Source: a bacterium (GTDB lineage Bacteria > Patescibacteriota > Patescibacteriia > JACPHY01). Taken from it: DNA of 35,770 nucleotides. The stretch lies in contig JAUSKG010000025.1 of assembly GCA_030647005.1 (NCBI GenBank), forward strand, positions 1-35,770, given 5' to 3'. Positions 1-35,770 of this stretch are shown here, one piece after another (positions within the stretch are counted from its first letter, which is position 1; every line of letters starts with the position of its first letter). A program made the position numbers and the translations under genes. The notes under the pieces are model-generated. The model was not told the DNA's origin. It was given only the letters and a program-made list of their open reading frames with translations, and ran no database searches.

Positions 1-21
1 CGAGGTGAGGGTCGAGCACGC

Positions 22-68
22 TGAATGACCGGGATTGCCACGCCGCGTGGACTTGGCTCGCAATGACA
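22..68. repeat. short dispersed palindromic-type repeat
   Basis: The stretch holds ATTGCCACGCCGCGTGGACT followed closely by CTCGCAATGAC. The ends are imperfect inverted complements (GATTGCCACG against CTCGCAATGAC). This resembles the abundant intergenic 'attgccacg...cgcaatgac' repeats seen in many bacterial genomes. No gene is seen in 1-192. Confidence 0.45.
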
Positions 69-142
69 TTTTTGCGGAGGCCTCGACACCCACCGAGCTC
101 ACGGAATCGGCAACAGCACGCTACGATAGGGGACTATGAGAG

Positions 143-178
143 GAGATCATGCGCAGATCACACAGATGATGCGCTGAT
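143..178. repeat. 36-nt dispersed repeat, copy 1
   Basis: A second copy lies at 30149-30184. The blocks TGCGCAGAT, CAGATG and CGCTGAT are shared, with only a few substitutions or one-base indels between copies. This copy sits directly before the helicase start; the other sits at the stop of the M23 peptidase gene. Function is unknown. Confidence 0.6.
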
Positions 179-192
179 GGTACTGCGGAACT

Positions 193-3138
193 ATGCCACA
201 CGCACAGGAGCTCCTCAATGACCTCAATGCTGAGCAGCGGCGAGCGGTCACCCACGGCGATGGGCCACAGCTCATCGTCGCGGGCGCGGGGACGGGAAAA
301 ACCACCGTCATCACCAAACGGATCGCGTGGCTCATTCTCGATCGTGCGGTACCCGTGGACGGTATCCTCGCGCTCACGTTCACAGAGAAAGCGGCGGGGG
401 AGATGGAGGAGCGCATTGATCGGCTCCTCCCGTACGGCTACGTTGACCTCTGGGTGTCTACCTTCCACCACTTCTGCGATCGGCTCCTTCGCGCGCACGC
501 GCTTGATATCGGCCTCCCGCACGACTACCGGCTCCTGGACCCGACCGCGGCGTGGTTGCTCATGCGCAAGCACCTCGATGCGTTTGCGTTGGACTACTAT
601 CGCCCACGTGGCAACCCGACGAAGTTCCTCCATGCGCTCCACCAACACTTCTCGCGCTGCAAGGATGAAGCGGTGACGCCGGAGGACTACCTCCAGTACG
701 CACAGGGGCTCCGGTTGGATGCGGACCATCCCGACTTAGCAACGGCGGATGGGGGTGAGGTGGCGCGCCTCGAGGAGCTCGCGCACGCATACCATGTCTA
801 CCAGCAGCTCCTCCTCGCGAATCACGCGATTGACTTCGGTGACCTCCTCGTCTACACGCTCCAGCTCCTCCGTGACCGACCGGCGATCCTCGCGCGGTAC
901 CGTCAGCAGTTTCAGCATATCCTCGTGGACGAGTTCCAGGACACGATCTGGGCGCAGTACGAAATCGTGAATCTCCTCGCGGCACCTGCGAACAACCTCT
1001 CCGTCGTTGGAGATGACGATCAGAGTGTCTACGCGTTCCGCGGCGCGGCGATGTCGAACATTCTCCACTTCAAGGAGGACTTCCCGGATGCCGTGGAGAC
1101 CGCGATCACGGTGAACTACCGTTCGAAGCAGGAGATACTCGATGCGGCCTACACGCTCATCCAGGAGAACAACCCCGCGCGGCTCGAGGTGACGCTCAAG
1201 CTCCCCAAGCGGCTCACCGCGAATGCGGGACGCGGCGGAGCCGTGGAAGTGCTCCGCGGTGCGGACAGTCAGGTCGAAGCGCAGCTCGTCGCCGATCGTA
1301 TCGCCGCGTTGCGGATAGCGGGTGTCGAGTCACAGGACATCGCGATTCTCGTGCGCGCGAACAGCCAGGCCGACCAGTTCCTCCCGATTCTCGCCGCGCG
1401 CGGAATCCCCGCCATCCACCTTGCATCGCGCGGGTTGTACCGTACCGCTCCGGTTCTGGACATCCTCGCATACCTCCAGATTCTCGATAACGTCCACGAG
1501 AGCCCTGCGTTCTACCGCGTGCTCAACATTCCCGTGCTCGGGTTCACCTACGAAGAACTCCTCCTCCTCTCTTCATGGGCGAGCCGCAGGAGCATCTCGC
1601 TCTACGAGGCGTGCCGCAACGCGGCGGAGATCGAGGGCATCCAACAGGAGACGCTCACCAAGGTGACCGTAGTGCTCGAGCGTATCGCGCGGAACGCGGA
1701 GCTCGCGCGGCACGCGCCGGTGCGTGATGTTATCCTCGCGTTCCTCAACGATGCGGATATCGGGTACCTCCGCGACATGACCGATGAGGAGACCGTGGAA
1801 GATCACGAGCGCGTCCAGTACCTCAATGCATTCTGGAAGCGCGTCGAACAGTTTGAAGACGGCGCGGACGAGCCGACAACGCGGAACTTCATGGAGATCA
1901 TGCGTCTTGAGCGCGAGGCGGGCGAGACCGGAGCTCTCCCGATGGACACACAAGCCGGCCCTGATGCCGTGCGCATCCTCACGATCCATGCGTCAAAGGG
2001 TCTCGAGTTTCGCCACGTGTTCGTCGTGAACATGGTGCAGCTCCGATTCCCCGCATCGAATCACGCGGATGCCATCCCGCTGGTTGATGCGCTCACGAAG
2101 GTCATCATGCCAGATGGCGACACCCATCTCCAGGAGGAGCGACGATTGTGCTACGTTGCGGCGACGCGCGCGAAGGACGGGTTGACCTTCACCTTCGCGG
2201 ACGACTACGGCGGTGCGCGGGCGCGGAAGCCGTCGCGTTTCCTCGCGGAGCTCGGCTGCACGGTGCCGGAGGTCTCCGCGGAGCGCAAGGCGCACCACCG
2301 TGCGCAGGCGCGTGCGGCGATGGTGCCGCGTGTGCCACAACACGCGCTCCCGAAGAAGCTCTCGTTCACGCAGGTGCAGGACTACCTCACCTGTCCGTGG
2401 ATGTACCACTACCGACACATCCTCAAGATCCCAATCTCCATGGACGGGAAGGGTGCTATCTCGTTCGGGAAAACAATCCACCGCACACTCGAGCGATTTT
2501 TTGCACACACGCTGTCGCAACGGAGCGCGCAGCAAACATCGCTCCTCGGCGACACGCCACCTTCCGGTGTGGCGGTGCCAACGCTCGCGCGGCTCCTCGA
2601 GCTCTACCGCGAGGCGTGGGTGGACGATTGGTACCTCAACGCGACGGAGCGCGAGAAGGCATCTGCGCACGGCATGACGTTCCTCCGAAAGTTCTACGCG
2701 CAGCACGAGCGCGATGGGTGGCCGACCGTCGCTGCGGTTGAGCAACCGTTCACGATCAAGTTTGGCGACGTGAGTGTCGCGGGGTCCATTGATCGCGTTG
2801 ATGCGCTCCCCTCGGGTGGTGTTGCGCTCGTGGACTACAAAACCGGTAAGCGACCCGCGCGGCTCGATCGCGATCAGAAGCGTCAGCTCTTCATCTACCA
2901 GATCGCCGCACGGCAGTCGCTACACAAGGAGCCGGAGGTGCTCATGTACTACTACTTTGACGACAAACCATCGGAGCAGTTCCTCGGTTCCGATCGCGAC
3001 TTGGAGCAGCTTGAGGAGACCGTCGTGGGAACGCACACGAGCATCATGCGCGAGGAGTTCGCGCCCGATCCGGACCCGCAGAAGTGCCGTCGGTGCGAGT
3101 ACCAGCACATCTGTCCGTTCAGCAAGGCCAAGGCCTGA
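193..3138 (+). CDS. UvrD/Rep-type helicase fused to Fe-S PD-(D/E)XK nuclease
   Basis: This is a 981-residue superfamily 1A DNA helicase, likely acting in double-strand break processing or repair. The N-terminus has the Q-motif region NAEQRRAV, Walker A GAGTGKT at residues 31-37 and motif II VDEFQDT near 245-251. Motif VI-like VAATRAKDGL lies near 650. From about residue 725 a RecB/AddB-type nuclease follows: LSFTQVQDYLTCPWMYHYRH, then SFGKTIHRTLE, then the catalytic GSIDRVD and LVDYKTGK. One Cys near 733 and the cluster CRRCEYQHIC near 964-973 fit the four-Cys Fe-S site of AddB/AdnB-type nucleases. All key motifs look intact. No AddB, AdnB or RecBCD partner is visible, so it may act alone. 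No SD site is seen before the ATG; the dispersed repeat ends 14 bases upstream. Confidence 0.9.
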   Translation: MPHAQELLNDLNAEQRRAVTHGDGPQLIVAGAGTGKTTVITKRIAWLILDRAVPVDGILALTFTEKAAGEMEERIDRLLPYGYVDLWVSTFHHFCDRLLRAHALDIGLPHDYRLLDPTAAWLLMRKHLDAFALDYYRPRGNPTKFLHALHQHFSRCKDEAVTPEDYLQYAQGLRLDADHPDLATADGGEVARLEELAHAYHVYQQLLLANHAIDFGDLLVYTLQLLRDRPAILARYRQQFQHILVDEFQDTIWAQYEIVNLLAAPANNLSVVGDDDQSVYAFRGAAMSNILHFKEDFPDAVETAITVNYRSKQEILDAAYTLIQENNPARLEVTLKLPKRLTANAGRGGAVEVLRGADSQVEAQLVADRIAALRIAGVESQDIAILVRANSQADQFLPILAARGIPAIHLASRGLYRTAPVLDILAYLQILDNVHESPAFYRVLNIPVLGFTYEELLLLSSWASRRSISLYEACRNAAEIEGIQQETLTKVTVVLERIARNAELARHAPVRDVILAFLNDADIGYLRDMTDEETVEDHERVQYLNAFWKRVEQFEDGADEPTTRNFMEIMRLEREAGETGALPMDTQAGPDAVRILTIHASKGLEFRHVFVVNMVQLRFPASNHADAIPLVDALTKVIMPDGDTHLQEERRLCYVAATRAKDGLTFTFADDYGGARARKPSRFLAELGCTVPEVSAERKAHHRAQARAAMVPRVPQHALPKKLSFTQVQDYLTCPWMYHYRHILKIPISMDGKGAISFGKTIHRTLERFFAHTLSQRSAQQTSLLGDTPPSGVAVPTLARLLELYREAWVDDWYLNATEREKASAHGMTFLRKFYAQHERDGWPTVAAVEQPFTIKFGDVSVAGSIDRVDALPSGGVALVDYKTGKRPARLDRDQKRQLFIYQIAARQSLHKEPEVLMYYYFDDKPSEQFLGSDRDLEQLEETVVGTHTSIMREEFAPDPDPQKCRRCEYQHICPFSKAKA

Positions 3139-3170
3139 GTCCTGTGGACATGCGCGTAGGCATCCTGCGG

Positions 3171-3176
3171 TATACT
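3171..3176 (+). promoter_or_regulatory. possible -10 element before the DUF378 gene
   Basis: TATACT lies 44 bases before the ATG. The only -35-like sequence is TGGACA at 3145-3150, with a long 20-base spacer. That sequence overlaps TGTGGACAT, the reverse strand of which differs at one base from the DnaA-type box TTGTCCACA. Weak evidence. Confidence 0.35.
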
Positions 3177-3220
3177 CCACACGAAAGGTCCCTCGTTCAC
3201 CCCTCACGGTCACCCATCCT

Positions 3221-3439
3221 ATGAGCGGAAAAGGGAATCGGCTCGACATGCTTTCGTGGATCCTCATCTTCATCGGCGGCCTCAACTGGGGACTCGTCGG
3301 TGCGTTTGACTGGAATCTCGTCAACGCGATTTTCGGATCGGTCGCATGGCTCGAGCGTCTCATCTACGTACTCGTTGGTCTCGCTGCACTCTACAGCATC
3401 AAGCACTGCAAGAGCTGTACGGTGCAGTCCAAGGCGTAG
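3221..3439 (+). CDS. DUF378 family small membrane protein
   Basis: A 72-residue protein with two predicted membrane segments (about 10-30 and 46-61). It carries the family signature seen in LIFIGGLNWGLVGAF and the second-helix pattern LIYVLVGLAALYSI, which match DUF378 (YuzA-like). The tail KHCKSCTVQSKA contains a CxxC. The function of this family is not known. The ATG follows ATCCT with no SD. A stem-loop follows the stop, so it is probably its own transcription unit. Confidence 0.85.
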   Translation: MSGKGNRLDMLSWILIFIGGLNWGLVGAFDWNLVNAIFGSVAWLERLIYVLVGLAALYSIKHCKSCTVQSKA

Positions 3440-3452
3440 ACGGATCGCATGG

Positions 3453-3480
3453 AACGGCTCCTCGGCGACGGGGAGCCGTT
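3453..3480 (+). terminator. stem-loop after the DUF378 gene
   Basis: AACGGCTCC pairs with GGAGCCGTT across a 10-base loop, 13 bases after the DUF378 stop. There is no T tract, so it may be a weak terminator or an mRNA-end structure. Confidence 0.5.
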
Positions 3481-3494
3481 GCGGTCATAGTCCT

Positions 3495-3839
3495 ATGGCA
3501 CTCTCCTCACTCGGCGGAATGTTGCGTGGCGCGGCGCAGCGTGCCGGCATCACGCGGAACCTCGCGATCACCGAGGTGCTCCGTGCTGCGCAGTCGGCGC
3601 TCCGTGCGCAGTTCGGCGATGAATACTCGAAGTTTGCCGAGCCGCGTTCGGTGCGGCGCGATGGGTCGCTCACGATCGCGTGTCGAAGTCCAGCCGTCGC
3701 GCAGACCATCCGTCTCCAGGAGGCCGCGATCCTCGAGCACATTCGACGTGAGGTGAGTGCGATGACGATTGTACGCCTGTTCCTCATCCCCCGCAGCAGC
3801 GCGGATATCACGTCGCCGGAGGACATTGCGAGCGCGTGA
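3495..3839 (+). CDS. DUF721 (DciA-like) protein
   Basis: 114 residues. The pattern fits the DUF721/DciA KH-like domain: an N-terminal helix, AITEVLRAAQSALRAQFG, then strand RDGSLTIACRSPAVAQTIRLQEAAILEHIRRE. In that family the signature is a strand followed by 'sp.wa.el......ll..l'. DciA proteins load the replicative helicase, but short patescibacterial members are uncharacterised, so function here is inferred. Start ATG 3495 has no SD. Its TGA is immediately followed by the ATG of the next gene. Confidence 0.65.
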   Translation: MALSSLGGMLRGAAQRAGITRNLAITEVLRAAQSALRAQFGDEYSKFAEPRSVRRDGSLTIACRSPAVAQTIRLQEAAILEHIRREVSAMTIVRLFLIPRSSADITSPEDIASA

Positions 3840-4286
3840 ATGGGCGTGTACGATAGGAGGGATCATCGCAAGAACCGTGGTGCTATGGCCGCCCGCGTAC
3901 AGCTCCCCCTCATCCTCACCGTCGTCGCGACATGCGTGGCATGGGCGGCGTGGTTTGGTGTCATCGCGTTGACGGACCCGCAGAGCATCGGGTGGGAGGG
4001 CTTTGCGCTGTTCTACCTCGCGCTCCTCGCGGCGGTCTCCGGCAGCGCGACCGTCGGGGGACTCTTTGCGCGGAGGAGCGCCCTGAACCGCCCACACGCC
4101 ACCCGCATCGCCATCCGACAGGGATTACTCGTCGGCGTGGCGGTGACGAGTGCGATCTTCCTCCAGTCACGCGCGCTCTTCACCTGGATCACCATGCTCT
4201 TCCTCATCGCGGCACTCACGCTCCTCGAGCTGTTTTGGATTTCGCTCACACAGCGTACGGCGACACCAGGAGTAGCCACCTCATAA
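3840..4286 (+). CDS. four-helix membrane protein, unknown function
   Basis: Up to 148 residues from ATG 3840, or 133 residues from ATG 3885. The second start, MAARVQLPL, places the first helix at the usual distance from the N-terminus and is preceded by GGAGGG about 25 bases upstream. Hydrophobic segments are roughly LPLILTVVATCVAWAAWFGV, FALFYLALLAAVSGSATVGG, GLLVGVAVTSAIFL and ITMLFLIAALTLLELFWI. No named domain recognised. It sits between the DUF721 gene (no gap) and proS (3-base gap), in the same likely operon. Confidence 0.7.
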   Translation: MGVYDRRDHRKNRGAMAARVQLPLILTVVATCVAWAAWFGVIALTDPQSIGWEGFALFYLALLAAVSGSATVGGLFARRSALNRPHATRIAIRQGLLVGVAVTSAIFLQSRALFTWITMLFLIAALTLLELFWISLTQRTATPGVATS

Positions 4287-4289
4287 CCT

Positions 4290-5723
4290 ATGGCGACATT
4301 CGCGAAACATGACCTCCCGAAGAAATCGGAGAACCTCTCTGATTGGTACAACAAGATCGTGCTCATGGCCGAGCTCGCCGACTACGGTCCAGCGAAGGGG
4401 ACGATGATCTACCGTCCCTACGGGTACGCCATCTGGGAGCTCATCCAGCAGGAGATGGATGCCCGTATCAAGGCGCGTGGCGTCGCGAACGCGTACTTTC
4501 CGCTCTTCATCCCGGAGTCCCTCCTCCGAAAGGAGCAGGCACACGTCGAGGGGTTCTCGCCGGAGCTCGCGGTGGTGACGATCGGTGGTGGTGAGCCGCT
4601 CGCGGAGAAGCTCGTGGTGCGTCCAACGAGCGAGACGATCATGTACGAAGCGTACGCGCGCTGGATTCACTCGTGGCGCGATCTGCCGGTCATGATCAAC
4701 CAGTGGAATAACGTCGTGCGCTGGGAGAAACGCACGTACCTCTTCCTGCGCACGACGGAGTTCCTCTGGCAGGAGGGGCACACGGCGCACGCATCGCACG
4801 AGGAAGCGTGGGAGATGGTGCGCTGGGCCATGGGGATGTATGAGGAGGTCTACCGTGATCTCTTCGCCATGCCCGGCTACGTCGGACGGAAGTCCGATGC
4901 CGAGAAGTTTGCAGGTGCCGATACGACGCTGACCTTCGAGACCCTCATGCCCGAGGGGAAGGCGCTCCAGAGCTGCACGTCGCACGACCTCGGGCAGAAC
5001 TTTGCCAAGTCCTTCGACATATCGTTCACGAACAAGCAGGGGCAGTCGGAGCACGTTTGGCAGACGAGTTGGGGGCTCTCGACGCGCTCCATCGGCGGCC
5101 TCATCATGATGCACGGCGACGATGCCGGACTCGTGCTCCCTCCACGTCTCGCGCCGATCCAGGTTGTTATCCTACCGGTGCGAAACGATGATGCCGTCCT
5201 CGCGGCGTGCGAGGCGCGCGCGGTGCAGCTTCGGAACGCGGGCGTGCGTGTGCATGTGGATCGCGTGGACGATGAGCGCATCGGATTCAAGATCAACAAG
5301 TGGGAGCTCCGCGGCGTCCCGCTCCGCATGGAGCTCGGCGCAAAGGAACTCGCCGATGAGCGGGTGACGGTTGCCCGGAGGGACACGGGAGAAAAGTCCG
5401 TACTCCCGTGGCGCGGGCTCGAACAGCACGTCGCGGACATGCTCACGAGCATCCAGACGCATCTCTACGACCGCGCTGCGGTGTTCCTGCGGGAGCATAC
5501 GGTGGAGGTTGATTCGTACGATCGCTTCAAGGAGGTGCTCGCGGACAAACGAGGGTTCATCCGTGCGGGGTGGTGCGAGCGCGCGGAGTGCGAGCAGCGT
5601 ATCAAGGAGGAGACGAAAGCGACAACGCGGTGCCTCCCCTTGGACGCGGAGGAGCGACGTGGTACGTGTGTATACTGTGGTGAGTCCGCGGCCCACACCT
5701 GGCTCTTCGGCCAGGCCTACTGA
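4290..5723 (+). CDS. proS: prolyl-tRNA synthetase (archaeal/eukaryotic-type)
   Basis: 477 residues, the length typical of the short ProRS class that lacks the bacterial editing insertion. It charges tRNA-Pro in the cytoplasm. Visible features are the class II core with LVVRPTSETIMYEAYARW, RTTEFLWQEGHTAH (motif 2), TSHDLGQNFAKSFDI and the motif 3 region TSWGLSTRSIGGLIM. An anticodon-binding domain follows (LAPIQVVILPVRND). The C-terminal zinc-binding domain has Cys residues in AGWCERAECEQ and GTCVYCGES. It is 8 bases before mreB and probably co-transcribed with it. Confidence 0.95.
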   Translation: MATFAKHDLPKKSENLSDWYNKIVLMAELADYGPAKGTMIYRPYGYAIWELIQQEMDARIKARGVANAYFPLFIPESLLRKEQAHVEGFSPELAVVTIGGGEPLAEKLVVRPTSETIMYEAYARWIHSWRDLPVMINQWNNVVRWEKRTYLFLRTTEFLWQEGHTAHASHEEAWEMVRWAMGMYEEVYRDLFAMPGYVGRKSDAEKFAGADTTLTFETLMPEGKALQSCTSHDLGQNFAKSFDISFTNKQGQSEHVWQTSWGLSTRSIGGLIMMHGDDAGLVLPPRLAPIQVVILPVRNDDAVLAACEARAVQLRNAGVRVHVDRVDDERIGFKINKWELRGVPLRMELGAKELADERVTVARRDTGEKSVLPWRGLEQHVADMLTSIQTHLYDRAAVFLREHTVEVDSYDRFKEVLADKRGFIRAGWCERAECEQRIKEETKATTRCLPLDAEERRGTCVYCGESAAHTWLFGQAY

Positions 5724-5731
5724 GAGGGATT

Positions 5732-6784
5732 ATGTCCTGGAGTATCCTCAAGAAATTCTCGCGGTACCGCGACATCGGCATTGACCTCGGTACTGCGAAT
5801 ACGCTCGTGTTTGTCCGTGAGCGAGGGATCGTCATCAACGAGCCCTCGGTCGTTGCCGTGAACAACCGGACGGGGCAGATCGTCGCGGTGGGGGACGAAG
5901 CGAAGAAGATGGTCGGGAAGACGCCGGCGCACATCACCGCGACGCGGCCGCTCGTCAACGGCATCATCTCGGACTTCGAGGTGACGGAGAAGATGCTCCG
6001 GTACTTCATCGAGAAGGTACTCGGGTCGGGGCGGTCGTTCCTCGTCCGACCGCGCGTCGTCGTCGGCATTCCGCTCAAGGTGACGGAGGTGGAGCGGAAG
6101 GCCGTGGAGGACGCGCTCATCTCGGCGGGCGCGAGCGAGGTATTTCTCATCGAGCAACCGCTCGTTGCCGCGCTCGGTGCTCGTCTCCCGATCGGCGAGA
6201 GTATTGGGACGCTCGTCGTGGACATCGGTGGTGGTACGACGGACATCGCGGTCATCTCGCTCGGTGGGATTGTCACCTCGCGTTCGCTCCACGTCGCCGG
6301 TGATGAGCTCAACCGGAACATTGTGCAGTTCGCGCGCGATCACCTCAACCTCGCGCTCGGCGAGCGGAATGCGGAACAGGTGAAAATGTGTATCGGGACG
6401 GCTGCCGCGCCGGCGGAGCCCATGGAGATGCCGCTGCGGGGCCGCGATATCATCACGGGGCTCCCGAAAGAAATTATCGTCTCCGACGTGAAGATTCGTG
6501 AGTCCATGCAACGCTCCGTGCGGAGTATCGTCGAGAGCGTCAAGGCGACGATCGAGGCGACCCCCGCCGAGCTCGTCGCGGACATCTACGAGCGCGGTAT
6601 GGTGCTCACGGGCGGGGGCGCGCTCCTCAAGGGGCTTGACGACGTGCTCCGCGATGCCACGGGTGTCCACGTCCGCATCGCGGAAGACCCGCTCACGTGC
6701 GTCGTGCGGGGCACCGGCATGCTCCTCGAGGACACCGCGATGCTCCGTGAGGTGCGTGTCCCCTCCGCGCGCGATGATTCGTAG
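5732..6784 (+). CDS. mreB: rod shape-determining protein MreB
   Basis: 350 residues, full length for MreB, the actin-like filament that guides lateral wall synthesis. Phosphate and nucleotide motifs are present: DIGIDLGTANT near the N-terminus, DIGGGTTDIAVIS near residue 165 and LTGGGALLKGLDDVL near 290. The hydrophobic insertion and LVNGIISDFEVTEKML typical of MreB are there. An SD-like GAGAGGG lies 4 bases before the ATG. It heads the mreBCD-PBP run. Confidence 0.97.
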   Translation: MSWSILKKFSRYRDIGIDLGTANTLVFVRERGIVINEPSVVAVNNRTGQIVAVGDEAKKMVGKTPAHITATRPLVNGIISDFEVTEKMLRYFIEKVLGSGRSFLVRPRVVVGIPLKVTEVERKAVEDALISAGASEVFLIEQPLVAALGARLPIGESIGTLVVDIGGGTTDIAVISLGGIVTSRSLHVAGDELNRNIVQFARDHLNLALGERNAEQVKMCIGTAAAPAEPMEMPLRGRDIITGLPKEIIVSDVKIRESMQRSVRSIVESVKATIEATPAELVADIYERGMVLTGGGALLKGLDDVLRDATGVHVRIAEDPLTCVVRGTGMLLEDTAMLREVRVPSARDDS

Positions 6785-6790
6785 CGGCGT

Positions 6791-7588
6791 GTGCACCACC
6801 GTACCCGGCAGCGGCTCATCATTGCGTGCATCCTCGTCGTTATTGCGATCCTTTTCGCGCGCTCCGCGCCGATGCTCGGACGCGCCGGCAACTGGACGAC
6901 ACCGCTCCAGCGTCCGCTCTCCGCCGCGACCATCGCCGTCGCGGCGTGGTTTCGTGGCGTGGTGACCGCGGTGAGGTACCCGGGGCGAGCGGCCGAGCTT
7001 GACGCGACGGTCGCGCAACTCCGCGCGCGGGAGGCCGCGCTCCTCGCGGAGGCGCAACGGCGCGATGAGCTCCTCCGTGCCGTGGAGGCACCGACGACGC
7101 TCCTCGACCTCCCCTACGCAGCGCACCCTGCGCGCGTCATTGCGGGGACCTTCACGCCCGCATCCATGCGCCTCACCATCACGACGGACGGTGCGCCGCT
7201 CACCTCCGGTGATCCCGTGCTCGCACAGGGCGCGCTCATTGGGACCATCGCCGATGCCGGTACGCGGCGCGCGGTCGTCCGTCTCCTCCGAGATCCCGCA
7301 CAGCGCATTGGCGCCGCGCGCGCGTCCGACACCGCTGCCGTGATCGGTGTCGTCGAACAGCGCGCGGGCGGTGGACTCGCGCTCACGCATGTACCGATTG
7401 ATGTGGAGATCGCCGAGGGAGACGCCGTGGTCACCGCCGCAACGGACGAGCGCATCCCGTCGGGTATCCCCATCGGGACGCTCGCGGATGTCCGCGTGGA
7501 GTCCGATGGTTTCTTCCAGTCCGCGACCGTCATCCCCGCGACGGACCCTCGCGATGCCGCGTTCGTCATCACCCTGACGCCCCTATGA
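6791..7588 (+). CDS. mreC: rod shape-determining protein MreC
   Basis: 265 residues from a GTG start 6 bases after mreB. It has one N-terminal membrane helix (RLIIACILVVIAILFARSAP), then a coiled coil (AELDATVAQLRAREAALLAE). The two beta-barrel lobes typical of MreC follow, with LVQ-type repeats such as GDPVLAQGALIGTIADAG and GDAVVTAATDERIPSGIPIG. MreC lies in the periplasm or outside the membrane and links MreB to the PBP. It overlaps mreD by 4 bases (ATGA). Confidence 0.93.
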   Translation: MHHRTRQRLIIACILVVIAILFARSAPMLGRAGNWTTPLQRPLSAATIAVAAWFRGVVTAVRYPGRAAELDATVAQLRAREAALLAEAQRRDELLRAVEAPTTLLDLPYAAHPARVIAGTFTPASMRLTITTDGAPLTSGDPVLAQGALIGTIADAGTRRAVVRLLRDPAQRIGAARASDTAAVIGVVEQRAGGGLALTHVPIDVEIAEGDAVVTAATDERIPSGIPIGTLADVRVESDGFFQSATVIPATDPRDAAFVITLTPL

Positions 7589-8061
7589 CGCTCCGCCACG
7601 CGCTCACGTTCGCGCTGGTGCTCGTGGGGCTCGTCACGTGCACAACGGTGTTCGCGCGTATCCCTGTCCTCGCGCACCTCCCGCTCGCCGCGGTCGTCGC
7701 GTTCTTCCTCTGCGTTCGGTGCACGCCGCCGTTGCGGCTCATGGTCAGCGTCGCCGTTGTGGCACTCGTGCTCGATGTCGCGTTGGCGCATCCGATGGGT
7801 GTGCGCGCGCTCCTCCTCCTCGCCGCGCTCCTCCTGACCACGCCGCTCCGCATTGCGTTGCGGTCGCGCTACCACCTCGGGATCGCGCTCCTCCTCGCCA
7901 TCGTTCTCGCGTTCGCGGAGTACCTCGCACTCGTGCTCCCCACCCTCGTGGCTGGCGGCGGGGGTTGGATCACCATCCTCCGGGGCGCGATGCTCGCCAT
8001 CGGCACGATGACCGTCTTCGCGTTGCTCCTGCGACCTCGTGTCCGCAGGATGATCCTATGA
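7585..8061 (+). CDS. mreD: MreD-like membrane protein
   Basis: 158 residues, almost wholly hydrophobic, with about five membrane helices (for example FALVLVGLVTCTTVFARI, LPLAAVVAFFLCVRC, LMVSVAVVALVLDVAL). Sequence identity of MreD is always low, and the call rests on size, topology and position between mreC and the class B PBP, with ATGA overlaps on both sides. Confidence 0.8.
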   Translation: MTLRHALTFALVLVGLVTCTTVFARIPVLAHLPLAAVVAFFLCVRCTPPLRLMVSVAVVALVLDVALAHPMGVRALLLLAALLLTTPLRIALRSRYHLGIALLLAIVLAFAEYLALVLPTLVAGGGGWITILRGAMLAIGTMTVFALLLRPRVRRMIL

Positions 8062-9998
8062 GCAGCCCCTTTGATGCGATTGATGTTGCTGCAGAGTCCT
8101 CCGGTCCGCGCAGTGTTTCCGGTCGGGAACCGGACTTCCTCGGGCGGGCGGCATCTGTGGGTCGCGTGCGCATTGCGTTCGCATTCCTCGCGGTCGGCAT
8201 CGGCGTGCTCGCCGTACGGGCGATCGACGTCCAGGTGCGACAGGGAAGTCGCTACAGCGCGTTCGCAGCGCAAAACCGGCTCCGACAGGAGATCATTGTT
8301 CCGGAGCGCGGGACGATCACCGACCGCAACGGCACATCGCTCGTGGAGAATGTCCAGCGCTACGTGCTCGGTGTCGTCCCCGCGCTTCTGCCCCGAGACG
8401 CGACCCGTACGGCAGCAATCGCTGCAATTGCAACGCTCCTCGAGCGAGCACCCGAGGAGCTCGCGGCGACGATCGCGTCGTTCCCGCCTCACCTGACCGA
8501 GCCCATCCCCGTGCGCACGGGCCTCGCGTACGATGCCGCAATCGCGCGTTATGCGCAGGGTGCTGCGCTCCCCGCACTCCGGCTCACCGTGGAGAATGAA
8601 CGGGTGCTCACCGTCACCGCAGATCCCACGGGGAGCTTGGCGCACGTGCTGGGCTACCTCGGCCGTATGGATGCGGAGGCGTACGCAACATTGCGTGACC
8701 AACGCTACCGACCGACAGATCGTACGGGAAAAACCGGCGTGGAACGTTCGTACGAAGCGATGCTCCGCGGGACACCCGGGTTGCGCACGACGACGGTTGA
8801 TGCGCGTGGGAGTGCGGATCACACGAGTGCGATTGAGCCCGCGCGCGCGGGAGCGACGCTCGCGCTCACGATTGATGCGCCACTCCAGCGTGCAGCCGCA
8901 CGAGCACTCTTCGATGGCGCGCGTGGAGCGGGATCACGACGCGGCGCAGCGGTGGTGCTCGACGCGGAGACCGGCGCGGTGCTCGCGCTCGTGAGCATCC
9001 CCACGTACGACGCGACGGCGATGAGTCGCGGCCTCACGTCGGCGGAGGCGACGGCAATCTTCGAGGACACGGATCAACCCCTCTTCCCGCGCGCCACTGC
9101 GGGGACGTACCCCTCGGGCTCCACGATTAAGCCCATCGTTGCCGCCGCTGCGCTTGAGGCCGATGTCATCGGTCCGCTGACACGCCTCCACTCTACGGGA
9201 GGACTCCGCATTGCGCAGGCGTGGTTTCCGGATTGGAAGGCGGGCGGTCACGGCACCGTGACCGTGCGTCAGGCAATCGCAGAATCCGTCAACACGTTCT
9301 TCTACCTCATCGGCGGCGGCAAGCCGCGCACAGGGTATGAGACGCTCGCTGCGCCAACGCAGGACAATGCCCTGGGTCCGGAGCGCATCGCATCGGCACT
9401 GCGCGCGTTCGGGCTTGGCGAGCAGACGGGGATTGATCTCCCGAGTGAGGGCGTGGGCCTCATCCCGGATCCCGCCTGGAAGCAGCGGGAGCTCGGTGAG
9501 GAGTGGTACATCGGCGACACGTATCACCTCGCCATCGGCCAAGGCGACGTTCTCGTCACACCACTCCAGCTCGCCGTCGCAACCGCCGCAATCGCGAACG
9601 ACGGAACACGTCCCGTGCCGTACCTCAACCTCGACACCCCGCACGAGCAACGCGGTGGCTCCGTCTCCATCTCCCCGGATGTGCTCGCGATCGTCCGTCG
9701 CGGCATGCGCGATGCCGTCACCTCCGGTAGCGCGGCGGGTCTCTCCGGACTCCCGTTCCAGGTCTTTGGTAAAACCGGCACGGCTGAGCACGGGCTCGGC
9801 ACCACGCCGCATGCCTGGTTCATCGGCTTTGCGGAGCAGACGAATGATGCGTGCCAACGCACGTCCACTGCGCCCGGAACCATCCTCCCGGACTGCGTCG
9901 CGCTCGCCGTTCTTGTCGAGGAGGGCGGCGAGGGCTCACGCACCGCCGTCCCCATTGCGCGGGCAATCCTCCAGGCGTGGTATTCGCCATCGCGGTAG
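8058..9998 (+). CDS. mrdA: class B penicillin-binding protein (PBP2/MrdA type)
   Basis: 646 residues: peptidoglycan transpeptidase of the elongation machinery. After a short cytoplasmic part and one membrane helix (IAFAFLAVGIGVLAVRAI) comes the PBP dimerisation domain with the conserved RGTITDRNG. The transpeptidase motifs are intact: S355-TIK (in YPSGSTIKP), S410-VN and K572-TGT. GIDLPSEGVGLIPDPAWK and AIGQGDVLVTPLQLA are typical of PBP2/FtsI. The mre context favours PBP2 over FtsI. Start ATG 8058 overlaps the mreD stop. RodA, the usual partner, is not in this window. Confidence 0.93.
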   Translation: MSSPFDAIDVAAESSGPRSVSGREPDFLGRAASVGRVRIAFAFLAVGIGVLAVRAIDVQVRQGSRYSAFAAQNRLRQEIIVPERGTITDRNGTSLVENVQRYVLGVVPALLPRDATRTAAIAAIATLLERAPEELAATIASFPPHLTEPIPVRTGLAYDAAIARYAQGAALPALRLTVENERVLTVTADPTGSLAHVLGYLGRMDAEAYATLRDQRYRPTDRTGKTGVERSYEAMLRGTPGLRTTTVDARGSADHTSAIEPARAGATLALTIDAPLQRAAARALFDGARGAGSRRGAAVVLDAETGAVLALVSIPTYDATAMSRGLTSAEATAIFEDTDQPLFPRATAGTYPSGSTIKPIVAAAALEADVIGPLTRLHSTGGLRIAQAWFPDWKAGGHGTVTVRQAIAESVNTFFYLIGGGKPRTGYETLAAPTQDNALGPERIASALRAFGLGEQTGIDLPSEGVGLIPDPAWKQRELGEEWYIGDTYHLAIGQGDVLVTPLQLAVATAAIANDGTRPVPYLNLDTPHEQRGGSVSISPDVLAIVRRGMRDAVTSGSAAGLSGLPFQVFGKTGTAEHGLGTTPHAWFIGFAEQTNDACQRTSTAPGTILPDCVALAVLVEEGGEGSRTAVPIARAILQAWYSPSR

Positions 9999-10008
9999 GT
10001 GGCTCCAC

Positions 10009-10047
10009 TTGTCCACACTTGACGCCGTTCTCGGAGCGCGATACGCT
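10009..10047 (+). promoter_or_regulatory. greA promoter P1 with abutting DnaA-type box
   Basis: TTGTCCACA at 10009-10017 matches the GC-rich-genome DnaA box and differs at one base from TTATCCACA. One base later comes -35 TTGACG (10019-10024), then a 17-base spacer and -10 TACGCT (10042-10047). The same box/-35 arrangement occurs before nrdJ. Confidence 0.6.
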
Positions 10048-10051
10048 CTTG

Positions 10052-10080
10052 TTTGTTGCATTGTTCTCTCGCGCTATAGT
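10052..10080 (+). promoter_or_regulatory. greA promoter P2
   Basis: -35-like TTTGTT (10052-10057), 17-base spacer, -10 TATAGT (10075-10080). The predicted transcript would have a leader of about 18 bases before the greA ATG, with no SD. Confidence 0.5.
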
Positions 10081-10104
10081 GCATATCAATACTCTTGCCA
10101 CTGT

Positions 10105-10569
10105 ATGACTGATGGTCCTATTTACGTGACAGCTGAAGGGTTGGAGAAACTGAAGACCGAGCTCGCGCACCGCACGGGAGAGATGCGGCGCCAGATCGCG
10201 GACAAGATCGAGCGCGCGAAGGAACTCGGCGACCTCTCGGAGAACGCCGAGTACGACGAAGCGAAAGACGAGCAAGCGTTCAACGAGGGTCGCATCATCG
10301 AACTCGAGGCCGTCGTGGACAGCGCCGTCCTCGCAACGCGCCAGGCGGACTCCGATGCCGTGCAGATCGGGAGTTCCGTGGAGGTGCAGACCAATGGCGA
10401 CCGCAAGCAGTTCCACATCGTGGGCGCGAACGAAGCCGAACCGATTCACGGGAAAATCTCGAACGAGTCCCCCCTGGGCAAGGCACTCATCGGCCGTGCC
10501 GTGGGCGAACAGTTCGACGTTGACACCCCAAGGGGCAAGAAGAACTACAAGGTGCTCTCCATCACGTAG
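10105..10569 (+). CDS. greA: transcription elongation factor GreA
   Basis: 154 residues, standard length. GreA binds the RNA polymerase secondary channel and stimulates cleavage of backtracked RNA. The N-terminal coiled coil (KLKTELAHRTGEMRRQIADK) carries the tip GDLSENAEYDEAK with the acidic catalytic residues. The C-terminal FKBP-like domain includes HGKISNESPLGKALIGRAVGE and ends in KNYKVLSIT. Start ATG 10105 gives MTDGPIYVTAEG, which fits the family. It has two candidate promoters and a strong hairpin after the stop, so it looks monocistronic. Confidence 0.97.
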   Translation: MTDGPIYVTAEGLEKLKTELAHRTGEMRRQIADKIERAKELGDLSENAEYDEAKDEQAFNEGRIIELEAVVDSAVLATRQADSDAVQIGSSVEVQTNGDRKQFHIVGANEAEPIHGKISNESPLGKALIGRAVGEQFDVDTPRGKKNYKVLSIT

Positions 10570-10585
10570 GAAGCGCCGCGCATGC

Positions 10586-10611
10586 GCGCACGGCTCGTCA
10601 GAGCCGTGCGC
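10586..10611 (+). terminator. perfect stem-loop after greA
   Basis: An 11-bp stem, GCGCACGGCTC against GAGCCGTGCGC, with loop GTCA, 16 bases after the greA stop. The downstream tract TTGTGCGTGTGT is only moderately T-rich. Likely terminator. Confidence 0.75.
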
Positions 10612-10636
10612 TTGTGCGTGTGTCCGCGCGGTCTGG

Positions 10637-10642
10637 TACGCT
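10637..10642 (+). promoter_or_regulatory. candidate extended -10 for lysS
   Basis: TACGCT in the context TCTGGTACGCT, the same hexamer as greA P1. A -35-like TTGTGC lies at 10612-10617 with a 19-base spacer. Transcription would run through the tandem repeat into lysS. Confidence 0.4.
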
Positions 10643-10650
10643 AGAACCAT

Positions 10651-10692
10651 ACGAGCTTCCTAGCAACTAGCCACGAGCTCCTAGTAACTATC
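10651..10692 (+). repeat. tandem ~21-bp repeat in the lysS leader
   Basis: Two units begin ACGAGCT at 10651 and 10673. Each continues CCTAG(C/T)AACTA; the first has one extra T. The period is 22 bases, about two helical turns. They lie between the candidate -10 and the lysS ATG, so they could be paired operator sites or a leader structure. Confidence 0.55.
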
Positions 10693-10696
10693 GCGT

Positions 10697-12151
10697 ATGG
10701 CTTCCACCGAACGTGCCGATCGTCTCCAACGGCTCCAGCAGCTCCGTGCGCTGGGCACGAATCCCTACCCCGCACGCACGAAGCGCACGCACACTACTGC
10801 CGCGGTGCGGACGTCCTTCAATGCGTTCGTGGATCAGGGCTCTATCGTCGTTATCGTCGGCCGCATCCGCGCCATCCGCGAGCACGGAAAATCCATGTTC
10901 GCGGTCATCGAGGATGGCCACGGCACGCTCCAGGCGTACCTCAAGCAGGATGAACTCGGCGATGCACCATTCGCACAGGCGCGCCTCCTCGATGTCGGCG
11001 ACTTCATCGAAGTGGAGGGGCTCTGCTTCCGCACGAAGACCGGTGAGGAGACCGTTGCGGTCCGACGGTGCGCGCTCCTCACGAAGGCGCTCCGTCCGTT
11101 GCCGGAGAAGTATCACGGCCTCACCGATACCGAGATGCGCTATCGCCATCGCGAGGTGGATCTCATCGCGAATCCCATCGTGCGGGGCCTCTTCGAGCGT
11201 CGTGCCGCCATCGTCACCGCGTGCCGCACGTACCTCCGGGAGCGCAACTACCTCGAGGTGGAAACCCCCATTCTCCAACCCATTCCGGGCGGTGCGAATG
11301 CGCGCCCGTTCGTCACGCATCACCACGCGCTCGACCAGGACTTCTACCTCCGCATCGCGCCCGAACTCTACCTCAAGCGGCTCATCGTCGGAGGATTCGA
11401 GCGCGTGTTCGAGGTGGCGCGGTGTTTCCGCAACGAGGGGATTGACCGAACACATAACCCCGAGTTCACGCAGATTGAGCTCTACGAGGCATACGCCGAC
11501 TACGAGGCCTTCATGGGACTCACGGAGGGCTTGTTCCTCGCCATCGCTGAGGCGCTTCAACTCGATGAGGTGACGATCGGCGACACGGTGATCCGCATCG
11601 CGCCACCGTTTCCGCGCGTGACATTCCGCGATGTCGTCCTCGAGTACAGTGGCGTTGACATCGCGCTCGCATCCGATGATGACCTCCGCGATGCGCTCAC
11701 GCGGAAGGGCGAACGCGTTGACGCCTCCTGGTCACGCGGGAAACTCATGGACGAGCTCTACAAGGCCACCGCGCGCCCCCAACTCGTACAGCCAACATTC
11801 CTCATACATCATCCCGTTGAACTTTCGCCGCTCGCGAAACGCCATCCCGAGGATCCCAGCGTCGTGGAACGCTTCCAGCTCGTCATTGGCGGCGCGGAGG
11901 TCGTCAACGCCTTCTCGGAACTCAACGATCCCATTGACCAACGTGAACGTTTCACGGCGCAGGAGGCGGCACTCGAAGGCGGTGATGCGGAGGCGATGCG
12001 TCTCGATGAGGATTTCTTGAGCGCGCTCGAGGTTGGTATGCCGCCAACCGCCGGCCTCGGCCTAGGCATCGATCGTCTCACGATGCTCCTCACGGGTGCT
12101 GCGAACCTCAAGGAGGTCATTGCATTCCCGGCACTGCGGCGAAACGCGTGA
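10697..12151 (+). CDS. lysS: lysyl-tRNA synthetase, class II
   Basis: 484 residues, full length. It has an N-terminal OB-fold anticodon-binding domain (VVIVGRIRAIREHGKSMFAV), then the class II core. Core motifs are motif 1 region RAAIVTACRTYLRERNYLEV, motif 2 FEVARCFRNEGIDRTHNPEF and motif 3 GLGLGIDRLTMLL. RFQLVIGGAEVVNAFSELND in the core is also LysRS-like. No SD before ATG 10697. It starts a run with the nucleotidyltransferase, rdgB, serS and ftsQ. Confidence 0.97.
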   Translation: MASTERADRLQRLQQLRALGTNPYPARTKRTHTTAAVRTSFNAFVDQGSIVVIVGRIRAIREHGKSMFAVIEDGHGTLQAYLKQDELGDAPFAQARLLDVGDFIEVEGLCFRTKTGEETVAVRRCALLTKALRPLPEKYHGLTDTEMRYRHREVDLIANPIVRGLFERRAAIVTACRTYLRERNYLEVETPILQPIPGGANARPFVTHHHALDQDFYLRIAPELYLKRLIVGGFERVFEVARCFRNEGIDRTHNPEFTQIELYEAYADYEAFMGLTEGLFLAIAEALQLDEVTIGDTVIRIAPPFPRVTFRDVVLEYSGVDIALASDDDLRDALTRKGERVDASWSRGKLMDELYKATARPQLVQPTFLIHHPVELSPLAKRHPEDPSVVERFQLVIGGAEVVNAFSELNDPIDQRERFTAQEAALEGGDAEAMRLDEDFLSALEVGMPPTAGLGLGIDRLTMLLTGAANLKEVIAFPALRRNA

Positions 12152-12163
12152 ACGGCGCTGTGT

Positions 12164-12571
12164 ATGACGAGGGTCGTTGCGTTCGGCGTTTTCGACGGAA
12201 TCCACCCGGGGCACGTCTCCTTCCTCACGCAAGCCCGCGCGCTCGGCGATGAGCTCATCGTGGTCGTCACGCGCGACGTGGTCGCACGAGCGGAGAAGGG
12301 GAGAGTGCCCGCGCTCACCGAGCATGAGCGACGCGAGGTTGTTCAAGCGCTCCGTGTCGTTGATGGAGCGTGCATCGGTGACGCACCCGAGACATACGGC
12401 AGCATCCTCCGCGACCTCGCACCCGACATCATCGCCGTCGGCTACGATCAGCAGTACGATGGAGAGGTGGCATTGCATCGCCTCGCGGACCTCGGTCTCT
12501 CTGCGACGCAGCTCGTTCGCTGTGAAGCATACGAGGGTGGCAAGCATCACACGAGTACGTTGCGCTCCTGA
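12164..12571 (+). CDS. cytidylyltransferase-like protein (RibL/TagD-type)
   Basis: 135 residues forming one nucleotidyltransferase domain. The N-terminus VVAFGVFDGIHPGHVSFL carries the HxGH motif. The middle GDELIVVVTRDVV and PDIIAVGYDQQYD fit archaeal RibL (FAD synthetase) and glycerol-3-phosphate cytidylyltransferases. The usual ISSTxI signature near the C-terminus is seen only as HHTSTLRS. It may make FAD from FMN, but the substrate cannot be decided from sequence. The gap to lysS is 12 bases and to the next gene 2 bases. Confidence 0.75.
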   Translation: MTRVVAFGVFDGIHPGHVSFLTQARALGDELIVVVTRDVVARAEKGRVPALTEHERREVVQALRVVDGACIGDAPETYGSILRDLAPDIIAVGYDQQYDGEVALHRLADLGLSATQLVRCEAYEGGKHHTSTLRS

Positions 12572-12573
12572 GT

Positions 12574-13206
12574 ATGGAACTACTCCTCGCCACGCGCAAC
12601 CCCGCGAAGATCGAGACGTTCCGTACGCTCCTTGGAGGCATCGGTGCAGAGCTCCGCACGCTCGCGCAGTACCCGCATCTCACGCCGTACCCCGAGGACG
12701 AACCCACGTTTGAGGCGAACGCCATCGGTAAGGCCACGTGGTACGCACGCGCGACGGGGCTGCCGGCACTCGCCGATGACGGCGGTCTGGAGATCGAGGT
12801 GCTCGACGGCTGGCCGGGAGTTCACTCGAGGCGTATCTTTGGAGATGGGCGCGCGGCAACGGATGATGAAATGATTGCCGAGGTCCTGCGACGCATGGAG
12901 GGCATTCCCGAGAAGCATCGCGGTTGTCGCATGCGTAACGTTCTTGCGTTCGTGGCATAGAACGGAGTAGTTCGCACGGAGGAGGGGATTGACGCGGGGC
13001 GCATCGCCTTGTCCGTATCATCTCAACGCATTCCTGGATTCCCGTTTCGTTCCATCTTCCTTCATCCGGAGTACGACACGACGGCGGATATTCTCGCGAA
13101 AGATCCGCGCGCTCCAGTCATGCGACATCGGCACCGTATGGTCGAAGCACTCTTACCCGATCTCCTGCACCACTTCAAAAACTCATCGCTCGCCCCAAGC
13201 GACTAA
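12574..13206 (+). pseudogene. rdgB: RdgB/HAM1-type NTP pyrophosphatase interrupted by in-frame TAG
   Basis: The first 128 codons encode a good Ham1 N-terminal half: LLATRNPAKIETFRTLL, ADDGGLEIEVLDGWPGVHS and a helix ending RNVLAFVA. A TAG at 12958-12960 then stops the frame. The same frame stays open to TAA at 13204-13206 and still reads like the family's C-terminus: GRIALS, PGFPFRSIFL, TADILAKDP and RHRHRMVEALL. The family hydrolyses ITP, XTP and dITP. So the gene is split by one nonsense codon. The downstream half lacks the canonical SHR, having MRHRHR instead. Options are a recent pseudogene, amber suppression or a base-call error. A short product from an internal ATG is also conceivable. 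Confidence 0.75.
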
Positions 13207-13221
13207 ACATCATCGTTCGAT

Positions 13222-14490
13222 ATGATTGATCTCAAATGGCTCGCAGAACATCAGCGTGAAGCGGAAGAGGGCTTTACGGCGAAGGGATGCGACGTCCCCA
13301 TCGCCGCGATGCTCACGCTCGATGCTGAACGCAAACGGATCCTCCAGAAAGTCGAGGCCGTTGCCGCAGAGAAGCACGCGGCATCGAAGGAGCTCGGAAA
13401 ACTCTCACCAAAGGTGCGCGAAGAGAAGCTCGCAGTACTCCGTGCACTCGATGCGTCGAATGATGCAGATGCGAAGCGGCTCAAAGACGTTGAACAGGAG
13501 CTCCACGAGCTTGTCTGGAACGTTCCAAATCTTCCGCTTTCAGATGTGCCGGTGGGGAAGGACGGTACGGAGAACGTCGTTGAGCGCACCGTAGGCGAAC
13601 GTCCGTCGTTTGATTTCACGCCAAGGCCCTACTGGGAGCTCGGTGCTACACTCGGGGTGTTCGATACGGAGCGCGGCGCGAAGGTGAGTGGGTCACGATT
13701 CGGGTACCTCACCGGCCCGGGTGCGCTCCTCGAGTTCGCGATGCTCAATCACGCCATGCGCGTCCTCACCGCTGAGGGATTCACGCCAGTCATTCCGCCA
13801 GCGCTCATCAACGCCAACGCCATGGAGGCCATGGGCTACACCATCCACGGTCAGCGGACAGAGACGTACTACTTCGAACAGGACGATCAGTACCTCATCG
13901 GAACGTCCGAACAGTCCATTGGACCGATGCACATGGATGAGATTCTTGACGAGACGGACCTCCCGAAACGCTACGTCGCGTTCTCACCGTGTTTTCGTCG
14001 CGAGGCCGGAAGCTACGGGAAAGACACGAAGGGCATCTTCCGTGTGCACCAGTACGACAAGGTGGAGATGTTCAGTTTCACGACGCCCGAGCAATCCCTC
14101 GCGGAGCATGAGTACCTCCTCGGTCTTGAGGAACGCCTCCTGCAGGATGTTGGCCTCCCTTACCAAGTACTGAAAATGTGTACGGGTGACCTCGGAATCC
14201 AGGCAGCCCGAAAGTTCGATCTCGAGGCATGGTTCCCGGCCGAAGGAGCTTACCGCGAACTCACTTCGACTTCTACATGCACGGACTGGCAGGCACGTCG
14301 GCTGAATATTCGCTACCGTCCGAAGGATGGCGGAGCACCGAGGTTCGTGCACACACTCAACGGAACGGCGTGGTCTATGAACCGCCCCATCTGCGCGATC
14401 CTCGAGAACTTCCAGCAAGCCGACGGCACCGTGATGGTTCCGGAGGTGTTGCGTCCATGGCTGGGGATGGATCGCATCACGGCAGCGTAG
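13222..14490 (+). CDS. serS: seryl-tRNA synthetase
   Basis: 422 residues, full length. The N-terminal two-helix coiled coil (about residues 30-100) binds the long variable arm of tRNA-Ser. The class II core shows TEGFTPVIPPALI, LIGTSEQSIGPMHMDEIL, motif 2 FSPCFRREAGSYGKDTKG and TSTSTCTDWQARRLNIRY. Motif 3 is GTVMVPEVLRPWLGMDRI. No SD; the ATG follows ACATCATCGTTCGAT. It is part of the lysS-to-ftsQ run. Confidence 0.97.
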   Translation: MIDLKWLAEHQREAEEGFTAKGCDVPIAAMLTLDAERKRILQKVEAVAAEKHAASKELGKLSPKVREEKLAVLRALDASNDADAKRLKDVEQELHELVWNVPNLPLSDVPVGKDGTENVVERTVGERPSFDFTPRPYWELGATLGVFDTERGAKVSGSRFGYLTGPGALLEFAMLNHAMRVLTAEGFTPVIPPALINANAMEAMGYTIHGQRTETYYFEQDDQYLIGTSEQSIGPMHMDEILDETDLPKRYVAFSPCFRREAGSYGKDTKGIFRVHQYDKVEMFSFTTPEQSLAEHEYLLGLEERLLQDVGLPYQVLKMCTGDLGIQAARKFDLEAWFPAEGAYRELTSTSTCTDWQARRLNIRYRPKDGGAPRFVHTLNGTAWSMNRPICAILENFQQADGTVMVPEVLRPWLGMDRITAA

Positions 14491-14493
14491 GGT

Positions 14494-15363
14494 ATGTTCC
14501 GCCGCCACCCGCGACGCGGGACGCCGACGAGATCGCTCTCGCGACATCGCATAGGGAGCGGCGCAACGTGGCGCCATACCGCGACGCGGCAGCCGACGGT
14601 CAACGTGAAGAAGCCCCTCGTACTCACGGTGGCGTTCCTCGTGCTCGCGGGTGCGATCATCTGGGGGTGGCGTATCAGTGACGTGCGTGTCAGCGGCGCA
14701 ACACTCATCCCCAACGCAGTGGTCCGCGATGCGGCACTTGTTGCGCTCGCGGGTAAACAGTGGGTGATTTTTCCCAATACGAGCATCATTGTAGGCGGGT
14801 ATCGTGCCATTCCAGAGATGCTCCGCGAGGAGTTCGCGTTCACGAGCGTCACCACCGACCTTAAGCGTCACGGGGTGCTTGAGCTCACCGTCCAGGAGCA
14901 GGATATCGCTGCAATCGTGTACACGACCGACGGCGCGAGCTATCTCGTTGGTGCCCAGGGCGATATCCTCCTCGCCGCATCGCCAGAGCTACGCGAAGCG
15001 CTCCTCGCGACCGAGGCGGGGAGTGCGCTCATCGGCATCACCTGGAACGTCCCCGCGAGTGCGCTTGGCGATGAACCACTGCTCAGTACCGAGCAACTCC
15101 GGTTTCTCAAGCGTATGTGGGATACGCTCGCGATCGCCGGTGCGGGGCTCCAGCCAGACGTCATTGTGCCGAGGTACGGCGCAACGGAGGACTTCGACAT
15201 CCGCACGCGCAGCGGTGCGATAGTCACCACAACCACCCAGGGCGATACAACCTACCAGATCACGAAGCTCAATGCCGTCCTCCACGACCGACAGACGCCG
15301 GAGGAGCGTCAGCGCATCCGCTCGGTTGACCTCCGGTACGATGACCGCGTGTACGTCCAGTGA
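14494..15363 (+). CDS. ftsQ: FtsQ/DivIB-like cell division protein
   Basis: 289 residues. A basic N-terminal tail of about 40 residues precedes one membrane helix (41-59, PLVLTVAFLVLAGAIIWGW). A POTRA-like domain starts with ISDVRVSGATLIPNAVVRD, and a beta region ends in VDLRYDDRVYVQ, as FtsQ proteins usually do (the 'DLRfpdrvyv' ending). FtsQ bridges the divisome outside the membrane. No mur or ftsAZ genes are adjacent, which is unusual, and the match is structural rather than strong in sequence. It starts 3 bases after serS. Confidence 0.7.
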   Translation: MFRRHPRRGTPTRSLSRHRIGSGATWRHTATRQPTVNVKKPLVLTVAFLVLAGAIIWGWRISDVRVSGATLIPNAVVRDAALVALAGKQWVIFPNTSIIVGGYRAIPEMLREEFAFTSVTTDLKRHGVLELTVQEQDIAAIVYTTDGASYLVGAQGDILLAASPELREALLATEAGSALIGITWNVPASALGDEPLLSTEQLRFLKRMWDTLAIAGAGLQPDVIVPRYGATEDFDIRTRSGAIVTTTTQGDTTYQITKLNAVLHDRQTPEERQRIRSVDLRYDDRVYVQ

Positions 15364-15384
15364 CGGCAGCGTCCCACTCCACAC

Positions 15385-15423
15385 TTGTCCACACTTGAGC
15401 CGATCCTCACCGTGTTCTACTAT
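15385..15423 (+). promoter_or_regulatory. nrdJ promoter with abutting DnaA-type box
   Basis: TTGTCCACA at 15385-15393, one base, then -35 TTGAGC (15395-15400), a 17-base spacer and -10 TACTAT (15418-15423). The geometry matches greA P1 exactly. Confidence 0.6.
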
Positions 15424-15439
15424 GGGAGTTACGGGTGTG

Positions 15440-15487
15440 TAGCTACATATGGTGGCTACACGTCCAATAGACCACTAGATATTGTAT
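15440..15487 (+). promoter_or_regulatory. tandem NrdR boxes upstream of nrdJ
   Basis: Box 1, 15440-15455, reads TAGCTACATATGGTGG. Box 2, 15472-15487, reads CCACTAGATATTGTAT. Against the NrdR consensus acaCwAtATaTwGtgt, both keep every strongly conserved position (C4, A6, A8, T9, T11, G13). The start-to-start distance is 32 bases, the canonical same-face spacing for NrdR. Both lie downstream of the predicted -10, where binding would block transcription. nrdR itself is not in the window. Confidence 0.75.
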
Positions 15488-15521
15488 ACGATACCCTCAT
15501 CGTCCGTAACCCCATGGAGGT

Positions 15522-17885
15522 ATGGCAACCGTACTCACCGGACTTTCCGAGAAAGTATTCAACGACCGCTACGCACTTCGTGATCGTGCGGGACACCAGA
15601 TCGAGCAATCACCGGATCAGATGTGGGATCGCGTCGCAAAGGCCATTGCCTCCGTGGAGGTGACATCGCAGAAGCGCGAGTACTGGACAGGCGAGTTCCG
15701 TAAGGTGCTTGAGGATTTCCAGTTCGTCCCGGGCGGACGGATCCTCTCCGGTGCTGGTACAGGCGTGCCGGTGACGTTCTACAACTGCTTCGTCATCCCG
15801 TCGCCCGAAGATAGTCGCGGTGGCATTCTCGATAATGTGAAGCTCATGGTGGAGATCATGAGCAGGTCCGGCGGTGTCGGTGTCAACCTCTCCTCGCTCC
15901 GACCGCGCGGATCACTCGTGAAGGGCGTTTCCGGCACAGCATCCGGAGCGGTGTCGTTCGGCGGCCTCTACAGCTACGCCACCGGTCTCATCGAGCAGGG
16001 CGGCTCGCGTCGCGGCGCGCTCATGCTCATGCTCAACGATGACCACCCGGACATCGAGGAGTTCATCACCGTGAAGCGCACGATGGGCCTCGTGACGAAC
16101 GCGAACCTCTCCGTCTGCATCTCCGATCGCTTCATGGAAGCCGTGAAGAACGATGCGAACTGGGATCTCCAGTGGGGCGGCAAGGTCTACCGCACCATCA
16201 AGGCGGCGGCACTCTGGGAACTCATCTGCGAGTCCGCCTGGGCATCGGGCGAACCCGGGACGTTCTTCATCGAGCGCGCGAACAAGCGTTCCAACTCCTG
16301 GTACTTCGAGCAGCTCATCTCCACGAATCCCTGCGGCGAGCAGCCCCTCGGCGCGTGGAACGTCTGCAACCTCGGCTCCATGAACGTGGCCGCATTCGCG
16401 ACATCCGACGGCATCCACGAGAAGGCGGAATTCGAGTGGGAGCGGTTCCGCTGGGCCGTCCGCATCGCCATTCGTTTCCTCGACGATGTCATTGATGCCA
16501 CGTACTACCCATACGAGGAGAACCGCACCGCGCAGCTCGGCATCCGACGCACCGGACTGGGATTCATGGGCTTCGGCGATCTCCTCATCAAGCTCCACAT
16601 CCCGTACGGATCGCCGGAGGGCATCGCGATGACCCAGGACCTCTACCGCACGCTTCGCGACGAAGCGTACCGTGCATCGGTGGATATCGCAGCGGAGAAA
16701 GGCGCATTCCCGAAGTTCGATCGCGAGAAGTACCTCCAGGGGTGGTTCATCCAGCGTCTGCCGGAGGACATCAAGCAGGGGATTGCCGCGCACGGCATTC
16801 GCAACTGCTTCCTCCTCACGCAGGCACCCACCGGCACCACATCCCTCCTCTCCGGTGTCTCCTCGGGCATCGAGCCGGTGTACGACTTCGCCTTCATCCG
16901 CCGCGACCGCATCGGCGAGCACACGGTGTACCATCCGCTCTACGAGGCATGGGCGGGTGCGCACCCGGGACAGGAGCACCCCCCGTACTTCACTTCCGCA
17001 AAGCAGCTCACGCCGGAGGAACATGTACGCATGCAGGCCGCGGCGCAGGAGTACAACGATTCCTCGATCTCCAAGACCTGCAACGCCCCGAATGATCACA
17101 CGAAGGAGCAGGTGAAGGATCTCTACATGCTCGCGTACGAACTCGGTTGCAAGGGTGTGACATACTTCCGCGATGGCTCACGGAACGAAGCCGTCCTCTC
17201 CTCTGCGCCCCCCGCGAAGAAGGAGGAGCCCGCCGCAATCGAGGCACCCAAGCCGATGGCCATCCTCGAGCCGCGCCCGCGTCCGGAAGTCATGCACGGC
17301 ATGACGTACAAAGTACCCACGGCGTACGGCAAACTCTTCATCACGATCAACAGCGACGATGATGGCAAGCCCTTCGAGGTGTTCGCGACGATCGGGAAGT
17401 CCGGCGGATTTTTTGCCGAGGAGACCGAGGGCATCTGCCGTCTCGCCTCGCTCGCGCTCCGCTCCGGCATTCCCGCGCAAACCGTCATCGTGCAGCTCAA
17501 GGGCATCCGCGGCCCCATGCCGAGCTTCGGAAAGAATGGCATGATCCTCTCCATCCCCGATGCCATCGCGCAGATCCTCGACGAGCACATTCGTGCACCC
17601 CAAGAGAAGCTCTCCCTCCAGTTTGATGACGCTGCGTCCGCCTCAGGAGCGAGCACTGCGCCAAAGGAGCACGATGACCGCAACGCATTCATCCTGGAGA
17701 CAATGACCTCCACCGTCACCGTCGGCGGACAGGGGAGTATCACACCCGCAGCAACCCCATCTCCCGCAAAGCGCTCCCTCGCCGACCACGGCTGGGCCCC
17801 CGAGTGCCCCACCTGCGGCTCCGTCCTCCAGTTCCAAGAGGGTTGCATGAGCTGCCTCGGCTGCGGGTATAGCAAATGCACATAG
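15522..17885 (+). CDS. nrdJ: adenosylcobalamin-dependent ribonucleotide reductase (class II)
   Basis: 787 residues. It reduces ribonucleotides to deoxyribonucleotides using adenosylcobalamin to make the radical. Visible are YNCFVIP with the first redox Cys (C89), SGGVGVNLSSLRPRGSLV, the finger-loop N269-P-C271-G-E273, and TGTTSLLSGVSSGIEPVYDF. At the C-terminus, CPTC, CMSCLGC and the final GYSKC (about 762-786) supply a metal-binding and redox-shuttle tail. A GGAGGT sits directly against the ATG, too close to be an ideal SD. Upstream lie a promoter, a DnaA-type box and two NrdR boxes. A DUF3467 gene follows, and cobO, the cofactor-making enzyme, is close by. Confidence 0.96.
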   Translation: MATVLTGLSEKVFNDRYALRDRAGHQIEQSPDQMWDRVAKAIASVEVTSQKREYWTGEFRKVLEDFQFVPGGRILSGAGTGVPVTFYNCFVIPSPEDSRGGILDNVKLMVEIMSRSGGVGVNLSSLRPRGSLVKGVSGTASGAVSFGGLYSYATGLIEQGGSRRGALMLMLNDDHPDIEEFITVKRTMGLVTNANLSVCISDRFMEAVKNDANWDLQWGGKVYRTIKAAALWELICESAWASGEPGTFFIERANKRSNSWYFEQLISTNPCGEQPLGAWNVCNLGSMNVAAFATSDGIHEKAEFEWERFRWAVRIAIRFLDDVIDATYYPYEENRTAQLGIRRTGLGFMGFGDLLIKLHIPYGSPEGIAMTQDLYRTLRDEAYRASVDIAAEKGAFPKFDREKYLQGWFIQRLPEDIKQGIAAHGIRNCFLLTQAPTGTTSLLSGVSSGIEPVYDFAFIRRDRIGEHTVYHPLYEAWAGAHPGQEHPPYFTSAKQLTPEEHVRMQAAAQEYNDSSISKTCNAPNDHTKEQVKDLYMLAYELGCKGVTYFRDGSRNEAVLSSAPPAKKEEPAAIEAPKPMAILEPRPRPEVMHGMTYKVPTAYGKLFITINSDDDGKPFEVFATIGKSGGFFAEETEGICRLASLALRSGIPAQTVIVQLKGIRGPMPSFGKNGMILSIPDAIAQILDEHIRAPQEKLSLQFDDAASASGASTAPKEHDDRNAFILETMTSTVTVGGQGSITPAATPSPAKRSLADHGWAPECPTCGSVLQFQEGCMSCLGCGYSKCT

Positions 17886-17887
17886 GC

Positions 17888-18148
17888 ATGGAGCAGCCCA
17901 CCCAGCAGATTCACATCCAGGCGGAGCGTGAGGGCCTCAAGGGTGTCTACACGAACGCCGTCATGGTCACCGCACAGGAGCGGGATGTCGTCATCGACTT
18001 CCTCTCCCAGGTGAAGATTCAGGAACAGACCAGCACGACGCTCGTCAGCCGCGTCTTCCTCAATCACCACGTCGCCGCAGACCTCGCAAAACTCCTCATC
18101 AACGTGCGGAAGCAATGGGAGGAGAAGAAGTACGGATCCAAGGAATGA
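17888..18148 (+). CDS. DUF3467 family protein
   Basis: 86 residues from ATG 17888, just after the nrdJ TAG. An upstream ATG at 17876 would overlap nrdJ and add four residues. The pattern GVYTNAVMVTAQERDVVIDF...SRVFLNHHVAADLAKLLINV fits DUF3467, small proteins of unknown function. Here it is probably co-transcribed with nrdJ, since a hairpin follows its stop. A link with dNTP supply is only positional. Confidence 0.75.
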   Translation: MEQPTQQIHIQAEREGLKGVYTNAVMVTAQERDVVIDFLSQVKIQEQTSTTLVSRVFLNHHVAADLAKLLINVRKQWEEKKYGSKE

Positions 18149-18156
18149 CAAAGGAA

Positions 18157-18181
18157 GAGAGCCACGCAATGCGTGGCTCTC
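18157..18181. terminator. bidirectional stem-loop between nrdJ operon and minus-strand genes
   Basis: A perfect 11-bp stem, GAGAGCCACGC against GCGTGGCTCTC, with loop AAT. Read on the minus strand it is followed by TTCCTTTGTC, so it works best as terminator for the minus-strand pair, but it also closes the nrdJ unit. Confidence 0.75.
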
Positions 18182-18201
18182 GCGGTGATGACTCGGAGGC
18201 G

Positions 18202-18375
18202 CTACTCGCTCGTATCCTCCGGTGGTGAGAGCGATCGTAGCTGCGCGATCGCCACCTCGACATCCACGGGTGGGCTGACTTCGCCACGAGCAATCGCCTC
18301 ATCGGCTTCTCGCTCCATGGCCTGCCATTCCAGGGTGTGGAAGTAAGCATCGTCCCTTGCAATTCGACGCACCAT
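18202..18375 (-). CDS. small acidic protein, antitoxin C-terminus-like
   Basis: 57 residues. The start is chosen because AGAGGAG lies 6 bases before the ATG at 18375 (minus strand). The sequence EREADEAIARGEVSPPVD resembles the C-terminal tail of AbrB/MazE-type antitoxins (the 'READEDIAAGRV' pattern), but no DNA-binding N-terminal domain and no toxin gene are present. It follows the lipoprotein gene by 29 bases and probably shares its transcript. Function not assigned. Confidence 0.55.
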   Translation of the reverse strand: MVRRIARDDAYFHTLEWQAMEREADEAIARGEVSPPVDVEVAIAQLRSLSPPEDTSE

Positions 18376-18404
18376 GTACAACTCCTCTCGATTGGCGCTG
18401 CGTG

Positions 18405-18701
18405 CTACCGCAGCGGGATGACCTTGGACTTGCAGCCACTCGCCCAGGTGAAGCTCGCGGCGCATTCGACGATGACCATCTGCTCGGTGCCGAGCAGCCC
18501 ACGCACGTTCGCCTCGCATGAGACGTAGCCGTCGCCGTCAGAGTCGGTTCCGGCGCACGTTCTCCCGAGGATGGTCTTGTCCCCGTGCATCTCCTTCAGG
18601 TACGTGTCGAACTCCGCCTCTGCGGCACTCTTGTCGAACAAGTAGCCGCAGCCCGTGCTCAGCAACACCGCACACACCGCCACCGCAATCAATCGCTGCA
18701 T
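18405..18701 (-). CDS. small secreted putative lipoprotein
   Basis: 98 residues. The N-terminus MQRLIAVAVCAVLLSTGC is a signal peptide with a lipobox-like LSTGC; Leu is at -4 rather than -3, so lipidation is likely but not certain. The mature part has further Cys residues (TCAGTDSDGDGYVSCEA, VECAASFTWASGC) that could form disulfides. The DSDGDGYVSC segment looks like a calcium-loop pattern. AAAGGAG sits 6 bases before the ATG. No family recognised. Confidence 0.7.
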   Translation of the reverse strand: MQRLIAVAVCAVLLSTGCGYLFDKSAAEAEFDTYLKEMHGDKTILGRTCAGTDSDGDGYVSCEANVRGLLGTEQMVIVECAASFTWASGCKSKVIPLR

Positions 18702-18739
18702 GTACTGCTCCTTTTCCGCTGGATGGACCAGCTCCCATT

Positions 18740-18767
18740 ACACTAACAGATCCAGACCGGCAGTCAA
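18740..18767 (-). promoter_or_regulatory. promoter for the 18701 lipoprotein gene
   Basis: On the minus strand, -35 TTGACT (18762-18767), 16-base spacer, -10-like TAGTGT (18740-18745). The leader to the SD is about 25 bases. Confidence 0.45.
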
Positions 18768-18771
18768 TCTC

Positions 18772-18806
18772 CCCTCCCTACTCCGCGTACTCGGGGAGAG
18801 GGAGGG
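18772..18806 (+). other. C-rich/G-rich hairpin in the cobO leader
   Basis: CCCTCCCTACTCC can pair with GGAGAGGGAGGG across a short loop, with a one-base bulge. It lies 22 bases before the cobO ATG and is followed by more G-rich sequence containing the probable SD (GGTGGAG). It may be a remnant of another repeat or a leader structure. Confidence 0.4.
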
Positions 18807-18828
18807 TAAGGGAGGGAGAGGTGGAGTT

Positions 18829-19524
18829 ATGCAAACCGGACTCATCCAAGTGTACACCGGCAACGGCAAGGGCAAGACCACCGCGGCCCTCGGCCTGGCA
18901 CTCCGCGCGCGTGCCGTCGGCAAGCGCGTGGCCATCGTCTTTTTTGACAAAGGCGGTGAGCACTACTCCGAGCGCGCGCTCCTCGGCAGCATTGGCGTGG
19001 ACTGGTTTGGCTACGGCCTGGACCGCATCGATCCGACAACCAACCGCTTCCGCTTTGGCGTTATCGCGGAGGACATCAGCCAGGCAGAGCAGGGGATCGC
19101 AAAAGCATTGGAGCTGTTTTCCTTCCGTCATCCCGAGCGAAGCGAAGCGAAGTCGAGGGATCTCGTTCAACAGGTCGAGATTTCTCCACTTCGCTCGAGG
19201 ACTCACTCCGGTCGAAATGACGCGGGAGGATACGACCTCCTCATCCTCGACGAAATCAACACCACCGTCGCACTCGGCATGCTCCCCGAATCCGCAGTCG
19301 AGCACCTCCTTGACGCAAAACCCTCAACAACGGAAATTCTCCTCACCGGCCGAACAGAGGTCTCAAAAGCAGCCACAAACCCACCCGGCCAACCCTGGCC
19401 CAACGGCCCCGAGCAACAACGCTGGCTCTCCTACTTCAACCGCGCCGATCTCCTCACCGAAATGCACCTCCACAAGCACTACTTCTACCAAGGCACCCCC
19501 GCGCGAGAGGGGATTGATTATTGA
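18829..19524 (+). CDS. cobO: cob(I)alamin (corrinoid) adenosyltransferase, with in-frame repeat insertion
   Basis: 231 residues of the CobO/BtuR family, which transfers the adenosyl group of ATP to corrinoids and so makes the cofactor of NrdJ. The P-loop GNGKGKTT is at residues 11-18. Other family marks are VAIVFFDKGG, YDLLILDEINTTVALGML, ILLTGR and the C-terminal ADLLTEMHLHKHYFYQG...GIDY. Between ALELFSF and the YDLLILDEI strand lie about 30 foreign residues (about 100-130, beginning RHPERSEAKSRDL). They are encoded by a 90-bp palindromic repeat; without it the length would be about 201, near the family norm. SD-like GGTGGAG precedes the ATG. Confidence 0.92.
   Translation: MQTGLIQVYTGNGKGKTTAALGLALRARAVGKRVAIVFFDKGGEHYSERALLGSIGVDWFGYGLDRIDPTTNRFRFGVIAEDISQAEQGIAKALELFSFRHPERSEAKSRDLVQQVEISPLRSRTHSGRNDAGGYDLLILDEINTTVALGMLPESAVEHLLDAKPSTTEILLTGRTEVSKAATNPPGQPWPNGPEQQRWLSYFNRADLLTEMHLHKHYFYQGTPAREGIDY
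19127..19216. repeat. palindromic repeat copy 1, inside cobO
   Basis: 90 bp, GTCATCCCGAGCGAAGCG at one end and GGTCGAAATGAC at the other, the ends being inverted complements. Inner arms GAAGTCGAGGGATCTCG and CGAGATTTCTCCACTTCG also pair. Relatives lie at 26448-26563 and 30727-30837. Its length is divisible by 3 and it carries no stop in the cobO frame. Confidence 0.85.
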
Positions 19525-19556
19525 TGGAAGATTCGTTTCAAGGATGCTCCACAAGG

Positions 19557-19592
19557 AAAACGACCCCGCGCGGCATGAGCCAGGCAGGGTCG
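19557..19592 (-). terminator. terminator of the HTH gene
   Basis: Read on the minus strand, CGACCC (19592-19587) pairs with GGGTCG (19566-19561), with an inner paired region, and is followed by TTTT (19560-19557). It lies 25 bases after the stop of the minus-strand gene. Confidence 0.6.
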
Positions 19593-19617
19593 CTTGGGTA
19601 GCGGAAGATCGGACGCG

Positions 19618-20061
19618 TTACGTCCTGATCTTGTGAGCGGTTTCGGTGGCATCCTGGATCACCCGCTGTCGCTGTTCGATGGTCAGGTCGGCCATCGAAC
19701 GGAAGAGGCCATCCATGAGGGGGAGACAGAGGTACTCACTCAGTGACCGCGTGCCGCTCCACTGCTCGCGGTTCTTGGTGGAGATATCCCAGAGAGGAAG
19801 GCGCTCGATCTCGGCGAAACGCTCCACTACGCCGGTGATACCGGTTGACTCGTGCAGAACGCGCATGATGGAACACATGGTCGTCGGCCCCGGAGGAGAC
19901 ACGACATCCCGCAGCCAGATCGTGATCTGGTCCTCCGAAACATCCAGGAACGTCGCCCACTCCTTTCGCATGAACAGTCCGGTTCCGTCGAAAAGGAACG
20001 TGAGGAACTCGATGAACCTCCCCGTTCCTCGCTCGCGGAACAAACTCACGTCCTCACCCAT
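19618..20061 (-). CDS. XRE-like helix-turn-helix protein
   Basis: 147 residues. The start at 20061 is chosen because GAGGAGGA lies about 6 bases upstream; a longer in-frame start at 20100 would add 13 residues and lacks this. The segment LFMRKEWATFLDVSEDQITIWLRDVVSPPG reads like a Cro/C1-type HTH. The rest is helical (LSEYLCLPLMDGLFRSMADL, QRQRVIQDATETAHK) and unassigned. It has its own consensus promoter and a terminator, so it is monocistronic. A DNA-binding role is inferred. Confidence 0.65.
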   Translation of the reverse strand: MGEDVSLFRERGTGRFIEFLTFLFDGTGLFMRKEWATFLDVSEDQITIWLRDVVSPPGPTTMCSIMRVLHESTGITGVVERFAEIERLPLWDISTKNREQWSGTRSLSEYLCLPLMDGLFRSMADLTIEQRQRVIQDATETAHKIRT

Positions 20062-20098
20062 GTCGCTTCCTCCTCTTTCGATGTACTGCGACAAATAC

Positions 20099-20127
20099 AC
20101 GTTATCTCACTTCGTCGTTGCTGTCAA
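20099..20127 (-). promoter_or_regulatory. sigma-70-type promoter of the HTH gene
   Basis: Minus strand: -35 TTGACA (20122-20127), 17-base spacer, -10 TAACGT (20099-20104). Confidence 0.65.
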
Positions 20128-20172
20128 TAATCGCTCCCGAGCATCCGCAGTGGTACGCATGAGTACGTCTGC

Positions 20173-20178
20173 TACGCT
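20173..20178 (+). promoter_or_regulatory. -10 element close to a start codon (possible leaderless mRNA)
   Basis: TACGCT lies only 6 bases before ATG 20185, so a transcript starting at the normal distance would begin at or next to the ATG. No clear -35 and no SD. Same hexamer as at greA P1 and lysS. Confidence 0.4.
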
Positions 20179-20184
20179 ATAAGC

Positions 20185-20466
20185 ATGAACGCTCCCATCC
20201 AAAAACTCCTCCAACTCCAAGATGGAGACCGCATCCGCATCAATGACAGGGTGTTTGTTATTGAGCGGCGATCGTTCCACCCCGCGCATCCGAAAGATAC
20301 CTACGATCCGCGAGCGATCACCCGCTACGAACTCGGCGATGACTACGTTCTCGAGTTCGACGGCGATCGTCCTTCATTCTTCCAGATCGTCACGAAACGG
20401 CACCTCTTTGGCTTCACAAGTGCGAGGAGCAACGTGGAGGACATCGAGACGATCACCGTGCTGTAG
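20185..20466 (+). CDS. hypothetical protein, 93 residues
   Basis: Not recognised. It opens MNAPIQKLLQLQDGDRIRINDRVFVIERRS, which suggests a small beta-rich fold with hydrophilic turns, and includes YELGDDYVLEFDGDRPSFFQ. No signal peptide, membrane helix or Cys motif. The next gene (MazG-like) starts 13 bases later, so they are probably co-transcribed. The ATG may be leaderless. Confidence 0.6.
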   Translation: MNAPIQKLLQLQDGDRIRINDRVFVIERRSFHPAHPKDTYDPRAITRYELGDDYVLEFDGDRPSFFQIVTKRHLFGFTSARSNVEDIETITVL

Positions 20467-20479
20467 TGTGGCCCCACCT

Positions 20480-20785
20480 ATGCAGTTCAACAAGCTCATT
20501 CGGGACAACATCCCGTCCATTGTGCAGCGCCACGGTGGCATCGCGGTCACGCACGTCGCGGGCGATGAGGAGTATCGTATGAAGTTACGGGAGAAGCTCC
20601 AGGAGGAGGTGGATGAGTTCCTGGAGTCCGAGAATCCCGAGGAGCTCGCGGACATCATGGAAGTCATCTTTGCACTTGCGGATCACCTTGAGGTTTCACG
20701 ATCGGCGCTCGAGGAGCTCCGTGCAGCAAAAGGAGCAGAGCGTGGCGCATTCCGCGAGCGCCTCATCTTGGACGAGACACGATGA
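20480..20785 (+). CDS. MazG-like / phosphoribosyl-ATP pyrophosphohydrolase-like protein
   Basis: 101 residues from ATG 20480. The N-terminal FNKLIRDNIPSIVQRHGG and the helix EKLQEEVDEFLESENPEELADIMEVIFAL are the all-alpha NTP pyrophosphatase signature: the ExxE...E..D metal-binding pattern appears as EEVDE and ELADIMEV. Members with this 'KLvRDkIPeii' opening are usually annotated as house-cleaning NTPases; substrate unknown. A long hairpin begins at its stop codon. Confidence 0.8.
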   Translation: MQFNKLIRDNIPSIVQRHGGIAVTHVAGDEEYRMKLREKLQEEVDEFLESENPEELADIMEVIFALADHLEVSRSALEELRAAKGAERGAFRERLILDETR

Positions 20786-20811
20786 TACCTCCGAAATTCG
20801 GAGGTATCATC
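20781..20811 (+). terminator. long stem-loop overlapping the stop of the MazG-like gene
   Basis: A perfect 13-bp stem, GATGATACCTCCG against CGGAGGTATCATC, loop AAATT. The TGA stop (20783-20785) lies in the left arm. No T tract follows. Confidence 0.65.
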
Positions 20812-20830
20812 GCACGACTCGGTGCGCATC

Positions 20831-20859
20831 TTTGCGCCTTCCTCGATGATCGGTACTGT
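20831..20859 (+). promoter_or_regulatory. promoter before the P-loop kinase gene
   Basis: -35-like TTTGCG (20831-20836), 17-base spacer, -10-like TACTGT (20854-20859). It lies between the hairpin and the ATG at 20904. Confidence 0.35.
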
Positions 20860-20903
20860 GAGAGTGAGATGTGCTCATCGCGTCAAGGAACCATCATCGC
20901 ACT

Positions 20904-21524
20904 ATGGCAGTCATCATCGGTCTCGTCGGAGAGAAGGGGAGCGGGAAGGGGACGTTCGTCCGTGTCCTCGAGGGGGACTTTCCGGAGACGGTCTCGGTGG
21001 TGAAGATGCGATTCTCCGATTTGCACCGCGAGACGCTCGCGCTCTGGAACCTGGAAATCACGCGGCACAACATGCAGGAGCTCTCGCGCGTACTCGTGGA
21101 GACGTACGGCATGGATGTCATCGCCAACGCCATGCGCGGGAGGATTGAGCACCTCCAGACCGACGTTGTGCTCCTCGATGGGGTGCGGTGGGAGGAGGAT
21201 CGGAAGCTCATCCGCTCATTTCCAAAAAACATCCTCGTGTACATTACCGCATCACCGGAGGTGCGTTTTGATCGCATCCGTGGCCGTGGCGAAAACGACG
21301 ATGACCACCAGGCATCGTTCGAAAAGTTCATGCGAGAGGAGCAGGCGCTCTCCGAGCAATCCATCGCCGCAATCGGCGCAACGGCGGACATCACGATTCG
21401 CAACGAGGGAACGTTCGAGGAGTTCCGCGATCAGGGACAGCGAGTCATCACGCAAACGCTTAATCTTCGGCGCGCGATCTTCGGCACTCCCGCGCCAGCT
21501 TCGGAGGGAGGGATGGAGGTCTGA
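20904..21524 (+). CDS. P-loop nucleoside/dephospho-CoA kinase-like protein
   Basis: 206 residues from ATG 20904 (MAVIIGLVGEKGSGKGTF); an upstream in-frame start at 20871 would place 11 odd residues before the first strand. Walker A is GEKGSGKGT. VVLLDGVRWEEDRKLI gives the Walker B-type strand, followed by ILVYITASPEVRFDRIRGRGEND with Arg-rich lid residues. The fold fits the adenylate kinase/CoaE-like group often annotated as dephospho-CoA kinase in archaea and Patescibacteria. The substrate is not proven. It converges with the secreted-protein gene, 14 bases apart. Confidence 0.7.
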   Translation: MAVIIGLVGEKGSGKGTFVRVLEGDFPETVSVVKMRFSDLHRETLALWNLEITRHNMQELSRVLVETYGMDVIANAMRGRIEHLQTDVVLLDGVRWEEDRKLIRSFPKNILVYITASPEVRFDRIRGRGENDDDHQASFEKFMREEQALSEQSIAAIGATADITIRNEGTFEEFRDQGQRVITQTLNLRRAIFGTPAPASEGGMEV

Positions 21525-21532
21525 AGACCTCC
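21515..21532. terminator. stem-loop between convergent genes
   Basis: GGAGGTC, loop TGAA, GACCTCC. The kinase TGA stop (21522-21524) lies in the loop. It is shared by the two convergent genes; no long T tract on either side. Confidence 0.5.
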
Positions 21533-21538
21533 GCTACA

Positions 21539-23041
21539 TCAGAAGATCGAAAGGCCGTGCGTGTGGATGATGATCGGTTCGGTGCTCGCGGTCGGTGTCG
21601 CTGGCTGCGATACGACAGTCGTCGGAGCCGGTGCCGTCTCAACGCCTCCCTCAAAGCCGCCAGTAAGTGGCTGGCCTGCTGGGTGGAGATCGAGCGCCTC
21701 GTTCGAGAGCACGCGCAGGTTGTTCCAGGAGTAGCCGAGCTGCTCGATGACGCGCGGTGAGGCGAACGGTCGGCGTTGGCCCTGCGAGATGACGAACGCC
21801 TGCGGGAGGTACTTTGGTGCAGTGACGATTTCGCCATCCGGCATTGTGAGTGGATCGCCCTGCTTCTTCCCCGCGAGCGCGGATGCGAGCATGGGCTTCA
21901 CCAGTTGTGCGGGGAACCGCGCCTCGCGGATAGCGGGGTGGGGGATCGGTCGCTTCACATCGCCCACGAGCAGATACTCCTGCTTCGTACCAAGGTCTAG
22001 CACGAGCTGCCCGCGCGGGCTATCGCTCGCGCCTGCGACCTCCTTGCCCTCGGCGTATGCAGCGAGGTCATCGGGCGTTGCCACCTCAACCTCGTCCGGG
22101 TGGAAGCCAAGCTGCCGGAAGACCTCGGCAGAAGCAACGCGCCTCCGCTCACCGTCTACGATGAGCCACCGCATCCCCGCGGCATCCGCGAGGACGCTGT
22201 AGTTTGTAAATCGAATCGTCGGACCCTCCTGGTACGCAGCGATATCGTTCGCTTCCGCGGCGATGATCTTCTCCGCGGGAGTGTACGTCGTGAGTACCGC
22301 GGGAGACACGAAGCGTTGACGCTTGCTCTGTGCGATCCGCCATACGGTGCCGTCCGGCCCGCGCAGAATCGCGCCATCGGGGTAGCGGCCGGTGCCAAAC
22401 CACTGGGCGAACAGGCGCGCGAAGTTGTAGTTGCCGCCCGCACCACTCGCGCCACCGCGCCACGGCGTGTAGGAGTACAACGCGGCGGTGGCGTTGTTCT
22501 GCGGGGTGATCGTGAAACCATCCGATGTGGTCTTCGTCCTCCCAACGGCCCAGCGCGCAATCGTCTCGCCTTTCATCGTGAGGTCTTCCAGGTACCCCTG
22601 GAGCTGGAGTGCCGCACCGCGTACCTGCTTGCCAAATCCCTTGAACCGGCCATTGCATCCGGTGCCGTCCGGACAACCGTACCCCATCGCCCAGTCGTAC
22701 TGCGACTGCACTGGCGCGCGATCGTCAACGAGTCCCTGCTCCTTCTGGAGCATGACGAGGAGCACCTGCGGATTCACCCGCGCCTCCTGCGACGCGAGCC
22801 AGATGATCTCGTGCGGGAACTTCAGCGCACCCGTGGAGTCGGGCTGGAACACGCTCGCGAGGAGCGACCCGCGATCCTGCAACCACCTCCCCACATCTCC
22901 AAGCGACATCGTCGCGCTGTTCGTGAGCGTGTGGTCGGAAATGATGTGCTGCTCATCAAAGGAGAACGCCCGCGCGCTGAACGGCGCGAGGAGCACAAAG
23001 CAGCAAGCACTGACGATAACCATGGCGGAGGAACGACGCAT
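21539..23041 (-). CDS. secreted lysozyme-like protein with C-terminal sequence repeats
   Basis: 500 residues. ATG 23041 gives a clear signal peptide ending SARA-F. Residues of about 55-165 look like a lysozyme/transglycosylase-like domain: EIIWLASQEARVNPQVLLVMLQKEQG, then DWAMGYGCPDGTGCNGRFKGFGKQ and YNFARLFAQWFG. KEQ may hold the catalytic Glu. The remainder has divergent repeats in which a tract like DGTVWRIAQSKRQRFVSP or GQRRPFASPRVIEQLGYSW is followed by a spacer and (A/L)Y.EG or HPAGQPL; at least three to four units are visible. The tail is a Pro/Thr/Ala-rich linker (APAPTTVVSQPATPTASTEP). It probably acts on or binds the cell wall. Confidence 0.75.
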   Translation of the reverse strand: MRRSSAMVIVSACCFVLLAPFSARAFSFDEQHIISDHTLTNSATMSLGDVGRWLQDRGSLLASVFQPDSTGALKFPHEIIWLASQEARVNPQVLLVMLQKEQGLVDDRAPVQSQYDWAMGYGCPDGTGCNGRFKGFGKQVRGAALQLQGYLEDLTMKGETIARWAVGRTKTTSDGFTITPQNNATAALYSYTPWRGGASGAGGNYNFARLFAQWFGTGRYPDGAILRGPDGTVWRIAQSKRQRFVSPAVLTTYTPAEKIIAAEANDIAAYQEGPTIRFTNYSVLADAAGMRWLIVDGERRRVASAEVFRQLGFHPDEVEVATPDDLAAYAEGKEVAGASDSPRGQLVLDLGTKQEYLLVGDVKRPIPHPAIREARFPAQLVKPMLASALAGKKQGDPLTMPDGEIVTAPKYLPQAFVISQGQRRPFASPRVIEQLGYSWNNLRVLSNEALDLHPAGQPLTGGFEGGVETAPAPTTVVSQPATPTASTEPIIIHTHGLSIF

Positions 23042-23086
23042 AGAGTAAGACGGTGACGATCTTCCTTTTACCTTACCACAACAAAA

Positions 23087-23112
23087 GAAGACCACCCCGA
23101 GGGGTGGTCTCT
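23087..23112 (-). terminator. Rho-independent terminator of the 127-residue ORF
   Basis: On the minus strand AGACCACCCC pairs with GGGGTGGTCT, followed by TCTTTTGTTG. It lies just past the stop of the gene at 23126-23509. Confidence 0.8.
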
Positions 23113-23125
23113 TCGGACAGCAGGG

Positions 23126-23509
23126 TCACCAGAGCTGCGGCATCGCCCTGCAGAGGTCCATGAGCAGCTTGAGCTGTCCCGCCATCGCCCGCATGACGCG
23201 GTCGACGATGGATTCCAGCGGCATCTCCTTCGGATCTTCGCTCTTGTGGATGTACCTCCACATCCACTCGTAAGCAGGACGCTCAGAAAGCATTGCAAGC
23301 GCTGCGCTCTCCGCCTGCTCGAACGTGTCGCCGTCCCCAAAAATACCAGAATCCACCCAGAGGTACTGCGTCACTTCCTCCGTCATCGAGCCGGCACTCT
23401 GTGATGTTCTCCGTACGGACCGAACATACGGCACCGGCCCGTTGTGAGCGATTTGGATCAACACATGTACCCTGATCCGTTGCTTCGTGTGTGTATCCTG
23501 CGCTCCCAA
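23126..23509 (-). CDS. hypothetical protein, 127 residues
   Basis: Not recognised. The TTG start at 23509 is chosen because GGGAGG lies 5 bases upstream on the minus strand and a consensus promoter precedes it. An internal ATG would give MTEEVTQYLWVDSGIFG. The protein is acidic and helical in its second half (FEQAESAALAMLSERPAYEWMW, ESIVDRVMRAMAGQLKLLMD). No signal peptide or membrane segment. It forms a self-contained unit with promoter, SD and terminator. Confidence 0.6.
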   Translation of the reverse strand: MGAQDTHTKQRIRVHVLIQIAHNGPVPYVRSVRRTSQSAGSMTEEVTQYLWVDSGIFGDGDTFEQAESAALAMLSERPAYEWMWRYIHKSEDPKEMPLESIVDRVMRAMAGQLKLLMDLCRAMPQLW

Positions 23510-23567
23510 GTGAACCTCCCCATCTTCGTTGTTGGACTTTTGTCACCGCACAGAGCAGCAACATCGT

Positions 23568-23596
23568 AGTATACACAAAAATCACGGGTTTGTCAA
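23568..23596 (-). promoter_or_regulatory. consensus promoter inside the clpB terminator
   Basis: Minus strand: -35 TTGACA (23591-23596), 17-base spacer, -10 TATACT (23568-23573). The -35 lies at the loop of the clpB terminator hairpin, and the spacer overlaps its arm and T tract. It drives the gene starting at 23509. Confidence 0.8.
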
Positions 23597-23613
23597 TAGA
23601 AACCCGTGATTTT
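23578..23613 (-). terminator. Rho-independent terminator of clpB
   Basis: A 14-bp stem, AAAATCACGGGTTT (23578-23591) against AAACCCGTGATTTT (23600-23613), loop of 8 bases. Read on the minus strand it ends in a run of T and lies 30 bases past the clpB stop. Confidence 0.85.
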
Positions 23614-23643
23614 CGCTGAGTTGAAACAAGGATTGCTGCGGTA

Positions 23644-26295
23644 TTACACCTCCACCTGAAGTACCTCTCGTGCGGGCCGGAAAACGAAGTGCTCCTCCTC
23701 CACGTCCACATGGACCGTGGAGTCCTCGGTGATGTTCCCGTTGATAATCTCAAGGGCGAGGGGATTGAGGATTTCGCTCTCGATGAGTCGCTTGAGCGGG
23801 CGCGCACCAAATGCGGGGTCATACCCACGCTTCGCGAGGAGCTCTTTCGCGGCATCTGATACCACGACGGTGATCTTCTTGTCCTGGAGACGCTTCGCGA
23901 TACGCACGAGCTGGATGTCCACGATGCGCTGGAGGTGCTGCGGTGCGAGCGTGTGGAAGACGATGACATCGTCCACGCGGTTGAGGAACTCCGGCTTGAA
24001 GCGCTCGCGGAGACGCTCCTGGAGCTTCTCGCGCATCTGCTCCTCCGGCGGGAGCGTGGATTCCCCATCGGTGAACCCGAGCGTCGCGCCACGTCCGGCC
24101 TCCAGGATGAGCTCCGATCCCAGGTTTGAGGTCATGACGATGATCGCGTTCTTGAAGTTCACCTTGCGACCCTTCGCATCTGTGAGGTGACCGTCATCGA
24201 GAATTTGGAGGAGGACGTTGAACACGTCCGGGTGGGCCTTCTCGATCTCATCGAACAGCACGACACTGTACGGACGGCGTCGAATCGCCTCCGTGAGCTG
24301 TCCACCCTCCTCATAGCCGACGTACCCGGGCGGCGAGCCGACCATCCGCGAGACCGCGTGTTTCTCCATGAACTCGGACATGTCCACGCGCACCATGGCG
24401 TCTTCGTCATTGAACATGAAGCCCGCGAGCGCGCGTGCGAGCTCGGTCTTCCCAACACCCGTTGGTCCGAGGAAGATGAACGACCCGATGGGGCGCGTCT
24501 GCTCGGCGATGCCCGCGCGTGAACGGCGCACGGCATTCGCCACCGCGCGGATCGCTTCCTCCTGACCCACGACACGGCTCGCGAGCGTCTCCTCCATGCG
24601 CGCGAGCTTCTCGGCTTCCTGCTCGAGCATCTTGCGGACAGGGATACCGGTCCACCGCGCAACGACCGCGGCGATGGCCTCCTCGTTCACCTCCTCCTTG
24701 AGCACGCGCACGGCGGCCTGGATGTTTGCGAGACGTTGCTCCTGCTCACGGATTTGCCGCTCGAGCTCAGGGATCCTGCCGTAGCGAATCTCCGCCACGC
24801 GCTGGAGGTTCCCCTCACGGCTCATGCGGTCCGCCTCGGCGCGCAGCTCGTCAATCGTCGTCTTCGATGCACGCATCTTCGCGATGAGGTCGCGTTCCAT
24901 GCGCCACCGCTGCTCGAGCTCCTTCGCCTGCTCCTCGAGCTGCTTGAGCTCCCCGTCAATCGCGCTCAGGCGCTCCTTCGCGTCCTTATCCTTCTCCTGC
25001 TTGAGTGCCTGCTGCTCGATCTGGAGCTGCATGATCCTCCGCTGGAGCTTGTCGAGTTCCTCCGGCTGGCTCTCGATGGCCATGCGGAGTGCCGATGCGG
25101 CCTCGTCCACCAGATCAATCGCCTTATCCGGCAGGAAACGATCCGCAACGTAGCGATGGCTGAGTTCCGCGGCCGCAACGATCGCACTGTCCGTGATGCG
25201 GACGCCGTGGTGTACCTCGTACTTCTCCTTGATGCCGCGGAGAATCGCGATCGTGTCCTCCACCGTGGGCTCCGCGACGAGGACGGGTTGGAAGCGTCGC
25301 TCGAGTGCCGCGTCTTTCTCAACGTGCTTCTGATACTCCTTGAGCGTCGTCGCGCCGATCGCGTGGAGTTCTCCGCGTGCGAGCATGGGCTTGAGCATGT
25401 TCGCCGCGTCAATGGCACCCTCGGCCGCACCCGCACCAACGAGCGTGTGGAGCTCGTCAATGAAGAGGATGATTTTGCCCGCCGACGCGGTAATCTCCTT
25501 GAGCACCGCCTTCAGCCGCTCCTCAAACTCGCCACGGAACTTTGTACCCGCAACGAGCGCCCCGAGGTCGAGCGAGATGAGCTCCTTGTCCTTGAGCGAT
25601 TCCGGCACGTCGCCCTTCGCAACGCGCTGTGCGACACCCTCCGCGATTGCGGTTTTCCCGACACCTGGCTCACCGATGAGGACCGGATTATTTTTTGTGC
25701 GACGCGTGAGCACCTGCATGACGCGGCGAATCTCCGAGTCACGGCCAATGACGGGATCGAGCTTGCCGTCCCGCGCCTGCTGCGTGAGGTTCACGCTGTA
25801 CTTCTCGAGTGCCTGGTACGTGGCCTCCGGTTCCGGCGAGTCCACACGCTGCGTGCCGCGGACATCGGCGAGCACCTTGAGGAGTGCCTCGCGCTCCACA
25901 TGGAGCTCGGTGAGGAGCGTGCGGATGGGGGAGCGCACCTCGAGCATCGCGAGGAGGAAGTGCTCCGTGGAGATGTATTCGTCCTTGAGCTTGCGCGCTT
26001 CCTCCGCGGCGCGATCGAGGACGCCCTTGAGCTCTGGCGTGACGAAAATTTGTCCAACACCTCCGGATGGCGCCATGCGTACCGCCGGCAAGAGATTGAG
26101 CTCGCCCTCGATGCGGCGACGCATGTCGCGCACGTCAACATCCAGCCGTTGGAGCACGGCCGTCACCAACCCTTGCTCCTGCGTGAGGAGCGAAACCATG
26201 AGGTGGATGACATCCACCTGCTGGTGTCCGCGTTCCGCGGCGATCTGCGACGCACGCTGCAACGCTTCCTGCGCTTTGTACGTGAAGTTCTGCAT
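23644..26295 (-). CDS. clpB: ATP-dependent disaggregase ClpB
   Basis: 883 residues. ClpB is a hexameric ring that pulls proteins out of aggregates, working with DnaK. In order: Clp N-domain repeats (to about 150); NBD1 with Walker A GEPGVGKT (208-215) and Walker [20 protein letters not shown]; the coiled-coil M domain (about 400-530, very rich in E, K and R, with [15 protein letters not shown]). This M domain separates ClpB from ClpA and ClpC. NBD2 has [15 protein letters not shown] near 610 and [16 protein letters not shown]. The C-terminal D2-small domain ends ARPLKRLIE...[12 protein letters not shown] sigma-70-type promoter precedes it; no CIRCE element was found. Confidence 0.97.
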
Positions 26296-26336
26296 AGTTC
26301 ATTCAAATGTGACATCGTCATCACCCCGTTGCCTTG

Positions 26337-26365
26337 AAGATAGCACGAATGTCAGTGGTTGTCAA
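26337..26365 (-). promoter_or_regulatory. clpB promoter
   Basis: Minus strand: -35 TTGACA (26360-26365), 17-base spacer, -10 TATCTT (26337-26342). The leader to the clpB ATG is about 35 bases and has no clear SD. Confidence 0.75.
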
Positions 26366-26383
26366 CAACGATCGAGCTGTTTT

Positions 26384-26412
26384 TTGTCAAAGGAGAAAAA
26401 AGCGGCCATACT
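26384..26412 (+). promoter_or_regulatory. candidate plus-strand promoter
   Basis: -35-like TTGTCA (26384-26389), 17-base spacer, -10-like CATACT (26407-26412). It would transcribe through the palindromic repeat into the glycosyltransferase gene. Confidence 0.45.
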
Positions 26413-26447
26413 GGAGAGAAGAGATGAGACCCATCCATGCCCCTTTC

Positions 26448-26563
26448 GTCATTTCGAGCGGAGCGGGAGCGGAGTCGAGAAATCTCGTTTAGTAGTAGGA
26501 TGTTGCCTATACTGTTGGATGAGATTTCTCCACTCGCTCGAGGACTCACTCGGTCGAAATGAC
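26448..26563. repeat. palindromic repeat copy 2
   Basis: 116 bp with GTCATTTCGAGCGGAGCGGG at the left end and CGGTCGAAATGAC at the right. Inner arms GTCGAGAAATCTCG and GAGATTTCTCCACTCGCTCG also pair. The central 25 to 30 bases are unlike the other copies. Confidence 0.85.
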
Positions 26564-26613
26564 GAGGGAGGGAGGTGAGGACTCACTCGGTCGAAATGAC
26601 GAGGGGTGAGCAA
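26540..26613. repeat. 37-bp tandem duplication of the repeat end
   Basis: GAGGACTCACTCGGTCGAAA begins at 26540 and again at 26577, continuing into ATGACGAGG both times. The second unit supplies an in-frame GTG upstream of the glycosyltransferase ATG. Confidence 0.8.
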
Positions 26614-26616
26614 GGT

Positions 26617-27513
26617 ATGAAGCACACCGGAAAGAAAATCAACCGCCGCGTCACACGATTCCGAACTCCGAGCAGGATTCGGGTTCGCCCCGTCCTTCCG
26701 CCACCTACGCGCCCGCGCGATAGCCAGTGGGGGAGAACCGGACGCGCGGAGGTCCTTGGGACACCAGTGGATCGGTGCTCCACCGTGGAGTTCAGTATGT
26801 TCATCGAGCGTGCGCTCGCGGGAAACCACCTGCGGCGTATCGTCACACTCAATCCAGAGATCGCACTCGCGGGATGGCGGCACCCGCGTTTTGGGAACCT
26901 CCTCCACACCGCAGACCTCGTGACGATAGACGGATTTGGCATCGCGTGCGCGCTCTGGTGGAACGGGTACGGTCGGGCACAGCGACTCACGGGCACCGAC
27001 ATGCTCCCGATCCTCTGCGCGTCCATGGAGGAGCGCGGGCTCGCGGTGACGTTCTTGCTCCGCACAGACGGCCTCACGATGCCGGACGTCCTCCGGAAGA
27101 CCATCGAGCAGCACTGGCCCAAGCTCCGTGCCGCATACGGTACCGTTGATCCTCGCGCATCGCTCGATCCCGCGATGGTGCGCGCAGTGAATGACCAGCA
27201 GCCCGCGTGCATCATCATGAACGTCGGCGGCGTGGCACAGGAGGAGTGGATCTGCCGCAACGGAGATGCGTTCCAGAATGCTCGAATCATCGTGGGTACT
27301 GGTGGGGCGATTGACTACCTCTGCGGAACCGTACAGAGTCCTCCGCCGCTCATGCGACGACTCGGGTTGGAGTGGCTCTGGCGCGTTGCCCGCCAACCGT
27401 GGCGCTTCCGTCGTGTCCTTGATGCCGCGGTCATCTTCCCACTCGTCGTCGTTGCGGAGCGCTTCCAGCGCGTCCGACTCCCGCGCCTCACGGTCCGTTT
27501 GCGCACCTCATGA
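26617..27513 (+). CDS. WecG/TagA/CpsF family glycosyltransferase
   Basis: 298 residues from ATG 26617. The frame is open further upstream to GTG 26575, but those 14 codons come from the repeat duplication. The GT26 family moves an N-acetylmannosamine-type sugar onto an undecaprenyl-linked acceptor at the inner membrane face. Signatures are RIVTLNPEIALAGWRHPRFG, ADLVTIDGFGIACAL and RLTGTDMLP. Also present are ACIIMNVGGVAQEEWI in place of the usual G.PkQE.W, ARIIVGTGGAIDYLCG and LGLEWLWRVARQPWRFRRV. The C-terminal amphipathic part probably contacts the membrane. The N-terminal 45 residues are basic and unassigned. ATGA overlap with gltX. Confidence 0.88.
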   Translation: MKHTGKKINRRVTRFRTPSRIRVRPVLPPPTRPRDSQWGRTGRAEVLGTPVDRCSTVEFSMFIERALAGNHLRRIVTLNPEIALAGWRHPRFGNLLHTADLVTIDGFGIACALWWNGYGRAQRLTGTDMLPILCASMEERGLAVTFLLRTDGLTMPDVLRKTIEQHWPKLRAAYGTVDPRASLDPAMVRAVNDQQPACIIMNVGGVAQEEWICRNGDAFQNARIIVGTGGAIDYLCGTVQSPPPLMRRLGLEWLWRVARQPWRFRRVLDAAVIFPLVVVAERFQRVRLPRLTVRLRTS

Positions 27514-27524
27514 TCGCACGTCCT

Positions 27525-28925
27525 ATGGTTCGCACCCGCTACGCCCCCTCACCAACCGGCGAGCTCCACCTCGGAGGCCTCCGCACCGCGCTCTACGCGT
27601 ACCTCTACGCGAAGCATACGGGTGGCGTGTTCTACCTCCGCATCGAGGACACCGATCAGTCACGCACCGTAGCCGGCAGTGCCGATCGACTCATGGAGCA
27701 GCTGCGCGCAGTGGGCATCACCTGGGATGAGGGACCGGATGTCGGCGGGTCATACGGCCCGTACGTTCAATCGCAACGCTTGGAGCACTACCACGATGCT
27801 ACAGCGCAGCTCCTCAGCGCGGGAAAGGCCTACCGATGCGACTGCTCGGCGGAACGACTCACGGAACTCCGCGAGCAGCTCACGGCGCAAAAACTCCCGC
27901 CGATGTACGACGGGAAGTGTCGCACACGCACCGACGTTGCGGAGGAGGGGAGTGTCGTACGCTTCCGCATCCCCGACGATGAAGACCGTGTCGTTGTTTT
28001 CGATGGCATCCACGGCGAGATCGCGGTGGCCATGCACACGCTCGACGATTTTGTGCTCCAGAAGGCCGATGGATTCCCCACGTACCACCTCGCGCACGTC
28101 GTGGACGATCACCTCATGGAGACGACGCACGTCATTCGCGGCAGCGAGTGGCTCCCGTCACTCCCCAAGCACCACCTCCTCTTCAATGCATTCGACTGGG
28201 AGATGCCGGAGTTCGCGCACCTACCGGTGCTCTTGGGTGCAAAGGGGAAACTCTCGAAACGCGACGGCGACACGCACGTCGCGCAGTACCTCCAGTGGTG
28301 CCTCCCCGACGCGCTCGTGAACTTCGTTGCGCTCCTCGGATGGAATCCAAGCGGTGAACAGGAGATCTACACACAGGAAGAACTCATCGCGCGTTTCGAG
28401 ATCACGAAAGTTCACCCCTCTCCCGCGCACGTGAACTTTGAGAAGCTCGAGTGGTTCAACGGGGAGTACATCCGCACCATGGACCCCGCAGCGCTCGCAG
28501 ACCTCGTCCGCTCGCGCATGGACACGAGCAATGCGACGGCGGATTTCGTCCTCCGTGCGGTGGAGCTCGAGCAACCACGACTCAAGCGGCTCGATGCGTT
28601 CCCGCAGTGGTACTTTGCGCCCTATGCGCAGGAGGCAACGCTCGCGTGGAAGGAGCACTCGTTGGAAGGAGCCAAGGAGAACCTCCGGGGCATCGCCGAT
28701 CTCCTCGACGGGATAGGGGAGTGGCCGCAGACGCCGGAGGCGTTCGAGCAGACAGTGAAGGCGTGGATTGCGGCGAGGGGACTCAAGAATGGCGAGGTGC
28801 TCTGGCCCATGCGCGTGGCCCTGTCCGGTAAGCAGGCATCCCCCGGACCATTTGACCTCGCGTGGTTATTTGGCAGAGAGGAGACATTGCGAAGAATCAC
28901 GTATGCCATTGAACAGGGAACCTAG
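27525..28925 (+). CDS. gltX: glutamyl-tRNA synthetase
   Basis: 466 residues from ATG 27525 (MVRTRYAPSPTGELHLGGLR), the usual family start. ATG 27510, which overlaps the previous stop, would add five residues. The class I HIGH-type site is LHLGG and the KMSKS-type site is GKLSKRDGD. YLRIEDTDQSRT and YVQSQRLEHYHDAT are typical of bacterial GluRS. A C-terminal anticodon-binding helical domain is present. It may also charge tRNA-Gln in a Gat-dependent route; this cannot be decided here. It overlaps the next gene by 23 bases. Confidence 0.96.
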   Translation: MVRTRYAPSPTGELHLGGLRTALYAYLYAKHTGGVFYLRIEDTDQSRTVAGSADRLMEQLRAVGITWDEGPDVGGSYGPYVQSQRLEHYHDATAQLLSAGKAYRCDCSAERLTELREQLTAQKLPPMYDGKCRTRTDVAEEGSVVRFRIPDDEDRVVVFDGIHGEIAVAMHTLDDFVLQKADGFPTYHLAHVVDDHLMETTHVIRGSEWLPSLPKHHLLFNAFDWEMPEFAHLPVLLGAKGKLSKRDGDTHVAQYLQWCLPDALVNFVALLGWNPSGEQEIYTQEELIARFEITKVHPSPAHVNFEKLEWFNGEYIRTMDPAALADLVRSRMDTSNATADFVLRAVELEQPRLKRLDAFPQWYFAPYAQEATLAWKEHSLEGAKENLRGIADLLDGIGEWPQTPEAFEQTVKAWIAARGLKNGEVLWPMRVALSGKQASPGPFDLAWLFGREETLRRITYAIEQGT

Positions 28926-30150
28926 GTGGTCTGCCTACGGACGTGCAGCTGCCGTGCTCGCCACGGTGGCCTGCATTGTCGTGGGATCGTCGAGTGTCCT
29001 CGCTGCGGAGCAGAGCTCCGAGGTGAAAGAAATTTTCGACCTCAACAAGGCGATCGACGCCAAGTCCAACCGCCTTGAGGACATCCAGACACAGATTGAA
29101 CGCTACCGTGCATCTATCCAGAAGGCACAGGGGACCGCGCAATCGCTCACGAACCGGCTGCGTACACTCGATGATCGCATCGCGCGGCAGAAGCTTGAAA
29201 TCGAGCGCGTGCAGGTGGAGCGTGAGCAGGTGGGGTTGGAGATCACCGCGACATCCATCGCGCTCGATGAGGCGCGCACGAACGTCGAGCAACGCCGGAG
29301 GATGCTCGCCGCGCTCCTCACCGAGGTACGCGCGGCGGATGCCCGACCGCAGATGCACGTCGTCCTCGCATCAGATTCCGTCGGTGCGTACTACGCACAG
29401 CGGAACCAACTCGCGCAGGTCCAACAGCACCTCCGCGGTATCCTCGCGGCGGTACGATTTGAGCGCGAGCAGCTCACCGCCGATGATCGCGCACTCGCGG
29501 AACGCAATGCGGAGCTCACCGCGCTGGACGAGGAGCTCCGCGACGAACAGGCCTCACTCAACCAGGAGCAGGACACCAAGCAGCAGCTCCTCACAACCAC
29601 CTGGAGCAACGAGCAGCGCTACCAGCAGATCATCAGAGACCTCAAGGCCGAGGTTGCGGCCATTGACGCGGAGATCGTCGCACTCGAGAACGCCGTCCGG
29701 GCGAAGCTCGAACGCATTGACGAGCACTTCGGCGCGCTCGGCCGCGTGGCCTTCTCCTGGCCCGTGCCCAACCGTGGCATCACCGCGTACTTCCATGATC
29801 CCGAGTATCCCTACCGGCACATCTTCGAGCATCCTGCCGTGGACATCCGTGCGGCGCAGGGGAGTACGATCGTCGCACCGGCCCCCGGCTACGTCGCGAA
29901 GACAAAAGATAACGGCATGGGCTACAGCTACGTCATGCTCGTGCACCCAGGCGGCTTCTCAACGGTCTACGGCCACGTCTCCTGCTTCAAGGTGCAAGAG
30001 GGAACCTATGTGGACAGGGGAGACCCCATTGCCTGCGTTGGCGGCAGACCTGGCACTCGCGGTGCCGGATCCCTCACGAGCGGTGCCCACCTCCACTTTG
30101 AGGTGCGCCTGAACGGCATCCCCGTGAACCCGTTGAACTACTTGCTATGA
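28903..30150 (+). CDS. secreted coiled-coil M23 peptidase (EnvC/NlpD-like)
   Basis: 415 residues from ATG 28903, chosen because it gives a proper signal peptide (AAAVLATVACIVVGSSSVLA). Residues of about 40-280 are a long coiled coil with heptads (AIDAKSNRLEDIQTQIERYR; EIERVQVEREQVGLEITATS). The C-terminal LytM/M23 domain keeps the zinc ligands: H310 and D314 in HPAVD, and H396-L-H398-F-E in AHLHFEV. It can therefore be an active peptidoglycan endopeptidase, unlike degenerate EnvC or NlpD activators. A role in wall cleavage at division is inferred. The 36-nt dispersed repeat overlaps its stop. Confidence 0.9.
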   Translation: MPLNREPRWSAYGRAAAVLATVACIVVGSSSVLAAEQSSEVKEIFDLNKAIDAKSNRLEDIQTQIERYRASIQKAQGTAQSLTNRLRTLDDRIARQKLEIERVQVEREQVGLEITATSIALDEARTNVEQRRRMLAALLTEVRAADARPQMHVVLASDSVGAYYAQRNQLAQVQQHLRGILAAVRFEREQLTADDRALAERNAELTALDEELRDEQASLNQEQDTKQQLLTTTWSNEQRYQQIIRDLKAEVAAIDAEIVALENAVRAKLERIDEHFGALGRVAFSWPVPNRGITAYFHDPEYPYRHIFEHPAVDIRAAQGSTIVAPAPGYVAKTKDNGMGYSYVMLVHPGGFSTVYGHVSCFKVQEGTYVDRGDPIACVGGRPGTRGAGSLTSGAHLHFEVRLNGIPVNPLNYLL

Positions 30151-30184
30151 GATCGCTGCGCAGATGACGCAGATGCGCGCTGAT
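30149..30184. repeat. 36-nt dispersed repeat, copy 2
   Basis: It matches 143-178 in the blocks GAGATC, TGCGCAGAT, CAGATG and CGCTGAT, and starts within the stop codon of the M23 gene. Confidence 0.6.
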
Positions 30185-30208
30185 ACATTATTATACGACG
30201 CAAAAGCT

Positions 30209-30713
30209 ATGAAGCGAGGAGCACAGGGGGGGGGTACGCATTCTCGTCACCGGCGGTACGTTCGATAAGGAGTATAACGAGTTGGACGGATCGCTTGAGT
30301 TTCGTGAAACACACATACAGGAAATGCTTGCGCTCGGCCGCTCAACGGTTCCGGTAGCGATTCGCACGATCATGCTCATAGATAGTTTGGATATGACGGA
30401 TGATGATCGGAGCATCATTGCAGACCACTGCAAGCGGAGCGACGAGCGGCGCATTATCATTACCCACGGCACCGATACCATGCCGGAGACCGCGCGGTAC
30501 ATTGCGGAACGTATTTCGGATAAAACGATCATACTCACCGGTGCGATGGTGCCCTACACGTTTGGCAGCTCGGATGGACTCTTCAACCTCGGAGCCGCAC
30601 TGGCCTACGTGCAGGTCGCGCCACTCGGCGTATACGTTTCCATGAACGGCCGGTTGTTTCCGGCAGCGTCCGTACGCAAGGATAAAGTCGCAGGCCGTTT
30701 TGTGGCGGAGTAG
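30209..30713 (+). pseudogene. short (one-domain) asparaginase, frameshifted at a 9-G tract
   Basis: From ATG 30209 the frame reads MKRGAQGGG and then hits a stop. If the run of nine G at 30226-30234 had eight, the reading becomes MKRGAQGGVRILVTGGTFDK. That continues openly to TAG 30713, giving about 167 residues. LVTGGTFDK and ITHGTDTMPETARYI are the two catalytic Thr motifs of type I/II asparaginases, and LTGAMVPYTF is also typical. The length fits the short N-domain-only asparaginases found in Patescibacteria and others. A TTG at 30282 could start in the right frame but would omit the first catalytic motif. Base-call error, pseudogene and phase variation are all possible. Confidence 0.75.
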
Positions 30714-30726
30714 CGTGTACTTTTGC

Positions 30727-30837
30727 GTCATTTCGAGCGGAGTGAGCGCACGGGCGAACGAAGTCGAGAAATCTCACAATGACGCACCACGGTACCCGTG
30801 AGATCTCTCGACTTCGCTCCGCTCCGCTCGAGATGAC
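30727..30837. repeat. palindromic repeat copy 3
   Basis: 111 bp, GTCATTTCGAGCGGAGTGAG at the left and CCGCTCGAGATGAC at the right. Inner arms GAAGTCGAGAAATCTCAC and GTGAGATCTCTCGACTTCG pair. It lies between the asparaginase and priA; 30714-30948 holds no other gene. Confidence 0.85.
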
Positions 30838-30948
30838 GAGGAAACAAGACATGTGACGTAAAAGGTACATATTACGACGCATTATATTCCTCTCTCCGAT
30901 GCAACGACACCTCATGGTCTGTACGTCGATGTCGTCCCGCTCCTACGA

Positions 30949-32781
30949 ATGCCCAAGGACGCCCGAGGGGCGTTCACGTACCGCGTTCCTGAGGACCTCG
31001 CACCGCGTATCGCGCGCGGTGCGTTTGTCCGTATCCCGTTTCGCGCGAAACGACTCTGGGGCATCTGCACGAACACGACCGCTCCACCGATCACCGGCGC
31101 GCGTGACATCCTCGCGGTGAACGATGATGCGGTACTCACGGATGATGAGATCCAGAGCGTCGAAGACATCGCAGCGCTCCATGGCGTCTCCATCGCCACG
31201 GCGGCGTACCTCGTGCTGCCCGCTCCCCCGCTGACGGGGGCCGTGAGTTTTGATGCGTCGTATAACAAACATCCGCCATCACCTGGACGAGGAACGCGCA
31301 GCACGACACCGCACGATGCGACCGCGCTCGCACAGGGAGCTGGCGACACCATCGCGGTGTTCTCGAACCATGAGCAACGTATCGAGTTGCTCCGTGCATA
31401 TACACGGTCGGTGCTCGACGGGCACAAAACCATCCTCATCATCACGCCGCACCGCGCGTGGCTGCAGCGTCTCGCGCATGAGCTCCGCGACCTACCACTC
31501 GTGGTCTTCGATCCTGCGCAGCATGGCAAACGTGCACAGTGGGCCGCGTACGTGCGCGCCCGCACCCGACCGGTCTGCGTGCTCGCCACCCGTGCCGGCG
31601 CGTGCTTCGCACCCCCGATCCTTGGCGCAATCATCGTGGATCTCGCCCACGAGGATGACCACCAGCAGGAGGACATGCACCCGCGGTACGATGCGCGTAC
31701 GATCACGCAACGGATTGCCGTCGCACGGAATCTCCCGCGCCTCCTCCTCTCCCCTGCCCCGAACACGACGGACTGGGTGGTCGCGCGCAAACGCGTGGAT
31801 CTCGGCGCGCAGCCGCTGGCGCTCCGCATTGCTCGTCTCGATCAGTTCTGGAAGGGTGGCGGGGTTGGGCTCCTCACGCACGAGCTCCACGATGCCATCC
31901 GCGAGACACTCGACGCTCGCGGACGCATCCTCATCCTCCATAACCGACGCGGACGCATGGGTCGCGTGGTCTGTCGCGACTGCGGCACCACGCTCCAGTG
32001 TCCAACGTGTACCACGGCACTCACGGATTTCGGTCCCGTGTACCGGTGTCGCGTGTGTGGAACCACAGACGAACCCGCACTGCTCTGCCCCGCGTGCCAA
32101 TCGCCGCAGCTCGGGTTCCAGTCCATCGGCACCCAGGGCATCGTTGATCTCCTCCGCACGTTGTACCCGGACGCGGTGATCACGCAGGTGGATCGCGACC
32201 AACCCGATGCGCCACCGGAGCACGCAGATATCATCGTTGCGTCGGAGCGATTCACGACATCCATCGCACCCCTATTCCGGAACCCCATCCACCTCGTCGC
32301 CGTCCTCCATGCCGAACGCTACGTCCGTGGCGATGACTACCGTGGAACGGAGCAACTCCTCCAGGCACTCCGGAGCATCGCGGTATGGGCGAGCACCTGG
32401 AAGGCATCGCTCCTCGTGCAGACCGCACTTCCCGACCATCCGGCACTCCAGGCACTCCGCGGACCGCTCACGGACTTCTACCGCGCCGAGCTCGCGGAAC
32501 GCACGGCACTGCACTACCCGCCGAAGACGCGCCTCCTCCGCCTCGATGCGGTCAATCCTGATGACGCACCGTCACTCATCCACTTGCTCAAAACGCGGTA
32601 CCATGGTACGGTGCTTGCGATTGATGGTCCGTACGAGTACGGCATCGTTCACAAACGACGCACGACGAGCATTCTCGTCCGCATGACCCCCGATGTCGCA
32701 AACGACACGATCGCTCGCATCGTCAAGGACGTTCCCGCGGATTGGACGGGCACCCTCGATCCCACAAAGCTCCACGCGTAG
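30949..32781 (+). CDS. priA: primosomal protein N' (PriA), ATPase motifs degenerate
   Basis: 610 residues from ATG 30949. PriA recognises stalled forks and reloads the replisome. The N-terminal DNA-binding domain (GAFTYRVPEDLAPRIARGAF, VRIPF) and eight zinc Cys are present: C342, C345, C351, C354, C367, C370, C380, C383. The helicase site is not: the Walker A position reads VFSNHEQRIELL instead of GxxGSGKT, and DEEH appears as VDLAHEDDH. The same state is known for actinobacterial PriA, so this should be a structural, non-helicase PriA. In-frame codons upstream (GLYVDVVPLLR before MPKD) match the normal first strand, but no ATG, GTG or TTG lies there after the TAA at 30859. Initiation may use a rare codon. 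Confidence 0.85.
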   Translation: MPKDARGAFTYRVPEDLAPRIARGAFVRIPFRAKRLWGICTNTTAPPITGARDILAVNDDAVLTDDEIQSVEDIAALHGVSIATAAYLVLPAPPLTGAVSFDASYNKHPPSPGRGTRSTTPHDATALAQGAGDTIAVFSNHEQRIELLRAYTRSVLDGHKTILIITPHRAWLQRLAHELRDLPLVVFDPAQHGKRAQWAAYVRARTRPVCVLATRAGACFAPPILGAIIVDLAHEDDHQQEDMHPRYDARTITQRIAVARNLPRLLLSPAPNTTDWVVARKRVDLGAQPLALRIARLDQFWKGGGVGLLTHELHDAIRETLDARGRILILHNRRGRMGRVVCRDCGTTLQCPTCTTALTDFGPVYRCRVCGTTDEPALLCPACQSPQLGFQSIGTQGIVDLLRTLYPDAVITQVDRDQPDAPPEHADIIVASERFTTSIAPLFRNPIHLVAVLHAERYVRGDDYRGTEQLLQALRSIAVWASTWKASLLVQTALPDHPALQALRGPLTDFYRAELAERTALHYPPKTRLLRLDAVNPDDAPSLIHLLKTRYHGTVLAIDGPYEYGIVHKRRTTSILVRMTPDVANDTIARIVKDVPADWTGTLDPTKLHA

Positions 32782-32785
32782 CGTT

Positions 32786-33274
32786 ATGCTCCTCCCCGTC
32801 CTCGTAAACCCCCATCCCCTCCTCCGCGAACGCGCGCAGGAAGTGGACGCAGCGACCCTCGAACGCCTGAAGCGCGAGGGCTTCGTTGAAAATCTCGTGG
32901 AGACGATGCGCGTGAAGGATGGTGTCGGTATCGCAGCCATCCAGGTGGGCCAACTCCACCGCATCATCGTGGTGCAGGAGGGCACAAAGACCCGCGTCTA
33001 CATCAACCCCGTCATCACGGGACACTCCATCCGCAAGGAGACCGATACCGAGGGCTGTCTGTCCGTTCCCGGGAAGTTTGGCCTCGTGCGACGGCCAAAA
33101 ACCTGCACGATTCGCGCACTCGACCTCGATGGCAATCCCATCGTCCGCAAGGCCAAAGGGCTCGTGGCGCGCATCTACCAGCACGAGGTGGACCACCTCA
33201 ACGGCATCCTCTTCGTTGACAAGGCCGAGCACGTCATGGATTACGACCCCGAACAGGATACTCCGAACGTCTGA
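32786..33274 (+). CDS. def: peptide deformylase
   Basis: 162 residues. It removes the formyl group from nascent protein N-termini; Fe or Zn enzyme. Motif I GVGIAAIQ (46-53), motif II EGCLS (89-93, Cys ligand) and motif III QHEVDH (132-137, His ligands and catalytic Glu) are all intact. ATG 32786 is 4 bases after priA. fmt follows 52 bases downstream, the common priA-def-fmt order. Confidence 0.96.
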   Translation: MLLPVLVNPHPLLRERAQEVDAATLERLKREGFVENLVETMRVKDGVGIAAIQVGQLHRIIVVQEGTKTRVYINPVITGHSIRKETDTEGCLSVPGKFGLVRRPKTCTIRALDLDGNPIVRKAKGLVARIYQHEVDHLNGILFVDKAEHVMDYDPEQDTPNV

Positions 33275-33326
33275 ATGGTAAAAATATGACCCCCTCGTCG
33301 CGCGCGACGACTTCGTGTACCCACCT

Positions 33327-34235
33327 ATGGCAACACCCCGTAAAACCTGCCTGTTCCTTGGAACCTCGGACTTCTCGTTGCCGAGCTTGGAGATGCTCGC
33401 GGGGGGAGGTGTCTGCGAACTGCTTGGTGTTGTCACGCAGTCGGATAAGCCGGCTGGTCGAGGACACCGGGAAACCGCACCGCCGGTTGCGCGGTGGGCG
33501 CGAGAGCACGGACTGCGCGTGTGGCAACCCGAGACAAAGGGCGCGCTCACCGAGATCATCCGCGAGCTCGCGCCGGATGTTGTGGTGGTTGTTGCGTACG
33601 GTCGCCTCATCGCGAGCGATGCGTTGGACATCCCACCGCACGGGTATGTGAACCTCCACCCGTCGCTCCTCCCACGCTGGCGCGGCCCATCACCGATTGT
33701 GGCGGCGATTGCGGCGGGCGATCGGGAAACCGGTGTGACGGTCATGCGCATTGATGCGCAGATGGATCACGGCCCCATCCTCGCGCAGGAGGCCACTCCC
33801 CTCCCCGCAGATGCGACGCGCTCGCAGATGGAGGAGCGACTCGCGAAACAGGGTGCCAAACTCCTCCTAAGCTCGTTGACGGCGTACCTCAACGGAACCC
33901 TGACACCCGTACCGCAGGACGATGCTCGTGCGACGACCTGTCCCCTCCTCTCCCGTGAGGACGGCCACATCAACTGGTCCGAGTCCGCTACGGTCATCGA
34001 GCGCAAGGTACGCGCCTACGAAGGATGGCCCGGGACCTGGGTCACCGAGCCATCCGACAAGCGTCTCAAAGTACTCGCCACGCATGTGGCAACGTCCGCA
34101 TCACCAGGAACACTCAGCGTCATCTGTGGCGATGGACAGGTTCTCATCCTGGATCGCGTCCAGCCAGAAGGCAAGCCACCGATGCGCGGTGACGATTTCC
34201 TCCGCGGACGCGGCGGAGCCGTCGCGCTCGCGTAG
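33327..34235 (+). CDS. fmt: methionyl-tRNA formyltransferase
   Basis: 302 residues from ATG 33327; GTG 33315 would add four residues. It formylates initiator Met-tRNA using 10-formyl-THF. The catalytic triad N109, H111 and D147 is visible in VNLHPSLLPRWRGPSPI and RIDAQMDHGPI. KVRAYEGWPGTWV opens the C-terminal OB-like tRNA-binding domain, which is somewhat short. It converges with the PEBP lipoprotein gene with 4 bases between. Confidence 0.95.
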   Translation: MATPRKTCLFLGTSDFSLPSLEMLAGGGVCELLGVVTQSDKPAGRGHRETAPPVARWAREHGLRVWQPETKGALTEIIRELAPDVVVVVAYGRLIASDALDIPPHGYVNLHPSLLPRWRGPSPIVAAIAAGDRETGVTVMRIDAQMDHGPILAQEATPLPADATRSQMEERLAKQGAKLLLSSLTAYLNGTLTPVPQDDARATTCPLLSREDGHINWSESATVIERKVRAYEGWPGTWVTEPSDKRLKVLATHVATSASPGTLSVICGDGQVLILDRVQPEGKPPMRGDDFLRGRGGAVALA

Positions 34236-34239
34236 TCCC

Positions 34240-34986
34240 CTACTCTACGTAGGTGTAGGTCCCCATGGTCTGTGCCTCTTTGAGGGTATGGCCGCGCATG
34301 GCACTCGCGAGCCCTGCACGATTCGTTGTACCCGGGAGGTCCAACACGGTATCCAATGCGTACAACGTGAAGACGTAGTGGTGTGTTCCGGGTGGCGGAC
34401 AAGGACCAAAATAACGCCGTTCACCATCCTCAATGGCACCCTGGACCGCTCCCGATGGAACGCTGCCCGTAGCGATGGTCGTCGCGGTCGCGGGGATGTT
34501 CCAGAGCACCCAGTGCGTAAAACCGCCCACTTGCCCATCGGTATCAACGAACGTGAGCGCGAACGACTTCGTGCCCTCCGGAACACCGCTCACCGCGAGC
34601 GGTGGATTCGTGTTGCTCCCCTGGCATGAGTACGCCATGGGGATGGGAGTGCCGTATGCAAACGCGGGGCTTGAGACGGCAAACGGTGCGGGTGCTCGGG
34701 GCGCAACCTCCCGCGTCGGCTCGGGCGTCGTCACGGGTTGCGGTGCGGGGGTTGGTGCCGATGCTGCGACCTCCGGGCACGCCGCGAAGGCGCACGACGG
34801 CGGCGCAGTACGGCTCACGAAGGAGCCGTCCGGACATTCCTTCGCATCTTGCGCGCATACGAACGACGGTTCCTCAGGAACTACAAGTATGTCGCCTTCG
34901 AGATCACCGCCGGTGGTGGGTGTCTGCTGGACACACCCGCCACCGAGCAAGAGCACCGTCGCCGCAATGAGGAGGATGCGTTGCAT
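34240..34986 (-). CDS. PEBP (YbhB/YbcL-like) lipoprotein
   Basis: 248 residues from ATG 34986. MQRILLIAATVLLLGGGC is a signal peptide with a lipobox-like GGGC. A short Cys-rich segment (FVCAQDAKECPDGSFV, then SCAFAACPE) and a Pro/Ala/Thr linker follow. The C-terminal 150 residues are a phosphatidylethanolamine-binding-protein fold: FAYGTPIPMAYSCQGSNTNP, FALTFVDTDG, FTHWVLWNIP, YFGPCPPPGTHHYVFTLYAL. The ligand-pocket residues (D-x-D, GPCPPxGxHxY) are intact. The ligand is unknown; it is probably outside the membrane. Confidence 0.88.
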   Translation of the reverse strand: MQRILLIAATVLLLGGGCVQQTPTTGGDLEGDILVVPEEPSFVCAQDAKECPDGSFVSRTAPPSCAFAACPEVAASAPTPAPQPVTTPEPTREVAPRAPAPFAVSSPAFAYGTPIPMAYSCQGSNTNPPLAVSGVPEGTKSFALTFVDTDGQVGGFTHWVLWNIPATATTIATGSVPSGAVQGAIEDGERRYFGPCPPPGTHHYVFTLYALDTVLDLPGTTNRAGLASAMRGHTLKEAQTMGTYTYVE

Positions 34987-35000
34987 AGAGCGATACGCAG

Positions 35001-35025
35001 ACACTCGGCCCTAAAGGCCGAGTGT
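35001..35025 (-). terminator. stem-loop at the glutaredoxin stop
   Basis: A perfect 10-bp stem, ACACTCGGCC against GGCCGAGTGT, loop CTAAA. The glutaredoxin TAG stop (minus strand) lies in the loop, and the lipoprotein ATG is 15 bases beyond. No T tract, so perhaps partial termination or mRNA protection. Confidence 0.55.
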
Positions 35026-35253
35026 CGCGTTGATCTTCGTCTTGTCAAACCCCACGATGATCGTCCCGCCGATATCAATGACCGGAACGCCCATCTGACC
35101 CGACTTCTTCACCATCTCATCCGCGCGGCCGGGATCCGCTGCGACATCAACATCCTCGTACGTCACGCCCTTCTCGTCAAAGTACTCCTTCGCCATCTTG
35201 CAGTATGGGCATGTTGGCGTTGAGTACACGATGGCCTGTGGTTGTCCCGCCAT
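35011..35253 (-). CDS. glutaredoxin-like protein
   Basis: 80 residues. The thioredoxin fold opens with IVYSTPTCPYCKMAKEYF, where CPYC is the classic glutaredoxin dithiol. GVPVIDIGGTIIVGFDK contains the cis-Pro and the GF(D) end. It could reduce small thiols or act as an NrdH-type donor to ribonucleotide reductase; which is not decidable. It lies between the YHS gene (26-base gap) and the PEBP lipoprotein. Confidence 0.92.
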   Translation of the reverse strand: MAGQPQAIVYSTPTCPYCKMAKEYFDEKGVTYEDVDVAADPGRADEMVKKSGQMGVPVIDIGGTIIVGFDKTKINATLGL

Positions 35254-35279
35254 AGATTGATGACTGCAAATGAATACGG

Positions 35280-35489
35280 CTATGTGCCTTCGTCCTCCCC
35301 ATTCTCATCCTCGAACTGCTCGTACTTCTCCGGATCCGCCTCGAACGCCTCAATGCATGCCTCAGAACAGAACGCGTAGAGCTCGCCCGTGAACTCCTTA
35401 GTGATCGCAGGGAGCACCTCCGAGAACGGCGTCTGACAAACGCAGCACTGCTTGGGATCGGAGGCGATGTACTTCTCGTAGGCGTTCAT
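35280..35489 (-). CDS. YHS-domain-like small metal-binding protein
   Basis: 69 residues from ATG 35489, chosen because AAGAGGT lies 3 bases upstream on the minus strand. A longer TTG frame to 35561 would overlap the promoter. Cys ligands are CCVC (near 15-18) and FCSEAC, in the pattern CxxC...Y.FCSEACIEAFEADPEKY, which is a YHS/TRASH-type metal-binding domain. The acidic tail is EQFEDENGEDEGT. Role unknown: heavy-metal sensing or handling is typical of the fold. It is first in a likely YHS-glutaredoxin-PEBP operon. Confidence 0.75.
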   Translation of the reverse strand: MNAYEKYIASDPKQCCVCQTPFSEVLPAITKEFTGELYAFCSEACIEAFEADPEKYEQFEDENGEDEGT

Positions 35490-35532
35490 AAGACCTCTTG
35501 AGAGCGCAGGAAAACGTCCAACAATCCATCGA

Positions 35533-35561
35533 ACTGTACGCACCTCGATCGTATCAAGCAA
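35533..35561 (-). promoter_or_regulatory. promoter of the YHS-glutaredoxin-PEBP operon
   Basis: Minus strand: -35 TTGCTT (35556-35561), 17-base spacer, -10 TACAGT (35533-35538). Confidence 0.55.
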
Positions 35562-35619
35562 ACCGCGCCATGTCTACTTATGCTACTTCCCCTCAACTTC
35601 CTAGTGCAACACCATCTGG

Positions 35620-35625
35620 TACGGT
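35620..35625 (+). promoter_or_regulatory. extended -10 before the right-edge ORF
   Basis: TACGGT in the context ATCTGGTACGGT, 9 bases before ATG 35635. This again suggests a leaderless or nearly leaderless transcript. No good -35. Confidence 0.35.
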
Positions 35626-35634
35626 GTCAGCACA

Positions 35635-35770
35635 ATGCGCGGCGGCTATGCGAAGTGGTGGGACGACGAGCCGTCTGCGGGTCGGAGGAGCGACATTTCG
35701 TATAGCCGTCTGTTCGACGAAGTGCTGGAGCGCAGCGGAGGCATGGAGGAGGACAGACGGGAACCGCCGC
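35635..35770 (+). CDS. N-terminal fragment of an unknown ORF, cut by the window end
   Basis: 45 codons are open from ATG 35635 to the edge, beginning MRGGYAKWWDDEPSAGRR. It is charged and hydrophilic with no motif recognised. A candidate -10 lies close upstream and the gene is divergent from the YHS operon. Confidence 0.5.
   Translation, partial: MRGGYAKWWDDEPSAGRRSDISYSRLFDEVLERSGGMEEDRREPP

Follow-up and report, generated by a model that had tools for sequence, protein, structure and literature searches.

A near-core Patescibacteria protein with a predicted lysozyme-type domain and four EccB-like repeats, probably a hydrolase of the cell wall

The protein analyzed here most likely belongs to the lysozyme superfamily, as a near-core and so far undescribed member with EccB-type repeats. 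Its gene lies at positions 21539..23041 on the minus strand of a 35,770-nucleotide stretch of a Patescibacteria genome (hereafter the window; contig JAUSKG010000025.1, assembly GCA_030647005.1), and the 500-residue product joins a lysozyme-like domain (N-domain) to four repeats. We consider it probable that this protein is a secreted hydrolase of glycan strands which uses Glu101 as an acid, is held on the wall by EccB/PlyCB-type repeats, and acts chiefly on the wall of the cell that produces it. Export would proceed by means of the signal peptide; the N-terminal domain, similar to GH73 enzymes and lytic transglycosylases, would then cut the glycan backbone of peptidoglycan, with Glu101 as the acid, while the repeats would attach to peptidoglycan or a wall polymer and so keep the enzyme at the envelope. 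Its near-core distribution makes trimming of the cell's own wall in growth and division the most likely task.

Results and discussion

The open reading frame starts with ATG at 23041 and ends with a stop codon at 21541-21539, and an alternative upstream GTG start at 23095 would yield 518 instead of 500 amino acids. GC content is 0.78 at third codon positions versus 0.65 and 0.50 at the other two. Against a homologue that is 72% identical (locus L031), the Jukes-Cantor dN is about 0.21 and dS about 2.1, the ratio being rough because synonymous sites are near saturation. The codon-position GC, together with a dN far below dS, shows that the gene is real and constrained.

All features of the protein given below are on the minus strand. 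Residues 1-25 (MRRSSAMVIVSACCFVLLAPFSARA; 22967..23041) were judged by eye to form a putative signal peptide, and the protein is predicted to be exported; hydrophobic N-termini are also visible along the alignment of homologues. The lysozyme-superfamily (GH73/SLT-like) domain, identified with VIA-align and hhalign, occupies residues 27-220 (22382..22963). It is followed by an array spanning residues 221-460, composed of repeats of 57-63 amino acids each, which were recognized by alignment and repeat profiles: R1 (residues 221-277; 22211..22381), R2 (residues 278-337; 22031..22210), R3 (residues 338-400; 21842..22030), and R4 (residues 401-460; 21662..21841). Per-position profiles of the repeats detect the other three positions with best E values of 8.6e-21 to 3.9e-9, and at E<0.01 at least 28 of the 33 members of each repeat position are detected. 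An identical four-repeat layout, in register, is present in all 33 aligned homologues (33 rows from 35 loci, the duplicate contigs L002 and L031, as well as L014 and L035, having been merged). A sequence-only reading made before this analysis had described a degenerate array; the array is real, as shown by the cross-detection of all four positions, but "degenerate" is too weak a description of a module that is fixed at four repeats in the class. The RxF(A/V)SP motif named in the same reading occurs exactly in R1 (RFVSP) and almost exactly in R4 (RPFASP), whereas R2 and R3 deviate from it. The Pro/Thr/Ala tail (residues 461-500; 21542..21661) is likewise present in the window protein, but it is predicted to be disordered (pLDDT about 30) and is poorly conserved, a length of about 40 residues being shared, among the 33 rows, only by the window protein, L031, and L028, while four others have 15-19 residues there.

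A lysozyme-type fold of the N-domain is predicted from the AlphaFold2 model, which was built from ten sequences and has a mean pLDDT of 70.9 and a pTM of 0.43, with the N-domain core near 90 and residues 154-167 and 192-201 below 50; single-sequence folding gave an uninformative model (mean pLDDT 33.4). The best VIA-align match of the predicted model was LytB (7pj4), with a Z of 10.6 and an rmsd of 2.9 over 136 residues, and further matches comprised LytB (Z 10.1 and 9.7), AtlE (9.3-9.6), a Clostridium perfringens autolysin (8.9), MltF (8.1), and MltC (8.0). All top matches are wall glycosidases and fall within residues 21-239. In Foldseek searches, AtlE (E 2.1e-3) came next after the EccB-type matches described below. 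The N-domain is mostly helical, and for helical bundles a Z below about 13 can be due to chance; in favour of a true match are the agreement of the top rows on one kind of enzyme and the alignment of the glutamate.

Comparison of profiles with hhalign points in the same direction. The N-domain scored 41.4 against GH73 (89 columns, probability 86.9%; column-shuffled controls at most 15.0, n=15), on par with SLT and GH73 compared with each other (41.9), and 29.2 against SLT (33 columns, probability 30.5%; shuffled controls at most 16.7, n=15), while seven neighbour families used as negative controls reached at most 20.8. Both reference profiles were made from Patescibacteria stretches: translations were made for 22 of 30 SLT and 14 of 23 GH73 loci, of which 17 and 12, respectively, were used after broken or poorly fitting rows had been left out.

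Glu101 (22739..22741), the predicted catalytic acid, is placed opposite the glutamate of the ES motif in both the SLT and GH73 profiles and is located at the end of helix 91-102 in the predicted model. The glutamate of the ES motif is catalytic in both families, and the PDB titles of the LytB E585Q and AtlE E138A mutants fit such a role. Among 66 N-domains, half of them from the class set and half from fusion proteins (33 each), Pro91, Glu101, Gln139, Tyr189, and Pro193 are invariant, and Ala118, Gly120, and Thr185 are found in 65; in the class set, the residue following Glu101 is Gln in 28 of 33 proteins, Met in three, and Ser in two. The lysozyme-like nature that the sequence-only reading had assigned to this domain is upheld by the match to GH73 enzymes and lytic transglycosylases and by a glutamate present at the expected position in every N-domain.

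The N-domain also differs from its closest known relatives. GH73 enzymes (PF01832; Streptococcus LytB, Staphylococcus AtlE, also named Autolysin E) provide the best fold and profile matches with the active-site glutamate aligned, but visual inspection of the GH73 sequences used did not reveal the conserved motifs LQKEQSL and ATAxLYxYTP of the N-domain. SLT/GH23 enzymes (MltF, MltC, MltE) and goose-type lysozyme match in fold at Z 6.6-8.1, with the glutamate aligned at the lower SLT probability given above. The motif set of SLT/GH23 is ES-GLMQ-AYNxG, visible in most of the SLT stretches used, whereas the window family lacks a PF01464 match and has AxGYG in place of GLMQ and ATAxLYxYTP in place of AYNxG, these motifs thus being absent or altered.

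Searches of Pfam, NCBIfam, and PDB sequences gave no match of the window protein at any family cut-off, and no Pfam or NCBIfam model covers the protein in the window or in the 33 members. PF01832 (GH73) and PF01464 (SLT) each matched 0 of 33 members at E<=1. PF01832 also has no match in the window's own genome (5 of 14 control genomes were positive). The sole PF01464 match in this genome belongs to another gene (L117, contig C1), with the SLT match located in a 704-aa open frame, which makes it a second candidate wall enzyme. With EccB models, the window protein scored 12.2 bits for PF05108 (cut-off 27) and 17.3 for TIGR03919 (cut-off 154), and among the members the Pfam model matched 8 of 33 (best 6.6e-6) and the NCBIfam model 9 of 33 (best 5.5e-5). 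PDB sequence searches with the protein, the full profile, or the repeat profile produced no credible match, and tblastn of the protein against phage and plasmid collections produced none. A DUF5818 match at 0.026 was too weak to be used, and matches of single members to vWA_SIBA-E (3.9e-4), DUF4859 (0.0025), Lysozyme_like (0.17), and other families were dropped as weak. In a literature search that covered few subscription papers, no description of the protein was recognized. Because it falls outside the profile of each family, we did not assign the protein to GH73, SLT, or EccB; most likely it acts in the manner of GH73 enzymes and is tethered in that of PlyCB/EccB-type binders.

The repeats resemble those of EccB. 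Foldseek against the PDB with the AlphaFold model returned 11 matches at E<0.001 (best E 3.9e-8), and the match to EccB runs through the repeats: seven are chains of EccB1 or EccB3, and the other four are B chains of the ESX-5 complex, taken here to be EccB5. In two EccB proteins of Mycolicibacterium, hhalign aligned the repeat profile with the initial repeat at a score of 41.8 (shuffled controls at most 16.0, neighbour families at most 16.5) and with the last at 23.0. Overlay of whole EccB chains is poor (Foldseek rmsd 22-28, TM 0.11-0.15; VIA-align with EccB 5cyu, Z 7.6, rmsd 17.4, over residues 277-399), which we interpret as expected if the repeats match singly and differ in overall arrangement, order, or spacing. 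EccB (PF05108, TIGR03919), the periplasmic subunit of type VII secretion, shares the number of repeats (four), their sequence type and, according to Foldseek, their local fold. EccB is described as having a membrane helix, an ESX locus, and a core domain at its centre (PMC4769845), whereas the repeats of the window protein are contiguous and stand behind a hydrolase-like domain. No ESX family was found among the ten window proteins scanned, and the search for EccB in the own genome was empty (0 of 14 control genomes positive; the same model detects EccB in two plasmids).

Likeness of the window repeats to PlyCB, the wall-binding subunit of the phage C1 endolysin, is indirect and runs via EccB; PlyCB is a ring of eight separate subunits, unlike the window repeats. 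In the published comparison, the repeats of EccB1 are reported as similar to PlyCB, the wall-binding subunit of a phage lysin, with a Dali Z of 5.0 for repeat 1, and it is stated that no experiment yet supports binding of the wall or peptidoglycan by EccB (PMC4769845). The binding array proposed in the sequence-only reading is therefore plausible by analogy, given that the repeats match those of EccB, which have been published as PlyCB-like.

Phage proteins share the repeats as well. The best phrog_9616 match covers residues 220-335, that is, about two repeats extending into R2 (protein E 1.5e-12), and BFVD matches were found for proteins of Rhodococcus phage Weasels2 and Streptomyces phage LukeCage (2.2e-8 and 7.6e-5). 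These actinobacteriophage proteins, which at a guess form one family with phrog_9616, have 102-118 positions and no assigned function, and are too short for an added lysozyme-like domain. Scanning of the viral collection with the repeat profile gave no match, though PHROGs and BFVD contain repeat proteins.

Both modules are found combined with domains directed at walls or sugars; as the loci were selected for their similarity to the query, the fractions given here are not frequencies. In 33 N-domain proteins that were fetched, Pfam identified a ricin-type lectin domain in one, B_lectin in two, LGFP in two, Peptidase_S8 in one, dockerin in three, and Ig-like domains (N_BRCA1_IG) in seven; among ten fetched repeat proteins lacking the N-domain, it identified Amidase_2 in two, SpoIID in one, Peptidase_S8 in two, and PA14 in one. 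One Patescibacteria protein of 1312 aa (L103:920-4855, minus strand) combines Amidase_2, PA14, and SpoIID with seven repeats, so that a single repeat array bears two distinct domains that cut the wall. Two larger proteins, L104:778-7890 (minus strand, 2371 aa; also with Ig-like, carboxypeptidase-regulatory, and fn3 domains) and L105:3397-10527 (plus strand, 2377 aa), have four repeats at the C-terminal end, and another, shorter repeat protein is encoded 0.9-2 kb from each of them. In L088:666-2843 (minus strand), the N-domain precedes six stretches of ricin-type lectin (PF14200, 1.2e-77), which is a sugar-targeted version in another class. A 24,404-aa giant N-domain protein of one relative was rejected as an artefact of an open frame running through a run of N.

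N-domains also occur alone on contigs of the viral collection, namely L037:5893-6672 (L036/L037), L038:1688-2302, L039:5764-6612, and L044:1217-1996; three of these contigs exceed 100 kb, and no clear signal peptide was seen by eye. No PHROG matched the stand-alone N-domains of L037-L039. These proteins are possibly unrecognized phage lysins. On a further viral-collection contig (L040:2-970), an N-domain whose start is lost at the contig end is fused to NlpC/P60. The L037 N-domain was not found in the phage collection, nor was the L040 N-part in plasmids or phages.

From this pattern we draw a tentative proposal, which may well prove wrong: the EccB repeat could be one use of an old, mobile module binding a wall polymer, common to Patescibacteria and actinophages, rather than an invention of type VII secretion, and in Patescibacteria this module would tether several unrelated wall-lytic domains, including an undescribed family of the lysozyme superfamily.

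Domain fusions also bear on whether the N-domain cuts glycans at all. It could be that the protein is structural, with the lysozyme fold kept for binding glycans instead of cutting them and the repeats anchoring the protein to the envelope, a role that has been proposed for EccB. PlyCB is described as having a tethering role only, and EccB is seen as a structural part of its machine, although a reported ATPase activity is also mentioned (PMC4769845); moreover, conservation of the glutamate can also reflect sugar binding, and a WecG/TagA glycosyltransferase is encoded near the gene. We regard a purely structural role as improbable, since the glutamate occupies the catalytic position in 66/66 N-domains, accompanied by Gln139 and Tyr189 just as consistently, and since either module is fused to other wall-lytic domains.

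Occurrence in other Patescibacteria, raised by the sequence-only reading, is wide. In a single-sequence search of the window's own genome and 56 relatives, a match was present in 52 of the 57 genomes, and both halves of the protein were covered in 51, own genome included; in G036, both halves are present but apart. For the five genomes without a single-sequence match, a profile finds nothing more than short repeat matches in G002 and G030, and no match even with the profile in G019, G022, and G046. Across the phylum, 126 of 286 genomes surveyed match at least one half, and of the 23 same-class genomes among those listed (own included; 140 genomes without a match left out), 22 match at E <=3e-145, some of them being rows of the search profile itself, and G030 matches weakly.

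Presence of the gene was compared with that of murC, which is above the curated cut-off in 49 of 57 genomes, own genome included. Of the five genomes that lack the gene, three (G022, G030, and G046) have murC below the cut-off, versus five of the 52 that carry the gene (G006, G016, G020, G040, and G048; Fisher p 0.017, kinship ignored). At 1e-50, a threshold set post hoc, murC is weak in 2 of 5 versus 1 of 52 (G016, G022, and G046; Fisher p 0.018, kinship again ignored). Exceptions exist in both directions: murC is present in G019 and G002, which lack the gene, and G016 carries the gene although its murC match is not strong.

The neighbourhood is mostly of housekeeping type. The upstream neighbour on the same strand encodes ClpB (23644..26295, minus strand; named from translation). 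Beyond it, a WecG/TagA/CpsF glycosyltransferase (26575..27513, plus strand; PF03808, 3.6e-34) is followed by gltX (27510-28925) and an M23-family protein, that is, a wall endopeptidase (28768..30150, plus strand; PF01551, 5.8e-22), and then by a PriA-def-fmt run (30949..34235, plus strand; PF17764, PF01327, and PF00551), PriA being named solely from PF17764 (2.4e-9). Over 24 loci (23 distinct, as L035 and L125 share one contig), def and fmt were neighbours in 22, priA in 20, WecG in 19, ClpB in 12, gltX in 12, and an M23 peptidase in nine; absences may lie off the edge because the flanks are 5-6 kb. Most relatives carry fmt-def-priA-gene-(clpB) on one strand and, on the opposite strand, WecG-gltX-M23; in L137, gltX-M23 lies on the other side. 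Compared with most relatives, in which the priA-def-fmt run is beside the gene, the window shows a local rearrangement at 30949-34235, with the run placed beyond the M23 gene, across WecG-gltX-M23. In L134, from the same genus, the other neighbours found in the window adjoin the gene, and the contig ends before the priA-def-fmt run.

The wall on which such an enzyme would act may be that of the cell itself or that of a host. In the latter case, the same hydrolase would be directed outward, its repeats binding a wall or surface polymer of the host and the enzyme opening or feeding on the host wall in epibiotic attachment. Cultivated Patescibacteria are described as episymbionts (PMC12206443), peptidase and lysozyme homologues encoded beside virB4 in Southlakia epibionticum ML1 have been reported as essential for epibiotic growth (PMC12102498), and Vampirococcus hydrolases have been proposed to act on host walls (PMC8080830). 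The lectin and protease partners of the N-domain in other classes, where it is joined to ricin, B_lectin, LGFP, or subtilase domains, suit outward use too. We nevertheless find action on a host unlikely for the window protein: one conserved protein in 51 of 57 genomes, encoded mostly beside housekeeping genes, under strong constraint and more often missing from genomes with weak murC, argues against it, and no virB4 or pilus gene was found among the ten window proteins scanned. The near-universal presence and the mostly housekeeping neighbourhood are the reasons why we favour the cell's own wall as the target.

Conclusions

A near-core, constrained protein, predicted to be secreted and found across a class of ultrasmall, mostly uncultured bacteria, has thus remained nameless in Pfam and NCBIfam. 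It offers Patescibacteria a candidate wall enzyme that is open to testing, and its repeats provide a simple, soluble, tandem form in which the published idea that EccB repeats bind peptidoglycan could be examined. Were the repeats such a mobile module, EccB would fasten the ESX machine to the wall through identical chemistry.
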